A stretch of DNA of 64,000 nt from positions 17,952 to 81,951 of the forward strand of contig JAGWFW010000002.1 of the NCBI GenBank assembly GCA_028867735.1. The letters are read 5' to 3'. The notes beneath the pieces were generated by a model. The model made no database searches. It was not told where the DNA came from and worked only from the letters and a program-made list of their open reading frames with translations. Both the position numbers and the translations under genes were made by a program. Source of the stretch: Nitrososphaerota archaeon (GTDB lineage: Archaea > Thermoproteota > Nitrososphaeria > Nitrososphaerales > Nitrosopumilaceae). Each line of letters begins with the position of its first letter. Within the stretch, counting starts at the first letter, position 1. Positions 1-64,000 of the stretch are shown piece by piece.

Positions 1-756
1 TCTTGCTTCTTCTTTTATCGACTGTACTATTTTATTTCCAATGCCTTCAATTTTTGATCTAATCGAGTTGGCAGTGGAATGCATATAGTCGTGCCAATAT
101 TCGTCAAAGCCTCCGGCTTCGTAGCTGAAAACATATCTTGCGACTGTAACATCTGTAAAACCTGCACCTTCAAGTTCCTTTTGCAAGTCTGTCGCATTTC
201 CAAACCTGTGCACGTTAGGTGCGCCTTCTGGCCTGATATCTGGAATGTATCTCAGTATGGGCTTCATTATGGCACTAAAATATGGCACCTCTTCTGCTGT
301 ACCATGAACAGCTATGACAATCTTGCCTCTGAGCATCTTTCTTGCATTTTGTAATACCTTGCTGACATTTGGGAAGAACATGATTCCATACTGGCACAGT
401 ATCTTGTCAAATGTAGCCCGGAATGCCATGTTTTCTGCATCCATTTCAAAAAAGTTGGCGTTATTTTTATTTAGAGACTTTCTTGCAATGGACAGGGCAG
501 TCCTTGACATGTCAACCCCTACCAACAAGCCGTTTTTGTCAAGATGACGTGATGCCTCCTTTGATACTGCGCCAGTACCGCATGCAATATCGAGCACCGT
601 GTCCTGTGGATTTATCTCTGCCAATCGTACCACCTCTAAAGTTGACTTGAATGGTCCGGCATGTTCATTTGCCCAGTTATAGTGATAGTCTGGTGCAACA
701 GTATTCCAGTTTGCCCTGGAGTTTATCTTGTATTCTATGGGATCAAAAACTGGCAT
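1..756 (-). CDS. Class I SAM-dependent methyltransferase (partial, runs off left edge)
   Basis: I translated this minus-strand frame by hand because it has no stop inside the window. It opens at an ATG (MPVFDPIEYK) and stays open for 252 codons to base 1. The SAM-binding motif I is clear (VLDIACGTGAVSKEA, about residues 47-61), followed by an acidic motif II region (LVGVDMSRTAL) and a motif III/IV-like stretch (FDKILCQYGIMFFPN). This matches the UbiE/type 11 methyltransferase family, which methylates small molecules in the cytoplasm. The substrate cannot be read from the sequence. It diverges from purS. Confidence 0.85.
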   Translation of the reverse strand, partial: MPVFDPIEYKINSRANWNTVAPDYHYNWANEHAGPFKSTLEVVRLAEINPQDTVLDIACGTGAVSKEASRHLDKNGLLVGVDMSRTALSIARKSLNKNNANFFEMDAENMAFRATFDKILCQYGIMFFPNVSKVLQNARKMLRGKIVIAVHGTAEEVPYFSAIMKPILRYIPDIRPEGAPNVHRFGNATDLQKELEGAGFTDVTVARYVFSYEAGGFDEYWHDYMHSTANSIRSKIEGIGNKIVQSIKEEAR

Positions 757-807
757 CAGTACTTTTCTTGCTCAAGGCTTAAATTATTTATTTCCTGTAC
801 CGATTCC

Positions 808-1068
808 ATGCCTTCTTTTCTGGTTAACGTGACAATTGAAAACAAGCCGGAGATAGTCGACCCGGAGGGCAATACAATTCTAAACGATCTTGTACTAAAA
901 GACAAAAGGACTCCTGTCAAGAAGATACGCTCTGCCAAGATGCTGAAATTTCAGATAGAGGCAAAGAACAAAGAATCTGCAGAAAAAACAGTCGTTGACC
1001 TGTGCAATGAATTTAGGATATACAATCCACTAGTAAGCAAGGTATCAGTAGAGACACTGAGCATCTAG
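808..1068 (+). CDS. purS: Phosphoribosylformylglycinamidine synthase subunit PurS
   Basis: This 86-residue protein is the small structural subunit of the three-part FGAM synthase (PurS-PurQ-PurL), which converts FGAR to FGAM in purine synthesis. The ORF track starts it at 661, but the PurS fold begins at MPSFLVNVTIENKPEIVDPEG, so I place the start at ATG 808. The motifs NDLVLKD and MLKFQIEAKNKESAEKTV fit the family. An AT-rich TATA-like stretch (ttaaattattta, about 779-790) suits a short leader. PurQ and PurL lie 1.5 kb downstream, separated by two convergent genes. Its stop codon overlaps the 3' end of the CBS gene by four bases. Confidence 0.9.
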   Translation: MPSFLVNVTIENKPEIVDPEGNTILNDLVLKDKRTPVKKIRSAKMLKFQIEAKNKESAEKTVVDLCNEFRIYNPLVSKVSVETLSI

Positions 1069-1505
1069 CCATTTTTTACTACTTTTCTGTTCAATGCCGA
1101 GACATCGTCCAGAGCGCCGTCTATGAGAAGTTTGCTGCGAAGGTATTTTGCCAAGTCTGTTTCGGTTATGATGCCTACCAGCTTGCCATTGTCAAGCACC
1201 AAGAGCCTTCGTATGTTCTTGTTTGTCATTCTCTGTACTGCATTCTCGATTGGAGTCATGGGCTCCACCCACCTAAAGTTTACAGACATTATCTCTGATA
1301 ATGGCACTTCGGAGCTCTTCTTGTCAGTGGTTGAAACCTTGCGTGCAAGATCTCTCTCCGTAACAAGCCCTATTGGTGTTCCATCTTTTACTACGACAAG
1401 TGAGCTGATGCTCTTTTCTGTCATGAGTATTGCAACATCTTTTGCAGTCTTGTCGTGTTCAATGGTGATTACGTTATTTACCATAATGTCGCGAACCAGG
1501 CCCAT
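1065..1505 (-). CDS. CBS domain-pair protein
   Basis: A compact protein made almost entirely of two CBS repeats. The first runs from MGLVRDIMVNNVITIE to IGLVTERDLARKV and the second from LSEIMSVNFRWVEPMTPIE to GIITETDLAKYL. CBS pairs bind adenosyl nucleotides such as AMP, ATP or SAM and regulate other proteins. No catalytic domain is attached, so it is a stand-alone sensor with an unknown target. The track starts at TTG 1517; ATG 1505 gives the usual start just before the first repeat. It sits inside the purine block on the opposite strand, and any link to nucleotide sensing is only suggestive. Confidence 0.88.
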   Translation of the reverse strand: MGLVRDIMVNNVITIEHDKTAKDVAILMTEKSISSLVVVKDGTPIGLVTERDLARKVSTTDKKSSEVPLSEIMSVNFRWVEPMTPIENAVQRMTNKNIRRLLVLDNGKLVGIITETDLAKYLRSKLLIDGALDDVSALNRKVVKNG

Positions 1506-1517
1506 AGCCAGTACCAA

Positions 1518-1748
1518 CGGGTATTGGAATAAAAACGATTTGCTCCATTGATACCAAACCGAAAATATTGTTGCAAAAATTTCACAATCTTGTTCTGGTT
1601 GATAAAAAAATACAAGTTTGCAATTACTTGCTCAGTATACACCCTTCTTAATTATGTGGCATTGTTACTCTTGGACAAGAGGCTGCGGGACTGCTTCCTA
1701 CCAGAAAACAAAGTTCCGCAGTTTCCTACTTTACAAAACCTCTTTGAT
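1518..1748. other. Gene-free interval between CBS and rhomboid genes
   Basis: Only shadow ORFs cover this 231-bp stretch. The right side is the 3' flank of the rhomboid gene and the left side the promoter side of the CBS gene (an A/T run near 1530 on the minus strand could be its TATA element). I see no RNA gene or repeat. Confidence 0.4.
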
Positions 1749-2381
1749 CTAAGTGGAAAATGTATTGGAGCGCCAGTCTCTCTTCCTGCGTTCTATCTCT
1801 ATCAGCACCTTTGTCAGGAGCAGACCTGTAACAAATCCGCCAACATGTGCCATGAAAGCTATTGAAAGCGATGTAACAGATCCGATAAAGACGTACAAAA
1901 CTTGGATTCCAAGCCAATAATATCCACGTATGTCGCCAAGAGCTGCCGAGACTCCAAGGATGCCTGAAATTGCGCCAGACGCGCCAATCAGGATGCTGTC
2001 ACCGCTTGACAGTATGTATGATGCAACAACACCATGCAACAGTCCGCCGCCAAGGCCTGCAACTATGTACAGCAAGACAAATCTTGGAACACCAATTGAC
2101 CTCTCGGCAAAACCGCCCATGTAAATTAATGCAAAGAGATTGAATGCAATGTGCGCAATGTTTGCATGGACAAACATTGAGGTGAAAAGACGCAAAAGGC
2201 TGTCTGGCAGCAACGAGTTGTTGGCTCGAAACAGCTCATCTGGGATGAAACCGTAATGAGCAATTATCTGGCTCTGTGTCTGGCTTAGCATCCCGTATGC
2301 AAAGATTACGGCATTGGCGGCTACCAAAATAATGGTAACAGGAGGGGGATGGCCAAAAAGTCTCATCATTTGCTGTTCCAA
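1749..2381 (-). CDS. Rhomboid family intramembrane serine protease
   Basis: A 210-residue, roughly six-helix membrane protein. It carries the rhomboid catalytic serine motif GASGAISGILG (Ser about residue 136), the HIAFNLFALIYMGG helix with the conserved His/Asn region, and a catalytic histidine in a later helix (AFMAHVGGFVTGLL). The Ser-His dyad is therefore intact, and the protein should cleave transmembrane substrates within the membrane. Substrates are unknown. It is convergent with purS-side genes and diverges from purQ. Start choice is between MEQQMMRLF and the internal MM; I keep the first. Confidence 0.88.
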   Translation of the reverse strand: MEQQMMRLFGHPPPVTIILVAANAVIFAYGMLSQTQSQIIAHYGFIPDELFRANNSLLPDSLLRLFTSMFVHANIAHIAFNLFALIYMGGFAERSIGVPRFVLLYIVAGLGGGLLHGVVASYILSSGDSILIGASGAISGILGVSAALGDIRGYYWLGIQVLYVFIGSVTSLSIAFMAHVGGFVTGLLLTKVLIEIERRKRDWRSNTFST

Positions 2382-2542
2382 AACTTCTTTACATAATAAA
2401 TTATGATGTGTTGCGGCAAGAGTTCTTTGGTATTTTGTACCGTAAAGGAGTTTTCAATGCGTCACACTGCTATGACAAACCTGATCGCAGTTTTGATAAA
2501 GCCTTCTGTAATGTTTTCTGCAGTCTGAAAGCTCTGCGATTC

Positions 2543-2553
2543 GATTTAATATT
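2543..2553 (+). promoter_or_regulatory. TATA-like element of the purQLF operon
   Basis: The AT-rich box gatttaatatt lies 21-31 nt upstream of the GTG start of purQ, the distance expected for an archaeal promoter with a leaderless or very short-leader mRNA. Assigned by position only. Confidence 0.4.
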
Positions 2554-2573
2554 GCTGGCAGGTAAGGGTATCT

Positions 2574-3254
2574 GTGAGGGTTGCGGTAATCGTTTTTCCT
2601 GGGAGCAATTGCGATCGAGACATGCACCATGTCTTGACAGACGTGTTCAAGCTGCAATCGCAGCTTGTATGGCACGCTGATGACCTACCAAAGAACGTTG
2701 ATGCCATTGTGCTGCCTGGGGGGTTTTCCTATGGCGATAGACTGAGGGCAGGTGTCATTGCAGCTCACAGTCCGATTATTGCACAGGTAAAAAAGATGGC
2801 AGAGAAAGGAATGCCAATACTTGGTGTCTGCAACGGCTTTCAGATATTGACCGAGGCAGGCCTTTTGCCTGGAGCGCTTTTGAAGAACACCTCGCTCAGT
2901 TACATCTGCAGGTGGACTGAAATCATTGTAAAGAACAACAAGACGCCGTTTACAAACAAATTCAAGCTAAACCAGAGGATACCGATTGCAATTGCAAACG
3001 GCGAGGGGAGGTATTATGCAGACAAGGAAACACTGCACATGCTAAAGAAAAACAACCAAATCGTCTTCACCTATGGAGAGGACGTCAACGGAGCAACAAT
3101 GAAGATTGCAAGCATATGCAACAAAGAAGGAAACGTTGTAGGCATGATGCCGCATCCTGAAAGATCTGCTGAACAAATTCTCAATCCGAAAGATGCCAAA
3201 CCGGCATCCATGATCTTCGAGTCTCTGATAAAGACTCTGGGTGTCACTGCATGA
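2574..3254 (+). CDS. purQ: Phosphoribosylformylglycinamidine synthase subunit PurQ (glutaminase)
   Basis: This is the class I glutamine amidotransferase subunit of FGAM synthase; it releases ammonia from glutamine for PurL. The N-terminus MRVAVIVFPGSNCDRD is typical. The nucleophile is the Cys in GVCNGFQIL, and the catalytic His/Glu are in MMPHPERSAEQ near the C-terminus, so the triad is complete. The 226-residue length is normal. The start codon is GTG. The gene overlaps purL by four bases (ATGA), indicating translational coupling. Confidence 0.93.
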   Translation: MRVAVIVFPGSNCDRDMHHVLTDVFKLQSQLVWHADDLPKNVDAIVLPGGFSYGDRLRAGVIAAHSPIIAQVKKMAEKGMPILGVCNGFQILTEAGLLPGALLKNTSLSYICRWTEIIVKNNKTPFTNKFKLNQRIPIAIANGEGRYYADKETLHMLKKNNQIVFTYGEDVNGATMKIASICNKEGNVVGMMPHPERSAEQILNPKDAKPASMIFESLIKTLGVTA

Positions 3255-5413
3255 GCCTAACTCCGCAGGAATCTGCTTATCTTGAAAAAAAAATAGGAAG
3301 AAAGCCAAATCCTGTGGAACTACAAATAGTCGCAGCCGAATGGTCGGAGCACTGCTCCTACAAGTCATCAAAGAAGCATCTCAAAACCCTTCCACGAAAG
3401 GGAAGAAGGGTCATCTCAGGTCCTGGATATGATTCAGGGGTGCTAGATGTTGGCGACGGATATGTTGTCACTGTACACATTGAGAGCCACAACCACCCAT
3501 CTGCAGTAGAGCCATACGGCGGGGCTGCAACTGGAGTGGGCGGGGTTATACGAGACATCCTGTCTGCTGGTACAAGACCGATTGCAATTTTGGATGGCCT
3601 CAGGTTTGGCGATATTGAAAAAGATACCCATGCAAGATGGCTATTCAAAAATGCCGTGCGAGGAATTGCCGATTATGGCAACTGCCTTGGAATTCCAACA
3701 ATTGGAGGCGAAATAGAGTTTGACCGATGCTTTACAAATTATGCATTGGTAGATGTCGCCTCCGTAGGATTTGGAAAAAAAGAGAGGCTCATACAAAACA
3801 GGGCAGACAGAGGAGATTATGTAGTGTTGATTGGAGGCTCAACTGGAAGGGACGGAATAGGGGGTTCGCAGTTTGCATCTGACAAACTAGAATCTGAGAA
3901 CCGCTCTGCAGTGCAAATTCCAGACCCGTTCATTGAAAAGCTGGTAATAGAGGCAATCCTAGAGGCCAGAAACCAGAAATGCATCAAGGCAATGAAAGAT
4001 CTCGGGGGAGGCGGACTGTCATGCGCAGTCTCGGAAACATCAGATGCGCTGTCAGTTGGCATTGAGCTTGACGTTGCTCTGGTACACAAAAGAGAGCAGA
4101 ACATGTCGCCTACCGAACTCATGGTATCTGAATCACAAGAAAGAATGCTTGTGATAACATCTCCTGAAAAACTGCAGACATTAAAAGAGATTTGTGAAAA
4201 GTTGCGCGTATCGTATTCTATTGTAGGAAGGGTGACCGAAGGCAATACGATGCAGATAAAATATGACAAAGATACTGTGGCAAAACTGCCAAGCGACGTG
4301 GTTGTAAATGCGCCACTTCTTGACAGGCCTGCAAGCGTGCCAAAATATCTGGCAAGGATCTCATCCATTAAAAAACCAAAAGCTCCAAACCTGTCGCAAA
4401 CATTATTGAGAATGCTTTCAAACCCAAACATTGCAAGCAAGCACTGGGTGTACACCCAATATGATCATGAAGTGGGAATTCGAACAGTAATCAAGCCTGG
4501 ACAAGACGCCTCTGTTTTAAGGCTTGATAATGGAAAATTCCTATCGGTAAAGATAGACGGCAACTCAAAGCATTGTTATGTAAACCCAAGACAGGGAGTT
4601 ATTGGATGCTTTGATGAGGCATGCAGAAACATAGTGTGCACTGGGGCCACGCCTATCGGGATGGTAGACCATCTACAGTTTGGAAATCCAGAAGACCCTG
4701 AAATCTTCTGGACGTTCAAAGAGTCAGTTGAAGGCATAACCGAGTATGCCAAGTATTTTGAGATTCCATGTGTGGGGGGGAAAGTGAGCCTGTACAACGA
4801 GACTGATGATGGACCAATCAAGCCGACCCCGCTCATAGGCGTACTGGGTCTAATTGAGGGCAAGCCACTGATTCCAAAGAAAGCAAAAAAAGGCGACCTG
4901 CTTGTAATGGTGGGGCTTACAAAGGACGAGCTTGGCGGTTCTGAATATTATGAATACGTACATGATGTGGTGGGCGGGGCATGCCCTGCGGTTGATATGG
5001 TTTCTTCAAGATCAAACCAAGAGGCAGTACTGGAAATAATAGGCCAAGGCATGACCAAGGCCGTGCATGACTGCTCAAAGGGCGGGCTTGGCGTGGCAAT
5101 ATCTGAACTTTGCATAACGCATGAAATAGGGTGCATGGTGTCACTTGACAAGGTGCCATCTGAGCAACTCGCGGAAGACGAACTGCTCTTTTCAGAATCT
5201 CATTCCAGATTCCTGTTAATTGTAGAGCCTTCAAAGATAAAGGCAGTAAGGGCATTGCTTGAAAAGCATAAAGTCAAGCATGATGCCATAGGCAAGTTTT
5301 CAGGAAAAAACATCGCGTTTAAGAACAAGTCAAAGGTGGTTGCAAGTGTAATGGTTGATAAAGCACAAGAAAAATGGTTAAACTCGTTGGGGTCATTGGT
5401 TAGTCATGGTTAA
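3251..5413 (+). CDS. purL: Phosphoribosylformylglycinamidine synthase subunit PurL
   Basis: The ATP-dependent synthase subunit that, with PurQ and PurS, forms FGAM. At 720 residues it is the short PurL form used with separate PurQ and PurS. It shows the conserved EWSEHCSYKSSKKHL segment, VTVHIESHNHPSAVEPYGGAATG, and the nucleotide-site motif GGSTGRDGIGGSQFAS. The second half repeats the fold (GLTKDELGGSEYYEY; VHDCSKGGLGVAISE). It overlaps purQ by 4 bases and purF by 8, so purQLF is a tight operon. Confidence 0.95.
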   Translation: MSLTPQESAYLEKKIGRKPNPVELQIVAAEWSEHCSYKSSKKHLKTLPRKGRRVISGPGYDSGVLDVGDGYVVTVHIESHNHPSAVEPYGGAATGVGGVIRDILSAGTRPIAILDGLRFGDIEKDTHARWLFKNAVRGIADYGNCLGIPTIGGEIEFDRCFTNYALVDVASVGFGKKERLIQNRADRGDYVVLIGGSTGRDGIGGSQFASDKLESENRSAVQIPDPFIEKLVIEAILEARNQKCIKAMKDLGGGGLSCAVSETSDALSVGIELDVALVHKREQNMSPTELMVSESQERMLVITSPEKLQTLKEICEKLRVSYSIVGRVTEGNTMQIKYDKDTVAKLPSDVVVNAPLLDRPASVPKYLARISSIKKPKAPNLSQTLLRMLSNPNIASKHWVYTQYDHEVGIRTVIKPGQDASVLRLDNGKFLSVKIDGNSKHCYVNPRQGVIGCFDEACRNIVCTGATPIGMVDHLQFGNPEDPEIFWTFKESVEGITEYAKYFEIPCVGGKVSLYNETDDGPIKPTPLIGVLGLIEGKPLIPKKAKKGDLLVMVGLTKDELGGSEYYEYVHDVVGGACPAVDMVSSRSNQEAVLEIIGQGMTKAVHDCSKGGLGVAISELCITHEIGCMVSLDKVPSEQLAEDELLFSESHSRFLLIVEPSKIKAVRALLEKHKVKHDAIGKFSGKNIAFKNKSKVVASVMVDKAQEKWLNSLGSLVSHG

Positions 5414-6842
5414 GGAAAACTGCGGTGTAGTCGGAGTTTTCAGCCTAGACGGCGCAAACGTCATTCCAATGGTAATTGACGCACTGCGTGCACTGCAGCA
5501 TCGAGGACAGGAAGCATGGGGAGTGGCAGTCCCAAAAAAACAACCCCACAAACAACTTGGACTGGTGTCATCTGCGGTATCTGAATTTGACAAGATTACG
5601 CGTGACTATGCATCGCCTTCCGCTATTGGTCATGTAAGATATTCAACAATTGGAAAAAGCAACTTGGAAAACGCCCAGCCACTAAAGGTCAAGGACCTGT
5701 GCATCGCACACAACGGAACGATATCTAACGTGGAAGAGCTGGCAGGGATGGTTGGCGGGTGCACCTTTACGCCGCAAAATGCAAGCGATACGCTTGTTGC
5801 AGCGCAAAGGCTGGTCTCGCTCATGTCGGAGAACGCGAAACTTGGGAGCGCACTTTCGATTTTAAAAAATGAGATGATTGGCTCTTTTTGCTTTACGTTT
5901 GTTTCAGACGACAATGCGGTATATGCCGCCCGGGACCCAAGAGGGTTCAGGCCAATGGTAATAGGATACAGAAAAGACAACAACTCTTACATCGTGGCGT
6001 CAGAATCTGTAGCACTTTCTGCGGTGGGCGCGCAGCTTGTAAGGGATGTAAAACCAGGCGAGCTTGTAAAAATAAGCAATGCCGGACTCGAATCTGAAAT
6101 GTTCTCAGACGAGAAAAAGCCCGCACATTGCTCTTTTGAATTTACCTATTTTGCGCACCCGTCAAGCGTCATGGAAGGCTCTAACATCTATGTCGCAAGA
6201 AAAAGGATTGGGCAGTTTCTGGCAAAAAAATACCCGATCAAGGATGCCGACATTGTCGTGCCTGTCCCAGACTCTGCAAGACCTGCCGCGCTTGGGTATG
6301 CACAAGAGCTTGGGGTTCCATTTGAAGAAGGGCTGCTCAAGGACAGATACAGCAGAAAAGGGCCACTCCGAAGTTTCATCGAACCACATCAAAGCGACAG
6401 AGTAGAGATAAACCGATGGATAATTCCAATAACACAGGTCATCAGCGGAAAGCATGTTGTTGTAGTTGACGACAGTCTCGTGCGTGGTACAAGCTCAAAA
6501 GCAATCATCAAGGCACTGCGAAGGGCGGGTGCAAGAAAGATCAGCATGGTGATAACTTTTCCTCCAATCAAGTTTCCATGCTATGCAGGAATTGACTTTC
6601 CATCGCAGGACGAGCTTGTGACATATCTTGGAGACGGGAGGGACTACACCGAAGAAGAGGTTACAGAAAAAGTAAGACAGTTGATTGGTGCTGACTTTCT
6701 TGGATATAATGACGCCAAAAATCTTGCAGATGCAGTGGGGATGGATAGCAATTCCATGTGCTTTACCTGCTACACCGGGGACTATTCCAGTCTGGGAATA
6801 AAGCCTACGTTTAAGAGCAGAGCTGAAATCAAGGGCGAGTAA
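5406..6842 (+). CDS. purF: Amidophosphoribosyltransferase PurF
   Basis: PurF catalyses the first committed purine step: PRPP plus glutamine to phosphoribosylamine. The sequence starts MVKENCGVVGVF, so a five-residue propeptide would be removed to expose the nucleophilic Cys6. The PRPP loop is VVVVDDSLVRGTSSKAI. Cysteines in HCSFEFTYF, FPCYAGIDFP and MCFTCYTGDY match the four ligands of the Bacillus-type enzyme, so I infer an oxygen-sensitive [4Fe-4S] form. Length 478 is normal. The next gene follows after one base. Confidence 0.94.
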   Translation: MVKENCGVVGVFSLDGANVIPMVIDALRALQHRGQEAWGVAVPKKQPHKQLGLVSSAVSEFDKITRDYASPSAIGHVRYSTIGKSNLENAQPLKVKDLCIAHNGTISNVEELAGMVGGCTFTPQNASDTLVAAQRLVSLMSENAKLGSALSILKNEMIGSFCFTFVSDDNAVYAARDPRGFRPMVIGYRKDNNSYIVASESVALSAVGAQLVRDVKPGELVKISNAGLESEMFSDEKKPAHCSFEFTYFAHPSSVMEGSNIYVARKRIGQFLAKKYPIKDADIVVPVPDSARPAALGYAQELGVPFEEGLLKDRYSRKGPLRSFIEPHQSDRVEINRWIIPITQVISGKHVVVVDDSLVRGTSSKAIIKALRRAGARKISMVITFPPIKFPCYAGIDFPSQDELVTYLGDGRDYTEEEVTEKVRQLIGADFLGYNDAKNLADAVGMDSNSMCFTCYTGDYSSLGIKPTFKSRAEIKGE

Positions 6843-6843
6843 A

Positions 6844-7089
6844 TTGGAACTGGCATTTGTTCTTGTAAAAAGCAAGATGGGACATGAAATGGAAGTGATG
6901 AATAGCATACTCAAGATAGACGGAATAAAGGAAGTCATGGGAACATATGGCCAGTATGATATCTTCGTCAAGATCCAAGTCCCAAGTCGATCTCAGGTTG
7001 AAAAAATAATTACAAAAGAGCTGCGCAAAATATCAAACGTGGTATCTACCACTACACTGCCAGTTATTCCAGGACAAGGCGAAAAATAA
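6844..7089 (+). CDS. Stand-alone Lrp/AsnC ligand-binding (RAM) domain protein
   Basis: An 81-residue protein matching the effector-binding domain of Lrp/AsnC regulators (ELAFVLVKSKMGHEMEV, ... GTYGQYDIFVKIQVPS). It has no DNA-binding helix-turn-helix. Such proteins form dimers or octamers and bind amino acids or nucleobases. It begins with TTG one base after the purF stop, so it is probably co-translated with purF. Position in the purine operon suggests, but does not prove, that it senses a purine-pathway metabolite or glutamine. Confidence 0.8.
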   Translation: MELAFVLVKSKMGHEMEVMNSILKIDGIKEVMGTYGQYDIFVKIQVPSRSQVEKIITKELRKISNVVSTTTLPVIPGQGEK

Positions 7090-7159
7090 CTTTCATCAGA
7101 ACAGAAAAACCGGCAGATCTTCTATCAACTTAAATTCTAGGCAGCCATATGACGCCTGA

Positions 7160-7987
7160 TTGAGGTTTTTACGCTCAGGCAAGGTCAAGGACATATACGA
7201 AGTAGACAAGGAGCATGTCTTGTTCCACTTTTCAGACCGGGTCTCCGCCTTTGACGTAAAATTTCCAAACCAGATACCTAGAAAAGGTGAGGTCCTGTGC
7301 AGCTTTGCAGAGTTTTGGTTCAAAAAACTACCAGTTAGGAATCACTATGTCAGGACCGAGGCAAAAGACAAGATAGTGGTCAAGAAGATGGATATGGTCC
7401 CAATAGAATGTGTCGTACGTGGATATTTCTATGGAAGCCTGATTCAGAGGTGGAAAGAAGGAGAAGTCAGGATTCCGGAGGGTACAGACACTCGTATGGC
7501 AGCAAGGCTTCCAATGCCAATCTTTGATCCTACAACAAAATCAGAAACACACGACATACCTATCACAAGAGACGACGCACTGAAGATGAATCTTGCAAGC
7601 CCTGAAGAATACGACTGGCTTGAAAAGACCTCACTTGAAATCTATCGCCAAATGTACAAAATCGCCGACAAGGCTGGATTCATACTTGCAGACTTGAAGA
7701 TGGAGTTTGGAAAGATAGGAAACGAAATTGTTCTGGGTGACTCGATTGGACCTGACGAATACAGGATGTGGCCCAAAGAATCCTATGCAGTAGGCAAGAT
7801 TCAGGAAAGCTATGACAAGCAGTTGTTGCGTGACTGGCTTGCAGCTCAGGGCCTACAAAAAAAGTTTGAAGATGAGCGAAAGCAGGGAAAAGACCCGGTT
7901 GCACCATCACTTCCATCTGTACTTTGCAACGAACTGTCTTCAAGATACGTCTCTTCCTATGAGCGCATCACAGGTACTCGCCTTTAA
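7160..7987 (+). CDS. purC: SAICAR synthase PurC
   Basis: Phosphoribosylaminoimidazole-succinocarboxamide synthase, which joins CAIR and aspartate using ATP. The ATP-binding start RSGKVKDIYEVDKEHVLFHFSDRVSAFDV and the central ECVVRGYFYGSLIQRWKEG and VLGDSIGPDEYRMWP segments are characteristic. Length 275 agrees with the family. The track start is TTG 7160 and I see no better upstream start. It is the last gene of the purine block, 70 bp after the RAM-domain gene. Confidence 0.93.
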   Translation: MRFLRSGKVKDIYEVDKEHVLFHFSDRVSAFDVKFPNQIPRKGEVLCSFAEFWFKKLPVRNHYVRTEAKDKIVVKKMDMVPIECVVRGYFYGSLIQRWKEGEVRIPEGTDTRMAARLPMPIFDPTTKSETHDIPITRDDALKMNLASPEEYDWLEKTSLEIYRQMYKIADKAGFILADLKMEFGKIGNEIVLGDSIGPDEYRMWPKESYAVGKIQESYDKQLLRDWLAAQGLQKKFEDERKQGKDPVAPSLPSVLCNELSSRYVSSYERITGTRL

Positions 7988-8303
7988 CTCGAATTCTGTT
8001 TTGAGCCGCTAGTGCAAACTGCCTCTTCGCGTACCCATTTTGCCCTGTCAGGGAATCCTTTTCCAAAAAATTCAAAAATTTCTAAATTTTTAATTTTATC
8101 ATAATGTTATAATGTATATGGTAATAATACTTATTGCATGATAATGATACAATTTGTTTAGTTTTGCAATCATACTAATTGTAGCAAAAAGACCAAACTA
8201 GGAGCTTTTTTACGATAATCGTAGCGTGAAAAAAAATTATGTATTGAACGAAAAAATTATGATCCCTTGATCTTTTAGGCTGCATTAAAACTCAAATCAG
8301 GAA
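7988..8303. other. AT-rich gene-free interval before the ArsR-like gene
   Basis: This 316-bp stretch has no credible ORF. Its middle (about 8075-8160) is extremely AT-rich, with runs such as aaatttctaaatttttaattttatc and ttataatgtatatgg. It probably holds the purC terminator and the promoter of the ArsR-like gene. No RNA gene was recognised. Confidence 0.5.
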
Positions 8304-8837
8304 ATGTCAACTTTACTGCAAAAAGAAATAAAGATAAACAAAATCCTTGCCACAAACATCGAACAAGCCAAAGCCCTTGACGATTATGCCAGAATTCGAA
8401 TTCTGCAAATATTGTATCACAAGCAACTTTCAACGGAGCAAATTGTTGGGGAGTTACACCAGGAGGGATACAAAAAAGCAACCACTACAATAAGGCATCA
8501 TCTCGACGTTCTAAAAGATGCAGGGCTTGTAGAGATTGTAAAGATGGAGGAAGTCAGGGGCGCCGTTCTAAAGTACTATGGAACCACAGTCAAAGTCCTT
8601 GGACACAAGCTGCCACCAAACTTTGAAACCGAATTCTCTAAAACAATAACTGAAGCGTCAGTAAGGCTGGAAAAGATACTGAAAAACATTGCTCAAAGCA
8701 CGGGAACAAAAATGAAGAAAAAATCTTCTGCAAAAAATAACCACGAGCCACACTATGAGGAATATCTTTTGGTGGAAATAATGAATCGTGCAATGACCCG
8801 CGTGTTCGAGGAAAATAATTCCATGCTGCAAAAATAA
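8304..8837 (+). CDS. ArsR-type winged-helix transcriptional regulator
   Basis: The first ~100 residues form an ArsR/HTH-20-like winged helix: ALDDYARIRILQILYHKQLSTEQIVGELH, then a recognition region KKATTTIRHHLDVLKDAGLVEIVKMEE and a wing (GAVLKYYGTTVKVLG). The C-terminal 70 residues are a charged helical tail with a lysine stretch (KMKKKSSAKNNHE). No Cys metal-site signature is present, so a metal response is not supported. The effector and targets are unknown. It is convergent with the DUF371 gene, with no gap. Confidence 0.82.
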   Translation: MSTLLQKEIKINKILATNIEQAKALDDYARIRILQILYHKQLSTEQIVGELHQEGYKKATTTIRHHLDVLKDAGLVEIVKMEEVRGAVLKYYGTTVKVLGHKLPPNFETEFSKTITEASVRLEKILKNIAQSTGTKMKKKSSAKNNHEPHYEEYLLVEIMNRAMTRVFEENNSMLQK

Positions 8838-9263
8838 TCAGGTTACATCTATTGCAAAAGTTCCTCTTGCGTCGGGATTTTGCAAGATCTTTACCATTTG
8901 CCTTGGAAGCAAATCTGCTGCGGCATCGCAATTGGTGGCCAAAGTTCTTGGACACACAAAAGCGCTCTTTCTAATTACAACGTCGTGAGGATTTGTAAGC
9001 GGCAACTTGTCGTTTCCCATCCCCTTTACTTTGAACATAAAATCTTTCACTGAAATCGTACAGGTGATACTTGATTTTGAATTTTGCAAAAGCGCTTTCA
9101 TTTTTTCTGGCAAGTCATTGCAACCAGAGCTTGCTCTTACTCCGATAATGCAGTCCCCATTTGTAGTAAGACACGACTCGGTTGTTATCTCGATTGTTTT
9201 TGGATGCAATGATCTGATGTTTTCATGACCATGGAAAGGGATCTCAAAACGCATGATTTTCAA
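8838..9263 (-). CDS. DUF371 family archaeal protein
   Basis: A 141-residue protein with the DUF371 pattern: FHGHENIRSLHPKTIEITTESCLTTNGDCIIGVRAS at the N-terminus, then a second domain half (NPHDVVIRKSAF). The family is widespread in Archaea and has no assigned function to my knowledge. It diverges from the proteasome alpha gene with only 44 bp between start codons, so the two probably share one compact promoter region. Confidence 0.75.
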   Translation of the reverse strand: MKIMRFEIPFHGHENIRSLHPKTIEITTESCLTTNGDCIIGVRASSGCNDLPEKMKALLQNSKSSITCTISVKDFMFKVKGMGNDKLPLTNPHDVVIRKSAFVCPRTLATNCDAAADLLPRQMVKILQNPDARGTFAIDVT

Positions 9264-9307
9264 CTTGTATAAACTTAAATTAAACCTTCAAAGGTAGGAA
9301 TTTTGAA

Positions 9308-10048
9308 ATGCTTCCAGCAGCAGCAGGTTATGATAGGGCAATTACTGTCTTTTCTCCTGATGGCAGACTTTACCAAGTTGAATATGCTATTGAAACAGTA
9401 AGGCGCGGTACACTTGCAATAGGTGTCAAAAGCAAGGATGGCATTGTCTTGGCAGTGGAAGAAAAGCCAAGAAAACTACAAAACTCTGATATCACTCAAA
9501 AAATATTCCAAGTAGACGATCACATTGGAGTGGCAGCAGCAGGATACATTCCAGATGCAAGATCGCAGGTAGACAACGCGCGATTTTTCTCGCAAAGTAA
9601 CAGGATGATATACGATGAACCAATCGAGGTAGAGTCTGTTGCAAAACATCTTGCTGACCAGTGTCAGCAATTTACCCAGTATGCAGGAGTTCGCCCGTTT
9701 GGTGTCGCGCTAATCATCGCAGGAATAGACAAGAGCGGAAGCACAATTTATCTGACCGATCCTAGCGGCACATACATTTCATATGATGCGGTGGCAATTG
9801 GAGCAGGCTCAGATCAAGTGACGGAATATCTGGAAAAATACTACAAAAAAGATCTCTCGCTTGACGATGCGGCGGCACTGGCAATAGAATCAATCTATCT
9901 TGTAAGCGAAGAAAAAGAAGGAGTAAAGCACATCAAGATGGCCCAAATTCTAAATGATTCCAAGGTCATGACAAAAACTGCGGAAAAAGACATTGAAAAA
10001 TACGCAGTCAAGGCAAAAGAAAACATCTCAAAGAGACAGCAAAAGTAA
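9308..10048 (+). CDS. psmA: Proteasome subunit alpha
   Basis: The structural alpha subunit forms the outer rings and gate of the 20S proteasome. The alpha-type signature is intact (YDRAITVFSPDGRLYQVEYAIE) and there is no N-terminal catalytic Thr, as expected for alpha. The GILAVEEK-like motif (GIVLAVEEKPRK) contains the pocket lysine that receives HbYX tails of the activating ATPase. Length 246 is normal. A TATA-like cttaaatta lies about 26-34 nt before the ATG. The beta subunit is not in this window. Confidence 0.95.
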   Translation: MLPAAAGYDRAITVFSPDGRLYQVEYAIETVRRGTLAIGVKSKDGIVLAVEEKPRKLQNSDITQKIFQVDDHIGVAAAGYIPDARSQVDNARFFSQSNRMIYDEPIEVESVAKHLADQCQQFTQYAGVRPFGVALIIAGIDKSGSTIYLTDPSGTYISYDAVAIGAGSDQVTEYLEKYYKKDLSLDDAAALAIESIYLVSEEKEGVKHIKMAQILNDSKVMTKTAEKDIEKYAVKAKENISKRQQK

Positions 10049-10083
10049 CTAGTATTTTATAACGCGGTCAAGCACCTGCAATA

Positions 10084-10899
10084 TTGAAAGTTTCAGTTGC
10101 CATTCCTGATTCATCGTTAATGGAAGAGCCCACTCCGCTTGACAAATCGATGAAGATATCCCAGATTGCAAGGGCATGTTCCATATTCAGGGTAAATACA
10201 ATCTATGTCTACCACGAGGCCGACGGTAGAGATAGGGACAGATCACTCTTGCGCCTAATACTGCGCTTTCTTGAAACTCCTCAATATCTGCGCCGAACGC
10301 TTTTTAGGAAGACAGACGATCTAAGGTTTGCAGGAAGTCTCAGTCCTCTTAAAATTCCATCACATGTACAGACACCAGATCCAAAAAAAGTAAGACGGGG
10401 AGACATTCGTGATGGTGTTGTCGTCTTTGCAAGAGGACAAAAATATGTAGATGTCGGATTTGAACAGTTCATACCATACCATGGACCTGACGAAGTTGGA
10501 AAAAGAATAATCGTGCAATTCAAAGAAGGATTCCCAAATTTTTCAGTAAAGCAGATCAGACGCGATGAGATCAAGCAATACTGGGGATATGAAGTCAAAG
10601 AGTCTTCCAGTCTTGCCAACCTGCTTTCAGCGTGGAATGCCCCTGTGATATTTACTTCAAGAAAAGGCAAGTCTGTGAATAAAACACAAAAATATTTTCA
10701 GGAGATTGCTGACTCGGAAGTGTTGGTAGTTTTTGGTTCTCCAAAAAGAGGAGTCCATGAAATTCTTGGCAAGGCTTTGGGAAACGTACCGCGATCTCAG
10801 ATCCTGAACTTTTTCCCCGATCAGGCCACGGAAACAGTCCGACTGGAGGAAGCAATACTTGGAACACTTGCGATCTTAAACGTATTATCGCACAACTAG
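10084..10899 (+). CDS. Putative SPOUT-class RNA methyltransferase (MTH1/C9orf114-like)
   Basis: A 271-residue protein matching the archaeal SPOUT family often encoded just upstream of ribosomal protein L3. N-terminal SPOUT half: KVSVAIPDSSL and ARACSIFRVNTIYVYHE. An OB-like insert follows (KVRRGDIRDGVVVFARGQKYVDVGFE). The C-terminal knot has VVFGSPKRGVHEIL and FPDQATETVRLEEAILGTLAILN. It should methylate RNA with SAM; the exact RNA target is not established from sequence. The start is TTG 10084. Its location beside L3 supports a ribosome-related role. Confidence 0.82.
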   Translation: MKVSVAIPDSSLMEEPTPLDKSMKISQIARACSIFRVNTIYVYHEADGRDRDRSLLRLILRFLETPQYLRRTLFRKTDDLRFAGSLSPLKIPSHVQTPDPKKVRRGDIRDGVVVFARGQKYVDVGFEQFIPYHGPDEVGKRIIVQFKEGFPNFSVKQIRRDEIKQYWGYEVKESSSLANLLSAWNAPVIFTSRKGKSVNKTQKYFQEIADSEVLVVFGSPKRGVHEILGKALGNVPRSQILNFFPDQATETVRLEEAILGTLAILNVLSHN

Positions 10900-10932
10900 T
10901 TTAATATTGAAATACTTGGCACGTTTTGGTTG

Positions 10933-11034
10933 TTGAAAGACAAAAGATTTCTTATGGTTGCAGTTATGGCTGGAATTGCGGGAATTGTCATTGGAAGTCT
11001 AATTATTGTAACACGTCTTGTGCATTTTTTATAA
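10933..11034 (+). CDS. 33-residue single-span membrane microprotein
   Basis: Too short for the ORF track. Read from TTG 10933, it encodes MKDKRFLMVAVMAGIAGIVI followed by GSLIIVTRLVHFL and a TAA stop. A charged N-terminus precedes one clear transmembrane helix of about 20 residues and a short tail. A TATA-like tttaatattga sits about 23-33 nt upstream, the spacing of a leaderless archaeal transcript, which supports expression. It lies between the SPOUT methyltransferase and L3. Function unknown; a SecE-like or regulatory microprotein role would be speculation. Confidence 0.55.
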   Translation: MKDKRFLMVAVMAGIAGIVIGSLIIVTRLVHFL

Positions 11035-11122
11035 AAGTGACAAGTTTTACAAAAAAATAATCACAAGTTGTCTTTTCTACTTATAGACTTATAATGGGGT
11101 ACTCGACTTTTAGCGTTTATCA

Positions 11123-12115
11123 ATGGGCCATAGGAAGCATAGTCAGCCAAGGAGGGGAAGCCTTGCATATTTGCCAAGGTCTCGAGCGAAGAGCATGGAG
11201 GCCAGAATTCGTACTTGGCCTGATCTTAAAACCGACGAGCCAAAACTGCAGGGACACGCAGGATTCAAGGCTGCATGCATGCGCATTGCCAGCATCGATG
11301 ACAGAGAAAAGACCCCGAACTTTGGCAAGCAGCTTGTAAGTCTTGGAACAGTTGTTGTTACCCCGCCAATGACAATTATCGGAATTAGAGGATACTCAAA
11401 GGACAGATACGGGCTTGATTCAATTTATGATGTTTATGCAAAGGACCTGCCAAAAGAACTCTCAAGGCTTTTCAGGACAAAGCACGACGAGAAAAGCGTC
11501 GAAAAAGCAGAAAAGGCGCTTGGCAGAACCGAAGAGCTCTATGCAATTACATGCGTGATGCCAGGGCGCGCAGGACTTGAGCAAAAAAAACCATTTGTGT
11601 TTGAAATTGCTGTCAAAGGCGGAGACACTCAAAAACAGTTTGCCTTTCTCAAGGAACTCTTGGGAAAGGAAGTGAAGATTGATCAGGTATTCCAAAAGGG
11701 CGCTGAAGTGGACGTTGCCGCAATCACAAAAGGAAAAGGATTCGAAGGTCCTATTGCAAGATGGGGAGTAAAAAAGAAGCAACACAAGTCAAGAAAAAGC
11801 GTAAGAGCGCTTGGTACTCTGGGTCCTATCAGTCCTGCAACAATCATGTATACTGTACCAAGGGCGGGTCAGAGAGGTTTTCATCAAAGAACGCAATACA
11901 ACAACAGAATCATGATAATGGGAAATTCTGAAAATGAAGAATACAAAATCAATCGTTCCGGCGGATTCAAACATTTTGGAGTAGTAAAAGGAGATTACGT
12001 TATTTTGCGCGGCTCGATTCCTGGAACTTATAGCAGGATGGTAAAACTTCGCGCACCTACCCGACCCAAAATATCCAAGGTCAACCAGCCAAAAATTCTG
12101 GAGATAATGATATGA
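11123..12115 (+). CDS. rpl3: 50S ribosomal protein L3 (uL3)
   Basis: First gene of the ribosomal operon. The N-terminus GHRKHSQPRRGSLAYLPRSRAKS and the C-terminal GFHQRTQYNNRIM are diagnostic of archaeal uL3, whose extension reaches the peptidyl transferase centre. Length 330 is typical of archaea. The stop overlaps the L4 start by 4 bases. TATA-like sequence near 11081-11095 may drive the operon. Confidence 0.96.
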   Translation: MGHRKHSQPRRGSLAYLPRSRAKSMEARIRTWPDLKTDEPKLQGHAGFKAACMRIASIDDREKTPNFGKQLVSLGTVVVTPPMTIIGIRGYSKDRYGLDSIYDVYAKDLPKELSRLFRTKHDEKSVEKAEKALGRTEELYAITCVMPGRAGLEQKKPFVFEIAVKGGDTQKQFAFLKELLGKEVKIDQVFQKGAEVDVAAITKGKGFEGPIARWGVKKKQHKSRKSVRALGTLGPISPATIMYTVPRAGQRGFHQRTQYNNRIMIMGNSENEEYKINRSGGFKHFGVVKGDYVILRGSIPGTYSRMVKLRAPTRPKISKVNQPKILEIMI

Positions 12116-12927
12116 AAGTTCCAGTAATGTCAACTTCTGGAGCAAAAGACGGGGAAGTAGAACTACCGCTGGTCTTTTCAACGCCGGTCAGAAATGATCT
12201 GATTCACAAAGCATACGTGCATCTAGAGTCTCACGGTTTTCAAAGACAAGGAAGGTATCCAAACGCAGGTATGGATGTGGTAGCGGAATCAAACAGCCCT
12301 CCAACAGGACATCACGCAGCAAGAGTTGCTCGTATGCGCGGAGGTGGAGGCGGAAGACAAGGTCAAGGTGGTGGTGTTGCAATGGTAAGAAAGGGAAGAC
12401 AAGCGCATCCTCCTACTTCAGACAAAGTCATATACAAATTATTGAATAAAAAAGAAAACAGGCTAGCGCTGTGCTCTGCAATAGCAGCCACATCGTCTGC
12501 CTTTTTTGTAAAACTCAGGGGTCACAAGGTTGACAAGATAGAGTCATTTCCAATCATACTGTCTGATCAGGTGGAATCAATATCCAAGTCAAAAGAGCTC
12601 TCAAAAGTCTTGGATTCTCTGCACGTATCTGATGACATTGCCAGACTTGAAGGCAGACTCAAACGTCGTTCAGGCAAGCCACAGTTGCGTGGAAGAAGTA
12701 CCAAGGTAGGAAAGAGCATCTTGCTTGTGGTAAAAGACGCAAAGAAACTTTCCAAGGCATGCGGCTCTATAATCGGAGTAGACGTTGTCGAGGCAAAAAA
12801 CCTGAGCGTAGTTGATTTGGCACCTGGCGCAAAACCAATACGATTAACCGCATATTCTAAAGGTGCGCTGGAAGAGATTGGAAAACTCAAGTCTTCGCAT
12901 CTTGAATTAATGGTGGCATTGAAATGA
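12112..12927 (+). CDS. rpl4: 50S ribosomal protein L4 (uL4)
   Basis: Archaeal uL4, 271 residues. The long exit-tunnel loop is recognisable as a Gly/Arg-rich segment (MRGGGGGRQGQGGG followed by VRKGRQAHPP). Globular motifs include LALCSAIAAT and LRGRSTKVGKSILLVV. It overlaps both neighbours by four bases (ATGA), consistent with coupled translation. Confidence 0.95.
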   Translation: MKVPVMSTSGAKDGEVELPLVFSTPVRNDLIHKAYVHLESHGFQRQGRYPNAGMDVVAESNSPPTGHHAARVARMRGGGGGRQGQGGGVAMVRKGRQAHPPTSDKVIYKLLNKKENRLALCSAIAATSSAFFVKLRGHKVDKIESFPIILSDQVESISKSKELSKVLDSLHVSDDIARLEGRLKRRSGKPQLRGRSTKVGKSILLVVKDAKKLSKACGSIIGVDVVEAKNLSVVDLAPGAKPIRLTAYSKGALEEIGKLKSSHLELMVALK

Positions 12928-13190
12928 ATGTAGACGAAGCTACCCACATCATACTCAAACCGTATGTAACTGAAAAGACATTTGCGCTAGTTGAAAATGA
13001 AAGCAGAATATGCTTTTTGGTACATGAAAACACGACCAAACCAAAGATAGCCGAAGCTATCAAAGTACTATACAACGAAACCCCGTTGGGAGTAAACGTG
13101 TGCAGAACAGTATATGGCAAAAAGGCTTTTGTAAAGTTCGAGACAATCGAAAAGGCAAGAGACCTTGCAACTAAGATAGGAATGCTATAA
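12924..13190 (+). CDS. rpl23: 50S ribosomal protein L23 (uL23)
   Basis: An 88-residue uL23 (ILKPYVTEKTFALVENESRICFLVHENTTKPKIAEA), which binds near the tunnel exit and contacts SRP and the translocon. The usual next gene, L2, is not present: only 41 bp separate this stop from S19. Confidence 0.94.
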   Translation: MNVDEATHIILKPYVTEKTFALVENESRICFLVHENTTKPKIAEAIKVLYNETPLGVNVCRTVYGKKAFVKFETIEKARDLATKIGML

Positions 13191-13219
13191 TATGGTCCTT
13201 CGAGAACGAATTCAGATAA

Positions 13220-13225
13220 AGGTGG
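13220..13225 (+). promoter_or_regulatory. Shine-Dalgarno for the TTG start of S19
   Basis: aggtgg lies six bases before TTG 13232 and fixes the start of S19 at a non-ATG codon. It matches the anti-SD end of archaeal 16S rRNA. Confidence 0.65.
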
Positions 13226-13231
13226 AAATAA

Positions 13232-13627
13232 TTGGTTAAAGAATTCAAGTATCGCGGCATGTCAGTAGAAGAACTGCAGGGACTCTCGCTTGAAAAGTTA
13301 TTTACGCTGCTGCCCGCGCGTGCAAGAAGATCGTTGACAAGGGGAATCACAGACGGCAAAAGAAAATTGCTTGAGGAGACAAAACTTGCCAAGGCAGGAA
13401 AACTGAAGACTCCAATCAAAACCCATCTTAGAGATGTGATAATTTTGCCATACATGGTTGGCATAAACATTAGCGTATTTTCCGGTAAAGAGTTTCTAGC
13501 AGTTGATATCAAACCAGAGATGGTGGGACACTATCTTGGAGAGTTTGCCATGACAAACAAAAGAGTCGTTCACGGAGCACCTGGTGTGGGAGCATCAAGG
13601 TCCAGTCTGTACGTCCCGTTAAAGTGA
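13232..13627 (+). CDS. rps19: 30S ribosomal protein S19 (uS19)
   Basis: A 131-residue archaeal uS19. The small-subunit signature is at the C-terminal half (IKTHLRDVIILPYMVG, FLAVDIKPEMVGHYLGEFAMTNKRVVHG). The TTG start is supported by the upstream aggtgg. It follows L23 directly, in the place where L2 would normally precede it. Confidence 0.94.
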   Translation: MVKEFKYRGMSVEELQGLSLEKLFTLLPARARRSLTRGITDGKRKLLEETKLAKAGKLKTPIKTHLRDVIILPYMVGINISVFSGKEFLAVDIKPEMVGHYLGEFAMTNKRVVHGAPGVGASRSSLYVPLK

Positions 13628-13632
13628 TTTTC

Positions 13633-14088
13633 ATGCATTTTGAATATTCCTTTCAAAATTATGACAAGACGCGACATGTTAGGGCCTCTTTGAGGGAAAA
13701 GACAATATCCCACAAGCATGCACGCGAAATTGCAGTTTCAATAAAGGGAATGTCAATTGAAAAGGCAAGAAACTATCTGCAGGCAGTTGTCAATCTAGAG
13801 CGAGCAGTGCCATTTCGAAGGTACAACAACGAGGTAGGCCACAAGTCAGACACCGGCGTCATGTCTGGAAGATACCCAAAAAAAGCAGCCACAGAATTTT
13901 CACGCTTACTTGACAACTTGGAATCAAATGCAGAATACAAAGGAATGGATCTTGACAGATTAAAGATAATCAATGCGACAGTTCACAAGGGCAGAAAGAT
14001 TGAAAGATTTACTCCTCGTGCACAAGGTAGGGCAACACCAAAGATTGACATTTTGACACACGTCGAGCTTGTAGCTCAGGAGCTTTGA
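13633..14088 (+). CDS. rpl22: 50S ribosomal protein L22 (uL22)
   Basis: Archaeal uL22: [20 protein letters not shown], then [22 protein letters not shown] and [16 protein letters not shown]. The track opens at GTG 13624 overlapping the S19 stop; I prefer ATG 13633 because family members begin close to this residue. Its beta-hairpin lines the exit tunnel. Confidence 0.93.
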
Positions 14089-14089
14089 C

Positions 14090-14875
14090 ATGTCATCAGT
14101 AAAAAACGTGATTAAAGACAGCTACAAACTGATGCTTTTGAAAGATTATCTCAGAGTTGCAATAAAAGAAGCAGGATTTTCAGGTGTCGACATTCAGAAA
14201 ACACCAACAGGTACCAGAGTGGGACTGCATGTTACAAGACCCGGCATTGTAATCGGAAGAAAAGGGAGCGGAATCCGAGACCTTACCAAAGTTTTGGAAA
14301 AAGACTTTGGCCTCAAGAGCCCACAAATTTCTGTAATTGAAATCCCTCGTCCAGAACTTGAACCAAGTGTCATGTGTAACAGAATGTCACAGCACCTTGC
14401 ACGTGGAACTGCATTCAGGCGAGCAGTCATGTGGACCCTGCAGACAATAATGGAGGCAGGCGCCATGGGTGTGCAAATCACAATATCTGGAAAGCTCAGA
14501 GGAGAACGTTCATCATTTGAAAAACACAGCAAAGGCATCTTGCCACGAGCTGGATATCAGGCAGGAATAATAGTATCAGAAGACATTGTACATGTAGAGA
14601 CCAAGATGGGTCTAATCGGCATTAGAATCAGAATTGCACGAAAAGAGAAATTCGTACCAGAATTTGAAATGAAGGCACGAAAAGAGGTTGTAGCAAAGAA
14701 AATCGTAGAACCTCTACTGGAAGAGAAGGAAGGGAAGGAAGACGAGGTAGAAGTGCTAGACGAATCCAAAATTGATCCCAGTAAACCACGTACGGAAAGT
14801 GAAGCAGTAGCGATTGAAGAGAAACTCATCGAGACAGTTGAAACATTTGAGGAAGTAGAGGAGGAACTCAAGTAA
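14090..14875 (+). CDS. rps3: 30S ribosomal protein S3 (uS3) with acidic tail
   Basis: uS3 with its KH domain ([23 protein letters not shown]) and C-terminal fold ([23 protein letters not shown]). After about residue 210 comes an acidic extension of about 50 residues ([15 protein letters not shown] ... EEVEEELK), longer than the bacterial protein. The stop overlaps the L29 start by one base. Confidence 0.95.
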
Positions 14876-15078
14876 TGACAAGACTGAAGATGAAGACTTT
14901 GCGTGAGCTTAATGAAACCGACCTAAAAGACAGACTTGACCAGCTGCGCTCTGAACTTACAAAGCTTAGAATCGAGTCATCAAAAGGAACCCTTCGAAAG
15001 GACAGCGGAAAGGTAAAACCAACGCGAAGAGACATTGCAAGAGTGCTGACAAGACTAAACGAGTTGAAGAAAAAATGA
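14875..15078 (+). CDS. rpl29: 50S ribosomal protein L29 (uL29)
   Basis: A 67-residue two-helix uL29: KTLRELNETDLKDRLDQLRSELTKLRIES and RDIARVLTRLNELKKK. It binds near the tunnel exit beside L23. It overlaps the RNase P protein gene by 4 bases. Confidence 0.93.
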   Translation: MTRLKMKTLRELNETDLKDRLDQLRSELTKLRIESSKGTLRKDSGKVKPTRRDIARVLTRLNELKKK

Positions 15079-15341
15079 TGACACAAGACAACATTGCATC
15101 ACATGAATTAATTGGACTATACACAGAAATCATCCAGTCTGAAAACACACAGATTGTTGGCGTATCTGGAAAAATTGTAGACGAAACAAAATTCATGTTT
15201 ACACTTGACACCAAAAAAGGGTTCAAAAAGTTCCCAAAAGAGTCTACGCAGTGGAAGTTTGTCTTTAATGGCGATACGGCTCAAATAGATGGAACTAAAT
15301 TAACCAAGAGATCATACGAAAGAATGGGAGTAAAGGCATGA
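15075..15341 (+). CDS. rnp1: RNase P protein component 1 (Rpp29/Pop4)
   Basis: An 88-residue Sm-like barrel protein of archaeal RNase P: ELIGLYTEIIQSENTQIVGVSGKIVDETKFMF ... FVFNGDTAQIDGTKLTKRSYERM. It helps the RNase P RNA cleave tRNA 5' leaders. Its place between L29 and S17 is the standard archaeal position. Overlaps at both ends suggest coupling. Confidence 0.92.
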   Translation: MMTQDNIASHELIGLYTEIIQSENTQIVGVSGKIVDETKFMFTLDTKKGFKKFPKESTQWKFVFNGDTAQIDGTKLTKRSYERMGVKA

Positions 15342-15661
15342 CTAGAAACATTGGACTTCAGGTAACCGCACCTAAATCGGAATGCAAAGACGATGATTGC
15401 CCGTTCCACGGTACTCTGAGCATAAGGGGAAAACTAATTCAAGGCAAAGTAGTCAGCGCCAAGGCTCCAAAAATGGTCGTAGTGCAACAAGAGGCTCCAA
15501 AATTTGTTCCAAAATACAAAAGATATGCACGTAGCCAAAGCAAGATTCATGCTCACAGACCTCTTTGCATCGATCTCAAAGAGGGAGACATAGTATTGAC
15601 AGCAGAGTGCAGACCTCTATCAAAGAGTGTATCATTTGTGGTAGTGGAGGTTGTGTCATAA
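15338..15661 (+). CDS. rps17: 30S ribosomal protein S17 (uS17)
   Basis: A 107-residue archaeal uS17: CPFHGTLSIRGKLIQGKVVSAKAPKMVVVQ with YKRYARSQSKIHAHRPLCIDLKEGDIV and the C-terminal CRPLSKSVSFVVVEVV. It binds 16S rRNA early in assembly. It overlaps L14 by one base. Confidence 0.95.
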   Translation: MTRNIGLQVTAPKSECKDDDCPFHGTLSIRGKLIQGKVVSAKAPKMVVVQQEAPKFVPKYKRYARSQSKIHAHRPLCIDLKEGDIVLTAECRPLSKSVSFVVVEVVS

Positions 15662-16098
15662 TGGCGGCAACAAAAAGTCGTGCAGTATCTGCAAAGGGTG
15701 TACAAGAATTTAGGCCATATGTTACAAGGCCTCTTCCACTTGGAGCCCAAGTCGTATGTGCAGACAATACTGGAGCCAAGATACTGGAAATTGTAATGGT
15801 GCAAAAGACAAAGACCAGAGTGGCAAGATATCCTTCTGCAGCAGTAGGAGATTTTGTGAACGTTGTAGTTAAGAAAGGTCCGGGTGAGCTTAGAGGACAA
15901 ATATTTGGCGCAGTGGTGATTCGACAAAAATATGCAATTCGAAGATTAAGCGGTGTTAGAGTAACATTTGAGGATAATGCGGCAGTGCTTGTCACCCCAG
16001 AAGGTGAAATCAAGGGAACCGAGATCAAAGGTCCGGTTGCAGTAGAGGCATCAGAAAAGTGGCCAAGGATAGCAAACCTGGCGTCCATGGTGGTATAA
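15661..16098 (+). CDS. rpl14: 50S ribosomal protein L14 (uL14)
   Basis: The track extends this ORF to 15565, inside S17; the uL14 reading starts at ATG 15661 (MAATKSRAVSAKGVQEFRPY). Signature segments are GAQVVCADNTGAKILEIVMV and VVVKKGPGELRGQIFGAVVIRQKYAIRR. The 145-residue protein sits at the subunit interface. Confidence 0.95.
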   Translation: MAATKSRAVSAKGVQEFRPYVTRPLPLGAQVVCADNTGAKILEIVMVQKTKTRVARYPSAAVGDFVNVVVKKGPGELRGQIFGAVVIRQKYAIRRLSGVRVTFEDNAAVLVTPEGEIKGTEIKGPVAVEASEKWPRIANLASMVV

Positions 16099-16099
16099 A

Positions 16100-16651
16100 A
16101 TGAAGCCAACAACTGTACGACACCGAATGATATACATCGCACCGCTGCATCTTGCAAGCAAGCAACTGGCAGCTCCTCTGTCTGACGAACTACAGGAAAA
16201 ATATCATCAAAACAGTGCACGCGTAATTGAAGGCGACAGCGTCAAGGTGCTAAGAGGTGAGTTCAAAGGAATTGAAGGCAAGGTTACCAGTGTATCAACA
16301 TTAAAACGCGGGGTTGCAATAGAGGGAATAAAACGTGAAAAACTCAAGGGAGGAAACGTGGACATTTACATTCATCCATCAAAAGTAATGATTACTACAT
16401 TAAATCTTGAAGACAAGTGGAGGCAGGGCAGGCTTGAGGGACAAAAACCAAAGACTGTAAAACAAAAGCCTGCAGAAGAACCAAAAGAGGCCGCAAAACC
16501 AAAAGAGCAACCAAAGGAAAGTACACCCAAAGAAAGTACGCCAAAGGAGAGCGCACCAAAGGAAAAGCCAAAACAAAAAGAAACAAAAGCAGCTAAAAAA
16601 ACCGAAAAGACAGAGAAAAAATCTCCAAAAACAAAAAAGAGTGATAAATAA
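16100..16651 (+). CDS. rpl24: 50S ribosomal protein L24 (uL24) with Lys/Pro-rich tail
   Basis: The first ~120 residues are uL24 with its KOW motif (VIEGDSVKVLRGEFKGIEGKVTSV). The last ~65 residues are low-complexity lysine, proline and glutamate with short repeats (KESTPKESTPKESAPKEKPK). The extension is probably a disordered rRNA-binding tail. It overlaps the S4e start by one base. Confidence 0.93.
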   Translation: MKPTTVRHRMIYIAPLHLASKQLAAPLSDELQEKYHQNSARVIEGDSVKVLRGEFKGIEGKVTSVSTLKRGVAIEGIKREKLKGGNVDIYIHPSKVMITTLNLEDKWRQGRLEGQKPKTVKQKPAEEPKEAAKPKEQPKESTPKESTPKESAPKEKPKQKETKAAKKTEKTEKKSPKTKKSDK

Positions 16652-17367
16652 TGGTAAGCATAGCAGGAAGTAAGAAACTAAAAAGACAGATGGCCCCGCT
16701 TTTCTGGGGAATAACAAGAAAGGACAAGAGATTTGTTGTCACAGTAAAGCCAGGCGGTCACAAAAAAAGTATCTCCATACCTACTGCCGTCTTTGTGCGT
16801 GATACGCTAAAGCTTGCAACCACGCTTAGGGAAACCAAGTCTGTCATATATGGCGGAAAGATAAAAGTGGACGGCATTGTTCGCAAGTCCCTTCACCATG
16901 GAATAGGGCTCATGGATGTGGTAGAGCTAGAGGGAGTGCCGGAAGTTTACAGGCTTGTTCCAAAAGACCTTACCGTTCTGCAACCAATAACAATTAACGC
17001 ATCTGAAAAGGCAAAGAAACTGCTCAAGGTGACAAGAAAGGTAACAATCAAGGGCAAGAAAACACAGCTTGGCTTCCACGACGGAAGAATTCTAATATCT
17101 GACGCCAAAGTCAGCGTGGGGGATACATGCCTGGTCCAGGTTCCAGAAACAAAGATAGTTGACATTATAAAACTCGAGAAAGGTGTGCAGGTAATCGTAA
17201 CAAGCGGAGTTAACGCGGGAAAGATGGGGCGAGTGGCAGAGATGGAGGCAGGAACATTCGTTCTTCCAAAAAGAGCATTAGTTGATATTGATGATAGGCA
17301 AATTGAAATTCCGTCCGAGTCTATAATGGCAGTCGGAAAGGACAAACCAGTAATACAAATCCAGTGA
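16651..17367 (+). CDS. rps4e: 30S ribosomal protein S4e (eS4)
   Basis: An archaeal/eukaryotic-type eS4 of 238 residues. It has an S4-like RNA-binding segment (VIYGGKIKVDGIVRKSLHHGIGLMDVVEL), a central domain, and a KOW-like C-terminus (VIVTSGVNAGKMGRVAEME). Its presence marks the operon as archaeal. Confidence 0.95.
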   Translation: MVSIAGSKKLKRQMAPLFWGITRKDKRFVVTVKPGGHKKSISIPTAVFVRDTLKLATTLRETKSVIYGGKIKVDGIVRKSLHHGIGLMDVVELEGVPEVYRLVPKDLTVLQPITINASEKAKKLLKVTRKVTIKGKKTQLGFHDGRILISDAKVSVGDTCLVQVPETKIVDIIKLEKGVQVIVTSGVNAGKMGRVAEMEAGTFVLPKRALVDIDDRQIEIPSESIMAVGKDKPVIQIQ

Positions 17368-17375
17368 TAGTAAAC

Positions 17376-17897
17376 ATGTCTCAAAAAATAGAATCTCCAA
17401 TGAAAAAGATAACGGTGGCAAAGGTAGTGCTAAACATGGGCGTAGGCAAATCAGGAGAACCAATCGAGCGGGCCAAGCGCGCACTAGAACAAATATCAGG
17501 ACAAAAGCCATCCCCTAGAGCAGCCAAAGCAACACAACGAGACTGGGGAGTGCACAAGGGCGAACCAATTGGTGTTGCAGTAACCCTAAGAAAAGAGCCT
17601 GCAATTGCGTTGATAAAAAGACTGTTTACTGCCAAGGGAAGCCAGATCAAGGGCTCTTCATTTGACAATTTTGGAAATATTTCTTTTGGAATACGCGAAC
17701 ACATTGATATTCCAGGCGTAAAGTATGACCCAAACATTGGAATTGTAGGACTGAATATCTCGATATCTTTGACAAGGCCGGGATTTAACATTAGAATAAG
17801 AAGCAAGCACAAGGCAAGCGTTGGACATGGCCACACCATAACTGCCGATGACGCCAAGGCATACCTGTCGCAGACGTTTGGCATCCAGGTGGTATAA
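17376..17897 (+). CDS. rpl5: 50S ribosomal protein L5 (uL5)
   Basis: uL5, which binds 5S rRNA: MKKITVAKVVLNMGVGKSGEPIERAKRALEQISGQKPSPRAAK and HIDIPGVKYDPNIGIVGLNI. The track begins at GTG 17364 overlapping the S4e stop; ATG 17376 (MSQKIESPM) fits family N-termini better. Confidence 0.94.
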   Translation: MSQKIESPMKKITVAKVVLNMGVGKSGEPIERAKRALEQISGQKPSPRAAKATQRDWGVHKGEPIGVAVTLRKEPAIALIKRLFTAKGSQIKGSSFDNFGNISFGIREHIDIPGVKYDPNIGIVGLNISISLTRPGFNIRIRSKHKASVGHGHTITADDAKAYLSQTFGIQVV

Positions 17898-17899
17898 AC

Positions 17900-18079
17900 A
17901 TGGCAAAGAACCGCGATTACAAGATTACGGGAAGAAAAGAGCACAAGTTTGGCAAGGGTTCTAGATGGTGCAAAAGATGCGGTGATTACAATGCTGTCAT
18001 TCAAAAATATGATTTAATACTGTGCAGACGATGCTTCAGAGAAGTGGCAAATTCATTGGGGTTTAACAAATTTAGGTGA
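17900..18079 (+). CDS. rps14: 30S ribosomal protein S14 (uS14), zinc-binding
   Basis: Just below the ORF-track cut-off (59 residues). Translation from ATG 17900 gives MAKNRDYKITGRKEHKFGKG, then SRWCKRCGDYNAVI and LCRRCFREVANSLGFNKFR. The CxxC...CxxC zinc ribbon is complete. It lies in the conserved L5-S14-S8 order, with 2 bp to L5 and 4 bp to S8. Confidence 0.93.
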   Translation: MAKNRDYKITGRKEHKFGKGSRWCKRCGDYNAVIQKYDLILCRRCFREVANSLGFNKFR

Positions 18080-18083
18080 TAGT

Positions 18084-18476
18084 ATGCCGGCAACCAATAT
18101 CCTAGCAAACATGTTTGTTACGCTGTACAACAGTGAGGCCAGAAGGAAGGGAGACTGTGTGGTGCTACCAACGTCAAAACTTGCAACCGAGGTACTCAAG
18201 ACTCTGCAAAACCACAACTACATTGGAGAGTTTGAACACGTAGACGACAAAAAGGGCGGCAAGTTCAAAATACAACTGCTGGCGAAGATAAACAAGTGCG
18301 GTGCAATCACGCCAAGATTCAAGGTAAGCAAGGACGGATATGCAAAATGGGAGCAGCAGTATCTGCCATCATATTCTAGGGGAATGCTGATTGTTACAAC
18401 AAACCAGGGTGTAATGTCGCACCATGATGCCATGAACAAGGGAATAGGAGGATTGTTGGTGGGATATGTCTACTGA
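18084..18476 (+). CDS. rps8: 30S ribosomal protein S8 (uS8)
   Basis: A 130-residue uS8: PATNILANMFVTLYNSEARRKGDCVVLPTSKLATEVLKTL and the C-terminal SRGMLIVTTNQGVMSHHDAMNKGIGG. It binds helix 21 of 16S rRNA. The gene overlaps L6 by 11 bases. Confidence 0.95.
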   Translation: MPATNILANMFVTLYNSEARRKGDCVVLPTSKLATEVLKTLQNHNYIGEFEHVDDKKGGKFKIQLLAKINKCGAITPRFKVSKDGYAKWEQQYLPSYSRGMLIVTTNQGVMSHHDAMNKGIGGLLVGYVY

Positions 18477-19023
18477 GCAAGTCGAGATACACGAGACAAC
18501 AATTGAGATACCGGACAAGGTAAAGGTATCTGAAAGCCACAAGATCTTGCACGTGGAAGGCCCTCTTGGAAAGACAAGAAAGAATTTCAAGAAAATCCCA
18601 ATCGACCTCAAGATTGAGGGCAAAAACATTGTTCTAAAATCCCTTGGTACGCGCAAGAGGGACTATGCAATATTCAAGACTGCGGAATCTCTTGTCAGAA
18701 CCATAATCAAGGGAGTCCAGACGGGATACACATTCAAGATGAAGATAGTCTATGCACACTTTCCAATCACAGTCAAGGTAAAGGACGGGCACGTGCATGT
18801 GGAGAATTTCCAGGGAGAGCGTGCTGCCAGAGTCTCAAAAATATTTGGAGATACCAAAGTTGTGGCAAAGGGAGATGACGTTCTGATCACGGGCTCTGTC
18901 CTGACAGATGTCTCTCAAACAGCTGCCAGTCTCCAGCAAAACACCAAAGTCAAAAACAAAGACTCGCGAGTTTTTCTTGACGGAATTTATCTTTTTGAAA
19001 AACATGACGGAATAGAAAAATAA
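18466..19023 (+). CDS. rpl6: 50S ribosomal protein L6 (uL6)
   Basis: Archaeal uL6 of 185 residues (KVSESHKILHVEGPLGKTRKNF ... KIVYAHFPITVKVKDGHVHVENFQGERAARVSKI). It is the last ribosomal protein here. The genes that usually follow in Archaea (L32e, L19e, L18, S5, L30, L15, SecY) are absent; tRNA-Asn comes 45 bp later. Confidence 0.94.
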   Translation: MSTEQVEIHETTIEIPDKVKVSESHKILHVEGPLGKTRKNFKKIPIDLKIEGKNIVLKSLGTRKRDYAIFKTAESLVRTIIKGVQTGYTFKMKIVYAHFPITVKVKDGHVHVENFQGERAARVSKIFGDTKVVAKGDDVLITGSVLTDVSQTAASLQQNTKVKNKDSRVFLDGIYLFEKHDGIEK

Positions 19024-19031
19024 CATCAGCA

Positions 19032-19041
19032 AGAATTAAAT
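19032..19041 (+). promoter_or_regulatory. TATA-like box of tRNA-Asn
   Basis: gaattaaatc is centred about 32 nt upstream of the tRNA 5' end, where an archaeal TATA box is expected. Positional evidence only. Confidence 0.45.
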
Positions 19042-19068
19042 CGGCTTATCCTACGAACAAAGTCTGTT

Positions 19069-19142
19069 GCCGCCCTAGCTCAGCGTGGTAGAGCAGCTGA
19101 CTGTTAATCAGCGGGTCGTCAGTTCAAGTCTGACGGGTGGCG
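19069..19142 (+). tRNA. tRNA-Asn (anticodon GTT)
   Basis: A 74-nt cloverleaf read by hand. Acceptor strands gccgccc and gggtggc pair with one G-T wobble, with discriminator G. The anticodon arm is gctga-ctGTTaa-tcagc (anticodon at 19103-19105). The T arm is gtcag-ttcaagt-ctgac. No intron, and CCA is not encoded. GTT decodes AAC/AAT. It ends the ribosomal gene block. Confidence 0.95.
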
Positions 19143-19150
19143 CTTTAATA

Positions 19151-19172
19151 TTTCTAAATTCGAGTTTTGAAA
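19151..19172 (+). promoter_or_regulatory. 22-bp palindromic element, copy 1
   Basis: tttctaaattcgagttttgaaa, an imperfect inverted repeat around aattcga(a/g)tt with TTTC/GAAA arms, preceded by aata. It lies just downstream of tRNA-Asn and 172 bp upstream of the zinc-ribbon gene. See the separate finding. Confidence 0.5.
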
Positions 19173-19230
19173 CATTGTTTTTCTTACCTGCAGTGCAGTT
19201 ATGGTTGATTCGTATCATTACAATAATATA

Positions 19231-19252
19231 TTTCTAAATTCGAATTGTGAAA
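19231..19252 (+). promoter_or_regulatory. 22-bp palindromic element, copy 2
   Basis: tttctaaattcgaattgtgaaa, directly preceded by the AT-rich aataatata. It lies about 92 bp upstream of the zinc-ribbon start and matches copies 1, 3 and 4. Confidence 0.55.
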
Positions 19253-19331
19253 GATTATGATACGATCACAGTTTGGTTCATTCTATTAGACTGTATAGAT
19301 CTAATACTGATCGCTACATACTCACATATGC

Positions 19332-19337
19332 AGGAGG
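19332..19337 (+). promoter_or_regulatory. Strong Shine-Dalgarno for the zinc-ribbon gene
   Basis: aggagg six bases before TTG 19344 fixes the start at TTG and indicates a leadered transcript for this gene. Confidence 0.75.
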
Positions 19338-19343
19338 TCCGCA

Positions 19344-19619
19344 TTGGCCAGAACAAGACGCGCAAATAGGTATTGCGTGGATTGTGGGGGAAGGCTAGTT
19401 TACTATCCCCGCCTTTCAAACCCAAAAGCTCCAAACGAGTACAGGGTGCTGGTTTATGCATGTCCCGACTGCACTAAAGATTTTGATAAACCAAAGATGT
19501 TCTCAATAAGACGAAACGTGGTAGAAGAGCCGATAGAGACTGTAGAAATAGAGATAGTCCAGGCAAGGGAAAAGGTTCCTCAACCAATAAAAACAGTCAA
19601 GGTGCTTCTTGCAGACTAG
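19344..19619 (+). CDS. Small zinc-ribbon protein
   Basis: A 91-residue protein with one N-terminal zinc ribbon: YCVDCGGRLVYYPR ... VYACPDCTKDF, two CxxC pairs 28 residues apart. The remainder is a beta-strand-rich tail (ETVEIEIVQAREK) with no recognised domain. Zinc ribbons of this kind bind nucleic acid or protein partners. An ideal aggagg supports the TTG start. Two copies of the 22-bp palindrome precede it, so it may be regulated with the genes near 21.4 and 22.4 kb. Specific role unknown. Confidence 0.75.
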   Translation: MARTRRANRYCVDCGGRLVYYPRLSNPKAPNEYRVLVYACPDCTKDFDKPKMFSIRRNVVEEPIETVEIEIVQAREKVPQPIKTVKVLLAD

Positions 19620-19658
19620 CAAAAAGCCCCAGTATTGCCATGTTAAACTAAATCCAGC

Positions 19659-19982
19659 ATGCGTGTCTTTTTTACTCCAAAACTTGAAAATCTGCTTGAA
19701 AAAATAGAGCTGAGTGATTGGAGGCAAAGACTGCGCGAGCCACTGACACACAGCGAGCAATCCTTGTCTGACAACTGGAAATATTGTGCACTCGGGGAGA
19801 GAATACGAAAAGAGGGCAAAGGCCTTGATAAAGTAAAGGACCTGACCCCAGAGGCCATAAAATTGGGATTTAGTTTTTCTACTGCGGTAAAAAGAAGGGA
19901 CAGTACTGCGGCTTTGGAGATTTTGGAGCAAATTGAAAAATTGCCATCAATCTGGCGCAGCTCGTCTGAACCTACTCCATAG
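19659..19982 (+). CDS. Hypothetical helical protein
   Basis: A 107-residue, highly charged, predominantly helical protein (FFTPKLENLLEKIELSDWRQRLREPLTHSEQSLSDNWKYCALGE). I do not recognise a family. Arg/Glu-rich helices and the absence of membrane segments suggest a small cytosolic protein. It follows the zinc-ribbon gene by 39 bp on the same strand. Codon use resembles neighbouring real genes, and the shadow ORFs opposite are less plausible. Confidence 0.6.
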   Translation: MRVFFTPKLENLLEKIELSDWRQRLREPLTHSEQSLSDNWKYCALGERIRKEGKGLDKVKDLTPEAIKLGFSFSTAVKRRDSTAALEILEQIEKLPSIWRSSSEPTP

Positions 19983-20395
19983 GCCGTTTTTTCACATCTT
20001 TTTGATATTTGGGGAGAGGGACTTGAACACAAGTATCTTTCAAAATGGGTAATTTTTGAAAATATTGGGGCACAGTAAAGTGGATCAAAAAAGGGTATTT
20101 TTCACGCAAAAATCTTGCCAAAAACAGGGGTTTAGCTTTTGTTCGCGACCAAATGAGAGATTCAAACTCTTGCTGGGCAATGGGGGTGTTTTGGCCCTTG
20201 GCTGCCATATGCACGCACAAATGTTAAACCCCCCCTGAAAATCGTGTTTTTTGAAAAAATCACGTTCTTCGTGGCACGTGGAAAATAAGCAGGGGTTTAA
20301 CCTTCAAGCATGAATTTTAAAAAACGGGATTTTGTGAAAAAAGTCCATTTAAAACCATTTTATTTTGATCGCAGGCCTGATTCTGGCCTGGTTTT
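19983..20395. other. Gene-free interval with inverted and direct repeats
   Basis: A 413-bp stretch without a convincing gene. It contains a 10-bp inverted repeat, gttaaacccc (20223-20232) and ggggtttaac (20292-20301), around a smaller hairpin-like segment (cgtgttttttgaaaaaatcacg). Further ggggttta copies occur near 20129. The 60-codon ORF at 20056 is not convincing. It may encode a structured RNA or be a relic; see findings. Confidence 0.4.
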
Positions 20396-20548
20396 GTGCC
20401 AAATAGGGGGGTAAAAATAACCCCAAAACATGCCAAAGAACTGAAAATGGTTCTATGCCACAAATGCTCTGACGAAAAGCACGGGGAGTGCATGGGAAAG
20501 GCAGGCATGTTTGACTGCGACTGTGAACTATGCAAGGTACAAAACTAG
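20396..20548 (+). CDS. 50-residue Cys-rich microprotein
   Basis: Read by hand from GTG 20396 to TAG 20548, too short for the track. The C-terminal part has six cysteines in a zinc-site-like pattern: VLCHKCSDEKHGECMGKAGM and FDCDCELCKVQN. Two histidines lie between them. A treble-clef or small zinc finger is plausible. The start could also be ATG 20447, giving 33 residues. The dense Cys pattern is unlikely in non-coding DNA. Function unknown. Confidence 0.5.
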   Translation: MPNRGVKITPKHAKELKMVLCHKCSDEKHGECMGKAGMFDCDCELCKVQN

Positions 20549-20601
20549 GACAAGTCTTGCTCCAAACCTACACTGAACTGCTTATATCAAATATTTGGTA
20601 G

Positions 20602-20970
20602 ATGAAATCCGTGCCAGATATTGATGATGTGACAAAGGCAAAGATAGTGCAGATGATTCTGGATGGTACCACAGAAGATGCCCTTGAAAAGCTAAGCGAG
20701 ATTTACCGGGTAGAAGCGCCGGAAATAACAGTTGGCACAATCAAACGGAAAAGAAGGACTGTCTATGCGGTATATGTTCCAGCCGAAAAGAAGATTTATG
20801 CACTAAACTCTGACATTTTTCGCAACCCGTTTGTCATACTGCACGAGTATTATCACCACATCCGCTCAAAGCTTGGGGTGCACAGGGGCTCGGAAAGACA
20901 CGCCAACATGTATGCTCAAGAGTTCATAGAATCCTATGCCAGAATGGCAAAGTCCAGAACGGAAACATAG
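20602..20970 (+). CDS. Putative small zinc metallopeptidase-like protein (HExxH)
   Basis: A 122-residue protein with HEYYHH in VILHEYYHHIRSKLG, an HExxH zinc site, followed about 15 residues later by SERHANMYAQEF. That spacing resembles the ExxAN motif of ImmA/IrrE-type zincins. The N-terminal half is a short helical region and a beta strand pair (VGTIKRKRRTVYAVYVPAEKKIYALN). A TATA-like cttatatc lies about 14-21 nt before the ATG. I infer a cytosolic metallopeptidase or inactive relative; no substrate is evident. Confidence 0.6.
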   Translation: MKSVPDIDDVTKAKIVQMILDGTTEDALEKLSEIYRVEAPEITVGTIKRKRRTVYAVYVPAEKKIYALNSDIFRNPFVILHEYYHHIRSKLGVHRGSERHANMYAQEFIESYARMAKSRTET

Positions 20971-21041
20971 GTTAGGATTTTTTGGATCTTTGCTATTTGG
21001 GTATTGAATCTGGCGATTGTCTCAAGTTTCAGGGGTTGGAA

Positions 21042-21233
21042 TCATGCTATTGCTTCTGCCTCTATTTCCACAAGTATTTCGGGATCTATGAACTGATTTA
21101 CCTCTACCATTGTACAAGTGGGTCTTATCTTATCAAAAAATTCTGAATGTGCTTTTGCAATCTTCTTCCAATCTTTGATATTGGCTGAAATCCTCACCTG
21201 CACCACATTTTCCAAACTCGTTCTATCATAAAT
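21042..21233 (-). pseudogene. RidA/YjgF family C-terminal remnant
   Basis: A frame on the minus strand, open from just after a stop at 21234-21236 to TGA at 21042, encodes a clear RidA C-terminal half: TSLENVVQVRISANIKDW, FFDKIRPTCTMVEVNQF, ILVEIEAEAIA. RidA enzymes deaminate reactive enamines. The N-terminal half, including the usual start of the fold, is missing and a stop precedes the remaining part, so I call a truncated pseudogene. It is absent from the ORF track. Confidence 0.7.
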
Positions 21234-21380
21234 CTAGTCTAATTCCTACTTCTGGTGGTGTCTTTTTGCTGTTAATGTACTCTCGGGAAATTATCGTGAA
21301 TCATAGTACAATGAATTCATGATACGAATTTTAAACTAAAACAACGCATGTTTTTACCCTTACACTAATTAGGAACAATA
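21234..21380. other. Short AT-rich intergenic segment
   Basis: It holds the decayed upstream part of the RidA remnant and the promoter side of the next gene. No ORF or RNA recognised. Confidence 0.35.
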
Positions 21381-21402
21381 TTTCAAAATTCGAATATGGA
21401 AA
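21381..21402 (+). promoter_or_regulatory. 22-bp palindromic element, copy 3 (overlaps a start codon)
   Basis: tttcaaaattcgaatatggaaa, preceded by acaata. The ATG of the next gene lies inside the right arm, so a bound factor here would block initiation, or the true start is further downstream. Confidence 0.5.
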
Positions 21403-21737
21403 GGTATGAAATCAAGATCTTGGTGTCAAAAAAGCCCACCGATTCACAGTCTAGGAAAATCCAGGAACACTTTATGGAAATGCCACTTGAAGAGATACTG
21501 GCAGGACTAAACTTTGCAAAAAACAGGTGGAAGGCAAAGGACGCCGGAGTCCTAAAGGTAGGAAGAAAAAGCATAATCAAAAAAGAGATCCATTCTATTA
21601 CGTCCGAGCAGGCGCAGTGGAGGCTCAAAAACTGGAAGATGATGATAGCAAATTACAGAAGACTGGGGTACAGTTATCCTACAATATCTCGAATCAAGAA
21701 AATACTGGTTGACCTGAGCAAGAAAAAGTCTAGATAG
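21396..21737 (+). CDS. Hypothetical basic protein
   Basis: A 113-residue Lys/Arg-rich protein (about 25% K+R) with alternating helices: TDSQSRKIQEHFMEMPLEEILAGLNFAKNRW ... RLGYSYPTISRIKKILVDLSKKK. The C-terminal segment looks like a helix pair that could bind nucleic acid. I do not recognise the family. The annotated ATG sits within palindrome copy 3. Its 3' end overlaps the convergent CdvB-like gene by 8 bases. Confidence 0.6.
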   Translation: MERYEIKILVSKKPTDSQSRKIQEHFMEMPLEEILAGLNFAKNRWKAKDAGVLKVGRKSIIKKEIHSITSEQAQWRLKNWKMMIANYRRLGYSYPTISRIKKILVDLSKKKSR

Positions 21738-22404
21738 TCTCTTGCTTTTTCACAGTAGAGGGAAGAGTTGAGGGCAGGTCTGGGATGGACTGTCTCACTT
21801 GACCTTCCAAGACCGCATGTGCCTCCTCTAATATCTGGTTTGTCTCCGAGCTTGTCGTCTCTACAGCAAATGTGTTTTCTGAGTTCATCGATGCTCCTGC
21901 CATGATATCTCCTAGTATGCTTGACAGGTCCTGCATTGAGGAATTTGCCTCTGGCATAAGCCCGCTCAGTCCGGCACCCAATCCCTTGATGATTGACATG
22001 CACGGGCTCAATGTAACCACGACGTCTCCAAGCTCGGATATTGTATTCAACCTGAGCTGAATCTGCTCCATGGCTAGCTTGGCCCCAACTACCATGTTGG
22101 TCATCTTTCTGATTTCGTGTAGCTCAGTTGCGTATGCTTGAGAATACGGTTTATTGTGAGAGCGTACTGACTCTACTACCTTTTTGAAAATATAATCGTC
22201 TTTTTCCTTTAACTTTCTTGAAATTCCATCAAGCTTTGCAATCTGAAGCTGCAGCCTTTTTTGTGCCTCGTCAATCTTTGGCCTAAGAGGGGCATCGGGC
22301 TTTACCTTGTCTATTACCTTCTGTGATATACTGTCCTTTTGCATGTTCCATCTTGCTGCAAAGTTCATGGTTGTGCCTTTGATCTGAATTGGTGTTTTAA
22401 ACAC
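21730..22404 (-). CDS. CdvB/ESCRT-III (Snf7) paralogue
   Basis: A 224-residue helical protein with the ESCRT-III pattern: an N-terminal basic amphipathic stretch (KVKPDAPLRPKIDEAQKRLQLQIAKLD), a long helix (ISRKLKEKDDYIFKKVVESVRSH) and the conserved YATELHEIRKMTNMVVGAKLAMEQIQLRL. CdvB proteins polymerise on membranes and act with CdvA and the Vps4-like CdvC in archaeal division and vesicle budding. No C-terminal winged helix is seen, so this is a short paralogue and not the CdvA-binding CdvB. Palindrome copy 4 lies about 80 bp upstream. The start may be MNFAARW (residue 13). Confidence 0.82.
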   Translation of the reverse strand: MFKTPIQIKGTTMNFAARWNMQKDSISQKVIDKVKPDAPLRPKIDEAQKRLQLQIAKLDGISRKLKEKDDYIFKKVVESVRSHNKPYSQAYATELHEIRKMTNMVVGAKLAMEQIQLRLNTISELGDVVVTLSPCMSIIKGLGAGLSGLMPEANSSMQDLSSILGDIMAGASMNSENTFAVETTSSETNQILEEAHAVLEGQVRQSIPDLPSTLPSTVKKQETI

Positions 22405-22484
22405 TCTTGTTCTGCAATTGGATGTGACTGCAGTGACACTCTGCTGCGGTTACAGTTTTTGAATCATACCTTTGACAAATGATG

Positions 22485-22507
22485 TTTCTAAATTCGAATT
22501 CTGAAAT
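22485..22507 (-). promoter_or_regulatory. 22-bp palindromic element, copy 4
   Basis: On the minus strand it reads caatatttcagaattcgaat plus ttagaaac, the same orientation-specific AATATTTC lead and AATTCGAATT core as copies 1-3. It lies in the 120-bp gap upstream of the CdvB-like gene and downstream of the thioredoxin gene. Confidence 0.55.
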
Positions 22508-22524
22508 ATTGATAATCCAACATA

Positions 22525-23631
22525 TCAGCCAAACGTAAATGTATAGATCTGAAATCCTGGCTTTGCTATCAGGGTAAGAGTGTGCGGACCTGCCTGCGGA
22601 GATGAGATTACGTTGTACAGTCTGTTCTCTGACACGTGGACTGTGCCGTTTTGGGTATCCAGTCCTGCGTCACTGCTTCCAACTGGTTTTCCGTCAAGTA
22701 ATACTTGCACGTCGACTCCTGGGCCTGCTGCCACAATGTGTACGTCTTTTGCGTAATACGACAAAACAATCTTTCCTGTATCAGATGACAGCTTCATGCT
22801 GTCTGACAGGTTCTGCCAGTCTCCGTCAAGATAGAAATGATCCTGTTGCAAGTTTGATGGAAGCGCGTATATTACCGTCAGGTTTGGGTGGAACCCCTCT
22901 TGGTTTCCAATGAAGCTTCGTCCAAGTGCAAAGTCATATCCAAAATAAAGCTCCGGTGTCTGCTGGTCTGAAAACTCGTGCTGCTGCAGATCAACAAGCG
23001 ACATGTTGGCGTTTATGTCAAGTCCAAGTGCTTGTGCGCGCTGGTTAAGTAACTCTTGTATTGTTTTCTCTGTCAAGTCATAATCCCCTTCTCCAAAATG
23101 CGTATGTCGTATGTGTCCTGTATAGTCTGTAATGTATTCTGCAGGCCAGTATCTGTTACCAAATGCATCCCATGTGGCATGATCACTGTCTAGTACAACA
23201 GGATACGTTATGTTGTATTTTTGTACTGCCATCTTTACATTGTCAATGTTTTTTTCAAATTCAAATTCTGGAGAATGAACTCCTACGATGAGCAATCCCC
23301 TGTCTGCATATTTTGCATTCCAGTCTTCAAGATATGGTAGTGTTCGCAAACAGTTGATGCAGCTATAAGTCCAAAAATCATACAACACAACCTTGTTTTT
23401 CATTGCACTCTTTAGCTCGTCAGGCGTGGTATTGATGTATCCCGATATTCCAACAAGATCTGGTGCTACAGGATACTGACTTTCAGATACATTGCCTGAA
23501 ACTGGTTGTGTTAAAATGGAATTGTCTGAAGCTCCCAGCTTGTCAAGTGATTCAAAATACATTGCAACTCCGGCTATTGCACCTATTACGACTATTCCTG
23601 CGATGATTGCGTTTTTGATCTCTTTTTTCAT
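22525..23631 (-). CDS. Membrane-anchored thioredoxin-like protein (TlpA/DipZ-C type)
   Basis: A 368-residue protein with an N-terminal membrane anchor (AIIAGIVVIGAIAGVAMYF), then a redoxin domain with the CxxC active site in YDFWTYSCINCLRTLPYLEDW, and AEYITDYTGHIRHTHFGEGDY. A C-terminal beta-sandwich-like domain follows (residues ~250-368), resembling the C-terminal part of DipZ. It should act outside the membrane in thiol-disulfide exchange. CcdA lies 10 bp upstream in the same operon and would supply electrons. Confidence 0.86.
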   Translation of the reverse strand: MKKEIKNAIIAGIVVIGAIAGVAMYFESLDKLGASDNSILTQPVSGNVSESQYPVAPDLVGISGYINTTPDELKSAMKNKVVLYDFWTYSCINCLRTLPYLEDWNAKYADRGLLIVGVHSPEFEFEKNIDNVKMAVQKYNITYPVVLDSDHATWDAFGNRYWPAEYITDYTGHIRHTHFGEGDYDLTEKTIQELLNQRAQALGLDINANMSLVDLQQHEFSDQQTPELYFGYDFALGRSFIGNQEGFHPNLTVIYALPSNLQQDHFYLDGDWQNLSDSMKLSSDTGKIVLSYYAKDVHIVAAGPGVDVQVLLDGKPVGSSDAGLDTQNGTVHVSENRLYNVISSPQAGPHTLTLIAKPGFQIYTFTFG

Positions 23632-23641
23632 GGGGTATATC

Positions 23642-24373
23642 TCAACCTAACAGTGCGTTATTTAGCAGAGGAAAGCTTGCTATTGCCGCCAACTGGTTTG
23701 TGTAAACCAAGACTCCAAGCGCTATGATGAACGCTCCCATTATTACAGAATAATACTTGAGATGTTTGCTCATTGATTTTATGAATCTTGTAAACCTTGA
23801 GAAGAATATTCCCATCAGTATGAAAGGTATGCCCAGTCCAAGCGAGTAGGAAAGTAGTAAGACAAACGCATGGCCTGGTGAGGTTGCAGCAAGCGTGAGA
23901 ATGCTTCCCAAAATTGGCCCAATGCATGGAGTCCAGCCAGTGGCAAAGGCAAGTCCGAAAACAAAAGAGAGAGGATAGCTTGCGCTTTTTCTGTCCGGAA
24001 GTATCTTTTTTTCAAAGTTTAGCTTGGATATCTTTGAAGATAGCAGCATAAACGACCCGAATGCAATTATTATGATGCCACCTATGTGATTAAAATCTAC
24101 CAAAGCCTTTCCTGCCGTACTTGACAAGACGCTGTTGAGTACCACGCCCAATATTGAAAATACCACTGTAAACCCTGCAACAAAAAATACTGTATTTAGC
24201 AAAATGTTTAGCCTGCTTGCAACAAGGTTGACAGTACCGTTGTTTCTTTGAAGCTCAGACAGTGTAGTTCCGGAAATATATGCAAGAAACGCAGGAATCA
24301 TCGGTAAGATGCATGGGGCAAGAAAAGAACCCAATCCTGCTACTGCTGCAACGCCAATGTCTAGTTCGACCAC
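23642..24373 (-). CDS. ccdA: CcdA/DsbD-type membrane thiol transporter
   Basis: A 243-residue, six-helix membrane protein. The two redox cysteines are in FLAPCILPMIPAFLAYISG and ATGWTPCIGPILGSI, the classic CcdA motif with flanking prolines. It carries reducing equivalents from cytoplasmic thioredoxin across the membrane. Together with the adjacent thioredoxin-like gene it makes a split DipZ. In Thaumarchaeota the likely clients are extracytoplasmic cuproproteins and cytochrome-like proteins, which is inference. Confidence 0.9.
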   Translation of the reverse strand: MVELDIGVAAVAGLGSFLAPCILPMIPAFLAYISGTTLSELQRNNGTVNLVASRLNILLNTVFFVAGFTVVFSILGVVLNSVLSSTAGKALVDFNHIGGIIIIAFGSFMLLSSKISKLNFEKKILPDRKSASYPLSFVFGLAFATGWTPCIGPILGSILTLAATSPGHAFVLLLSYSLGLGIPFILMGIFFSRFTRFIKSMSKHLKYYSVIMGAFIIALGVLVYTNQLAAIASFPLLNNALLG

Positions 24374-24433
24374 AGGTAAATTGTTGCTCTTTTTTATTAA
24401 TACCTTGTTCCAAATCTAATCCAAATCGCTTCC

Positions 24434-25564
24434 CTATGCGATGCCAAATTTTTTCCCTGCTTTTTCAAATACGTCAAGTGATCTTGCAATGTTGTTGTCT
24501 GTGAGCCAGGCAGTAACTGATATTCTGATTCTTGCCAGGCCAATCTTTACTGTGGGATATCTTATTGGTTGCGCAAATATTCCGTTGTCAAAAAGATACC
24601 TGCCAAAATCTACTGTCTTTTTTTCTCCTCCGATTATGACAGGGATTATCTGACTCTGCGAGTCTATACTGTATCCGCAAGATTCCAAGCCTTTTTTCAT
24701 CTGTTCAATGTTCTTCCATATCTTGATCCTCTTTTGTTCCCTGTCTGACGATATCTTTTCCAATGCATCCCGGACCAAAAAATTTGGCAGGGCAGAGGTG
24801 TAGATAAATGGCCTTGATGTGTTTACTGTAAGATCTATCACTTCTTTTTTTGAGGCAGCATAGCCACCAAACGCGCCCAATCCCTTGCTCAAACTGCTGA
24901 TGTACACGTCAATCTTGCTTGCAACACCAAGATGGGCCCCAGAACCACGGCCGTCAGGGCCTGCAACAAAATCACCATGCGCATCGTCCAAAATCAGGAT
25001 CGCCCCGTATCTTTTGCATATTTCTGTAATCTCTTTTAATTTCGAGAAATCCCCGTTCATGGAAAATATTCCCTCTGTGATCACAAATTTACGGTGACTG
25101 TTTCTTTTCATCTTTTTTTCTAAATCTGACATGTCATTGTGTTTGTACACTGTTTTTTTTGCATGTGACAGCCTGCAGGAATCTATTATACTTGCGTGGT
25201 TGAGCTCATCGCTTAGGATGAGGTCTCCTTTCTGTGGTAGAACTGAGATAATTCCCAAGTTTGCCATGTATCCTGTTGGGAAGACAAGCGATGCCTGCTG
25301 TGATTTGTGGCGCGCAAGCCTGGACTCTAGTTTTTCAAACACGTTATCATTTCCCGCGACAAGCCTTGAGCTTGACTGTGTCTGGGCTTGAGAAACTCGC
25401 ACAACTCCCAATCCCAAATAGTCGTTAGAAGATAGATTGACAAGTCTTTTTTTTCCTACCCGGATGTATGGTCCAGAAACTTTGTTATCGACCAGACTGC
25501 GGTACAAGTTTGCCTTTCTGATCTTGTCTAGCCTGTTACGCACAAAATTGAATCTAGGCTTCAA
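24434..25564 (-). CDS. bioF: 8-amino-7-oxononanoate synthase BioF
   Basis: The PLP-dependent enzyme condensing pimeloyl thioester with alanine in biotin synthesis. Motifs: NLSSNDYLGLG, SSRLVAGNDNVFEKLE, LILDDAHGDFVAG, and the PLP lysine in SSLSKGLGAFGGY. Length 376 is normal. It overlaps bioB by 11 bases, so both are translated from one mRNA. Confidence 0.93.
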   Translation of the reverse strand: MKPRFNFVRNRLDKIRKANLYRSLVDNKVSGPYIRVGKKRLVNLSSNDYLGLGVVRVSQAQTQSSSRLVAGNDNVFEKLESRLARHKSQQASLVFPTGYMANLGIISVLPQKGDLILSDELNHASIIDSCRLSHAKKTVYKHNDMSDLEKKMKRNSHRKFVITEGIFSMNGDFSKLKEITEICKRYGAILILDDAHGDFVAGPDGRGSGAHLGVASKIDVYISSLSKGLGAFGGYAASKKEVIDLTVNTSRPFIYTSALPNFLVRDALEKISSDREQKRIKIWKNIEQMKKGLESCGYSIDSQSQIIPVIIGGEKKTVDFGRYLFDNGIFAQPIRYPTVKIGLARIRISVTAWLTDNNIARSLDVFEKAGKKFGIA

Positions 25565-26534
25565 GCCCTATCCTTGATATCATCTCAAAATCTTTGTCAG
25601 GGGAGTTTCCACCTATTGTGAGGTACCCGCCTGTGATGATGCCGTTTGCACCGCCCAAAAGCGCCTTTTCCTGTTCACTTGAAAGATAGACCTCGCGGCC
25701 TCCTGCTATCTTCAGGATGGTCTTTGGCATGAGGAATCTGAACACGGCTATCGTTCGCAGAATCTCTGACAGGGAAATTCTCGGTTGCATTTCAAGCGGG
25801 GTTCCCTTTTGCGGCACAAGTATGTTGATTGGGCATTCCTCGGGGACAAGTTTTGCCAAGTCAAGTCCAAGCTCAAGTCTCTGCATTCTTGTTTCTCCCA
25901 TGCCTATGATTCCACCGCAGCACAGCTCAAGGCCAGTCTTTTTCACTATCATGTTGGTGTTCATCCTCTCATCATATGTGTGAGTGCTGCATATCTTTGA
26001 AAAGAAACTTCGAGACGCTTCCAGGTTGTGGTTGTATCGCTTTACCTTTAATTCCTTGAGCCGACGCGCCATTGATTCGTCTATGAATCCAAGCGAGCAG
26101 TTAACCTCGATTCCAACCTTGTCGTTAATCTGACTGATAATCTCGCAGATCTGTTCAAAGTCGTTCTGTGTAGGGCCTCGCCATGCGCAAACAAGACAAA
26201 AACTCTTGACGCCGTCTTCTTTTGAGAGCCTTGCATTTTGTACAATGGTATCAGCTGGCAACAATTTGTAAGTATCAATTCCGCTTTTGTAAAATGCAGA
26301 CTGGGAACAAAACGAGCAGTCTTCCTGGCATTTGCCTTTCTTTGCATTGATTAGAGATTCCACGTCAACTAGATTGCCGCTTATCTTGCGGGTTATCTCG
26401 TTTGCAGCGTCTGATAAAATCTGCAATGATTCATCTGAAACATTGATAATCTTTTCCGCCTCTTGTGGAGTTATGCTTTGGTTAGACAGTATCTTCCCCT
26501 TGCATAAAGTAATAAATTCAATCTCAGAATTCAT
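25554..26534 (-). CDS. bioB: Biotin synthase BioB
   Basis: A radical SAM enzyme that inserts sulfur into dethiobiotin. The 4Fe-4S/SAM motif CxxxCxxC is in KGKCQEDCSFCSQS, and later GIIGMGETRMQRLELGLDL and GGREVYLSSEQ match the family. Length 326 is normal. A BirA-type operator lies 40-71 bp upstream of the ATG, next to an AT-rich TATA region (attaattaac), so repression by biotin is likely. Confidence 0.95.
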   Translation of the reverse strand: MNSEIEFITLCKGKILSNQSITPQEAEKIINVSDESLQILSDAANEITRKISGNLVDVESLINAKKGKCQEDCSFCSQSAFYKSGIDTYKLLPADTIVQNARLSKEDGVKSFCLVCAWRGPTQNDFEQICEIISQINDKVGIEVNCSLGFIDESMARRLKELKVKRYNHNLEASRSFFSKICSTHTYDERMNTNMIVKKTGLELCCGGIIGMGETRMQRLELGLDLAKLVPEECPINILVPQKGTPLEMQPRISLSEILRTIAVFRFLMPKTILKIAGGREVYLSSEQEKALLGGANGIITGGYLTIGGNSPDKDFEMISRIGLEA

Positions 26535-26573
26535 TGCTTGACTCTCTTTGTATTCTATTAATTAACATTATTA

Positions 26574-26605
26574 TGGTAAACCATGAATGTTTGACTGGTT
26601 TACAA
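26574..26605. promoter_or_regulatory. BirA-type biotin operator
   Basis: tggtaaacc, 14 spacer bases, then ggtttacaa. This matches the consensus TTGTAAACC-N14-16-GGTTTACAA of BirA-regulated biotin genes with one mismatch in the left half. It lies in the 92-bp gap between bioA and bioB, just upstream of the bioB TATA region. Confidence 0.75.
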
Positions 26606-26626
26606 ATGTTGTAGCCTGATTTTAAA

Positions 26627-27943
26627 TCACGTTATTTTCTCAGAAATTTTTTTAATGGCGTCTATGGTACCGTCCATTAAAAATTCGAGTTCTCTCTCTG
26701 AGATTGCAAGGGGAGGGACTATCATTACTACATGACCTAGTGTTCTCAGGTAGATTTTGTGCTTTTTTGCCTCGTTGAAAATTCTCTGGTGGATGCGTTT
26801 TTCGAGCGGAATTGGAGATTTTTTCATCTTGTTGCTGACAAGCTCTATTCCCATGAGCATTCCTTTGTGTCTTACATCTCCAACAAGATCAAGGTCTGAT
26901 ATCTCATCAATTCTGCTTTGTAGGTATGTGGAGTTTTTTTTAATTTTTGGGATAATATTGTATTTTTTGTATAATGCAAGATTTGTGATTGCAGTTGCAC
27001 ATGCTAGGGGGTTGCCTGTAAACGTATGTCCGTGGAAAAAGTGTCGCATCTCATGGTGCTGACCCAAAAACGCATCATAGATCTTTTTGCTTGCCAGTGT
27101 GACTGCAAGAGGCAAGTATCCTGCAGTTAGCATCTTACCAAAGGAGACAATGTCAGGCGTGCTTTTCTGGTTCTGGTACTCTATCATGGACCCAAGTCTA
27201 CCAAAACCTGTGGCAATCTCGTCTAGTATGAATAAAATTCCGTGTTTTTTGCACAGGTTACTTATCTTTCTCTGGAATCCGCCCGGGTATACTGTAACGC
27301 CGCCTGCTATCTGGGCTCCGCTTTCCATCACAAAGGCTGCAATGTTGTTGTTTTGCGAAAATGTTTTTTCTACCTCGTCCAAACAATGATCCACATAGTC
27401 TTCAAAGGTAAATCCATTGGGGGTTCTGTACTTGTTTGGAGACGGAATCTTGATTGTGGGAAACAGAACCGACTTGTATCGTGAAAAAAAAGCGGGGACA
27501 TATCCCAAAGACATTGTGCCTGTTGTATCACCGTGGTATCCGTTTTCAAGTGTGACAAATTTTGTTTTTTTCTTCTCGCCCTTGTTGTACCAGTACTGTA
27601 AGGCCATCTTCGCAGAAACTTCCATGGCAGTAGAACCGTCGTCTGAATAGAACACCTTGTACATGTTGGGCGCAAGCCTCACAAGCTTGGTTGCAAGCTC
27701 TTCTGCCTTGTCGTTTGTAAGGTTGAAAAGAGACGAATGCTGCAGCTTTTTTGCCTGTATTGTAATGGATTTGACCAATTCATCTTTAGAATGGCCCCAT
27801 ACGTTGCACCACATGCTTGCAACACCATCAAGAAATAGATTTCCTTTGGTATCTTGAAGCCACATTCCTTTACCTTTCACGATGACGTCAAAACGCGTCC
27901 ATTCTCTCATCTGAGTATATGGATGCCATACGCGACTCTGCAT
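26627..27943 (-). CDS. bioA: Adenosylmethionine-8-amino-7-oxononanoate aminotransferase BioA
   Basis: The class III aminotransferase that uses SAM as amino donor to make DAPA. Seen: WHPYTQMREW at the N-terminus, SMWCNVWGHSKDELV, GYHGDTTGTMSLGYV, LDEIATGFGRLG, and the PLP lysine in FGKMLTAGYLPLAVTL. Length 438 agrees. A TATA-like attttta lies about 25 nt upstream of the ATG. It is first in a bioA-bioB-bioF arrangement but separated from bioB by the operator region, so bioBF probably has its own promoter. Confidence 0.94.
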   Translation of the reverse strand: MQSRVWHPYTQMREWTRFDVIVKGKGMWLQDTKGNLFLDGVASMWCNVWGHSKDELVKSITIQAKKLQHSSLFNLTNDKAEELATKLVRLAPNMYKVFYSDDGSTAMEVSAKMALQYWYNKGEKKKTKFVTLENGYHGDTTGTMSLGYVPAFFSRYKSVLFPTIKIPSPNKYRTPNGFTFEDYVDHCLDEVEKTFSQNNNIAAFVMESGAQIAGGVTVYPGGFQRKISNLCKKHGILFILDEIATGFGRLGSMIEYQNQKSTPDIVSFGKMLTAGYLPLAVTLASKKIYDAFLGQHHEMRHFFHGHTFTGNPLACATAITNLALYKKYNIIPKIKKNSTYLQSRIDEISDLDLVGDVRHKGMLMGIELVSNKMKKSPIPLEKRIHQRIFNEAKKHKIYLRTLGHVVMIVPPLAISERELEFLMDGTIDAIKKISEKIT

Positions 27944-28164
27944 GTGTGATTCTTTACCTGGTCATGTTAAAAATGGTGCTGTTGCTTGAGATTGGAAGTA
28001 CGTTGTTTGTAACTCAGATTCCTCATGATGTGGCGGCAGGCAAAATCTTGGTAGTTAACACGGCTAAACAGTTCTGCCTCCGTCATCCTAAAACATCTCC
28101 TTCATATGTAAAAAAATTCTTATGTGTATGTGAAAACGGTCCAGATGATCCCAAGTTCAGATCA

Positions 28165-28430
28165 ATGAGAGTTTCACAAAGAGATATAGTTCTACTATCG
28201 TTTCCATTCTCAGATTTGAAAATCTCTAAGGTCAGACCTGCCCTAGTCCTGCTAATAATGAATGTAATAAGAAATTTGAGGATTTCATAGCAGTTACTCT
28301 CACAACTAACCTAAAATCAGGAGGTTATTCTGTTCTTGTCTCAAACAAGGATTTGGAACGGGAAAAACTGATAATGCTTCCTCATCTTTACAACGTAAAT
28401 TTAGGCAGCATGTTACAGAAAAAAAATTGA
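28165..28430 (+). pseudogene. Frameshifted PemK/MazF-family toxin gene
   Basis: The first 30 codons read MRVSQRDIVLLSFPFSDLKI, then SKVRPALVL, the PemK/MazF N-terminus. The frame is then lost near 28250-28258 and continues in another frame as NNECNKKFEDFIAVTLTTNL, SGGYSVLVSNKDLE and onward to TGA at 28430. The two halves together make a nearly full-length mRNA interferase. No antitoxin ORF is recognised upstream. The track's longer ORF (27919-28290) merges unrelated upstream sequence. It could also be a sequencing error, but a second broken toxin gene lies 3 kb away. Confidence 0.75.
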
Positions 28431-28464
28431 TCATTTTTATATAGTGATTTTAGCATTTTAAAAC

Positions 28465-28653
28465 ATGGCAACTACATCTACATTAAACACTTACCGTAAG
28501 GTGCGAGTTGAACCGAAAAATGAAGCAAAAATGATCGGCGCATTATTGAAAACTGGTGAACAATTCAAGGCAATATCGAGAACAGACTATTACATAACCA
28601 GAAAACAATGTGTCACGCTAAGTAAAAATAAGATACCTTATCAAAAACTGTAA
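28465..28653 (+). CDS. Orphan 62-residue protein
   Basis: ATSTLNTYRKVRVEPKNEAKMIGALLKTGEQFKAISRTDYYITRKQ: a small basic protein in markedly AT-rich DNA compared with flanking biotin genes. A TATA-like tttttatatag lies about 25-35 nt upstream of the ATG, supporting transcription. It overlaps nothing and is followed one base later by the next gene, so the two form a pair. Unrecognised; the local composition suggests acquired DNA. Confidence 0.55.
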   Translation: MATTSTLNTYRKVRVEPKNEAKMIGALLKTGEQFKAISRTDYYITRKQCVTLSKNKIPYQKL

Positions 28654-28654
28654 A

Positions 28655-28984
28655 TTGCAAAAACTCCAAAAGAAGGTAAAGTTACATTTTAAATTGCCAA
28701 TTTTCTATAATGATGGAAAACCAGTTGAACCGCAAAAATTAGCTAACGCCAAAAATTATTTTATTGATACTTATGGTGGTCTTACAGTGGATGGTGAATC
28801 CGAAGGATATTGGCAAGATCAAGGTGCATTGTTTAAAGATCAGATGCTAGAATATTCTGTTTTCATACCGCGGACTAAATTTAGTAAAATAAAGAATACG
28901 ATTCCAAAACAGATTGATAAATTCAGAAATCAGTTTAAACAGATTGAAATTTTCTGTTATTATCATAATGTAGTGTCTACTTAA
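28655..28984 (+). CDS. Orphan 109-residue protein, partner of the preceding gene
   Basis: It begins at TTG one base after the previous stop. The sequence (VKLHFKLPIFYNDGKPVEPQKLANAKNYFIDTYGGLTVDGESEGYWQDQG) looks like a compact alpha-beta domain ending in strands (QIEIFCYYHNVV). I do not recognise it. Two-gene pairing, small sizes, AT-rich composition and a site next to a dead PemK gene are compatible with a toxin-antitoxin or defence pair, but no family match supports that. Confidence 0.55.
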   Translation: MQKLQKKVKLHFKLPIFYNDGKPVEPQKLANAKNYFIDTYGGLTVDGESEGYWQDQGALFKDQMLEYSVFIPRTKFSKIKNTIPKQIDKFRNQFKQIEIFCYYHNVVST

Positions 28985-29073
28985 TGATCTTTTCATATTT
29001 TTATAATATCTGACTCTTTTTACACGTATAAGATCAAAACGTTGATGCTAAACTAAAGTCAGAAAAGAACGTG

Positions 29074-29934
29074 TTAGTAACAGGATTGAGCATTCTCCCA
29101 CGAATATTCGAATAGCTTGCGCAGAGGCTCGTTCAAAGATCTAGAGTTTGACCACATTGCAAAGACACTATGTGACGGATGTGTGGCATTTCTCAAAAAC
29201 AGCATTATCTCATCACTGTCTTTAATCACAAAGCACTGGTTGTTGCTTTCCTCCTCTGGTATCAGCCTTATGTTTTTCTTGTCAATGTCGTTTAGAAAAT
29301 CAGGCAGTCTCAGGGCGGGAGAAATGATTATCCTGGCATCAATCAGTGAATTGAACATCATCTCAATGATTTCAGAGTGGTAAAATCTTGATATGTCCTT
29401 TTCGCTTCCAAAAATGATTACCTGCTCTCTTGCAGTTCTTATCATGTCTTTTATCTTGGAGTGAATCTGGCCTGTCCCTTCCATTGTCTGCAACTTGTCT
29501 TGTTTTATCTCTGTAGTTTCAACTGCAAACGTGGGTATCTCTTTCCAGAGATCTGCTACCTCCTTTTCCTGTCTTGCAAGAATGTTGAGATTTTCTTTCT
29601 CGGTATTGATTAGAGTGGACATGGCCTGTTCTATTGGCAGTGCCGCATATCTTGTTGGCGAAGAAAATTCTGCAGTCACAATCCCCTTGTTTTGTAACGT
29701 GTTGAGAATAAAATATGTCTCAGTTCTTGGCATTCCAAGAGATTTTACTACCTCTGGTGCAGTCTTTGCACCATACTTGCCCAGGTAAATGTATATCTTG
29801 GCTTGGTTCTGGGTCAGTCCGAACTTTACAATCTCGCTTTTTATTTTTTCTAGTTTCATCTTGTAGTCGTATAGGCTCGAGTCTTCGCCTGCGGCAAAAA
29901 TCCCAACCTGAAACTCTGTATCTATCTGCTCCAT
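29074..29934 (-). CDS. TrmB-family transcriptional regulator (paralogue 1)
   Basis: A 286-residue TrmB-type regulator. The winged helix is around residues 35-100 (KFGLTQNQAKIYIYLGKYGAKTAPEVVKSLGMPRTETYFILNTLQ), followed by a coiled linker (STLINTEKENLNILARQEKEVADLW) and a PLD-like effector domain with IIFGSEKDISRFYHSEI. Related genes lie at 33457 and 49578. The C-terminal maltose-binding part of classic TrmB is not evident. It diverges from bioD, so it may control biotin or neighbouring genes; this is only positional. Confidence 0.85.
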   Translation of the reverse strand: MEQIDTEFQVGIFAAGEDSSLYDYKMKLEKIKSEIVKFGLTQNQAKIYIYLGKYGAKTAPEVVKSLGMPRTETYFILNTLQNKGIVTAEFSSPTRYAALPIEQAMSTLINTEKENLNILARQEKEVADLWKEIPTFAVETTEIKQDKLQTMEGTGQIHSKIKDMIRTAREQVIIFGSEKDISRFYHSEIIEMMFNSLIDARIIISPALRLPDFLNDIDKKNIRLIPEEESNNQCFVIKDSDEIMLFLRNATHPSHSVFAMWSNSRSLNEPLRKLFEYSWENAQSCY

Positions 29935-30081
29935 TTTCCCAACTGCTTGATATCAGATCTTGTCCAGATTATTATGAGTTTTGACTCAAACTGCGTCAAG
30001 TGGTGCCAATTATTCTGTTCAATGGAAAAATCTGATACGCTATTGCGCTTGGTTCTTAAATGAGACGTCCAATTGTTCTTC

Positions 30082-30777
30082 GTGAAGTCATATTTTGTCA
30101 CGGGGACAGACACGGGCGTAGGCAAGACTGCGATAACTGCCGCAATTGCTTACTCTCTTAGAAAACGTGGCATTGATTTAGGGGTGATGAAGCCCATTGC
30201 TACAGGCGTTGCACAAAAAACCGGGCCGTTCAAGTCTGAAGACGTTGCATTACTGCATGATTCGTCACAGGTAAAAGACGATGAAAAAACCATAAACCCT
30301 GTATTTTTGCCCCTGCCTGTGTCCCCATACGACGCTTCAAAAATACTGGGCCTGAAAATCGACATGGGAATTGTATTTGAAAGATACGGATATCTTGTAA
30401 AATCGCACCAAATGGTGCTTGTGGAAGGAATCGGCGGGATAATGACTCCAATTGCAAAAGATTTCTTTGTTGCAGACATGATAAAACAGATGAGCATTGA
30501 AACAATAGTGGTGACACGCTCAACTCTTGGTACGATAAACCATACCGTCATGACAATTGAGATGTGCAGGAAATACGAGATTCCAGTCAAGGGGTTGATA
30601 ATTAATTACTTTGACGAGAACGGAACCCATGCTGAAAGAAACGCACCTTCTACCCTACACGAAGTCACAGGCCTGCCAATACTTGGCATAATTCCTTTTG
30701 TGAAGGACTATCAAAAACCTGAAGTAATGGCAAACATTGTAGAAAAAAACATAGACCTGAATGCGCTCATATCCTAA
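30082..30777 (+). CDS. bioD: Dethiobiotin synthetase BioD
   Basis: It closes the ureido ring of dethiobiotin from DAPA, CO2 and ATP. The P-loop is SYFVTGTDTGVGKTAITAA, with GVMKPIATG and VLVEGIGGIMTPI after it. The track starts at TTG 30073. I prefer GTG 30082, which lies about 21-27 nt after the TATA-like cttaaat (30055-30061), as in leaderless archaeal mRNAs. It completes the A-B-F-D set. Its 3' end overlaps the convergent gene by 11 bases. Confidence 0.93.
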   Translation: MKSYFVTGTDTGVGKTAITAAIAYSLRKRGIDLGVMKPIATGVAQKTGPFKSEDVALLHDSSQVKDDEKTINPVFLPLPVSPYDASKILGLKIDMGIVFERYGYLVKSHQMVLVEGIGGIMTPIAKDFFVADMIKQMSIETIVVTRSTLGTINHTVMTIEMCRKYEIPVKGLIINYFDENGTHAERNAPSTLHEVTGLPILGIIPFVKDYQKPEVMANIVEKNIDLNALIS

Positions 30778-31312
30778 AGATCTTAAGTTTTGACTGTTTC
30801 TTGCCGGCTGTAAAGCTTATCAGGTCATTGATTATTTTTGCAAAGCTGAATTGTTCCTTGTCAAGCGTATACACCTTGGCATCCACCTGGATTGGCCCAT
30901 CAGCTACAACCCATATGTTGTCAGATTTTGGCTGGATTTTTTTTAGCCTGTCTATGTTTTCCTTTATTGCCTTCAGCTCGCCAGTCTTTGGGAAGTACAT
31001 GATGACTGCATCTTCCGGGTTTGTGGAAAGCGCTCTGGAGTCAGGTATGGCAATATCGATATCCACTGACTGGAAAGAGGTCTTTCTCTGACTTGGGATC
31101 ATTGCTATGGTTAACAGGTAATGGGTCAGCCCCTCTGCAAGAGTGCCTAGCGCGGACTGTCTGTTTCCTTCAACCCCGTCTAGGTGGGATAAGCAATGTC
31201 TGAAAATCGTGCTTATCGCATCTGTGCTTTCGCCTTGGGCTATGTCTGAAAGTATTCTTTTTTCCTGATACTCGGAAATTGCCTGATATAAAATGTCTTT
31301 AATTTCCAACAT
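30767..31312 (-). CDS. Hypothetical cytosolic protein
   Basis: A 181-residue protein. The N-terminal half is helical (EIKDILYQAISEYQEKRILSDIAQGE), and the second half is alpha/beta (VDIDIAIPDSRAL ... DAVIMYFPKTGELKAIKENIDRLKKIQPKSDNIWVVADG). The D-I-D-I-A and IMYF strands could suggest a nuclease-like core, but no motif is decisive. No membrane segments. Convergent overlap with bioD. I do not recognise the family. Confidence 0.6.
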   Translation of the reverse strand: MLEIKDILYQAISEYQEKRILSDIAQGESTDAISTIFRHCLSHLDGVEGNRQSALGTLAEGLTHYLLTIAMIPSQRKTSFQSVDIDIAIPDSRALSTNPEDAVIMYFPKTGELKAIKENIDRLKKIQPKSDNIWVVADGPIQVDAKVYTLDKEQFSFAKIINDLISFTAGKKQSKLKIFRI

Positions 31313-31482
31313 TTCTTCCTGATTTTTCGTATAATTAAAACCAGTCGCAAAAAACCATGTTGATCAGGTTGCATATACCGAAATTGAAGTATCTGTTTGA
31401 ACAGAGTTTATACGACATTAAATTCTCTTAAACTTCGTCTGCTTGCCTTAATCTTTAATTATAAAACCTTAACGTAAAAAGC

Positions 31483-31894
31483 ATGACTGATCTTACTGAA
31501 GAACTAATAATTGAAATTAACAAGGGCATAATACAAGAATGGTTAGAACAAAATCCAACCGCATTTGAAGCAGTAAATGTTAATCACGACAAACTAAAGG
31601 AGATTTTAACAACAGTAAACAAACAAGAAAATCTCATTATGAAAGCAGCATACTTGCTTGGTGGCATATATCGTGGTCACAACCATTTAGTGGTGGTAAT
31701 AAGAGAACTGCATTTGTATGTGCAGATACACCATTCTACGCCTAAACGGGTTTAGACTTTCTATCGAGAGCAAAAATGAGCAAGAATATCTTCGAAAGTT
31801 ACTCTTAGAGATTCAGGATGAGAGGTCCAAGTTAAACGAGGATGTAATGGCTAAAATAATTTTATATGTATCGAAGAGGATTAGAAAGACATGA
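31483..31894 (+). pseudogene. Doc/Fic-family toxin gene with two frameshifts
   Basis: Frame one gives LTEELIIEINKGIIQEWLEQ and ENLIMKAAYLLGGI. A two-base excess in the run catatatcg shifts the frame. The next frame reads SWSQPFSGGNKRTAFVCADT, the Fic/Doc core motif (Q in place of the usual catalytic H). A second shift follows, then LRLNGFRLSIESKNEQEYLR to TGA 31894. Together the pieces form a Doc-like death-on-curing protein. The track ORF (31483-31755) covers only the first part plus out-of-frame sequence. Confidence 0.75.
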
Positions 31895-32118
31895 TGAGCC
31901 AAGAGATATCCCAGGTAGTGAAGAAGAGCATGAAAGATAATCATGATTTACTTACTGCTCTTGGTAATGAAAAACCAGTTCAACTAAGTCTTACCCCAAA
32001 AGAAGAAACAATCTTATCATCAATATTGGACTTGCTCCCAAAATCAACAGAAGGTAAATTAATTTTAGCAGGCTTGGTTGCTTTAGTTGCGTGGGATTTA
32101 CTTCGTAGAAGAGATTAG
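31891..32118 (+). CDS. Small tail-anchored-like protein
   Basis: A 75-residue protein with a hydrophilic N-terminal part (SQEISQVVKKSMKDNHDLLTALGNEKPVQLSLTPKEE) and a C-terminal hydrophobic helix (LILAGLVALVAWDLLRRRD) with an Arg-rich end. It overlaps the Doc pseudogene by four bases (ATGA), as a former operon partner would. No antitoxin motif recognised. It may be anchored in the membrane by its C-terminus. Confidence 0.5.
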   Translation: MMSQEISQVVKKSMKDNHDLLTALGNEKPVQLSLTPKEETILSSILDLLPKSTEGKLILAGLVALVAWDLLRRRD

Positions 32119-32171
32119 ATCAGGAAAAAAAGTTTTCAGAATATACTCTTCATTCAAAATTCAAACCATAA

Positions 32172-32606
32172 ATAACAGACGAGCGATCCCACGATGCACA
32201 ACATCTGCCATCGCTTGTAGACCGGGCGTCGCGTCATGGCAGGGTGACAAAGGCCCTTGCCGATCCCGCATACGATTCCAAGAACAACTTCTCCTATCTG
32301 TATAACAATGATATCGTTCCAGCAATCAAGGTGCGAAAGAACTCGTCTGGCAGGTCGTGTGGGTGCTATCCAAGGAAGGTATCTGTGATATCGCAGATTG
32401 GAAACTACGATTACTGGAAAGGTAGCGTAAGCTATGGAAAACGGTGGATTGTAGAATCTGTCTTTTCTGTACTAAGGAGAATATTTGGAGAGCATGTGAT
32501 GGCGCACAAACGGCAGAACATGGTAAAGGAACTGGAATTGAAGATGGTACTGTATACCAATTTGTGTCAGCGTAGGAGGAAATTATCGTATGCACGTAAC
32601 ATGTAA
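32172..32606 (+). pseudogene. IS5/IS4-like DDE transposase C-terminal fragment
   Basis: The open frame after a stop at 32169 encodes HLPSLVDRASRHGRVTKALADPAYDSKNN ... SGRSCGCYPRKVSVISQ ... YGKRWIVESVFSVLRRIFGEHV. These are the second Asp (DPAYDSK) and the Glu region (VESVFSVLRRIFGE) of IS5-type DDE transposases. The N-terminal half with the first Asp is missing and I see no terminal inverted repeats, so it is a remnant. The track lists only 32244-32606. Confidence 0.75.
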
Positions 32607-32632
32607 TCTAGTTGTGCGACAGAGCATGGAAC

Positions 32633-32907
32633 ACTAAAACATTATTAGACCTAAAACCCAACCATAACTATGGCAATAAAGGGCATAGTCAAAGAACTTG
32701 AAACCTTCCTTTTGCCACAACTCAACGAGATTAAGGGCGAGATTAAAGCCCTGCGTGGTGAGTTCGCCGGCGAACTCAAAGCCATCAACACACGGATAGA
32801 CAGCATAGAACGGGAACTCAAAGACCTCAAAGAAAGCCTAAACGTCATTCAAAGACTTACCATAGTAGAACAAAAATTAAAAGACCTTAAAGGTTAAGCG
32901 AGCCTCC
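32633..32907 (+). repeat. Coiled-coil cassette, copy A (gene plus conserved flanks)
   Basis: Conserved DNA extends beyond the gene: upstream aacactaa...cattattagacct and downstream ttaagcgagcctc are shared with copy B (48.88-49.23 kb, opposite strand). Sequence outside these limits is unrelated. Confidence 0.6.
32670..32897 (+). CDS. Short coiled-coil protein (cassette A)
   Basis: A 75-residue coiled coil: MAIKGIVKELETFLLPQLNE, IKGEIKALRGEFAGELKAINTRIDSIERELKDLKE. The first 28 residues are nearly the same as the gene at 48887-49207 (MAIKGLMKELEAFLLPQLNK), whereas the heptad region differs in length. The heptads predict a parallel or trimeric coil. No other domain. A TATA-like attatta sits about 28 nt before the ATG and is conserved in both copies. 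Function unknown. Confidence 0.65.
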   Translation: MAIKGIVKELETFLLPQLNEIKGEIKALRGEFAGELKAINTRIDSIERELKDLKESLNVIQRLTIVEQKLKDLKG

Positions 32908-33026
32908 ACCTTACACTCCCTCGCTCTCGCTACCGCTCGTGGCTTACGCCACCGCTCAGTCGCTAATCGGCTACGGCTCACCTTTTGGGATTGCAAGAAG
33001 CAGATGCTAAAGCGTTGGGTAATGTT
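32908..33026. other. GC-rich gene-free segment after cassette A
   Basis: The segment ctccctcgctctcgctaccgctcgtggcttacgccaccgctcagtcgc differs in composition from its AT-rich surroundings and is rich in cgct words. No ORF. It could be a relic of inserted DNA; no RNA fold was established. Confidence 0.35.
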
Positions 33027-33176
33027 TTAGTGCAGGATCGTGGGTCTACTTCCTCTCAATCTCTTTAATTTTTCATCTGCATCTTCATCGTTATCATTTG
33101 TACCATCAACCAGCCCAAAAAAGAAATTCAACAATCTATCAATCATCATTTCACCCTGTGCTTGAAGAATGTCCAT
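33027..33176 (-). CDS. 49-residue acidic microprotein (tentative)
   Basis: Hand-read ORF: MDILQAQGEMMIDRLLNFFF, GLVDGTNDNDEDADEKLKRL, then RGSRPTILH and TAA. It has an amphipathic N-terminal helix and an acidic C-terminal part. It is preceded on the same strand by the small ORF at 33205-33411. Coding-like but unverified, and no family is recognised. Confidence 0.35.
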   Translation of the reverse strand: MDILQAQGEMMIDRLLNFFFGLVDGTNDNDEDADEKLKRLRGSRPTILH

Positions 33177-33204
33177 AAAAGACCTTCAAAGAATGTAATT
33201 ACGC

Positions 33205-33411
33205 TTATTCACTCCCATGTGGTCGCAATAGCGAGATACTCCACAACTTCGGATATGCTAAGTTCTCCTGCCAAGAAAAGAACCATGGCGACCCCACCAA
33301 AAAAGAAAAGCCCCAGTAATAACCACGATCTGAATTACCACAAGGGCATACTTTACACGCTTTACGTATCGCATCGCTCATTTTTCTACTTCTTTTTCTG
33401 CATCTGAGCAA
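33205..33411 (-). CDS. Small Cys-containing ORF, possibly frameshifted (tentative)
   Basis: The ORF reads MSDAIRKACKVCPCGNSDRG, then YYWGFSFLVG. After the T6 run, another frame gives a better hydrophobic helix (FFFGGVAMVLFLAGELSISE), which suggests a frameshift in a small membrane protein with an N-terminal CxC motif. No family is recognised and the call is weak. Confidence 0.3.
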   Translation of the reverse strand: MLRCRKRSRKMSDAIRKACKVCPCGNSDRGYYWGFSFLVGSPWFFSWQENLAYPKLWSISLLRPHGSE

Positions 33412-33456
33412 AATCTACAATTCTTCCAGATACGCCAACAACGGCAGAAGTGTGGT

Positions 33457-34308
33457 TTAGTATACGTTCTCTGAATTTGTCCAGCACAGCTCAAACAGCA
33501 TGTGCATGGAGGCAATCAGTGAAGGTGAATCTGCCCACATGGCAAAAACGTTGTGCGAAGGGTGATCGGAATTTCTGAGGAAGAACAGGACCTCGTCAGA
33601 GTCGCGAATCAGAAAACACAGGTTTCCCCATCTATTGCCTGGCATTATCCTTATCTTGTTTCTGTCTATTTGTTTTGCATGCTCTGGCATTCTCTGGGTG
33701 GGAGAAATTATCACCTTGAAATCTGCAGCCGAGCTTGATAATAATTCAAGAAAATCCGCATAATAAAATCTTGCGAAGTCCTTTTCAGTGCAAAAAAGAA
33801 ATATTTCCTCCCGCGTCTGGCCTATCATGTTTTTGATCTTGCTGTTGATTTGCGGTGTACCCTGAAGCATCTGCATCTTTTCTTTTCTTGTCTCGCTTGT
33901 CTCCACTATGAAAGCTGGAATGCCGTTCCATAATTCGGTCAGTTCCTGCTCCTGCATTGCCAGGATCTTAACTTTTTCCTGCTCGGATTTTACAAGCGTC
34001 ACAATTGCATCACCAATTGGCAGTGTAGAATATCGTACGGGCGTGGAAAATTCCGCAGTTACAATCCCCTTGTTTTGTAACGTATTGATGATAAAATATG
34101 TCTCAGTCCTTGGTATGTCAAGCGCCTTTGATGTCTCAGGCGCGCTCTTTGGGCCGTATTTGCCAAGATAGATGAATACCTTGGCCTGGTTCTGGCTCAG
34201 GCCAAACTTTAGAAGCTCTCCCTTCACCTGCTCCATCTTTGCTTTGTACGGGTATAGTTTGGATTCCGAATCGGAGAGAAAGACTGATGTTATTTCTTGG
34301 TCCTGCAA
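33457..34308 (-). CDS. TrmB-family transcriptional regulator (paralogue 2)
   Basis: A 283-residue paralogue of the 29074 gene with the same layout: winged helix (KFGLSQNQAKVFIYLGKYGPKSAPETSKALDIPRTETYFIINTLQ), coiled linker (LVKSEQEKVKILAMQEQELTELWNGI) and PLD-like domain (EIFLFCTEKDFARFYY). The start is TTG 34308, with a TATA-like taatataaca about 23-32 nt upstream, which suits a leaderless transcript. It marks the right edge of the accessory zone. Confidence 0.85.
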   Translation of the reverse strand: MQDQEITSVFLSDSESKLYPYKAKMEQVKGELLKFGLSQNQAKVFIYLGKYGPKSAPETSKALDIPRTETYFIINTLQNKGIVTAEFSTPVRYSTLPIGDAIVTLVKSEQEKVKILAMQEQELTELWNGIPAFIVETSETRKEKMQMLQGTPQINSKIKNMIGQTREEIFLFCTEKDFARFYYADFLELLSSSAADFKVIISPTQRMPEHAKQIDRNKIRIMPGNRWGNLCFLIRDSDEVLFFLRNSDHPSHNVFAMWADSPSLIASMHMLFELCWTNSENVY

Positions 34309-34507
34309 CTAGTAAGTGGATCTGATACTGTAATATAACAAGCAGGATGGATTCATCAGTAAGCGTTCTCAGAAAAACTTAAAACAAATGAACAGTGTTT
34401 GCCTGTGTTTGTGTCTTGCTTGTGGAAATTCCACTGCATCTAAGATTAGTGCTTTTACAAAAAACATGAAAAGTATGTTGAGTTTTTGCAGTGGAGGTAT
34501 TCTGTCT

Positions 34508-34732
34508 TTAATCCGAGGTGCGATTGATTCTTTCAGCCAGCGTCAGCTTTGCGTTGGCAATGTCCCATAACGTGTTTTCAATTCTGGCCAGGTGCTCGTT
34601 TATCCCTTTTATGTCGCTTTTCAGAGAACGCAGCTTGATTGCCTCGACTTCAAGTGTTATGTCTGAAAGATATTCTGTAAATGCTTCAGAAAATGAGATG
34701 CCTTTTTGATTGAGTGCAAGTTCGCGAACCAT
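34508..34732 (-). CDS. Small helical protein
   Basis: A 74-residue helical protein (FTEYLSDITLEVEAIKLRSLKSDIKGINEHLARIENTLWDIANAK) with heptad-like spacing. A clear TATA-like element (minus-strand tttttatac, about 34755-34765) lies roughly 25-33 nt upstream of the ATG, good support for a real leaderless gene. It has the flavour of the cassette coiled coils but no shared sequence. Function unknown. Confidence 0.55.
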   Translation of the reverse strand: MVRELALNQKGISFSEAFTEYLSDITLEVEAIKLRSLKSDIKGINEHLARIENTLWDIANAKLTLAERINRTSD

Positions 34733-34883
34733 TTCTCTACTGGTGTATACGTTCTGTGATGTATAAAAATACCATCTGCCACTAGTGGAAATGAGAATGG
34801 CATCTGATCCACTTTTGATGGCAAATTCTCCTTTTTTGGAAAACGGTTATGGATTTTGTTAACCTAAAATTTTTCTAAAACCT

Positions 34884-35627
34884 TCAATCTAAGAATCTTC
34901 TGAAACTATCGTACTCGTTTTGAGTAAGATCACTTTTTCCCTTGGAGCCTAACGTCTCTTTCATCTTTTCAAATTTTTCTGCAAGCAGTGACAGGTCTAT
35001 CGGATGTCCTGTCTCATCGTTTTTCAAATCGATGTAATGTTTTACTCTCTCTTCGAATCTGTCCGGGGTGATCTCTTTGATCAAGACCTCGCCGGTAGTT
35101 ATGATTTTTGCCATGCGTTCTCTTTCTTTTTGTTCCAAGTTCTTTTTTTCATCCTCGATTGTCTGTCTGTGGTTTTCATAACCAGTCTTGATGTCTTTAA
35201 GCTGGGTCTCTAGTTTTGTAAGAACATCCTTTACCATTTCAGAAGACACCTGTTTGCCATCTTGAACCGTTTCTGTATTTTTCATCTCTGTGTTTTTCTG
35301 GTGTGAGCCTGATTCATCAGATGATTGGTCTGCAACCACTTTTAAGATAACTGGTTTTGAAACCTTTTTTGCCACCAGTCCAAATCCTACAAAACCGATT
35401 CCAGCCAAGGTCAGTCCTATTAACAAATACTGGCTGGCAGATATTATGACGCTGAGATGCGGGTATCCCATCTGGTGTAGCATTGTCACACTACTTAGAG
35501 AATTGCCTCCCGTTATAGAGGCAACAAAACTGTGTGCCGTTTGAGACAGAAAACTCGGTGCATAAAAATATGATATGATTGAAAAAATCACAAGTATGGT
35601 GCCTCCAATTGTCCACCAGAGTCTCAT
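34884..35627 (-). CDS. Two-helix membrane protein with cytoplasmic coiled coil
   Basis: From ATG 35627 (MRLWWTIGG): one N-terminal helix (WWTIGGTILVIFSIISYFYA), an extracellular loop of about 35 residues, a second helix (YLLIGLTLAGIGFVGFGLVA) and a long charged cytoplasmic part. That part includes a coiled coil (LTKLETQLKDIKTGYENHRQTIEDEKKNLEQKERERM) and a short C-terminal helical domain (LTQNEYDSFRRFLD). The track start at 35675 adds 16 residues. Not recognised. It sits beside pilus genes and could scaffold a membrane complex. Confidence 0.65.
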   Translation of the reverse strand: MRLWWTIGGTILVIFSIISYFYAPSFLSQTAHSFVASITGGNSLSSVTMLHQMGYPHLSVIISASQYLLIGLTLAGIGFVGFGLVAKKVSKPVILKVVADQSSDESGSHQKNTEMKNTETVQDGKQVSSEMVKDVLTKLETQLKDIKTGYENHRQTIEDEKKNLEQKERERMAKIITTGEVLIKEITPDRFEERVKHYIDLKNDETGHPIDLSLLAEKFEKMKETLGSKGKSDLTQNEYDSFRRFLD

Positions 35628-35833
35628 TATATGATCGACTGGAAGAAAATTAATATCAACTTGTTTGTAACACAAAGTGACATATTGTTCTACAAATGAA
35701 ACCTCTTTTCATACTGGCATGCCAGGTCTCCACAAGGTGTCTTTTCATCGCACAAATATCTTGGATGCTATTGTGTGTCTTGATAGGAGAAAACTAGCTT
35801 ATAATGCAGCCATAAAACGATTTGCATGCAAAA

Positions 35834-36370
35834 TCAAATTTGGATTTCACTTGGATGTTCTATGCCAATTTTGAACACAGACCTGTATGCGAACTTGGTG
35901 TGTGGGGACGATGGTTTTGTAAATGCCATGTCTAGGAGCAAGTCGCGGCCAAGAAAAGCCGTGCAGCCAAGGTCTTTTTTTACTCCCCTTGAAACAAGAC
36001 CGTCTACTGATTCTTTGATTTTTCCAAGTTTTTCCATTCGTGATTTTGCGTCTTCGAGGGCCTTGAAGCAAATCTCGAGTTCTCCCCTCAGCCCTATTCC
36101 GTCATAGATGAAGACTCCGCCCATGTCATGCCAGCTGCCTTTCTGGTCCTTCTTTTTTACCTGCTTTTTTTTCTTGGGGTCTGCAGGCTCGGCAATCTTT
36201 TCCCTGAGGTCGGAAAGATCTGATTCGTTGGACGAATCGTTTATTCTCAGTTTTTCTCCGATTGTCTTGGAATACTCCTCTAATCTGCGCTTTAGCTCCT
36301 CCAGATCCTTTTCTAGCGACGACTTGAACGCCATGATGTTGCGAAATGACACTAGTTTTCCTTCTTCCAT
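35834..36370 (-). CDS. Hypothetical coiled-coil protein in pilus locus
   Basis: A 178-residue soluble protein. N-terminal coiled coil (MAFKSSLEKDLEELKRRLEEYSKTIGEKL), a lysine cluster (PKKKKQVKKKDQKGSW), then a compact C-terminal part (GGVFIYDGIGLRGELEICFKALEDAKSRMEKLGKI ... FLGRDLLLDMAF). It lies two bases after the 36373 gene, so both are in one operon. Family unknown. Confidence 0.6.
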   Translation of the reverse strand: MEEGKLVSFRNIMAFKSSLEKDLEELKRRLEEYSKTIGEKLRINDSSNESDLSDLREKIAEPADPKKKKQVKKKDQKGSWHDMGGVFIYDGIGLRGELEICFKALEDAKSRMEKLGKIKESVDGLVSRGVKKDLGCTAFLGRDLLLDMAFTKPSSPHTKFAYRSVFKIGIEHPSEIQI

Positions 36371-36372
36371 GT

Positions 36373-36867
36373 CTAGCTGCCTGCCTTTTCAAAGTGTAGA
36401 GACTCGTTTCCTATCAGCATCTCCTCTGCGTTGGTTCCGGGAAGTCGCTTTAGTGCCTTGGTGCTTTCCCGCAGGAATGATATCTTCTTGCTCTTTGAGA
36501 TTCTGTCTGACCTTGTCAGGCCTATTACCTGGGGAATCGCATACTGTAGGACTTTGGATGCTTCGTCCAGTGTGAGCTGATCAAATCTCTTTTGCTCTGA
36601 TTTGTAATCGGGTTTTATTATTACGATGTCAAGGACGGGGGTTAGCGTGGCCCTTGAGTTTTCTGGAAGGTTTAGGATTCTTGGATCTAAATCAATGGAA
36701 AAACCGAGATACGCGGTGATTATCTTGAGTGAGTTGTACAGGTCGTCTGTCACGTTGGACTTTTCCTTTTCCAGCTCGTATACCTGTACTGCCTCGTCGA
36801 CTAGCTCCTCCATGGACTTTACTGCAGACGCTAGGTCGTCATCGCTTACATTAGCTTCCGTTGACAT
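36373..36867 (-). CDS. Hypothetical soluble helical protein
   Basis: A 164-residue acidic helical protein starting at ATG 36867 (MSTEANVSDDDLASAVKSMEELVDEAVQVYELEKEKSNV). The centre is LYNSLKIITAYLGFSIDLDP and the C-terminus is basic (GLTRSDRISKSKKISFLRESTKALKRLPG). No family recognised. Paired with the downstream coiled-coil gene. Confidence 0.6.
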   Translation of the reverse strand: MSTEANVSDDDLASAVKSMEELVDEAVQVYELEKEKSNVTDDLYNSLKIITAYLGFSIDLDPRILNLPENSRATLTPVLDIVIIKPDYKSEQKRFDQLTLDEASKVLQYAIPQVIGLTRSDRISKSKKISFLRESTKALKRLPGTNAEEMLIGNESLHFEKAGS

Positions 36868-37136
36868 TATCAAAAAATGGGCTTTTTTGAATAAAGAAGA
36901 TGTGTATGTAACTTGGAATTACAATCAAATTGACATAATTCTGATATCAATCTGAAAAATTTGCTACAAAAGGAAGATTTTGTCCATGTGGAAGATCGAA
37001 TCTAGTGTTAGAATTGTGAGATTTACCAAAAAGCAGTGTGAAAGCAGAACTGGTCTTCCAAGCTGTAAAAAAGAATAGTGTGAATTAGTACTTGCCGAAC
37101 GGTCATGGTGACGCAGTACAACACTGGCCGATTAAT
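36868..37136. other. Intergenic segment between pilin and helical-protein genes
   Basis: 269 bp with no credible ORF (a 29-codon frame near 36986 is weak). It contains the 3' flank of the large pilin-like gene and presumably the promoter of the 36373 gene. Nothing else recognised. Confidence 0.4.
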
Positions 37137-38474
37137 CTAAGGCGTTGTAATTCCTATGAACGGGATCGTCTGGGCGTAACCTGTTCCTCCCACGCCGTAT
37201 TTGTTGTTAGAAAAACTGCCAGTTATGACTACAAAACCAATGTAATCGCTACCAGAAGCTAACTGGTTAAAATTAGAATTGTTCGGACCTGTAGCAGCGA
37301 AGAAAACCGTAGTCGTCTTATTATATGGAAGTGATAGGCAGTAGTCTCCATTACTACAACTACTTCCATATGATGTATCTGACAGGCTGGGTGAAGGACC
37401 TGGTTTAATAGTCCCAACTATCGAGAATGGTTGATTGTTTTTCTGAGCGTTTCCTGGATATTCTACAACAAAAAAGAAGATCTCACTATGTTGAGAAAGC
37501 CATAATGTAGTACCTCCGCCAGTTGAGTTGTTATTAGTCATATTGAGGTAAAAACCTGTGTTTGTGTTCCCATTCAAGGTCCAACCACTTTGCCAGTTGT
37601 TTCCTTGCGTCCACCTGAATGATTCGTATTCTAGCGTAACTAATCCGGCTGCGGAAGCAATAGCGCTATTAATGGAGTTCTGACTGACAGATACAGCTGC
37701 TACCGCCACAGTGGCCTGAACGGACTGTCCTGGATATCCATTTTTGAGCTGTGCCTGATATGCGCAATTCGTATTTGTCGCACCCGTGATGGTTATTGGC
37801 CATGAAAATACTACGCTTCCTCCAGGGGACAAGGTACCAATTTTTGCGGGTGATACCGTGCCTAGATTGCAGCTAGTGGCATTACTTGATACAAGGGAGG
37901 GCGTCTGCGGACTAACGTTGATCAACGTCCCAGTACTGTTGTTTGTCACAATCAAAACCAATTGAGACTTGAAGCCACTTGGAACCGTTGGAGGCATAGC
38001 CATAAGCTGCAGGTTTAGAGGTGCGGTATTCGGGGAGTTGACAAAGAATTGTTGAAAATTTCCTCTTGATGTTACCAATTTGACATTGTAGGAATTTGAT
38101 TGATTAACAAACACGGGTATGTTCTGTCCTATGTTTGTCAGCACCCCGCCTGGTGCGACAAAATTGTTTGTTGGAACATAACTGTTCACCCAATCAGTTG
38201 TCGTTGTATTTTGAATCCACATTTTTGTAAACTGGATTGGAAGGCTGCCTGTATTTGCAACTGTTACGTCGAGCTTCCCATTAGGAACCGTCACGCTTGA
38301 GATCTGGAATTTTTCCTTGTCCACATCGGTCAGCTGCTGGTTTTTTACAAGAACAGACTGGTTAAAGTTGTTTAGGATTCCCATGCTGTATGAGATGTAT
38401 GCTATGGTGGTTGTCAGCGCAATTATGGCAAAAACCATTCCAACTACGCTAGCAATTCCTCGTCTTGTTCTCAT
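37137..38474 (-). CDS. Large type IV pilin-like secreted protein
   Basis: A 445-residue protein with an archaeal class III signal peptide: MRTRRGIASVVGMVFAIIAL, a double Arg before Gly and a hydrophobic helix (PibD/ArlK-type cleavage expected). The rest is beta-rich, Asn/Thr/Ser-rich and Gly-rich, typical of archaeal extracellular domains (GKLDVTVANTGSLPIQFTKMWIQN). It is far longer than usual pilins, so it may be a minor pilin or tip adhesin. The start overlaps the upstream pilin gene by 4 bases. Confidence 0.78.
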   Translation of the reverse strand: MRTRRGIASVVGMVFAIIALTTTIAYISYSMGILNNFNQSVLVKNQQLTDVDKEKFQISSVTVPNGKLDVTVANTGSLPIQFTKMWIQNTTTTDWVNSYVPTNNFVAPGGVLTNIGQNIPVFVNQSNSYNVKLVTSRGNFQQFFVNSPNTAPLNLQLMAMPPTVPSGFKSQLVLIVTNNSTGTLINVSPQTPSLVSSNATSCNLGTVSPAKIGTLSPGGSVVFSWPITITGATNTNCAYQAQLKNGYPGQSVQATVAVAAVSVSQNSINSAIASAAGLVTLEYESFRWTQGNNWQSGWTLNGNTNTGFYLNMTNNNSTGGGTTLWLSQHSEIFFFVVEYPGNAQKNNQPFSIVGTIKPGPSPSLSDTSYGSSCSNGDYCLSLPYNKTTTVFFAATGPNNSNFNQLASGSDYIGFVVITGSFSNNKYGVGGTGYAQTIPFIGITTP

Positions 38475-38995
38475 GGAGGCGCCCCCTGTGTCGTGTATAT
38501 GGAACCTCGTGCGGTAGTGACTGTAATGGTGTCAGGGCTCTTGCTCTTCCAAATTGTACCGGTTGGAAGTTCAGCCGAGATGGTATATGACTTTTGTGAC
38601 AAAATACTGGCAGGAAGAGATGCTCGACTTGGAGAATAGTGATTTATGACTGTACCATTGACCTGAATCTGGTTTACTGTAACCCCAACGGTTCCTGTAT
38701 TTGTCAGAGTCACGTTTATGACGTTATTTCCATTTGTAGTGTTGCAGCTATGGCAAAATATGATGTTTTCTATGGACAAACTCTCGGTGATTTTGTTTGT
38801 GTCGTTTGATGCCGTAGTGGATAATGCAGTTTCAAAAACCTTGAGATTGCCGTTTGACCACGCAACTAGAGCACTGCCAAGAACTGCAACCGTTGTCAGC
38901 ATTAACGCTGTTGTTATAATCGTAGCCAGACCCCTTCTGCAGGAAACTCTGAACCCAGTTGGATTCTTTTTGTTGAATCTGGTAATGTCAGACAT
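38471..38995 (-). CDS. Type IV pilin-like protein
   Basis: A 174-residue protein with signal SCRRGLATIITTALMLTTVAV, a class III-type Arg-Arg-Gly junction and a hydrophobic helix. The mature domain is beta-rich (NGNNVINVTLTNTGTVGVTVNQIQVNGTV) and contains a CHSC pair. It sits between the 39000 gene (4-bp gap) and the large pilin (4-bp overlap), giving a three-gene operon. Confidence 0.8.
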   Translation of the reverse strand: MSDITRFNKKNPTGFRVSCRRGLATIITTALMLTTVAVLGSALVAWSNGNLKVFETALSTTASNDTNKITESLSIENIIFCHSCNTTNGNNVINVTLTNTGTVGVTVNQIQVNGTVINHYSPSRASLPASILSQKSYTISAELPTGTIWKSKSPDTITVTTARGSIYTTQGAPP

Positions 38996-38999
38996 GCTG

Positions 39000-39542
39000 C
39001 TAAACCGTACGTATTTTCTGTTCCTGGATTAGAGACTGGGAAGACTCAATCTCTCTATCAGTCTGTTTTTCAGTATCTGAAACGTCATCGATTAATTTTA
39101 CATCATCCAATAATTCCGTCTCGGCATGTCTTTCTTCATCCTTCTCCAAGGGTGATGTCAGGTTGCGCTGACCTGCTTTTGCAATGTCTGCCAATTTGTA
39201 GGCAGGACATGGTATCTGCATGGTCTTTGATGTTATGTATATGAATGGAAAGATCTCCTGGTAGAGAGTGTTTACCACACGCGGTATGTTTTTCTCATCA
39301 TTGCCAAGACGGTCTGACATTTCCTGCGCGTTTCCATAAATCGTTGCAAACCCATCCATGCTTATTTTTACATTTGTCGGGTTTGAGAGCAGGACAAACT
39401 TGTATTTCAGCCTGACATACCCCTCCTCGTTTTCCACCTCGTCAATTGAGGCTTCAATGTCGTATTTTGTAAAAGAACAATCATCCTTCAGCTTTGTTAC
39501 CAAAAACGAGTTTATCTCTATCTTCTGATGCATTTTATACAT
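39000..39542 (-). CDS. Hypothetical protein with SecB-like character
   Basis: A 180-residue soluble protein. The first ~125 residues are beta-rich (EGYVRLKYKFVLLSNPTNVKISMDGFATIYG) and end in a helix plus hydrophobic strand (RVVNTLYQEIFPFIYITSKTMQIPCPAYKL), reminiscent of the export chaperone SecB. The C-terminal ~55 residues are acidic and disordered. As first gene of the pilin operon, a pilin-holding chaperone role is attractive but unproven. Confidence 0.55.
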   Translation of the reverse strand: MYKMHQKIEINSFLVTKLKDDCSFTKYDIEASIDEVENEEGYVRLKYKFVLLSNPTNVKISMDGFATIYGNAQEMSDRLGNDEKNIPRVVNTLYQEIFPFIYITSKTMQIPCPAYKLADIAKAGQRNLTSPLEKDEERHAETELLDDVKLIDDVSDTEKQTDREIESSQSLIQEQKIRTV

Positions 39543-39616
39543 GTCTAGAAAGAGTTCTGAAAACTTAACCCCCTGTCTGTAGTTTGATGGTACACATCAC
39601 ACATGATTAGACGCAG

Positions 39617-40642
39617 TTGCACACGAATCCTGTGAACGGCAGGGATCTTGAACCAGGACACCAAATGAAGGAGGTCAGCACATCAAAGGTAAGCAACGAG
39701 AATTTTTCGCTAAACATACAGGTATCAAAATTCAAGAAAAGCAACAGCGAGCTTTCAAAAAACTATGACATCAAAAAATATCTGGACCCGTACAGGTTCT
39801 CATTTTCATCAGATATCTCAGAGCTTATACCAAGGGATACTCCGCCGTACCTTGACAACGGAGAGCGCTATGTGGAAAGGATTGCAAGGTCGCTTGCCTT
39901 CTTCAAGCAGTGCGCCCTTATCGGTCCGAGCGGAACTGGCAAAACCCACATTGTGTATCTCGTGGCAGAGCTTGGCGGACTGCCGTTATGGGAGATAAAC
40001 TGCGGCCTGCAGACGTCTGTCTTTGACCTCTTTGGAAGATATGTCGGCCTTGGAAAGGAAAACTGGATAGACGGATTGATAACGTCGTGGTGCAGACATG
40101 GCGGAATACTGTATCTTGATGAGGCCAACATGATGAAGCAGGATATCGCAACAAGGCTTAACCCAATACTTGACCAGAGGGGTCACATGGTTCTGACCGA
40201 AAAAGACAACGAGGTAATCTCGCGTCACAATGATGCATTTTTGATAATAAGCATGAATCCTGTCTCGTCGGAATTTGCCGGAACAAAGCCAATCAATGCC
40301 GCAATGAGGCGAAGAATGAGTGTCTGGCTGAATTTTGATTATATGAGCGTAGGCCAGAAAATTGACGAAAAGGAGATTGATCTTGTGGAAAAAAAGGCAG
40401 AGGTAAGTAGAGATGACGCCGAAAAAATAGTAAGGGTTGGTGCTGAGCTTAGAACCCAGTACAAGTCAGGTGAGATCCCATATGGTCCTTCTGTCGGGGA
40501 TTTGATAAACTGGGCCAGACTGATACATGATGGTACGCCTCTAAAAGATGCAGCAGAAGAAACCATTGTTGCACTCACAAGCGATGACCTTGATGTTCAG
40601 GACATGGTTCGAAAGATAATACGCAAAGTAGCTGGACCTTGA
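39617..40642 (+). CDS. MoxR-type AAA+ ATPase
   Basis: A 341-residue AAA+ protein. Walker A is GPSGTGKTHIVYLVAE, Walker B GGILYLDEANMM, sensor 1 LIISMNPVSSEF, and arginine-finger-type residues occur in NAAMRRRMSVW. MoxR ATPases act with VWA-domain partners to mature or remodel protein complexes, and the VWA gene follows immediately with a TTGA overlap. The track start is TTG 39617; ATG 39665 is an alternative. It diverges from the pilin operon over 74 bp. Confidence 0.85.
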   Translation: MHTNPVNGRDLEPGHQMKEVSTSKVSNENFSLNIQVSKFKKSNSELSKNYDIKKYLDPYRFSFSSDISELIPRDTPPYLDNGERYVERIARSLAFFKQCALIGPSGTGKTHIVYLVAELGGLPLWEINCGLQTSVFDLFGRYVGLGKENWIDGLITSWCRHGGILYLDEANMMKQDIATRLNPILDQRGHMVLTEKDNEVISRHNDAFLIISMNPVSSEFAGTKPINAAMRRRMSVWLNFDYMSVGQKIDEKEIDLVEKKAEVSRDDAEKIVRVGAELRTQYKSGEIPYGPSVGDLINWARLIHDGTPLKDAAEETIVALTSDDLDVQDMVRKIIRKVAGP

Positions 40643-42225
40643 ATCTGGAAAAGGATAATGATTTTTTTGCGTACGTGTATGATGCATTCAGCAAGTTTGC
40701 ACAGAAAAAACCCGAACTGACAAATCTCAGATTCTCAAGAAAAATAGACTATCCTCTGATAAACCGTTTACCAGAAGTGTCAATTATTATGCCTTTACCC
40801 AGATTCAAAAACGAACTATTTTTTTTCGAAGGCTTTACATTTGAAAATACTTTGGAGCAAAGACATGTTCTCTGGTCGCTTTTTCTTGCATCACTTTACC
40901 ATCTTGCCGCACATGCCGCAGTTTCCAGATATGGAATATATGAAAAATGGATGAAAAACAAGACACGTGACATTTGCATCAGGGTGATAGATTTCATTGA
41001 AGATCTGGCAGTTGAAAAATACACCATGTCGACATATCCAGAAATCTGGAAGAGCATGCTGGAAATGAACAAAAAATTTGCTGAACTGGAAAAGCATGCA
41101 CCTAAAACTGGTAATTATTACAAAGCAATTATTCCAAAATCATGCAATATCAAGAACCAAAACATGTTAAACAAAATAACGGCGTCTATAAACCAGATGG
41201 ACGCAGGTGGTATCCATTATGGGGAAAAAGTATTGGAGATCGCAGATTTGCTCTACAAAAACCGCCAATTACTGCCTAAAACAAGGCTTCCGTATTGTGA
41301 ATCTGATGACAACAATGCCGATATCGTGCTGCCTAAAAAAATAAACTTGAAATTTGAATTTGACGATGAATTTAGCGAAATGGCATACAAGTTGGATGAT
41401 CTGTGGGAAGTAAACGAACAGTCAAGAATCAGACTCGTCAAACAATATGGACGTCATATGAAAGGTCTTCATTTTGATTCCATAGTGACATCGCAGGAAG
41501 ACCTTCCAGAATTTATTCGAGTTAGGGAGAAAATACTTCCGATGCTACGACGGATTCGCCAGCAGATACGTATGATCGTAAACCTGACAGATTCGCCAAA
41601 GATGGATGAGGTTGGGATTGTAGATATGCAAATGGCAATTCAAGCCATTGCATCAAAAGGAAGATTGACTGAAGTTTTTGAACACAATGAAGACAGGAGG
41701 GCAGAAGAGGCCTGGGTGATTTTGATAGACAAGAGTGCAAGCATGCGCCTGCGGTTTGATCATATCAAGGAATTTGCAGTATGCGTTGCAGAGGCAGCAA
41801 ACGAACTTGCAGGAAGGCCTGATGCGTGGGCCATGTACAGCTTTGACAACAACTTTCAGATCCTAAAGGATTTCAGGGAAAAGTATGGACAGAGGGTTCA
41901 GGCTAGGCTTGGAGGTCTGCAAAACAGCGGACTCTCGTTGCTGCCCGATGCAATCGAGCTTTCATACAAAATGCTTGCTGCAGACCAGAGGGAAAAAAAG
42001 TATCTCTTTGTAATTACCGACGGACACGCTTCTGGCTATGAAAGAATTCAGGAGCATTTTTCAAAAATTGCAAAAAAAGTGGAAATATCAGGAATAACTC
42101 TGGTGGCGATAGGCGTTTCAAAAGCCACATCCAAGAGATTTCGAAACAGTGCGCGTGGAACAGACCTGAAACAACTTGTAGCCAAATTCATCACTGCTTA
42201 TAGGACTGCGTCCTCTGATATGTAA
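40639..42225 (+). CDS. VWA-domain protein (MoxR partner)
   Basis: A 528-residue protein. The N-terminal ~350 residues are helical and metal-protease-like in feel but without HExxH. The C-terminal third is a von Willebrand A domain with the MIDAS motif in WVILIDKSASMRLRFDH (DxSxS) and a later Asp in LFVITDGHASGYE. This is the CoxE/NorD-like architecture paired with MoxR. It overlaps the ATPase gene, so they form one unit, here embedded in a pilus locus. Confidence 0.83.
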   Translation: MNLEKDNDFFAYVYDAFSKFAQKKPELTNLRFSRKIDYPLINRLPEVSIIMPLPRFKNELFFFEGFTFENTLEQRHVLWSLFLASLYHLAAHAAVSRYGIYEKWMKNKTRDICIRVIDFIEDLAVEKYTMSTYPEIWKSMLEMNKKFAELEKHAPKTGNYYKAIIPKSCNIKNQNMLNKITASINQMDAGGIHYGEKVLEIADLLYKNRQLLPKTRLPYCESDDNNADIVLPKKINLKFEFDDEFSEMAYKLDDLWEVNEQSRIRLVKQYGRHMKGLHFDSIVTSQEDLPEFIRVREKILPMLRRIRQQIRMIVNLTDSPKMDEVGIVDMQMAIQAIASKGRLTEVFEHNEDRRAEEAWVILIDKSASMRLRFDHIKEFAVCVAEAANELAGRPDAWAMYSFDNNFQILKDFREKYGQRVQARLGGLQNSGLSLLPDAIELSYKMLAADQREKKYLFVITDGHASGYERIQEHFSKIAKKVEISGITLVAIGVSKATSKRFRNSARGTDLKQLVAKFITAYRTASSDM

Positions 42226-42277
42226 GTGAAAAATACATACTAGATCAGATAACCCGGTTGTTACCAATTCTGGTAAG

Positions 42278-42946
42278 ATGTTCCTTAAGACAAAGAACAG
42301 AAAGGCAATCAGTGCAGTGCTGGCAACCCTGATCATCTTGGTGGCAACAGTTGTTCTTGGAACGGGAGTTATACTGTTTGGTACAAGCCTCTTCCAGACA
42401 AACGCCCAGAGTTCGGGCCTTGCCGTACAAGGTGTTCACGTGTGGATAAACTCGAATAGTCCTACGACATACGCTTGGGGAGCTGCAGAGATAAGAAATA
42501 GTGGAGACAAGATACTATCTGTAGATCAGATTAGTGTACGAGGTACTCAAATACCGTTTTCAAGTTGGTATTTTGACAACAACTCTACAAGAGTCACTGC
42601 TGGAAATTTCCAGTCTCAACTGATCTATTCGTCAACATCTGGTACTACACCGGGAATGATGGAATCATACTACAGTGGGAAGGCACAAACTAGCCCGCCT
42701 CCTACTTGTCCTACGACAACAACAGCATTTGGTATCAATGAATCCACTACGCTTGCACCAATAGTTTGCTTTTCACAAGCATCAGGCCCAATCTCATTGA
42801 AGCCGGGTGACATGGCAATCACGTACTTCAAAATTCCTAACGGAGTTTTGAGCACAGTAGATTCAGGTTCTGCAAGTAGTGTTGCATTGTATGCTGGCAA
42901 CGTAGGCGCACCACAATCTATTACTGTGCAAAGCCAACAAAATTAG
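42278..42946 (+). CDS. Type IV pilin-like protein (major pilin candidate)
   Basis: A 222-residue protein with signal KNRKAISAVLATLIILVATV, the most typical archaeal pilin N-terminus of the three in this locus. The mature domain is beta-rich with Ser/Thr/Asn (YAWGAAEIRNSGDKILSVDQISVRG). It lies directly upstream of the secretion ATPase and platform genes, so it is the best candidate for the main subunit. Confidence 0.83.
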   Translation: MFLKTKNRKAISAVLATLIILVATVVLGTGVILFGTSLFQTNAQSSGLAVQGVHVWINSNSPTTYAWGAAEIRNSGDKILSVDQISVRGTQIPFSSWYFDNNSTRVTAGNFQSQLIYSSTSGTTPGMMESYYSGKAQTSPPPTCPTTTTAFGINESTTLAPIVCFSQASGPISLKPGDMAITYFKIPNGVLSTVDSGSASSVALYAGNVGAPQSITVQSQQN

Positions 42947-42982
42947 GGGCCAAAAAATGGCCAAATCCCTTTCTTTTTTATT

Positions 42983-42988
42983 TTTGGA
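42983..42988 (+). promoter_or_regulatory. Shine-Dalgarno of the pilus ATPase gene
   Basis: A ggagg core lies about 10 bases before ATG 42998, a stronger ribosome site than most genes here have. It indicates internal translation within the pilin-ATPase-platform mRNA. Confidence 0.6.
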
Positions 42989-42997
42989 GGATAACAA

Positions 42998-44539
42998 ATG
43001 AAAGACAAGACAAGACAAACAAACGAGACCGAGAGCTTTCTTGCAAGTCAAGTCATTGATGAGGACCAGACAAGAATTCCTCTTGGATATGAAATCATAA
43101 AAAACTATCCATTACAGCCGCCATTTAGCTATGTCAATATACTATACAATACCGAAAAATCAACATATCTCTATTTTGTTGATGAGTCAAAACTCAATCC
43201 AGAGGAAACAATAATTTTTCAAAAGCTGCACCGCCTCATTGAGGAAAGCCTCGAATCCATCTCTGAACTGAAGAACAGCCACAGTTTTGACGACCAGCTA
43301 GGCATGGTTCTCAAGGAAAACGAGAGGATCTTTTCAGGCAAATCAAGCGCCGGCATGGAAAAGGTAAAGTACTATCTCAGGCGCGATGTCAACGGGTTTG
43401 GCATCATAGACCCGCTAATGCATGATGTAAACATAGAGGACGTCAGCTGCAGCGGAATTGACAAGCCCATATTTATCTGGCATCGAAACTATGACAGCAT
43501 TCCAACCAATATTCGATATTCATCCCATGAAAACCTAAACGCATTCGTATCAAGAATAGTCTTTCGGGCAGGAAAGCACATCAGCTCTGCATTCCCAATC
43601 TCAGATCTTGCACTGCAGGGGAACCACAGAATATCGGTTCTTTATCAAAAGGAGGTGACCCCAAAGGGCACAAGCTTTACTATACGAAAATTCAAGGAAG
43701 ACCCGTATACTGTAATTGATCTGATAAAATTTGGCACAATAAGCCTCCAGATTGCAGCCTATCTCTGGATGCTGATAGAATCAAAAATGTCATTTATAAT
43801 AATAGGCGCTACCGGCAGCGGCAAGACCACAATACTGAACGCAATCACAGGACTTGTCCACCCAGATTACAAAATTTTTTCAGTAGAGGATGTGGCAGAA
43901 ATTAACATAAACCACGAGAACTGGTTTACACTTGTCTCAAGAAGCGGCTTTGGTCTTGGAGGAGAGGGAGAGATTGGCATGTATGATCTTATCAAAGCCG
44001 GTGTAAGACACAGACCTGACTATATTGTAGTGGGAGAAATCAGGGGTTCTGAAGCCTATGTCATGTTCCAGGCCATGGCTACAGGACACGGTGGACTGTG
44101 TACAATGCACGCAGACAGCCTTGAATCAGCAGTAAAGAGATTGCAGCAAAAACCAATGGATATCCCACCGGCATACATATCCCTGATGAACTGCGCCGTT
44201 GTAATCAAGAGGGTAAAGGAAAATACAACAGGCCAGAGCAGCAGGCGGGCCATAACCGTATCTGAAATTGTCTCGTCAGAGTCATCACACGCGGCTTTTT
44301 CGTGGAATCCCAAGACCGATTACTTTGACGATGACCTCAAAGACAGCGTCATGTTCAAAAGAATGACAGATGCAACAGGGCGCGATCTTAAAGAAATAAC
44401 AGACGAATACCAAAAACGAATCTCTATTCTAAAATGGATGCTTGAAAATGATATTCGCAATTACAAAAAAGTGGCCGAGATAGTGGGAAAATACTATAGG
44501 GACCCAGACTCACTGATGCAGAAAATGGAAGGAGTCTGA
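42998..44539 (+). CDS. Type II/IV secretion ATPase for pilus assembly (TadA/PilB-like)
   Basis: A 513-residue hexameric ATPase of the ArlI/TadA group. Walker A is IIIGATGSGKTTILNAITG, Asp box KIFSVEDVAEI, Walker B DYIVVGEIRGSEAY, His box GHGGLCTMHADS. The N-terminal domain contains YLRRDVNGFGIIDPLMHDVNIEDVSC. It energises pilus extrusion with the platform protein encoded next. It is distinct from the archaellum ATPase at 58930. Confidence 0.9.
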   Translation: MKDKTRQTNETESFLASQVIDEDQTRIPLGYEIIKNYPLQPPFSYVNILYNTEKSTYLYFVDESKLNPEETIIFQKLHRLIEESLESISELKNSHSFDDQLGMVLKENERIFSGKSSAGMEKVKYYLRRDVNGFGIIDPLMHDVNIEDVSCSGIDKPIFIWHRNYDSIPTNIRYSSHENLNAFVSRIVFRAGKHISSAFPISDLALQGNHRISVLYQKEVTPKGTSFTIRKFKEDPYTVIDLIKFGTISLQIAAYLWMLIESKMSFIIIGATGSGKTTILNAITGLVHPDYKIFSVEDVAEININHENWFTLVSRSGFGLGGEGEIGMYDLIKAGVRHRPDYIVVGEIRGSEAYVMFQAMATGHGGLCTMHADSLESAVKRLQQKPMDIPPAYISLMNCAVVIKRVKENTTGQSSRRAITVSEIVSSESSHAAFSWNPKTDYFDDDLKDSVMFKRMTDATGRDLKEITDEYQKRISILKWMLENDIRNYKKVAEIVGKYYRDPDSLMQKMEGV

Positions 44540-44543
44540 TGGC

Positions 44544-46010
44544 TTGCTTTCTTTAAAGAAACTTGACCAGGCAGAATACGAAAAAAAACAGAACAAAAAG
44601 ATAGAAAGGGAACTACCATATTTTATAACAATTATATCGCTTCTTGCCTCCAGCGGGTTTGGGCCATATACAATTTTACAAAAAATAAGGGAACTTAATC
44701 TTTTACCGATAATCCAAATAGAAACAATCAAGATTCTCAAACGGATTGACCTGCTCGGAATAGACCCACTCACTGCATTAAGCGAGGCAAAAGACAAGCC
44801 GTCCTCCCGCGGTCTTGGAGAGTTTCTTGGCGGATACGTCTCTGCCATCCAAAGCGGGGGAAACGTAATCAACTATCTGAAAAGCAAGATGTCAAGCTCC
44901 TATGAAAGGCTTGAGAGTTCGGAAAAACAGTCTGTCGAGAAGCTGAGCGGAGTTGTTCACGCCTGGCTGACAATGCAGATCGTAATACTTGCAGTATTCA
45001 TCCTGGTTGCAGCAATTGGTTCAAACCCAATGACAGGCTCTGGAGGAACAAACAGCTCGCAGCCACCATATCTTCTCCTGATCTTCTCGCCTGTAATCTC
45101 TATTGCGTTTATGAAGATGGTGCAAAACATGAACCGCTCAAACATACACGAAATTGAGATGAAAAAGTTGCTAAAGTTTCTGCTGCCTCCGTTTCTGGCA
45201 GGACTGACACTAATTGCAAGCAACGCGTTCTCAGGTCTGAGCATAAACGCCTACATCCTTGGATGCTCACTTGCTGCAGGCTCTATATGGCCTGCACTGC
45301 GATTCCAAAAGATATACGTGGCAAACCTTCACGCCGAAGCAGCGACGCCGCAGATTCTCAGGGATATCACAGAGGCAAGAAAGGCTGGCATGGGGCCTGA
45401 AAAATGCATAATACACGCATGCAAGCGTAAAGACTTCAAATCATTTAACATTACGGCAAATACAATTGCAAACAAGCTGGAATGGGGAATCCCACTTTCT
45501 AACATTTTCGAGTCGCTTTACAAGGAAGTCAAAAACTTTCAGGTGCTGATTACGTTTAGGATACTGTTTGAGATAATATCTTCCGGAGGAGGCAACGTCA
45601 ATACCCTTGATTCGCTTGCAGACGCCAGTGAAAAGATTCACAATATTACCAAGACCAAGCGCGAGATGCTCCAGCCATACGTGATGGTAGGTTTTATGCT
45701 GATTATAATTACCGGATTTACCACGTTGCTGACAATAGACTCTTTTACAGATATCAATGTGGCAAAAAACCTGGTTCACAACAACAATACCCAAACATCT
45801 GGCGCGTCAGACGACCTGCTTGACGTGGTTTCAATTGCCATAATTGCCCAGGCCTGGCTTGCCGGACTCTTTATAGGAAAAATAACAAAAGGCGCGTATT
45901 CAGGCGGATTCATGTATTCGATGCTGCTTACCATGATCAGCATGGCAGCAATTGCAATGATCCAGCTTCACGTGATAAACATAGGAGCAATTTTGCAGCC
46001 TTCCAAGTGA
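44544..46010 (+). CDS. Pilus assembly platform protein (TadC/ArlJ-like)
   Basis: A 488-residue membrane protein with two T2SS-F-like halves. Soluble segments (YFITIISLLASSGFGPYTIL; AATPQILRDITEARKAGMGPEKCI) precede groups of membrane helices (MQIVILAVFILVAAIGS, MVGFMLIIITGFTTLLTI). It is the inner-membrane platform for the preceding ATPase. The start is TTG 44544, four bases after the ATPase stop. Confidence 0.88.
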   Translation: MLSLKKLDQAEYEKKQNKKIERELPYFITIISLLASSGFGPYTILQKIRELNLLPIIQIETIKILKRIDLLGIDPLTALSEAKDKPSSRGLGEFLGGYVSAIQSGGNVINYLKSKMSSSYERLESSEKQSVEKLSGVVHAWLTMQIVILAVFILVAAIGSNPMTGSGGTNSSQPPYLLLIFSPVISIAFMKMVQNMNRSNIHEIEMKKLLKFLLPPFLAGLTLIASNAFSGLSINAYILGCSLAAGSIWPALRFQKIYVANLHAEAATPQILRDITEARKAGMGPEKCIIHACKRKDFKSFNITANTIANKLEWGIPLSNIFESLYKEVKNFQVLITFRILFEIISSGGGNVNTLDSLADASEKIHNITKTKREMLQPYVMVGFMLIIITGFTTLLTIDSFTDINVAKNLVHNNNTQTSGASDDLLDVVSIAIIAQAWLAGLFIGKITKGAYSGGFMYSMLLTMISMAAIAMIQLHVINIGAILQPSK

Positions 46011-46037
46011 GTATGTCACTTGCAAAGTCATACCGCC

Positions 46038-46046
46038 TCTTATATC
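46038..46046 (+). promoter_or_regulatory. TATA-like element of the surface-protein gene
   Basis: cttatatcg lies 17-25 nt before ATG 46063, giving a separate promoter for the surface-protein gene after the pilus operon. Positional evidence. Confidence 0.4.
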
Positions 46047-46062
46047 GACTTTGCAGTTACAT

Positions 46063-48744
46063 ATGAATAATTTGAGATATCTCATACCTGTCTTGCTTCT
46101 CATGATGGTGGTTCTTCCGCATTATGTTTCTGCCGACAGCGGAAACCTGCTGGATACGACACTTGTGCCAAACAAAATGATTGCAAACACGGACGGCATC
46201 ATACAAGTTTATCCAAAGGATTTCAACGATACCGTGGACAATCTTGTTGCGACCTCATCTGATTCATCCATAGTTCAGATTCTCAGTGTAGAAAAGGATG
46301 CCATTCACAATGTTTTCAATATAAAAATCAGCGCACTGGATGCAGGCCAAGCTACAATCAACATGGCAGCGCCGGGTTTTGCCTCGCTTGAGCTTCCAGT
46401 TACCATTTATTCAGATTCCGAGGCCCCGACAGCTCTTTTGATCAAGGCAACGCCGCAAACCTTCTCGACATCAGGGCCAAATGCAGGCTATGTATCGGTG
46501 GAAACCGTCAACTCTGACGGTGTTCCAACTCCGGTATCCTCAGATACGCCAATAAAACTCAGTATATCAGATAGCACCATTGCAGGACTGGCAGAGAACC
46601 AGATGACAATAAAACAGGGTTCGTATTTTGCTACTGAAAAATTTGTCGTGACAAAGCCCGGTACCGCCAAAATATTTGCAACCGCACCTTCAATGCAGCC
46701 CGTATCCGCGTCCGTTACCATTAACAACGAAGCCATACCGTATACACTTCAAGCCTATGCATATCCTCCAATAGTCAATGTAGCACAAAACTCTGTGACG
46801 TATGTGATAGTGCAACTGCATGACTCTGCAGGCAATCCGGTTATAGCAAAAAATGACATTCCCATTTCAGTCAGAATCGTAAATCCTAACGATACGTCTT
46901 CAGTTAACACAAGCGGCCAAAGTCCGTTTGCACAGGTGAACAGTGCTCTTATGATTCAAAAAGGGTCGTACTGGGGTTATGTCCCAGTGGAGTTTACTGC
47001 CGGTGTAAACGCTACATACAATGTGGACATTTCAGCCAAAGGTTACACGATCAGCACAACTCCTGCTACCATGACGGTTACGACTAGCACAACAACTACA
47101 ACCGGTACGACAGCCCCAGGCAGTTCAACAACTGCAACCGGTACCACTACGACCACCAGTACTACATCTGCAAGCGGGACCACAACCACGACCAGCTCTG
47201 CAACCACCAGTGGTACTACCACCAGCGGCGCTACGACTGCAACCGGTACTGCGACTGCAACAAGCACTCTGGCTTCAATCTGTACGCTAAACCCGGTTCC
47301 AACCTCTGCATCTCAAGTACAGATTTTGGCCGTTGCACAAAATTTCATCATGGATGACAAGACCCCGTGTTTTTATCCGCTTCCCATACTTGCAACAGGC
47401 AATAGCGAACTAGTCGGAATCCTGGCACTGAAAGACTCGTCAGGCTATCCGGCACTTGCCAAGTCTGGCATCTCATTCCAGATAGACTCGTCCGATGTAT
47501 CTACAGTTTCAATACCTAGTGTGACCATGGGATACGGCGACCAGTCAGCACTTGTCTTTGCCAGAGTCGGCAATGCCGCAAATCCGGTAACACTCAATGT
47601 TGTTTCAGGTAGTCCTCAGCAGGTAACACCTGTTATTGCTGCACCATCTCAGACAACATCAGGACTGGTGGCAGATTCGCTGCTTACAACAGTCTTGCCT
47701 GATACCACATTCCCACTTGCAGTTTATGCTACAAATAATGGCGCGCTCAGCTTGTTCAAGAATGACTTTGAGGCGCTAATCTCGCCACAGGAATCAATCT
47801 CGCCAATACAGCTAACGGTTACAAAGGGAGAGCCGATATTTCTTGCTGATGAAACTTTACTAAAAAGCGGAGCACAAAACATTGCAATCACGACTCCTGA
47901 TTACTCATCAAGCTTTACTGTAACAGGATCACAATCAAAACCAAGCAGCATAATGCTTGGCTATCCGGATCAAATTTTTTCAAATAACGCGTTACTGTTT
48001 TCAATTGAACTGCTCGATGACAAGCAGCTTCCGATACTGGCAGACAAGGACATTGACCTAAAACTTGTTTCAAGCAACCCGTCAATACTTGATGTCCCTG
48101 GCAATGTGTCCATCAAGAAAGGTTCCTACTATGCCACATTTGACGCCCATTCGAGCGGTTCTGGCACGGCAGAAGTGGCAGTACTTGCAGACGAACTCCC
48201 TCTATCAAAATTTGATGTATCTGTAACAAGCTTCACCCCAGTCGTAAGTATCAGTTCAAATGATCATGCAGACAATAACTCGCCTCTGACTGTGACTACT
48301 AGCACTACATACGACAATTTCCCTGTTGCTGGCCTGCATGTAGACTGGACAGTGACAGGGGCGACAATCAAAAACCAGGATTCACTGACTGACAAGGATG
48401 GCAAGGCTACATTATCACTTGTCACGGATGATCCAAACGCTGTCAGTATACAGGCAAGTGTTGGAGGAGGCCCATACCAGACGGTTATTGCCACCAAACA
48501 GGTAAGCATCAATCAGCCATTGTTATCGACCACTTCAGGACAATCAGCACAGAACAGCTCCCAGTCAAACAGCTTTACGGTACTGGGCGTCAGTCCGATT
48601 TTGTTCATCATTCCAGGTGCAGCTGCTGCGGCATTTGTAGTCTTGAAAAAGAAGAACATGCTAGAAGGAATATCTGAAAGAATCAATATTACGGAAAGAT
48701 TCTCTGGGATGATGGGAAAGACATCGGGCTCACATGAAAGATAG
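46063..48744 (+). CDS. Large surface protein with Ig-like repeats and Thr-rich linker
   Basis: The signal peptide is RYLIPVLLLMMVVLPHYVSA. Several Ig-like beta domains follow, three of them carrying a shared motif IK(Q/K)GSY(F/W/Y) (IKQGSYFATE, IQKGSYWGYV, IKKGSYYATF). Between them lies a ~70-residue Thr/Ser/Gly linker (about residues 340-405), probably O-glycosylated. The C-terminus has one helix (ILFIIPGAAAAAFVVL) and a basic tail, so it is cell-anchored. It is a candidate S-layer-associated or adhesin protein. The track's TTG start adds 4 residues; ATG 46063 fits the signal peptide. Confidence 0.8.
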   Translation: MNNLRYLIPVLLLMMVVLPHYVSADSGNLLDTTLVPNKMIANTDGIIQVYPKDFNDTVDNLVATSSDSSIVQILSVEKDAIHNVFNIKISALDAGQATINMAAPGFASLELPVTIYSDSEAPTALLIKATPQTFSTSGPNAGYVSVETVNSDGVPTPVSSDTPIKLSISDSTIAGLAENQMTIKQGSYFATEKFVVTKPGTAKIFATAPSMQPVSASVTINNEAIPYTLQAYAYPPIVNVAQNSVTYVIVQLHDSAGNPVIAKNDIPISVRIVNPNDTSSVNTSGQSPFAQVNSALMIQKGSYWGYVPVEFTAGVNATYNVDISAKGYTISTTPATMTVTTSTTTTTGTTAPGSSTTATGTTTTTSTTSASGTTTTTSSATTSGTTTSGATTATGTATATSTLASICTLNPVPTSASQVQILAVAQNFIMDDKTPCFYPLPILATGNSELVGILALKDSSGYPALAKSGISFQIDSSDVSTVSIPSVTMGYGDQSALVFARVGNAANPVTLNVVSGSPQQVTPVIAAPSQTTSGLVADSLLTTVLPDTTFPLAVYATNNGALSLFKNDFEALISPQESISPIQLTVTKGEPIFLADETLLKSGAQNIAITTPDYSSSFTVTGSQSKPSSIMLGYPDQIFSNNALLFSIELLDDKQLPILADKDIDLKLVSSNPSILDVPGNVSIKKGSYYATFDAHSSGSGTAEVAVLADELPLSKFDVSVTSFTPVVSISSNDHADNNSPLTVTTSTTYDNFPVAGLHVDWTVTGATIKNQDSLTDKDGKATLSLVTDDPNAVSIQASVGGGPYQTVIATKQVSINQPLLSTTSGQSAQNSSQSNSFTVLGVSPILFIIPGAAAAAFVVLKKKNMLEGISERINITERFSGMMGKTSGSHER

Positions 48745-48875
48745 GCATTTTTTGCACGGATAGTAATGACTCTGACAAGGCCACGTTGACACCAAGTCGG
48801 AAAAGACGAGAGATTTACAAAAAATATCCATTATTTTTCGGGTTTTGGCAAAATCAAACAGTTGCAAGAGATGGA
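48745..48875. other. Intergenic segment, convergent 3' ends
   Basis: 131 bp between the convergent surface-protein and coiled-coil genes. No ORF. No clear terminator other than short T runs. Confidence 0.35.
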
Positions 48876-48886
48876 CAGAGGCTCGC

Positions 48887-49207
48887 TTAATGCCGGGCTT
48901 CCAATTGAGCGACTTTGGACTTTAGCTGTTCCATATCTTTGATGATGTCTAACTTTTCTGAGAGTGAATCTATTCTAGTAGTAATGCGTTTATCTAATTC
49001 ATCTATTCTAGTAGTAATGCGTTTATCTAATTCATCTACTCTACTTTCAACTTTGGAAATGTCAGCCTTCAACTCGTTTCTAACCGAGTCTATCTTGGTA
49101 TCAAGAGAGTCTATTCTCGTATTGACGGCTTTAATCTCGCCTTCTATCTTGTTAAGTTGTGGCAAAAGGAAGGCTTCAAGTTCTTTCATCAGACCCTTTA
49201 TTGCCAT
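48887..49207 (-). CDS. Coiled-coil protein (cassette B)
   Basis: A 106-residue paralogue of the 32670 protein: MAIKGLMKELEAFLLPQLNK, then IEGEIKAVNTRIDSLDTKID. It is extended by an exact 33-bp tandem duplication giving DELDKRITTRI twice. The 11-residue repeat is a hendecad coiled coil. It ends EQLKSKVAQLEARH. No other domain. Divergent from TrmB paralogue 3. Confidence 0.65.
   Translation of the reverse strand: MAIKGLMKELEAFLLPQLNKIEGEIKAVNTRIDSLDTKIDSVRNELKADISKVESRVDELDKRITTRIDELDKRITTRIDSLSEKLDIIKDMEQLKSKVAQLEARH
48969..49034. repeat. 33-bp exact tandem duplication
   Basis: tctattctagtagtaatgcg + tttatctaattca occurs twice head to tail (48969-49001, 49002-49034) inside the cassette B gene, adding one 11-residue coiled-coil unit. 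Perfect identity points to a recent event. Confidence 0.9.
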
Positions 49208-49238
49208 ATTTCTGATTGGATTTCAGGTCTAATAATGT

Positions 49239-49577
49239 TAGTGTTTCTTTTTATGTTGATTTATGGTGTAAAGAAAAACAATGAGATATGATGGCAAGGC
49301 TATTCCGTTAGACGGGAGATCTCAAGTCGATTCAGACACATAGGTTCAAATCCAGTACTCACAGCTGGCTTGAGTGTCGACTTTACTTCTAACGGTCTTT
49401 AGGCTTTCAAGATTAGTTCGGCGTACTGGATATCATTTCAAAAAGACGGTGTATGGTGGAGTTGAGACAAGACAGAAAATCGAGGGCCGATACCATTGAA
49501 ATTAGAAACAGGTTTTTTGTATGTAATATATCATTACACGCAGATTGCTAAGACCTGTCAGTGTCTGTTGGTACTAG
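49239..49577. other. Gene-free interval with a long imperfect hairpin
   Basis: 339 bp without ORFs. The stretch 49305-49395 can fold: ccgttaga pairs with tctaacgg, and inside that ctcaag pairs with cttgag. It also contains a T-loop-like ggttcaaatcc, but no tRNA acceptor stem. The right part, near tatgtaatatatcat (49518), is likely the TrmB promoter. Confidence 0.4.
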
Positions 49578-50429
49578 ATGGTTATCGACATGGCGTCATA
49601 CTCTGTAATGAACAGCATGGAGCCTACCTCATATGACTATGAGATGTTGCTTGAGAAACTAAAAATCGAGCTATCAAAATTCGGGCTTACATCAAATCAA
49701 TCAAAGGTGTTTCTGTTTCTGGAAAAGTCAGGACCCAGTACGGCCACACAGGTCAGCAAGTCTCTGAAGATTCCAAGAACCGAAACGTACCATCTTCTTG
49801 CCAACCTGCAAAATAGGGGAATAGCTCTTGCATCCTTTGAGCATCCAATAAAATTCACTGCCCTGCCGCTGGAGAAAGCCATAGGGGCCCTCATTAGCGC
49901 TGAAAAAGAGAGGGTAAAGCAGTTAGAGAATCAGGAAAAAAGCCTAGTTGAGCTATGGAGTGCAATCCCAGGTTATAACATAAAACAAGACTATGTCAAA
50001 GACGGCAAGTTCCAGATGCTTCAGGGCATAAACCAGATGACAAGCAAGATAGGCGATATGATAAGTAATTCAAAAAAATCTATCCGAATACTTGCATCTG
50101 AGAAGGACTTTATGAAGTTCTATCATTCGGGATTTTTGGAAAGAATCGAAGATTCAAGTGCAGAGTCACAGCTTATCTCGTCGTCCTCGAAAAACACCCC
50201 GTACATCTTCAAGGGAAGTCTAAAAAACAAGGCAAAAAAAATGCCGCTCAAAATAAAGGAAGAATTGTGCTTTATCATAAAAGACGATGATGAACTGCTG
50301 CTGTTTATGACAAGCCCAAGCAAGCCGTCGCAGGATATCTTTGCAATGTGGACCGATTCCATGTCCATGGTTTACACGTTAAAGCTGCTGTTTGGCTACA
50401 TCTGGTCCAGCTCAAGATACTTTACCTGA
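49578..50429 (+). CDS. TrmB-family transcriptional regulator (paralogue 3)
   Basis: A 283-residue relative of the regulators at 29074 and 33457: winged helix (KFGLTSNQSKVFLFLEKSGPSTATQVSKSLKIPRTETYHLLANLQ), linker helix (LISAEKERVKQLENQEKSLVELWSAI) and PLD-like domain (SIRILASEKDFMKFYHSGF). More diverged than the other two. It shares the DIFAMWTDS-type C-terminus (paralogue 1: SVFAMWSNS). Transcribed towards the helix-turn-helix and cyclase genes. ATG 49590 is an alternative start. Confidence 0.83.
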   Translation: MVIDMASYSVMNSMEPTSYDYEMLLEKLKIELSKFGLTSNQSKVFLFLEKSGPSTATQVSKSLKIPRTETYHLLANLQNRGIALASFEHPIKFTALPLEKAIGALISAEKERVKQLENQEKSLVELWSAIPGYNIKQDYVKDGKFQMLQGINQMTSKIGDMISNSKKSIRILASEKDFMKFYHSGFLERIEDSSAESQLISSSSKNTPYIFKGSLKNKAKKMPLKIKEELCFIIKDDDELLLFMTSPSKPSQDIFAMWTDSMSMVYTLKLLFGYIWSSSRYFT

Positions 50430-50497
50430 GATTCGGGCTCACGCCAGTCTGTTGTCATATTTTCTTACACGCCTGCGATTTTATCCATATTGAAACA

Positions 50498-51148
50498 ATG
50501 TATCATGTCATGTCAGGTCTTGACGCACTGATTAGCCAATCCTTTGAAGATACCGTAAAAAGCGCACTTGGCGAGAAAATACTGCTGAAGATAAGGGATG
50601 TAATACTTGAAAAATACGGGATGACAATAAGCGAGGCAATAGGCGACTTTCAAAAGTTCGATCTTGCTTTAAAAGAATTGTACGGCAACAAAACGGATGT
50701 GATTGAAAAACAGATCATAGACAAGATAGTGACATTTGAGGAAAACGAACAAAATGCGAGAAACTGGTTTACAGTGGAAGATGCAATTCTGGCCAAGATA
50801 GTACTCGAGTCTGTTGGCGATTATGACAAAAAAAACATACTGAACACAGTACTTGACGAGCCCAGAGTAATCTCGGATATTCTAAGCATGAACAACATAC
50901 CGCAAACGTCCGGATACCGAAAAGTCAACACATTGATTCAAAACGGCATGCTGATACCTCAGGGCTTTGTATCGATGCATGATGGCAAGAAAGTGACAAA
51001 ATACAAATCTGTTTTTGAAAGCATTATCATAAGGATAGAAAAAAACAAAGTGATGGTGCGGGTCTTGCCGACCAGTGAAGCCATGGCACAAAGCACTATT
51101 TTACAACTGGTTGTAGCACGAAATCACTATGATAAAATCACTGCATAA
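50498..51148 (+). CDS. Putative winged-helix output-domain protein
   Basis: The track begins at 50348, inside the TrmB gene; ATG 50498 (MYHVMSGLDALISQSF) or 50510 is more likely. The N-terminal half is helical (GEKILLKIRDVILEKYGMTISEAIGDFQKFDLAL). The C-terminal half looks like a winged helix (LDEPRVISDILSMNNIPQTSGYRKVNTLIQNGMLIPQGF) with a wing strand pair. It resembles a family of Thaumarchaeal proteins with an N-terminal helical module joined to a DNA-binding output domain. Ligand and targets unknown. Confidence 0.65.
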   Translation: MYHVMSGLDALISQSFEDTVKSALGEKILLKIRDVILEKYGMTISEAIGDFQKFDLALKELYGNKTDVIEKQIIDKIVTFEENEQNARNWFTVEDAILAKIVLESVGDYDKKNILNTVLDEPRVISDILSMNNIPQTSGYRKVNTLIQNGMLIPQGFVSMHDGKKVTKYKSVFESIIIRIEKNKVMVRVLPTSEAMAQSTILQLVVARNHYDKITA

Positions 51149-51271
51149 AACTGGTAATTCAGGCCCATTTCATTTGACGGATAGCTTGCAAAACGGCATC
51201 AACAAAATAACCGTGAAAATCACACGCTGATTTAAATTTGGCAGATGTGACACTTTTCCTAGACCTGACGA

Positions 51272-52549
51272 ATGATACGAATAGAGGCAGAAGTTCCTAG
51301 AAATGATCTGATGGGCGTAAGCGACGCACTCAGGATAATTGATGTATCCATTAACGTATCAAAAGTTAAGGGCAGGGGAAAAGGTGTTGGCTCGAAAGTT
51401 CATGCTGCAAAAGGCACAGAGATGTATCGCTCAGAGTTTCAGGACAAGTATGTAGTGCAGGTGACCGTCCCAGATAACATTGAAAATGACGTGGTCGAGA
51501 TAATAAAATCAAACTCAAAAACAGGCAAGATTACTATATTCCCAGTATCACGCGTGATAGACATTGGCTCGGGGGTGGAAAATGAGCAGGCACTTGCCCT
51601 CAACGAATACGACGGCGTCATACTGACAGCTGCCAAGAACCAGAACACGTCTTTCCCGTTTGGCTTTGCTACGGAAAACATGAAAGTTGCCCTTCCACAA
51701 ATTGAAGGAGAAAAGGGATACTATGACATGTTTGAGAAGAAATTTGTCCCGTTAAATGTGCTCGAATCTGTAATCTATCATGTCAAACCTATTGAAAGAT
51801 TTCAGATTCTCTCTGCAGATGATGCAGTAGTAATAGAGAGCATGACCCGGGTAAAGAGAAACTTTTCACTGTATAAAATGAAAATGTCTGATTCGTATTC
51901 ACAGGCCTTTCTAAAATACGTTGCAAGCAGGTTTCTCAGCCTGTGGCCAGAGCAGGAAATCAACGTCGTAATCCTATATGTGGATATAGTGGGCTCTACA
52001 AAACTTGCAACCCTTCTCAGCTCAGAGGAACTCTCAGGTCTTATCAAGGTATTTTCAGAGGAAATGTCTGTCATAGTGTCAAAACATGCAGGATTTGTGT
52101 TAAAATATGCAGGAGACGCGGTGATTGCATTTTTTCCAGAGCTCAAAGAATTTGGAAACATGGCGGAAAACGCAGTGAGATGCGCAAACTCGATGAATAT
52201 GCTGATAAAATATTCCATCAATCCAATCTTTGCAAGCCTTGGCCTGCCGACCATCAGTGTGAGAATAGGTATTGATGCAGGAAAAAACAGGATAGTCTTT
52301 CTCGGCTCAGATCCAGACCTGATCGGACACAGTATTACAATCGTATCCAAAATACTGCCGCTTGCTCAACCCAATCAAACAACAATCGGTGATGCGGCAT
52401 ACGGATTGCTCTCTTCTGGATTTGCGGAGCAGTTTACAAAAATCAATCCGGACGATAAAAGATGGAATTACACTCATCCTGGAACTGGAGTGGTCTATCC
52501 AATCTATTTTTCAAGATATCTGGTGCAAATATCGGATCTCAAGGCCTAG
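51272..52549 (+). CDS. PII-like domain fused to a class III nucleotidyl cyclase domain
   Basis: Residues 1-110 align with PII/GlnB: VSKVKGRGKGVGSKVHAAKG (T-loop side), YRSEFQDKYVVQVTVPDNIE, TGKITIFPVSRVIDIGSG (B- and C-loop region). A linker of ~115 residues follows. Residues ~228-390 are a class III cyclase homology domain with both metal Asp: VILYVDIVGSTKLATLL and VLKYAGDAVIAFFPEL, then SVRIGIDAGKNRIVFLGS. The usual transition-state N and R (VNxAxRL) are replaced (SITIVSKIL), so activity may be altered or lost. PII binds ATP/ADP and 2-oxoglutarate and suggests control by nitrogen or energy state. Confidence 0.78.
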   Translation: MIRIEAEVPRNDLMGVSDALRIIDVSINVSKVKGRGKGVGSKVHAAKGTEMYRSEFQDKYVVQVTVPDNIENDVVEIIKSNSKTGKITIFPVSRVIDIGSGVENEQALALNEYDGVILTAAKNQNTSFPFGFATENMKVALPQIEGEKGYYDMFEKKFVPLNVLESVIYHVKPIERFQILSADDAVVIESMTRVKRNFSLYKMKMSDSYSQAFLKYVASRFLSLWPEQEINVVILYVDIVGSTKLATLLSSEELSGLIKVFSEEMSVIVSKHAGFVLKYAGDAVIAFFPELKEFGNMAENAVRCANSMNMLIKYSINPIFASLGLPTISVRIGIDAGKNRIVFLGSDPDLIGHSITIVSKILPLAQPNQTTIGDAAYGLLSSGFAEQFTKINPDDKRWNYTHPGTGVVYPIYFSRYLVQISDLKA

Positions 52550-52560
52550 AATAGGGCTGT

Positions 52561-53148
52561 TTATTTTTTAAATTTCTTACTTGTGAATCGAGCCAATCCC
52601 ATCCTTCGCAATTCATCTGATTCCCTGATGATTGACTTGTGTTGTTCTTCCTTGTATTTTTTTAATTTTTTCTTGAGATCTGGAAACTCGTTTGCCAAAA
52701 TCTTGATTGCGTAAAGCCCAGCATTTGCCGCCTTGTTTACACCAACAGTCACAACAGGCGATCCTGTAGGCATTTCAGATATAGACAATAAAGAATCCAG
52801 CCCTCCAAAGGCAGAAAACTTGAATTTGTCAGAGTGACCCTTGTCGTTATAAACCATTATTGGTACCCCTATTACTGGGACTATGGTGTGAGACGCAACC
52901 ATCCCTGGCAGATGAGCTGATCCTCCGGCTCCTGCAATTATCACCCTGAATCCCTCAATCTCTGCATGCTTTGCATAGTCTGAGAGTCTTGTGGGGGTTC
53001 GATGAGCTGATACGATCTGATCCTCGTGTTTGACGCTAAACTCGTCTAGAATCACGGCAGCAGAGTGCATGACCTTGCTGTCCGAGCTTGAACCCATGAT
53101 TATGCCAATCAGGGGTTTTTTTGAATAGGCCACAAGTTCATGCAACAC
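52561..53148 (-). CDS. purE: N5-carboxyaminoimidazole ribonucleotide mutase PurE
   Basis: PurE class I: IGIIMGSSSDSKVMHSAAVILDEF, IVSAHRTPTRLSDYA and IIAGAGGSAHLPGMVASHT are the substrate-binding motifs. It converts N5-CAIR made by PurK into CAIR. The ~30 basic C-terminal residues (KKLKKYKEEQHKSIIRE) are an extension. It is separated from purK by two other genes and lies 45 kb from purC. Start GTG 53148. Confidence 0.92.
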   Translation of the reverse strand: MLHELVAYSKKPLIGIIMGSSSDSKVMHSAAVILDEFSVKHEDQIVSAHRTPTRLSDYAKHAEIEGFRVIIAGAGGSAHLPGMVASHTIVPVIGVPIMVYNDKGHSDKFKFSAFGGLDSLLSISEMPTGSPVVTVGVNKAANAGLYAIKILANEFPDLKKKLKKYKEEQHKSIIRESDELRRMGLARFTSKKFKK

Positions 53149-53432
53149 TGAATTTTAATAAAGGTTTTATGAATGACATTCGCTAGTCTTGTTGGAACAA
53201 AACTGTCACATAAGCACAGTAAACCAAAGACGAATGTTAATGACAAATGACGCCGTTGACACAAAGCGACATGCTAGGCAAAAGACCTTTTGCATCTTCA
53301 ACTGCTGTTGAAATGGAAACAAGATGCTGCCAGCAGAAATTCTGACCTGGCATTTTCCAAAAAGAAAACCTCTTCTAGTAAATCTTTAAAATCGCATCAG
53401 AATAGCAATGTTCTTAGTACAGGTTAATCTCA
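53149..53432. other. Intergenic segment
   Basis: 284 bp with no ORF, RNA gene or repeat that I could recognise. It holds the purE promoter side (aattttaataaagg near 53150) and the 3' flank of the protease fusion gene. Confidence 0.4.
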
Positions 53433-54854
53433 TCACGTGTTGCAAAACCAATTGTTTTGAGCACCACCATTATACAACGACTGTATTGCATTAACATCGC
53501 ATTCTGATATGTACGGATGATTTGTTTGAACCGTATCTTGCACCATGTTCTGGGGCCCGTTAGAGTTCGAAAGACCCAAGGCATGACCAAATTCATGCAC
53601 TGTTATTGCCGTAAGCTGACTGTCTGAAAGCTTGTCCGCACCATAAATGGTAATAAAAGACTTTAAGATCTGCGAATTGCCAACAATCAACTTGGTATAT
53701 GCAGAGTAGCCATCGGGATCTTTGCCATTAGACAAAAATATTACAATCTGGCCTGAGTTGTCAGAAGAGTCTGCTATATTGAACTGGTTTGGCACGTAAA
53801 ACTCTGTGTTATTTATTGTATCCAAAGCTCCCTTCCAACCCTTGAAGTACTCTGATTTCTTGTCTGATGTAATTCCATCAAGGAAGGAACTGCCAGTGTA
53901 CAATACGTCTGTTGAGAGAATGGCTTTTTTGATATTGTTGATTTTTTCCTGACTTAGATTGGATAGATTTACTATGTTAACAGTCAACGGCGTTCCTTTG
54001 GCAACATTCCAATGCTGAGTGGCACTTGTCTGTCCTTGCAGATCCTCTATTGAATATTTTGTCTTGATGCCGAGGGTGCCAATCTGATCTGGTTGATAGT
54101 AATTGTCAATAGCATAGAAAAACAAGATTGCAAGTACTGCCAGTGCAATCAGTTCTACTTTCAGCGTGACCCCTGCATTAATTTTTTGTACTACTTTTTT
54201 TATTGTTGTGCTACCATGAGGTACTGCACCTTCCATCCTAATCCTATTGTCGGCTTTTCCACACTGTACGTAATCAAGCAGTTGACCAGAGTTTGTTTTA
54301 CTAGGCTCTGATGATTGGAATTGCCCTGCTATTTCGTCAGGTTCTTTTGCACGTGTTAACAGTTGTGTTCTGGACTGTTCAGCAGATCCGTTTTTATTTG
54401 ATGGCTGCCGGTTTGCCGACATTTCACAGTCAGTGCCTGTTTTCGTAAATGTTACCCTCTCTTTGCGTACAGAGGCATGTCCCTCAATTTGAGAAATCAA
54501 TGCTTTTAGTGCAAATGGTTTGTTCATGACCTCGACTTTTTCTTTGAGGTCACTCAGTTTTTTTATAACATCTGTTCCGTATCCGGTAACGAAGATTATT
54601 CTCTGTTTTGGATCGAGTCTCTGGATCTCTCTGGCAACATCTATGCCATCCATTCCGGGCATTTTTTGATCTAGTATTATTACATCTAAAGGTGGTTCTG
54701 ATACATTGTTATTCTTTAGGTAATCAAAATAAGTTTGTAGACACTCATCACCGCTTCTTGCTGTCGTAACCGCGTATCCAATATTTTCAAGTGCGTTCTT
54801 GTATGTCTCAGTCAAATCTTGGTTATCTTCTGCTATGAGTATTCTTTTGGCCAT
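53433..54854 (-). CDS. Response-regulator receiver domain fused via TM helix to a metzincin protease
   Basis: From ATG 54854 (MAKRILIAEDNQ). Receiver domain ~1-125 with all key residues: acidic pair in AEDNQD, phospho-Asp in VIILDQKMPGMDG, Thr in IIFVTGYG, Lys in VMNKPF. Then ~100 polar residues, one helix (VELIALAVLAILFFYAI), and an extracellular zinc protease domain with HEFGHALGLSN (HExxHxxG). The expected third His of matrixins is not at the usual position (Ser/Asn there). The track's 12 extra N-terminal residues are unlikely. Confidence 0.82.
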   Translation of the reverse strand: MAKRILIAEDNQDLTETYKNALENIGYAVTTARSGDECLQTYFDYLKNNNVSEPPLDVIILDQKMPGMDGIDVAREIQRLDPKQRIIFVTGYGTDVIKKLSDLKEKVEVMNKPFALKALISQIEGHASVRKERVTFTKTGTDCEMSANRQPSNKNGSAEQSRTQLLTRAKEPDEIAGQFQSSEPSKTNSGQLLDYVQCGKADNRIRMEGAVPHGSTTIKKVVQKINAGVTLKVELIALAVLAILFFYAIDNYYQPDQIGTLGIKTKYSIEDLQGQTSATQHWNVAKGTPLTVNIVNLSNLSQEKINNIKKAILSTDVLYTGSSFLDGITSDKKSEYFKGWKGALDTINNTEFYVPNQFNIADSSDNSGQIVIFLSNGKDPDGYSAYTKLIVGNSQILKSFITIYGADKLSDSQLTAITVHEFGHALGLSNSNGPQNMVQDTVQTNHPYISECDVNAIQSLYNGGAQNNWFCNT

Positions 54855-55080
54855 CCTAACCCATCTGGTTTGAACATGTGATATTTCCATATAGTGTCTT
54901 GTCTGTTTAGAACAAACGCATTGTACAGAATTGCAGACTATATCTTGTCATCTATTGCGTAGATTTTTCACAGGCATTATGATGTTCTCTGTACCTGAGG
55001 GCATGTTTGAAAACGTGTGATGGTCAACAGTGGGAAAACATGGGCGAGAATAAATTTTGACGATAGGCTGGACTTTAGGC

Positions 55081-55093
55081 TTTTAAATTATAT
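55081..55093 (+). promoter_or_regulatory. TATA-like element upstream of the 55117 gene
   Basis: ttttaaattatat lies 24-36 nt before GTG 55117 and supports that GTG as a leaderless start. The nearby ATG 55110 is out of frame and ends after eight codons. Confidence 0.5.
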
Positions 55094-55116
55094 GAACGCA
55101 CATTTTACCATGAATC

Positions 55117-55680
55117 GTGCAAAACTCTCCCCTTGAAGTAAGGCGCGCCTTTGGGCTATTGTTTGTAGGTGTTGCAATATCTGTCGGGGCTGCCTCGATC
55201 CTAAGTGAATCGCTGTTTGAGCACAAGGACCCGCTCTATTATTACGCAATTGTCTGGTTTGGCAGTTTTGCAATCACTTTTGGGGTCATACTTGGCAAGT
55301 TCAGGCACATACTTGCATCAATAAGGGGCAGGATGAAAAACAGCATCCAGTGGCCCCGATATGTCAAAGCAGTCAACGGGCTCTGCTGGGCAGCGCCATT
55401 TGCGTCTATAGGAGCATTTCCGTCCATGTATCAATATCTGATATTACTTGGAATCGGACTGGGCAATGTATCGACGTATGCGTTCATGAAAAAATTCAGC
55501 AGCCTTGCCAACCATGAACAGATAATAGTCGGTGCCATATCTCTTGCCGCAATTCCAATAGCTGTTTTCATAGATACCTCGTTTGTCTCAAATTCTACAG
55601 TAGCAGTGATAGTATCCCGACTCATGATAGCTGCAGCATATGGAACAGGCGGAATTTATGCCCTTGTTGCCAGAAAATAA
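55117..55680 (+). CDS. Hypothetical multi-pass membrane protein
   Basis: A 187-residue protein with about five or six predicted helices (AFGLLFVGVAISVGAASILSE, YAIVWFGSFAITFGVILG, GLCWAAPFASIGAF, LILLGIGLGNVSTYAF, IIVGAISLAAIPIAVFI, SRLMIAAAYGTGGIYALVA). No transporter or enzyme motif recognised. It is convergent with purK with a 2-bp gap. Confidence 0.65.
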   Translation: MQNSPLEVRRAFGLLFVGVAISVGAASILSESLFEHKDPLYYYAIVWFGSFAITFGVILGKFRHILASIRGRMKNSIQWPRYVKAVNGLCWAAPFASIGAFPSMYQYLILLGIGLGNVSTYAFMKKFSSLANHEQIIVGAISLAAIPIAVFIDTSFVSNSTVAVIVSRLMIAAAYGTGGIYALVARK

Positions 55681-55682
55681 TC

Positions 55683-56834
55683 TTACTCCAGAGGTTCAAA
55701 CTTTATGGAATTTCTTGCCTTCTCCGTCCTGTCTATCAGTACGTCAATGTTTTTTGTATCGTCGACATCTATGACGTTGATGTGGCCAAGCTTGCGTTGC
55801 GGCCTTGCCTCATCCTTGTTATACATCTTCAGATAGACTCCTTTTTTGTCTTTCAGTACTATAGGCTTGTATCTGCCAACAAAGTCCTTCGGCCCAAGTA
55901 TGTTGCGCATCACTGCATAATGTCTGAGCTTGGTACTTCCCAAGGGAAGACCAAGAATGGCTCTGAGATGCTGTTCAAATTGCGATGTATCGCTAGACTG
56001 CAATGTATGATGTCCAGAGTTGTGTACGCGTGGCGCTATCTCATTAATCAGCACATTGTTATCACGAGTGACAAACATTTCTATTCCAAATACTCCTGCT
56101 CCGTGCAGCACCTCCATTGTTTTTCTAGCAATATTTTCAGCAAGCTCTGCCACTTGCTGGGTTGTCCTTGCAGGGGCAATGGTAGTCTCCAGTATGTTCT
56201 CTCTGTGTATGTTTTCTACTACTGGGTATGTAACAATCTCACCGCGGGTACTGCGTGCCGCAATTACAGATACCTCCATCTTGAAATCAACCCATTTCTC
56301 AATCATCATCTGCCTGCCCTCAAAGAGATTGTATGCAGATTCAACCTGGTCTTCAGATTCTATCTTGAAATTTCCTCTTCCATCATATGCATCTCGTCTT
56401 GCCTTTAGCAAAACCGGATATCCAAACGACAAAATCTTTTTTTTCAGGTCGGAAAGCGACTCTATCTGGAGAAACTCTGGCACCGGGATTCCATTGTCTC
56501 TGAGAAAAGTTTTCTGAGCAAACTTGTCTTGTATTACTTTGAGGGTTGCAGGAGAGGGGTTTACAGACACTAGAGGTTTTAGCGATTCAAGCACCTCGCT
56601 GTTTCCAGACTCTATCTCGTAGGTTATGATGTCTGATTGGAGGGACAGCTCAACTATGGCGTTTTTGTCTTTGAAATCGGCAACAATCTGATCCGTCCCT
56701 GTCATCGCTGCAGGGCAGTTCTTTGTCGGGTCTAAAACTATGACTTTGGATATGTGTTCTGGCATGCTCTTTGCAGCCTCAGCCAGCATCATCCCAAGTT
56801 GACCTCCCCCTATTATCCCAAGAATTTTTGGCAC
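55683..56834 (-). CDS. purK: N5-carboxyaminoimidazole ribonucleotide synthase PurK
   Basis: An ATP-grasp enzyme making N5-CAIR from AIR, bicarbonate and ATP. Seen: IIGGGQLGMMLAEAAKSM, YPVLLKARRDAYDGRGNF, MIEKWVDFKMEVSVIAARS, NEIAPRVHNSGHHTLQSSDTSQFEQHLRA. Length 383 is normal. With PurE it forms the two-step carboxylation route. Confidence 0.94.
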   Translation of the reverse strand: MPKILGIIGGGQLGMMLAEAAKSMPEHISKVIVLDPTKNCPAAMTGTDQIVADFKDKNAIVELSLQSDIITYEIESGNSEVLESLKPLVSVNPSPATLKVIQDKFAQKTFLRDNGIPVPEFLQIESLSDLKKKILSFGYPVLLKARRDAYDGRGNFKIESEDQVESAYNLFEGRQMMIEKWVDFKMEVSVIAARSTRGEIVTYPVVENIHRENILETTIAPARTTQQVAELAENIARKTMEVLHGAGVFGIEMFVTRDNNVLINEIAPRVHNSGHHTLQSSDTSQFEQHLRAILGLPLGSTKLRHYAVMRNILGPKDFVGRYKPIVLKDKKGVYLKMYNKDEARPQRKLGHINVIDVDDTKNIDVLIDRTEKARNSIKFEPLE

Positions 56835-56967
56835 TATGCAGATTCATCTACGCTTTTAAAAATAGTTACCTTTTGATACATGCTGCAGCAGAACCGGACA
56901 ATCCTCTCTTGTTTGTTTAAAAGTGACGACCAACCTAATATTAAAAGTATAGAGAAAGTATCTGCAG

Positions 56968-57385
56968 ATGTACGACATAGGCAAGGTGTCAAAGAAAGGC
57001 TGTACTGCCATAGTGGTGGACGACGATGAGGATACAGTCAATCTTTTCGCAGAATTTTTGGAAATCTGCGATGTCCGCGTGCTTGGGAAGGCCTTTGATG
57101 GAAATCAGGGCGTCGAGATGTATAAAAAGATCCTTCCAGACATGGTATTTTCAGACGTCATGATGCCCGGATATGACGGGTTTTACTTGTTGCAAAAAAA
57201 TACGCCAAACCAACCCATATACCATAATGGTAATGATCACAGGCGATGTAAGATCGGAAACAATAGACAAGCTGGAGGAACTGAAAGCAGACGCCATAAT
57301 ATACAAGCCGTTTGACATGAAGCAGGTTGTACAAGCAATAAACAGCCTGCTTGAAAGATCTACCTGCCAGACACAGCTCAGATGA
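56968..57385 (+). pseudogene. CheY-like response regulator interrupted at an A7 run
   Basis: Frame one gives TAIVVDDDEDTVNLFAEFLE and MVFSDVMMPGYDGFYLLQK, then loses the frame at caaaaaaat (57194-57200). The continuation lies in the +1 frame: RQTNPYTIMVMITGDVRSET, ADAIIYKPFDMKQVVQAINS. Removing one A restores a complete single-domain receiver with Asp pair, phospho-Asp, Thr and Lys all present. It is a recent inactivation, slippage control, or a sequence error. It lies beside the archaellum operon, on the opposite strand. Confidence 0.8.
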
Positions 57386-57427
57386 CTTGGTTTTTTACAC
57401 CTGACCAAGACATCGCCGTATTATAAC

Positions 57428-58933
57428 TTAGAATAATTTCAAAAAGAGTATCATGTTAGTACCGGTGTTAGATAGATCCAGTACGTGCTTTTCTAGGAAG
57501 GTTGCCAGTGCCATAGTTGTTCCATACATTGCCACACCGCCTAGCGCAGTAAGCATGGCTATGTTGAACCATACCGTTTTGAAAAGCCCGCCCTGTCCAA
57601 CCTTGATTGCCAAACCGTTGATGGCAGACGTAATTATTATGACAAACGGCATCATCATTGCCATAAAATTAGGATCGATAGGACTCAGTGTTATGGCGTT
57701 GTTTGAGATTTGGGTTCCGGTAATCATGGTATGAAATATCTCGATCAGCTTGTTCATCAAACCAAATATTGCCATGGTGAGGGCGTGGAGCACTAGAACG
57801 ATTGTCTCAAACGTCCTAGATGTCTGCCTCCTTTTTGCCCTGAGCTCATTTATTTTCAATGATATCTCAGAAACTTTGTTGCCCACATCATTCATGTTTG
57901 ATCCCTTTTGCATGGCGCTTGCCATTATTGTATTTCCTGACGTTATGATTGCAGTGCCAGCTTCTCTTGAAAATAACTCAAACCCGATATCTGGCTTGAT
58001 TCTGTTCTTTATGCGGTTTTTAAAGGCAATTATCTGCTTCTGAAGGGGGCCAAAGTTGCTTCTCAAAACGGCATCAAGTGTCTGCCCCATTGATCCTACC
58101 ATCATGTATATCTCTCCAAAATGTCTGATAAACGACGGATACCACTCGTCAAGTGCTTGCAGGTCTGTTTCCATTTTCTTGGCATAGTATCCGGGAATGA
58201 ACAGTGGGGCAGTGGCAATGACGGCTACCAAAGGCAGCGGAATAATATTTGCGATGGATAGAACGATGCCCATGGAAGCTCCTATGCCGATTGACATGTA
58301 AAGAAGCATCTTAAATTTCTGAGCCTTCTCGTAGTCTCCTACAGATATCCTGTCCCTTGGAAATATCATGTACATGATAACAATAAATGAACCCATGCTT
58401 ACAATCACGCCAATAAATGAGACCATAAACACAAACTGGGAATTAGCACCACCCATGAGCATGGTCATGATGGAATTTCCAGATATCATAAAGACTGCCG
58501 TCGACGAAATTGTATAAAACATTTCGAGAAAGAGTTTCTGTGTCTCTAAATTGCGTTCGTATCTTATTGTAAAATTGTGTATGGTGGCAGACATTTCGTC
58601 TGTAAAGAATATTCGCAATTCATCACCCAGTCGGATGACCTGAGCTAGTTTTACTAGGAGTTGTTTCATGGGATCCGAGTTGTCTGAAAACTTTACTGCA
58701 ATCATTTCACATGACTTTGCAAGGCCATATCCCCATCCGACTCCCAGTCTGAAAACATCCTTGAACGTGTTGGAGTATTTCCCGTATCCTGAAGATTGCG
58801 CAGTTTTTATCAGATCGACCGAACCTACCTCTCCAGTAGAGAGTGCATAAAGAAACGCCATAAAGTAAACAAACTCATCGTCAGCCTTCTTAATCGACGC
58901 AAGTTTTTCTTTCAGAGTTGTTTTTTGTTTCAT
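57428..58933 (-). CDS. arlJ: Archaellum assembly membrane platform ArlJ (FlaJ)
   Basis: A 501-residue membrane protein with two T2SS-F-like domains and several helix groups (MLLYMSIGIGASMGIVLSIANIIPLPLVAVIATAPLF). Conserved soluble parts: GVGWGYGLAKSCEMIAVKFSDNSDP and the motif region FIRHFGEIYMMVGSMGQTL. It anchors the ArlI ATPase. It overlaps arlI by 4 bases. Confidence 0.9.
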   Translation of the reverse strand: MKQKTTLKEKLASIKKADDEFVYFMAFLYALSTGEVGSVDLIKTAQSSGYGKYSNTFKDVFRLGVGWGYGLAKSCEMIAVKFSDNSDPMKQLLVKLAQVIRLGDELRIFFTDEMSATIHNFTIRYERNLETQKLFLEMFYTISSTAVFMISGNSIMTMLMGGANSQFVFMVSFIGVIVSMGSFIVIMYMIFPRDRISVGDYEKAQKFKMLLYMSIGIGASMGIVLSIANIIPLPLVAVIATAPLFIPGYYAKKMETDLQALDEWYPSFIRHFGEIYMMVGSMGQTLDAVLRSNFGPLQKQIIAFKNRIKNRIKPDIGFELFSREAGTAIITSGNTIMASAMQKGSNMNDVGNKVSEISLKINELRAKRRQTSRTFETIVLVLHALTMAIFGLMNKLIEIFHTMITGTQISNNAITLSPIDPNFMAMMMPFVIIITSAINGLAIKVGQGGLFKTVWFNIAMLTALGGVAMYGTTMALATFLEKHVLDLSNTGTNMILFLKLF

Positions 58934-60600
58934 AGCATGTTAAGCTCCTTCATGAAGGCATCCAAGCCGATTTCTCTGCAGCGCGATATCGAATCGTAAA
59001 CATCATAGAAATTGAAGATCTTTTTTTCCACCATCTTATCCAGGATTTTGGCCCTCATTGCAAGCTCTTCATATAAGAGTGGCTCGTCTTTTCTTGACAT
59101 GCCTCTTTTTTCAAGCACTCTGGAAATGAACAAGGCGCTGCTTCCCTTTCCTCTAAACTTTACCTCATCCCTGCCTGGATCCCAGTCAAAAACCGGGATG
59201 AACATTACGTTATTTCCTTCCGGGTTGTATCCCAGAACCTCATTGATTGACAGTACTCTCCTCACCCTCTTTCCATCCGCGCCAGTGACTGATGCCTGAA
59301 ACAATGCAATGTTTAGGTTTTCCACATTGGTCTTTGGTATGTTCATCGGAGGATTGGTAATTCTCTGTATCAGTGCAGTCATGTTGGCTGCGTGAAAAGT
59401 ACTTACAACCGGGTGGCCTGTCTGCATTGCTTGAAATGCAATGTTGGCTTCCGCCCCCCTGATTTCTCCAACAAATATGTAATTTGGCCTCTGCCTTAAC
59501 GCTGCTTTCAGCAGATCAAACATGGTAACACTTGAATTCTGGTTTCCTGTATCGCGTGTGGCCTCGCTAATCCAGTTGGCGTGCGGCAGGGTGAGCTCAG
59601 GCGTGTCTTCAATGCTTACTATCTTCCAGTTGGAAGGAATGAATGCAGTTAACGCCATCATGGTAGTCGTTTTTCCAGACGCAGTCTCACCATTGATGAA
59701 GACGCTCATGCCCTCTGACATCATTATCCACAGGTAAGCCGCCTCTGTCGAGTTGAGAGTCTTGCTTGGGAGTATCTGGGTTATGGAAAGGGGTGTACTT
59801 GCAAATCTTCGGATTGTGGCATTTGTTCCTTTTCTGCTTACGTCCTTGCCAAACACGATGTTAATCCTGGAACCTTCTGGCAGCGTGGCGTCTATCACGG
59901 GTTTTGCATGGGATACCGTTTTTCCAAACTGCTCCGACATGCTAATTATGAGTTCATCTATCTCTTCAACGCTGAGGAATATGGGGCACTTGAGAGCTCC
60001 GAACATTTTGTGGATCACGTACATGTTTCCAGCACCTACCACTGAAATGTCCTCAAGATGCGGGTCTGTCAAGAACGGGTCGAGCAGTCCCATGCCGGCT
60101 CTTTTTCTTAAAAAATGATACTTTAGGTTGGCTACATCCTTCTCGTAAACCGGAAGGCTCTTCATCTTTGTCGCATCAATTTTGGAATAGTCTACAGGAC
60201 CGTTGTTGACTGACATGGTTTTGTCCAGATACTGGTCTATCATGTTGAATCGTTCTGTAAGCTCGACTGGAGGATTCATGCTTCCGGCGTGCAGTGCAAA
60301 TAGCTTGTCAGCATGCTCCATTAGCACCCTGTCCGGCTCATCTGGCTCTATTATTGAGTATTCCACATACCCGTCGGCAGAGTTTGAGTGCGGGTTGACA
60401 TGTATGTACGCAGTGTCGGATATCGGGTAGATCAGGTTGGGCTCTTTGAGCTTCTTGTGCTCGCCTTCTAGTTTTTCAGTGTAGATTGGAATTGGGTTTC
60501 CTCTTACAACATACATTTCCAGATAGTTGGACAGGTGTGGGGACTTTTTCAGGGCATCTGCAAACTTTTTGTCTTTTACCAGCGATATGTCAAAGCCCAC
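58930..60600 (-). CDS. arlI: Archaellum motor/assembly ATPase ArlI (FlaI)
   Basis: A 556-residue ATPase powering both assembly and rotation of the archaellum. Walker A is INGETASGKTTTMMALTAF, Asp box WKIVSIEDTPELTLPHANW, Walker B NYIFVGEIRGAEANIAFQAM, His box GHPVVSTFHAAN. The N-terminal part has YHFLRKRAGMGLLDPFLTDPHLEDISV. The start is GTG 60600. Confidence 0.94.
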   Translation of the reverse strand: MGFDISLVKDKKFADALKKSPHLSNYLEMYVVRGNPIPIYTEKLEGEHKKLKEPNLIYPISDTAYIHVNPHSNSADGYVEYSIIEPDEPDRVLMEHADKLFALHAGSMNPPVELTERFNMIDQYLDKTMSVNNGPVDYSKIDATKMKSLPVYEKDVANLKYHFLRKRAGMGLLDPFLTDPHLEDISVVGAGNMYVIHKMFGALKCPIFLSVEEIDELIISMSEQFGKTVSHAKPVIDATLPEGSRINIVFGKDVSRKGTNATIRRFASTPLSITQILPSKTLNSTEAAYLWIMMSEGMSVFINGETASGKTTTMMALTAFIPSNWKIVSIEDTPELTLPHANWISEATRDTGNQNSSVTMFDLLKAALRQRPNYIFVGEIRGAEANIAFQAMQTGHPVVSTFHAANMTALIQRITNPPMNIPKTNVENLNIALFQASVTGADGKRVRRVLSINEVLGYNPEGNNVMFIPVFDWDPGRDEVKFRGKGSSALFISRVLEKRGMSRKDEPLLYEELAMRAKILDKMVEKKIFNFYDVYDSISRCREIGLDAFMKELNML

Positions 60601-60640
60601 GACAAACTGCCTCCTGTTTTTTATGTGTCATCCTGATCTC

Positions 60641-61342
60641 CTATGCATTTGCCGTTGATATCGGCACAATCTTTATTCCAAAACTGGTGTCCACCTCAAA
60701 TGCAAAAGACGGCTCTGCCTGCGACGTGGAACCTATCAGTTTTATTACCTTCATGATCTTGACTGCCTTGCCTCCTATGCTGGACGTACTGAGAGAAAAA
60801 TAGGCGTCGCATGCAGATTTGATTCTCAGTGCAACATCTTCCGGAATTGACGCTTCATGCATTGTGAGTATTATGGACATGCCAGTTGATACCAGATACT
60901 TGCATCTTGTAAGAAAATCAAGAATCTGGTCTGCGTCAGAATACATTGTCAGAAGAGATACGGAGTCTATTACTACGACATCACATTTCTTTGCATTGCT
61001 GCTGATGTATCTGCCAATCACAGGTAGCAGGAAAGACGACTGCCGCTCTGACCACATTGCGCCGTACACATGCAGCGGCAGTATTGAGAGCTTGTTTTGC
61101 AAAAACGGCTTGGTAAAATTGAAGGTGATTGTCTTCATTTTTTCAATATAGTCTTTTACAGTATTTTCAGTAATGCATAGAACTTTCATATTCAAGCTTA
61201 GCATTCCCTTGATGAATTGTGCGGCAAGGGCGCTTTTTCCTGCTCCGTGCTCGCCCTCTATTAGCATAAGACAGGGAGTAGGTATGCCACCTGCAAGCTG
61301 TCTGTCGACCTCTTCATTGCCGGTTGGTACCGTCTTTATCAT
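60641..61342 (-). CDS. arlH: Archaellum ATP-binding protein ArlH (FlaH)
   Basis: A 233-residue KaiC/RecA-like protein: Walker A IEGEHGAGKSALAAQFIKGML and Walker B KCDVVVIDSVSLLTMYSD. ArlH binds ATP and docks on ArlI as part of the motor ring. It overlaps arlF by 4 bases. Confidence 0.93.
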   Translation of the reverse strand: MIKTVPTGNEEVDRQLAGGIPTPCLMLIEGEHGAGKSALAAQFIKGMLSLNMKVLCITENTVKDYIEKMKTITFNFTKPFLQNKLSILPLHVYGAMWSERQSSFLLPVIGRYISSNAKKCDVVVIDSVSLLTMYSDADQILDFLTRCKYLVSTGMSIILTMHEASIPEDVALRIKSACDAYFSLSTSSIGGKAVKIMKVIKLIGSTSQAEPSFAFEVDTSFGIKIVPISTANA

Positions 61343-61908
61343 GTTATTTTCACCGAACTTGAGGTCGTAATGCCGTTATCAGTTCCAAATTCCACTGTAA
61401 ATGTACCGCCGCCATAGGTAGGATGGGACGGTTGTGCGTTTATTGCGGCAATCTCGCTTGGATCAATCATCCCAGGATGTATGTAGTCATTTTGAATCTG
61501 TGAGATGCACCAATGACCAGCAGCCAGTCCAGAACAAGTGTTTGCGTAATTTAGGGTTTCAGTCAGAATCGGATTGTTTGTAGCATTTTCTTGATATGTT
61601 ATAATCACATCAAATTTATTGTAATTCCACAATGCCACGTTTCCCGTGTTGGTGATTTTGAAAGTGGCCGGGCCTGTGCCCCTGTTGTCCTGCAAGCTTG
61701 AAATGCTGATATTTGTCTGCAGCCTCAAAAACAGGTTGTTTGACATCTGAGACTGGGACGTGCTTATCTTTGTAGCATCATCGACCACTGTAGAAAAAGA
61801 CATCATGGCATAGATTATGGAAAAAGTCACAATACCGCCAGAAATAGCAATACTTAATCCCATTCCGCCTCCTCCTTTGTTAACAGAATCTTGTGAATTG
61901 CTGATCAC
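61339..61908 (-). CDS. arlF: Archaellum stator-like protein ArlF (FlaF)
   Basis: A 189-residue protein with an N-terminal membrane helix (MGLSIAISGGIVTFSIIYAMM) and an extracellular beta domain (ATFKITNTGNVALWNYNKFDVIITYQ). Its place between arlG and arlH and the domain plan match ArlF, which binds the S-layer and acts as a stator. It overlaps arlG by 29 bases. Confidence 0.8.
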   Translation of the reverse strand: MISNSQDSVNKGGGGMGLSIAISGGIVTFSIIYAMMSFSTVVDDATKISTSQSQMSNNLFLRLQTNISISSLQDNRGTGPATFKITNTGNVALWNYNKFDVIITYQENATNNPILTETLNYANTCSGLAAGHWCISQIQNDYIHPGMIDPSEIAAINAQPSHPTYGGGTFTVEFGTDNGITTSSSVKIT

Positions 61909-62353
61909 TTACTCCGTTTGGGGTGGTCACTTGTAGATCATAGGTAGAACCGCACTGGATGGTGGCCAGATTTGAAATGTTTATCTGTACTGTATTTGTC
62001 TGATTCCATACAGACAGCGGGCTTGAAAACTTCCATGATAGGCCGGATGGTGGATTGCTGTACTGTATTCTCTGCATTTGGTTAACTTGGCCAAAATACA
62101 CGTCGGTATTCTGGGGATTCGTAATTGGGTACGAGCCGACATTTTTTACCCATGCGCTGACACTAGTCTGCGTCGCATTTGTGATATAGATTACTTTGAT
62201 ACTTGTCAGAACTGTTTGTTTCTGACTCTCTGTAGTCTGCGTAAAGGTTGATTGGAACGAACCCACCTTTGTCATCACTACACCTGCAAGTCCGGCAGCC
62301 ACTATTACTGAAGCTACTATCAGAATGGCCTCCGTGAACACTGCAGATGCCAT
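61880..62353 (-). CDS. arlG: Archaellum stator-like protein ArlG (FlaG)
   Basis: A 157-residue protein with an N-terminal helix (FTEAILIVASVIVAAGLAGVVM) and a beta-sandwich (SIKVIYITNATQTSVSAWVKNVGSYPI). That pattern is typical of ArlG, which forms filaments capped by ArlF in the pseudoperiplasm. The ATG directly follows the upstream stop. Confidence 0.82.
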   Translation of the reverse strand: MASAVFTEAILIVASVIVAAGLAGVVMTKVGSFQSTFTQTTESQKQTVLTSIKVIYITNATQTSVSAWVKNVGSYPITNPQNTDVYFGQVNQMQRIQYSNPPSGLSWKFSSPLSVWNQTNTVQINISNLATIQCGSTYDLQVTTPNGVSDQQFTRFC

Positions 62354-63571
62354 TTATTCAGCCTTCTTTTCCACCGTCATTATGTTATCATGATTTTTAC
62401 CCTGATTCATCATTAATTTAGCATAAATCAAATCTGATTCTCTATCATTCATGCCCATTACTTTGCCAAACTTGTATAACATGATCAGTGTGTCGTTAAC
62501 AGACAAACCCGACTTGTCCATCATGTTAATTACATTGTAGACAATATGCTCATCTTCTTGGTTTAGCCCCATGAGTTTACACTGATCAATTAATACGTCG
62601 ATAGAGTCTCTTCCTAATGTTTGCAGGATTTCTTCCATCAACGATATGGTTGTCATTAACTTGCCCAATGTGATCTTTCCACCTAGTATTTGCTTAAACG
62701 CCAGCACCTCGTGGGAATCGCTTGCTAGTATATCGCCGGCATCACTGTCTTTCACAATCCTGTCTGGTGTGTTTTCTCTGTTCCTAGTCATGCTGTCCTG
62801 TGTCTCAATTTTGAAGTCAGATTCGGTTTTTTCGGAATTTGTACCCTGTGTCGGATCTGATAGTGGCAGCTGTTCTATGTGCAGGGGAAGGGTTGGATCA
62901 GACAATGATTTGATGTCAATCGAATCAAAATACTTTCGCATAAAATTTAACGGATTTGCAAGCTCGGCTTGAAATGATTTAAGATCAGTCAGGGATGATT
63001 CAACTGTTGATGACATAGAATCCATGTTACTTTTGATTATGTCTATCTCATTTCTCAGGTTGATTATGGTATCTTGCAGTCTGGCATTGTCCTTTTGTAC
63101 AGGCTCCATGACTCTTGAAACCATGTCCTGAACGACAGCCTCGTCGACAATCGGCGTCTGGATTGCGGCAGAACTGGCATCTCCGCCATACCCTGCCATG
63201 AGGTTTTGAATTGTGTCTTGGGACTCTCCTGTGGTATTATTACCATCTGGCAAAATCATGCCTTGTTCTTTCATGGGTTCAATAGAAACTGCCTCGACTG
63301 GTGGCTGATACGTTTGTTCTGATAATCCGGCACTGGCCTGTGATCCTGCTTGGACATTCCTTGATAACATTTTAGGCAGAATCACAAGTACGATAACAAT
63401 TACAATCGACGGCAGGACAAAATAGAACAGAGCGTATGTCGGAATGAAAAGATATTCCGGGAGCAGCTCGTACAAAAACAGGCCGTAGCAGGCTATTGTG
63501 CTTGCTGCCACGAAAGTCCGAGTGTTTCCGGCCATCTTTGCAAGTAAAAAAAGTGGATTGGTAGTGATCAT
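62354..63571 (-). CDS. Membrane coiled-coil archaellum-operon protein (ArlX/ArlCDE-like position)
   Basis: A 405-residue protein. Two N-terminal helices (TFVAASTIACYGLFLYELL; FYFVLPSIVIVIVLVILPKML), a polar linker, a coiled coil (ARLQDTIINLRNEIDIIKSNMDSMSSTVESSL), and a helical C-terminal domain of ~120 residues (LAFKQILGGKITLGKLMTTISLMEEIL ... YNVINMMDKSGLSVNDTLIMLYKF). It sits between arlB and arlG, where Euryarchaeota have arlC/D/E and Crenarchaeota have the membrane ring protein ArlX. I infer an ArlX-like scaffold. Confidence 0.6.
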   Translation of the reverse strand: MITTNPLFLLAKMAGNTRTFVAASTIACYGLFLYELLPEYLFIPTYALFYFVLPSIVIVIVLVILPKMLSRNVQAGSQASAGLSEQTYQPPVEAVSIEPMKEQGMILPDGNNTTGESQDTIQNLMAGYGGDASSAAIQTPIVDEAVVQDMVSRVMEPVQKDNARLQDTIINLRNEIDIIKSNMDSMSSTVESSLTDLKSFQAELANPLNFMRKYFDSIDIKSLSDPTLPLHIEQLPLSDPTQGTNSEKTESDFKIETQDSMTRNRENTPDRIVKDSDAGDILASDSHEVLAFKQILGGKITLGKLMTTISLMEEILQTLGRDSIDVLIDQCKLMGLNQEDEHIVYNVINMMDKSGLSVNDTLIMLYKFGKVMGMNDRESDLIYAKLMMNQGKNHDNIMTVEKKAE

Positions 63572-63586
63572 TCCCCGTCACTTCTC

Positions 63587-64000
63587 TTACCCTAGGTCAA
63601 CGACGGTTGTAGTGACTGACGGTACCTGTCTCTCGACAGTCAATGCCGATCCTGTTGGTACTATGACCTCTGCTTTGACGTTGTCAAGTGCTCCCGGTCT
63701 GTCTGCGCTCTTGTATGCGATGGCAATATCTGCATGCTGTCCCTCGTTGAGTATGCCGTTGAGTGTGGAACCGCCTGAGACATCCCAATAGACTATTGCC
63801 TCTGTTGAGCTTGGTGCTGCCGCGCTTGAACCCGCTGGGTTTGCACTGATACAAGTTGCCGTTACTGCATCTGCAAATGCTGTTGTTGCGTTAGTGTATG
63901 TTTTAGATTTGAGCAAGCAGTTAGATGCATAGATGTTGTCGTATCGCACCGTGTTGCTGTAGTACTTGATGCTGGTAAGTGCCGGATTTAGGTTGACCGC
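63587..64000 (-). CDS. arlB: Archaellin (partial, N-terminus beyond right edge)
   Basis: The minus frame stays open to base 64000. The C-terminal segment is typical archaellin: GQHADIAIAYKSADRPGAL, KAEVIVPTGSALTVERQVPS. The track's start at 63949 is only an internal GTG; the frame continues upstream as NLNPALTSIKYYSNTVRYDN. The class III signal peptide lies outside the window. It is the first visible gene of the archaellum operon, 15 bp before the membrane coiled-coil gene. Confidence 0.88.
   Translation of the reverse strand, partial: AVNLNPALTSIKYYSNTVRYDNIYASNCLLKSKTYTNATTAFADAVTATCISANPAGSSAAAPSSTEAIVYWDVSGGSTLNGILNEGQHADIAIAYKSADRPGALDNVKAEVIVPTGSALTVERQVPSVTTTVVDLG

Follow-up and report, generated by a model that had tools for sequence, protein, structure and literature searches.

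A receiver domain joined through a membrane helix to a matrixin-fold domain with a degenerate zinc site in a Nitrosopumilaceae archaeon

The archaeal two-component census describes lineage-specific outputs and fusions of receiver (REC) domains to enzymes, e.g. REC-BcsA and KaiC-REC, and lineage-restricted fusions of this sort are typical (PMC5847659). The same work reports many stand-alone regulators in nitrifiers, mostly without assigned function, and the words 'protease' and 'peptidase' are absent from its main text. In a 2025 survey of MMP genes (PMC12587646) the Nitrosopumilales come up solely as a sparsely sampled group, and the terms 'histidine kinase' and 'response regulator' do not occur. 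The window analysed here, a stretch of 64,000 nucleotides from a Nitrosopumilaceae archaeon, carries on its minus strand (53433..54854) a gene that brings the two subjects together: a receiver, a single transmembrane (TM) helix and a matrixin-fold domain with a degenerate zinc site (REC-TM-pseudomatrixin). The control of outside proteolysis from within that the original prediction read from this layout was not known to it as a described system, and no description of a matrixin/two-component pairing in thaumarchaea was found in the literature searched, subscription papers lying mostly outside its reach. With the single-domain CheY-like regulators of Thaumarchaeota (PMC5847659) the window protein shares a receiver with all phosphotransfer residues, but its receiver is membrane-tethered, joined to a predicted extracellular domain and deprived of the stand-alone tail. 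REC-BcsA and KaiC-REC (PMC5847659) are likewise lineage-restricted combinations of a receiver with an enzyme fold, whereas the output fold of the window protein has a degenerate active site and is predicted to lie beyond the membrane, which one helix crosses. Response regulators nearly always work within the cell; the fused partner in this case is predicted to be outside the membrane.

The fusion gene and its product

The reading frame reaches an upstream ATG at 54890 (53433-54890, minus strand) and comprises 485 codons without a break; M13 (54854), from which the protein counts 473 aa, is the likelier start, the sister fusion at locus L031 beginning at the matching place. Residues 17-135 (54486..54842, minus strand) match the receiver profile PF00072 with 66.5 bits against a cut-off of 30.2 and contain the acidic pair E21/D22, the phospho-acceptor D74, T102 and K124, i.e. 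the complete receiver that had been claimed for this gene; the alignment places equivalents of all these residues in the sister fusion. A cytoplasmic linker of ~95-100 residues (54165..54473, minus strand), delimited by the full-length model and the alignment, leads to the membrane helix at residues 243-261 (54108..54164, minus strand; hydropathy 2.37), which is also helical in the full-length model and has a basic flank before it and none after it. These features agree with the single N-in/C-out helix originally proposed, and the topology is predicted to place the receiver inside the cell and the matrixin outside. In the full-length model receiver and ectodomain are ordered, and linker residues 128-224 (473-aa numbering) have pLDDT values below 50 except for residue 184; a disordered tether of ~95 residues would make a poor rigid transmitter or lever between the two domains. 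In alignment the window linker matches the N-terminal coiled coil of the stand-alone TM-matrixin, from just ahead of its start Met to the membrane helix, suggesting that nearly the whole parent matrixin, cytoplasmic coiled-coil region included, was kept in the fusion.

The extracellular domain (residues 265-485; 53436..54098, minus strand) was delimited by Pfam, alignment and structure modelling. Its residues 421-473 match PF00413 (Matrixin, M10A) with 34.8 bits against a cut-off of 24, and the AlphaFold2 model of the ectodomain, built with 22 relatives, has the fold of a matrixin catalytic domain (pLDDT 84, pTM 0.85). Foldseek against the PDB returned MMP catalytic domains in 50 of the 50 matches listed, with E-values down to 1.7e-6 and, among those listed, TM-scores up to 0.70 when normalised by target length. 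Both Pfam and Foldseek thus point to M10, and identity as an archaemetzincin or an M57 peptidase, which the original prediction had also considered, had no support. The ectodomain starts right after the TM helix, with no propeptide carrying a cysteine switch. Its only cysteines, C464 and C483, both lie near the C-terminus, and the invariance of this pair across a 14-sequence alignment is consistent with an extracellular disulfide. With a single-pass N-in/C-out helix ahead of the matrixin domain and a receiver fused to it, the window protein falls among the TM-matrixins that have a two-component element fused or adjoining.

Origin of the fusion and fate of the zinc site

The same fusion occurs in a second species (G113, locus L031) at the same syntenic purE/purK site. 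In both fusion genomes the gene lies between purE and a gene for a 187-aa membrane protein, with purK beyond, and at the empty site purE and the 187-aa gene are ~100-130 bp apart in at least 17 relatives; the common insertion site is accounted for by a single event in an ancestor of both. As the frame is open and the sister fusion syntenic, an assembly join or a frameshift was rejected as the source of the gene. A widespread fusion was also rejected, its presence being limited to 2 of 37 genus genomes.

The receiver can be traced to an operon elsewhere. The gene order in G067 (L033) and other relatives is RR_B - HK_A - RR_A, followed by a TPR gene, a propeller gene and RR_C; the first three are on one strand, RR_A is 13 bp from HK_A, a two-TM histidine kinase with HisKA and HATPase domains, and RR_C converges on a TM-matrixin gene. 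The RR_A gene is present at this HK/TPR position in L033 and others; at L043 of the window genome, where the HK_A kinase core spans 2678-4147, and at L032 of G113, HK_A is directly followed by the TPR gene, and RR_A is missing between them. Both fused receivers fall inside the RR_A clade of the receiver tree (15 rows, 97/94), where they branch side by side, but their sister grouping has no resolution. Within the genus, the relatives of RR_A are stand-alone regulators ending in a short conserved tail, the one lost in the fusion. G008 has a tandem duplication of RR_A (L042:5524-6595), both copies having the conserved tail FKxWDGxxGTSVPVGPSR. In the matrixin tree the two fusions form one clade (100/100) nested in a clade of 20 genus TM-matrixins (100/99). 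By sequence, then, RR_A was joined in the common ancestor of the two species to the duplicate of a single-pass TM-matrixin, and the original operon RR_A is gone; a second RR_A copy elsewhere in the window genome is conceivable, the assembly being 85% complete.

The zinc motif of the window protein, read from alignment columns, is HEFGHALGLSN (H432, E433, H436, G439, N442; 53565..53597, minus strand). The column of the third zinc ligand has His in 93 of 106 relatives and Asn (N442) in the window protein, which departs in this way from HExxHxxGxxH, as had been noticed before; in addition, the Met-turn column, with Met in 102 of the 106, has Val (V450; 53541-53543, minus strand). The column-by-column comparison with these relatives found the catalytic Glu retained throughout. 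The sister fusion reads HEFGRALGLGN, its second His being replaced by Arg and the third by Asn, with the Met-turn Met kept. Of the HExxHxxG protease domain first proposed, the matrixin fold therefore stands, in Pfam and in the model, but the zinc site is degenerate. Loss of the zinc ligand and the Met-turn residue disfavours an active matrixin; Asn as third ligand might weakly hold zinc, and some residual peptidase activity of the window protein is possible.

Such losses recur in the clade that holds the fusions. The 14 zinc-degenerate relatives, tallied by alignment column, comprise 9 of the 20 members of the genus TM-matrixin clade versus 5 of 86 elsewhere (Fisher p=6e-5), and our reading of the tree suggests that zinc ligands were lost on at least five separate branches. 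The stand-alone paralogue of the window genome (L043:8250-9293) has an intact site, HEFGHALGLPH, and the one in the sister genome has also lost a zinc ligand (HEFGN). Between the window genome (G000) and G113 the fused receiver has a dN/dS of 0.21 and the fused ectodomain one of 0.18, with a range of 0.16-0.21 over both at dS ~1; the stand-alone ectodomain has 0.11 and PurE 0.05. Both fused domains are thus still under purifying selection. Since the fold is kept under selection while the catalytic site is not, the window ectodomain looks like a maintained pseudoprotease rather than a pseudogene.

Other genes of the window deserve mention in their own right. The gene at 51272-52549 (plus strand), conserved beside purE across the genus, joins a P-II-like domain to a class III nucleotide cyclase domain. 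An apparently frameshifted receiver gene lies at 56968-57343 (plus strand), its matches split over two frames, and has an open version of 146 aa in the sister genome (L031:5342-5782). The genes at 57428-63571 (minus strand) probably form an operon for an archaellum or a type IV pilus-like structure; the part searched, 57428-58933, has a weak, sub-cut-off T2SSF match.

Possible roles of the fusion

We give about an even chance to the reading in which a response regulator has become tethered to the membrane and carries a matrixin ectodomain that is catalytically dead and binds at the surface, its receiver still being served by HK_A. HK_A is put forward as the cognate kinase because of the RR_A-HK operon arrangement in relatives, and on that operon history it would still phosphorylate the receiver at D74, now held at the membrane; in the window genome HK_A lies on a different contig from the fusion. 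The ectodomain would no longer cut and would bind or dock on a surface partner, with the cell envelope and the parental matrixin's own ligand or substrate as candidates. Phosphorylation would in turn alter the binding partners of the receiver, presumably membrane-proximal ones, and in this way HK_A would be coupled to the surface without proteolysis.

In the original prediction phosphorylation inside the cell was to control proteolysis outside. Layout, topology and a link to phosphorelay signalling are supported; control of proteolysis has little support for this protein, the zinc site being broken in both fusions and the linker predicted to be disordered. A surface protease still active with Asn as third ligand, toggled across the single helix by receiver phosphorylation, could call upon the HExxH and general-base Glu kept in the window protein, the matrixin fold, a fitting topology and close stand-alone paralogues that are intact, but we consider it decidedly unlikely in view of the missing third ligand and Met-turn Met, the missing second and third ligands of the sister protein, the recurrence of zinc-site loss in the clade and a linker unsuited to act as a rigid lever. 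The intact paralogue of the same genome (C55), 57.5% identical over the TM and ectodomain, would allow a different arrangement: the fusion could pair or compete with this active TM-matrixin as a regulatory pseudoenzyme, receiver phosphorylation steering the protease in trans. Purifying selection on an ectodomain with a dead site fits such a role, for which iRhom2 offers a precedent (PMC12516561); yet the stand-alone paralogue of the sister genome lacks a zinc ligand itself, and the fusion is absent from some relatives whose stand-alone copy is degenerate, leaving this arrangement unlikely though conceivable.

Repeated catalytic loss with the fold kept would also suit an outside-in sensor, in which the tethered receiver and its kinase change in phosphorylation or interactions upon ligand occupancy or clustering of the matrixin-fold ectodomain, and TM-matrixins do share operons with dCache and CHASE3 kinases, one locus (L104) even having dCache and matrixin in one protein. 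However, the operon kinases already own sensor domains, and receivers normally receive signals rather than originate them, which makes a sensor of this kind rather unlikely to our mind. The fusion might, lastly, be a chance combination without specific function that is heading for decay, as its decaying catalytic residues, its long branch and its occurrence in so few genomes could indicate; the low dN/dS over receiver and ectodomain, the open frame in both species, the full set of phosphotransfer residues and the loss of the original RR_A speak against it, and we deem it very improbable.

Matrixins and two-component genes across the family

The window fusion is a rare, derived member of a common TM-matrixin/two-component partnership. 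Exactly one TM segment was predicted in 87 of 99 relatives, and the positive-inside rule is obeyed in 93 of 98. In a sample weighted to the genus and to the best-scoring matches, a receiver gene lies within 200 bp of the TM-matrixin in 62 of the 92 cases with flanks, versus 16 of 90 for other long ORFs (p=7e-12), a background that is inflated because the control ORFs were drawn from the same loci; genomes of the genus have on average ~12 receivers, so adjacency by chance is expected in one or two per cent. The adjoining receivers fall in several distant clades of the receiver tree, and the adjoining kinases, among those examined, have two TM segments and mostly dCache or CHASE3 sensor domains. 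About ten TM-matrixins have a lone DHp (HisKA) domain, with the ATPase domain lacking, fused in the order DHp-coiled coil-TM-matrixin (L020, L049, L050, L053, L054, L090, L092, L097, L113 and L115), and a receiver gene usually overlaps or abuts these genes upstream. Among 20 matrixins from other families of the order the zinc motif is intact in all 20 and none has a receiver gene within 600 bp, the nearest being ~1.9 kb away. A 605-aa protein at L104:1766-3583 combines a dCache_1 sensor domain with a matrixin domain.

A further observation concerns junctions between RR and TM-matrixin genes in L019/L038, L039, L040, L048/L051 and L052, and in L041, L062 and L067. There the receiver stop (TAA, TAG or TGA) is followed by the TM-matrixin frame in the same phase, with no ATG, GTG or TTG ahead of the conserved coiled coil, L048 being an exception with TTG at codon 2. 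One option is non-AUG starts, with CTG at codon 2 and a GGAGG-like sequence 6 nt upstream, or GTA/GTC in the L041 group; the other is read-through of the stop, by which some species might make a REC-TM-matrixin protein from two abutting in-frame genes.

It is tempting to speculate, with less assurance than for the fusion itself, that ammonia-oxidising archaea of this family have a two-component system with a third, membrane-spanning part. This would be a single-pass matrixin with a phosphorelay domain (a coiled coil, a lone DHp or a whole receiver) docked at or built into its cytoplasmic end. Through it the state of the phosphorelay would be tied to proteolysis at the surface or, in members with a decayed zinc site, to binding there, perhaps with REC-TM-matrixin made by read-through in some species. 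Phosphorelay control of surface proteolysis stays plausible in this wider family, whose members have mostly intact HExxHxxGxxH motifs and receiver genes alongside.

Compared with M10A matrixins and membrane-type MMPs (PF00413), the window protein shares the matrixin fold, HExxHxxG and a membrane-anchored location predicted at the surface, but it has lost the third zinc His and the Met-turn Met, is without the cysteine-switch propeptide, and differs from the membrane-type enzymes in its type II orientation and in a cytoplasmic receiver replacing the short tail. PorX is a cytoplasmic protein with an alkaline-phosphatase-like domain. This REC-PglZ regulator of the type IX secretion system, whose model touches the window receiver, resembles the fusion as a response regulator with a hydrolase-fold output tied to surface processes, from which it is set apart by having neither a membrane helix nor a matrixin. 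The iRhom2-ADAM17 pair (PMC12516561) is a works-like analogy, in which the cytoplasmic domain of a pseudoprotease carries the signal controlling an active surface metzincin; folds and chemistry are different, the window protein using an Asp receiver, and there is no homology. Together with the pairing of surface matrixins with histidine kinases and regulators across the family, a receiver whose fused partner lies beyond the membrane would give two-component signalling in archaea, here abundant nitrifiers, a new route for output (or input), and the fusion would be a clean natural example of how a protease becomes a pseudoprotease while joining a signalling protein. It would extend a known kind, the response regulators with lineage-specific output domains, and the more novel part would be the matrixin-phosphorelay link that is widespread in the family and apparently undescribed.
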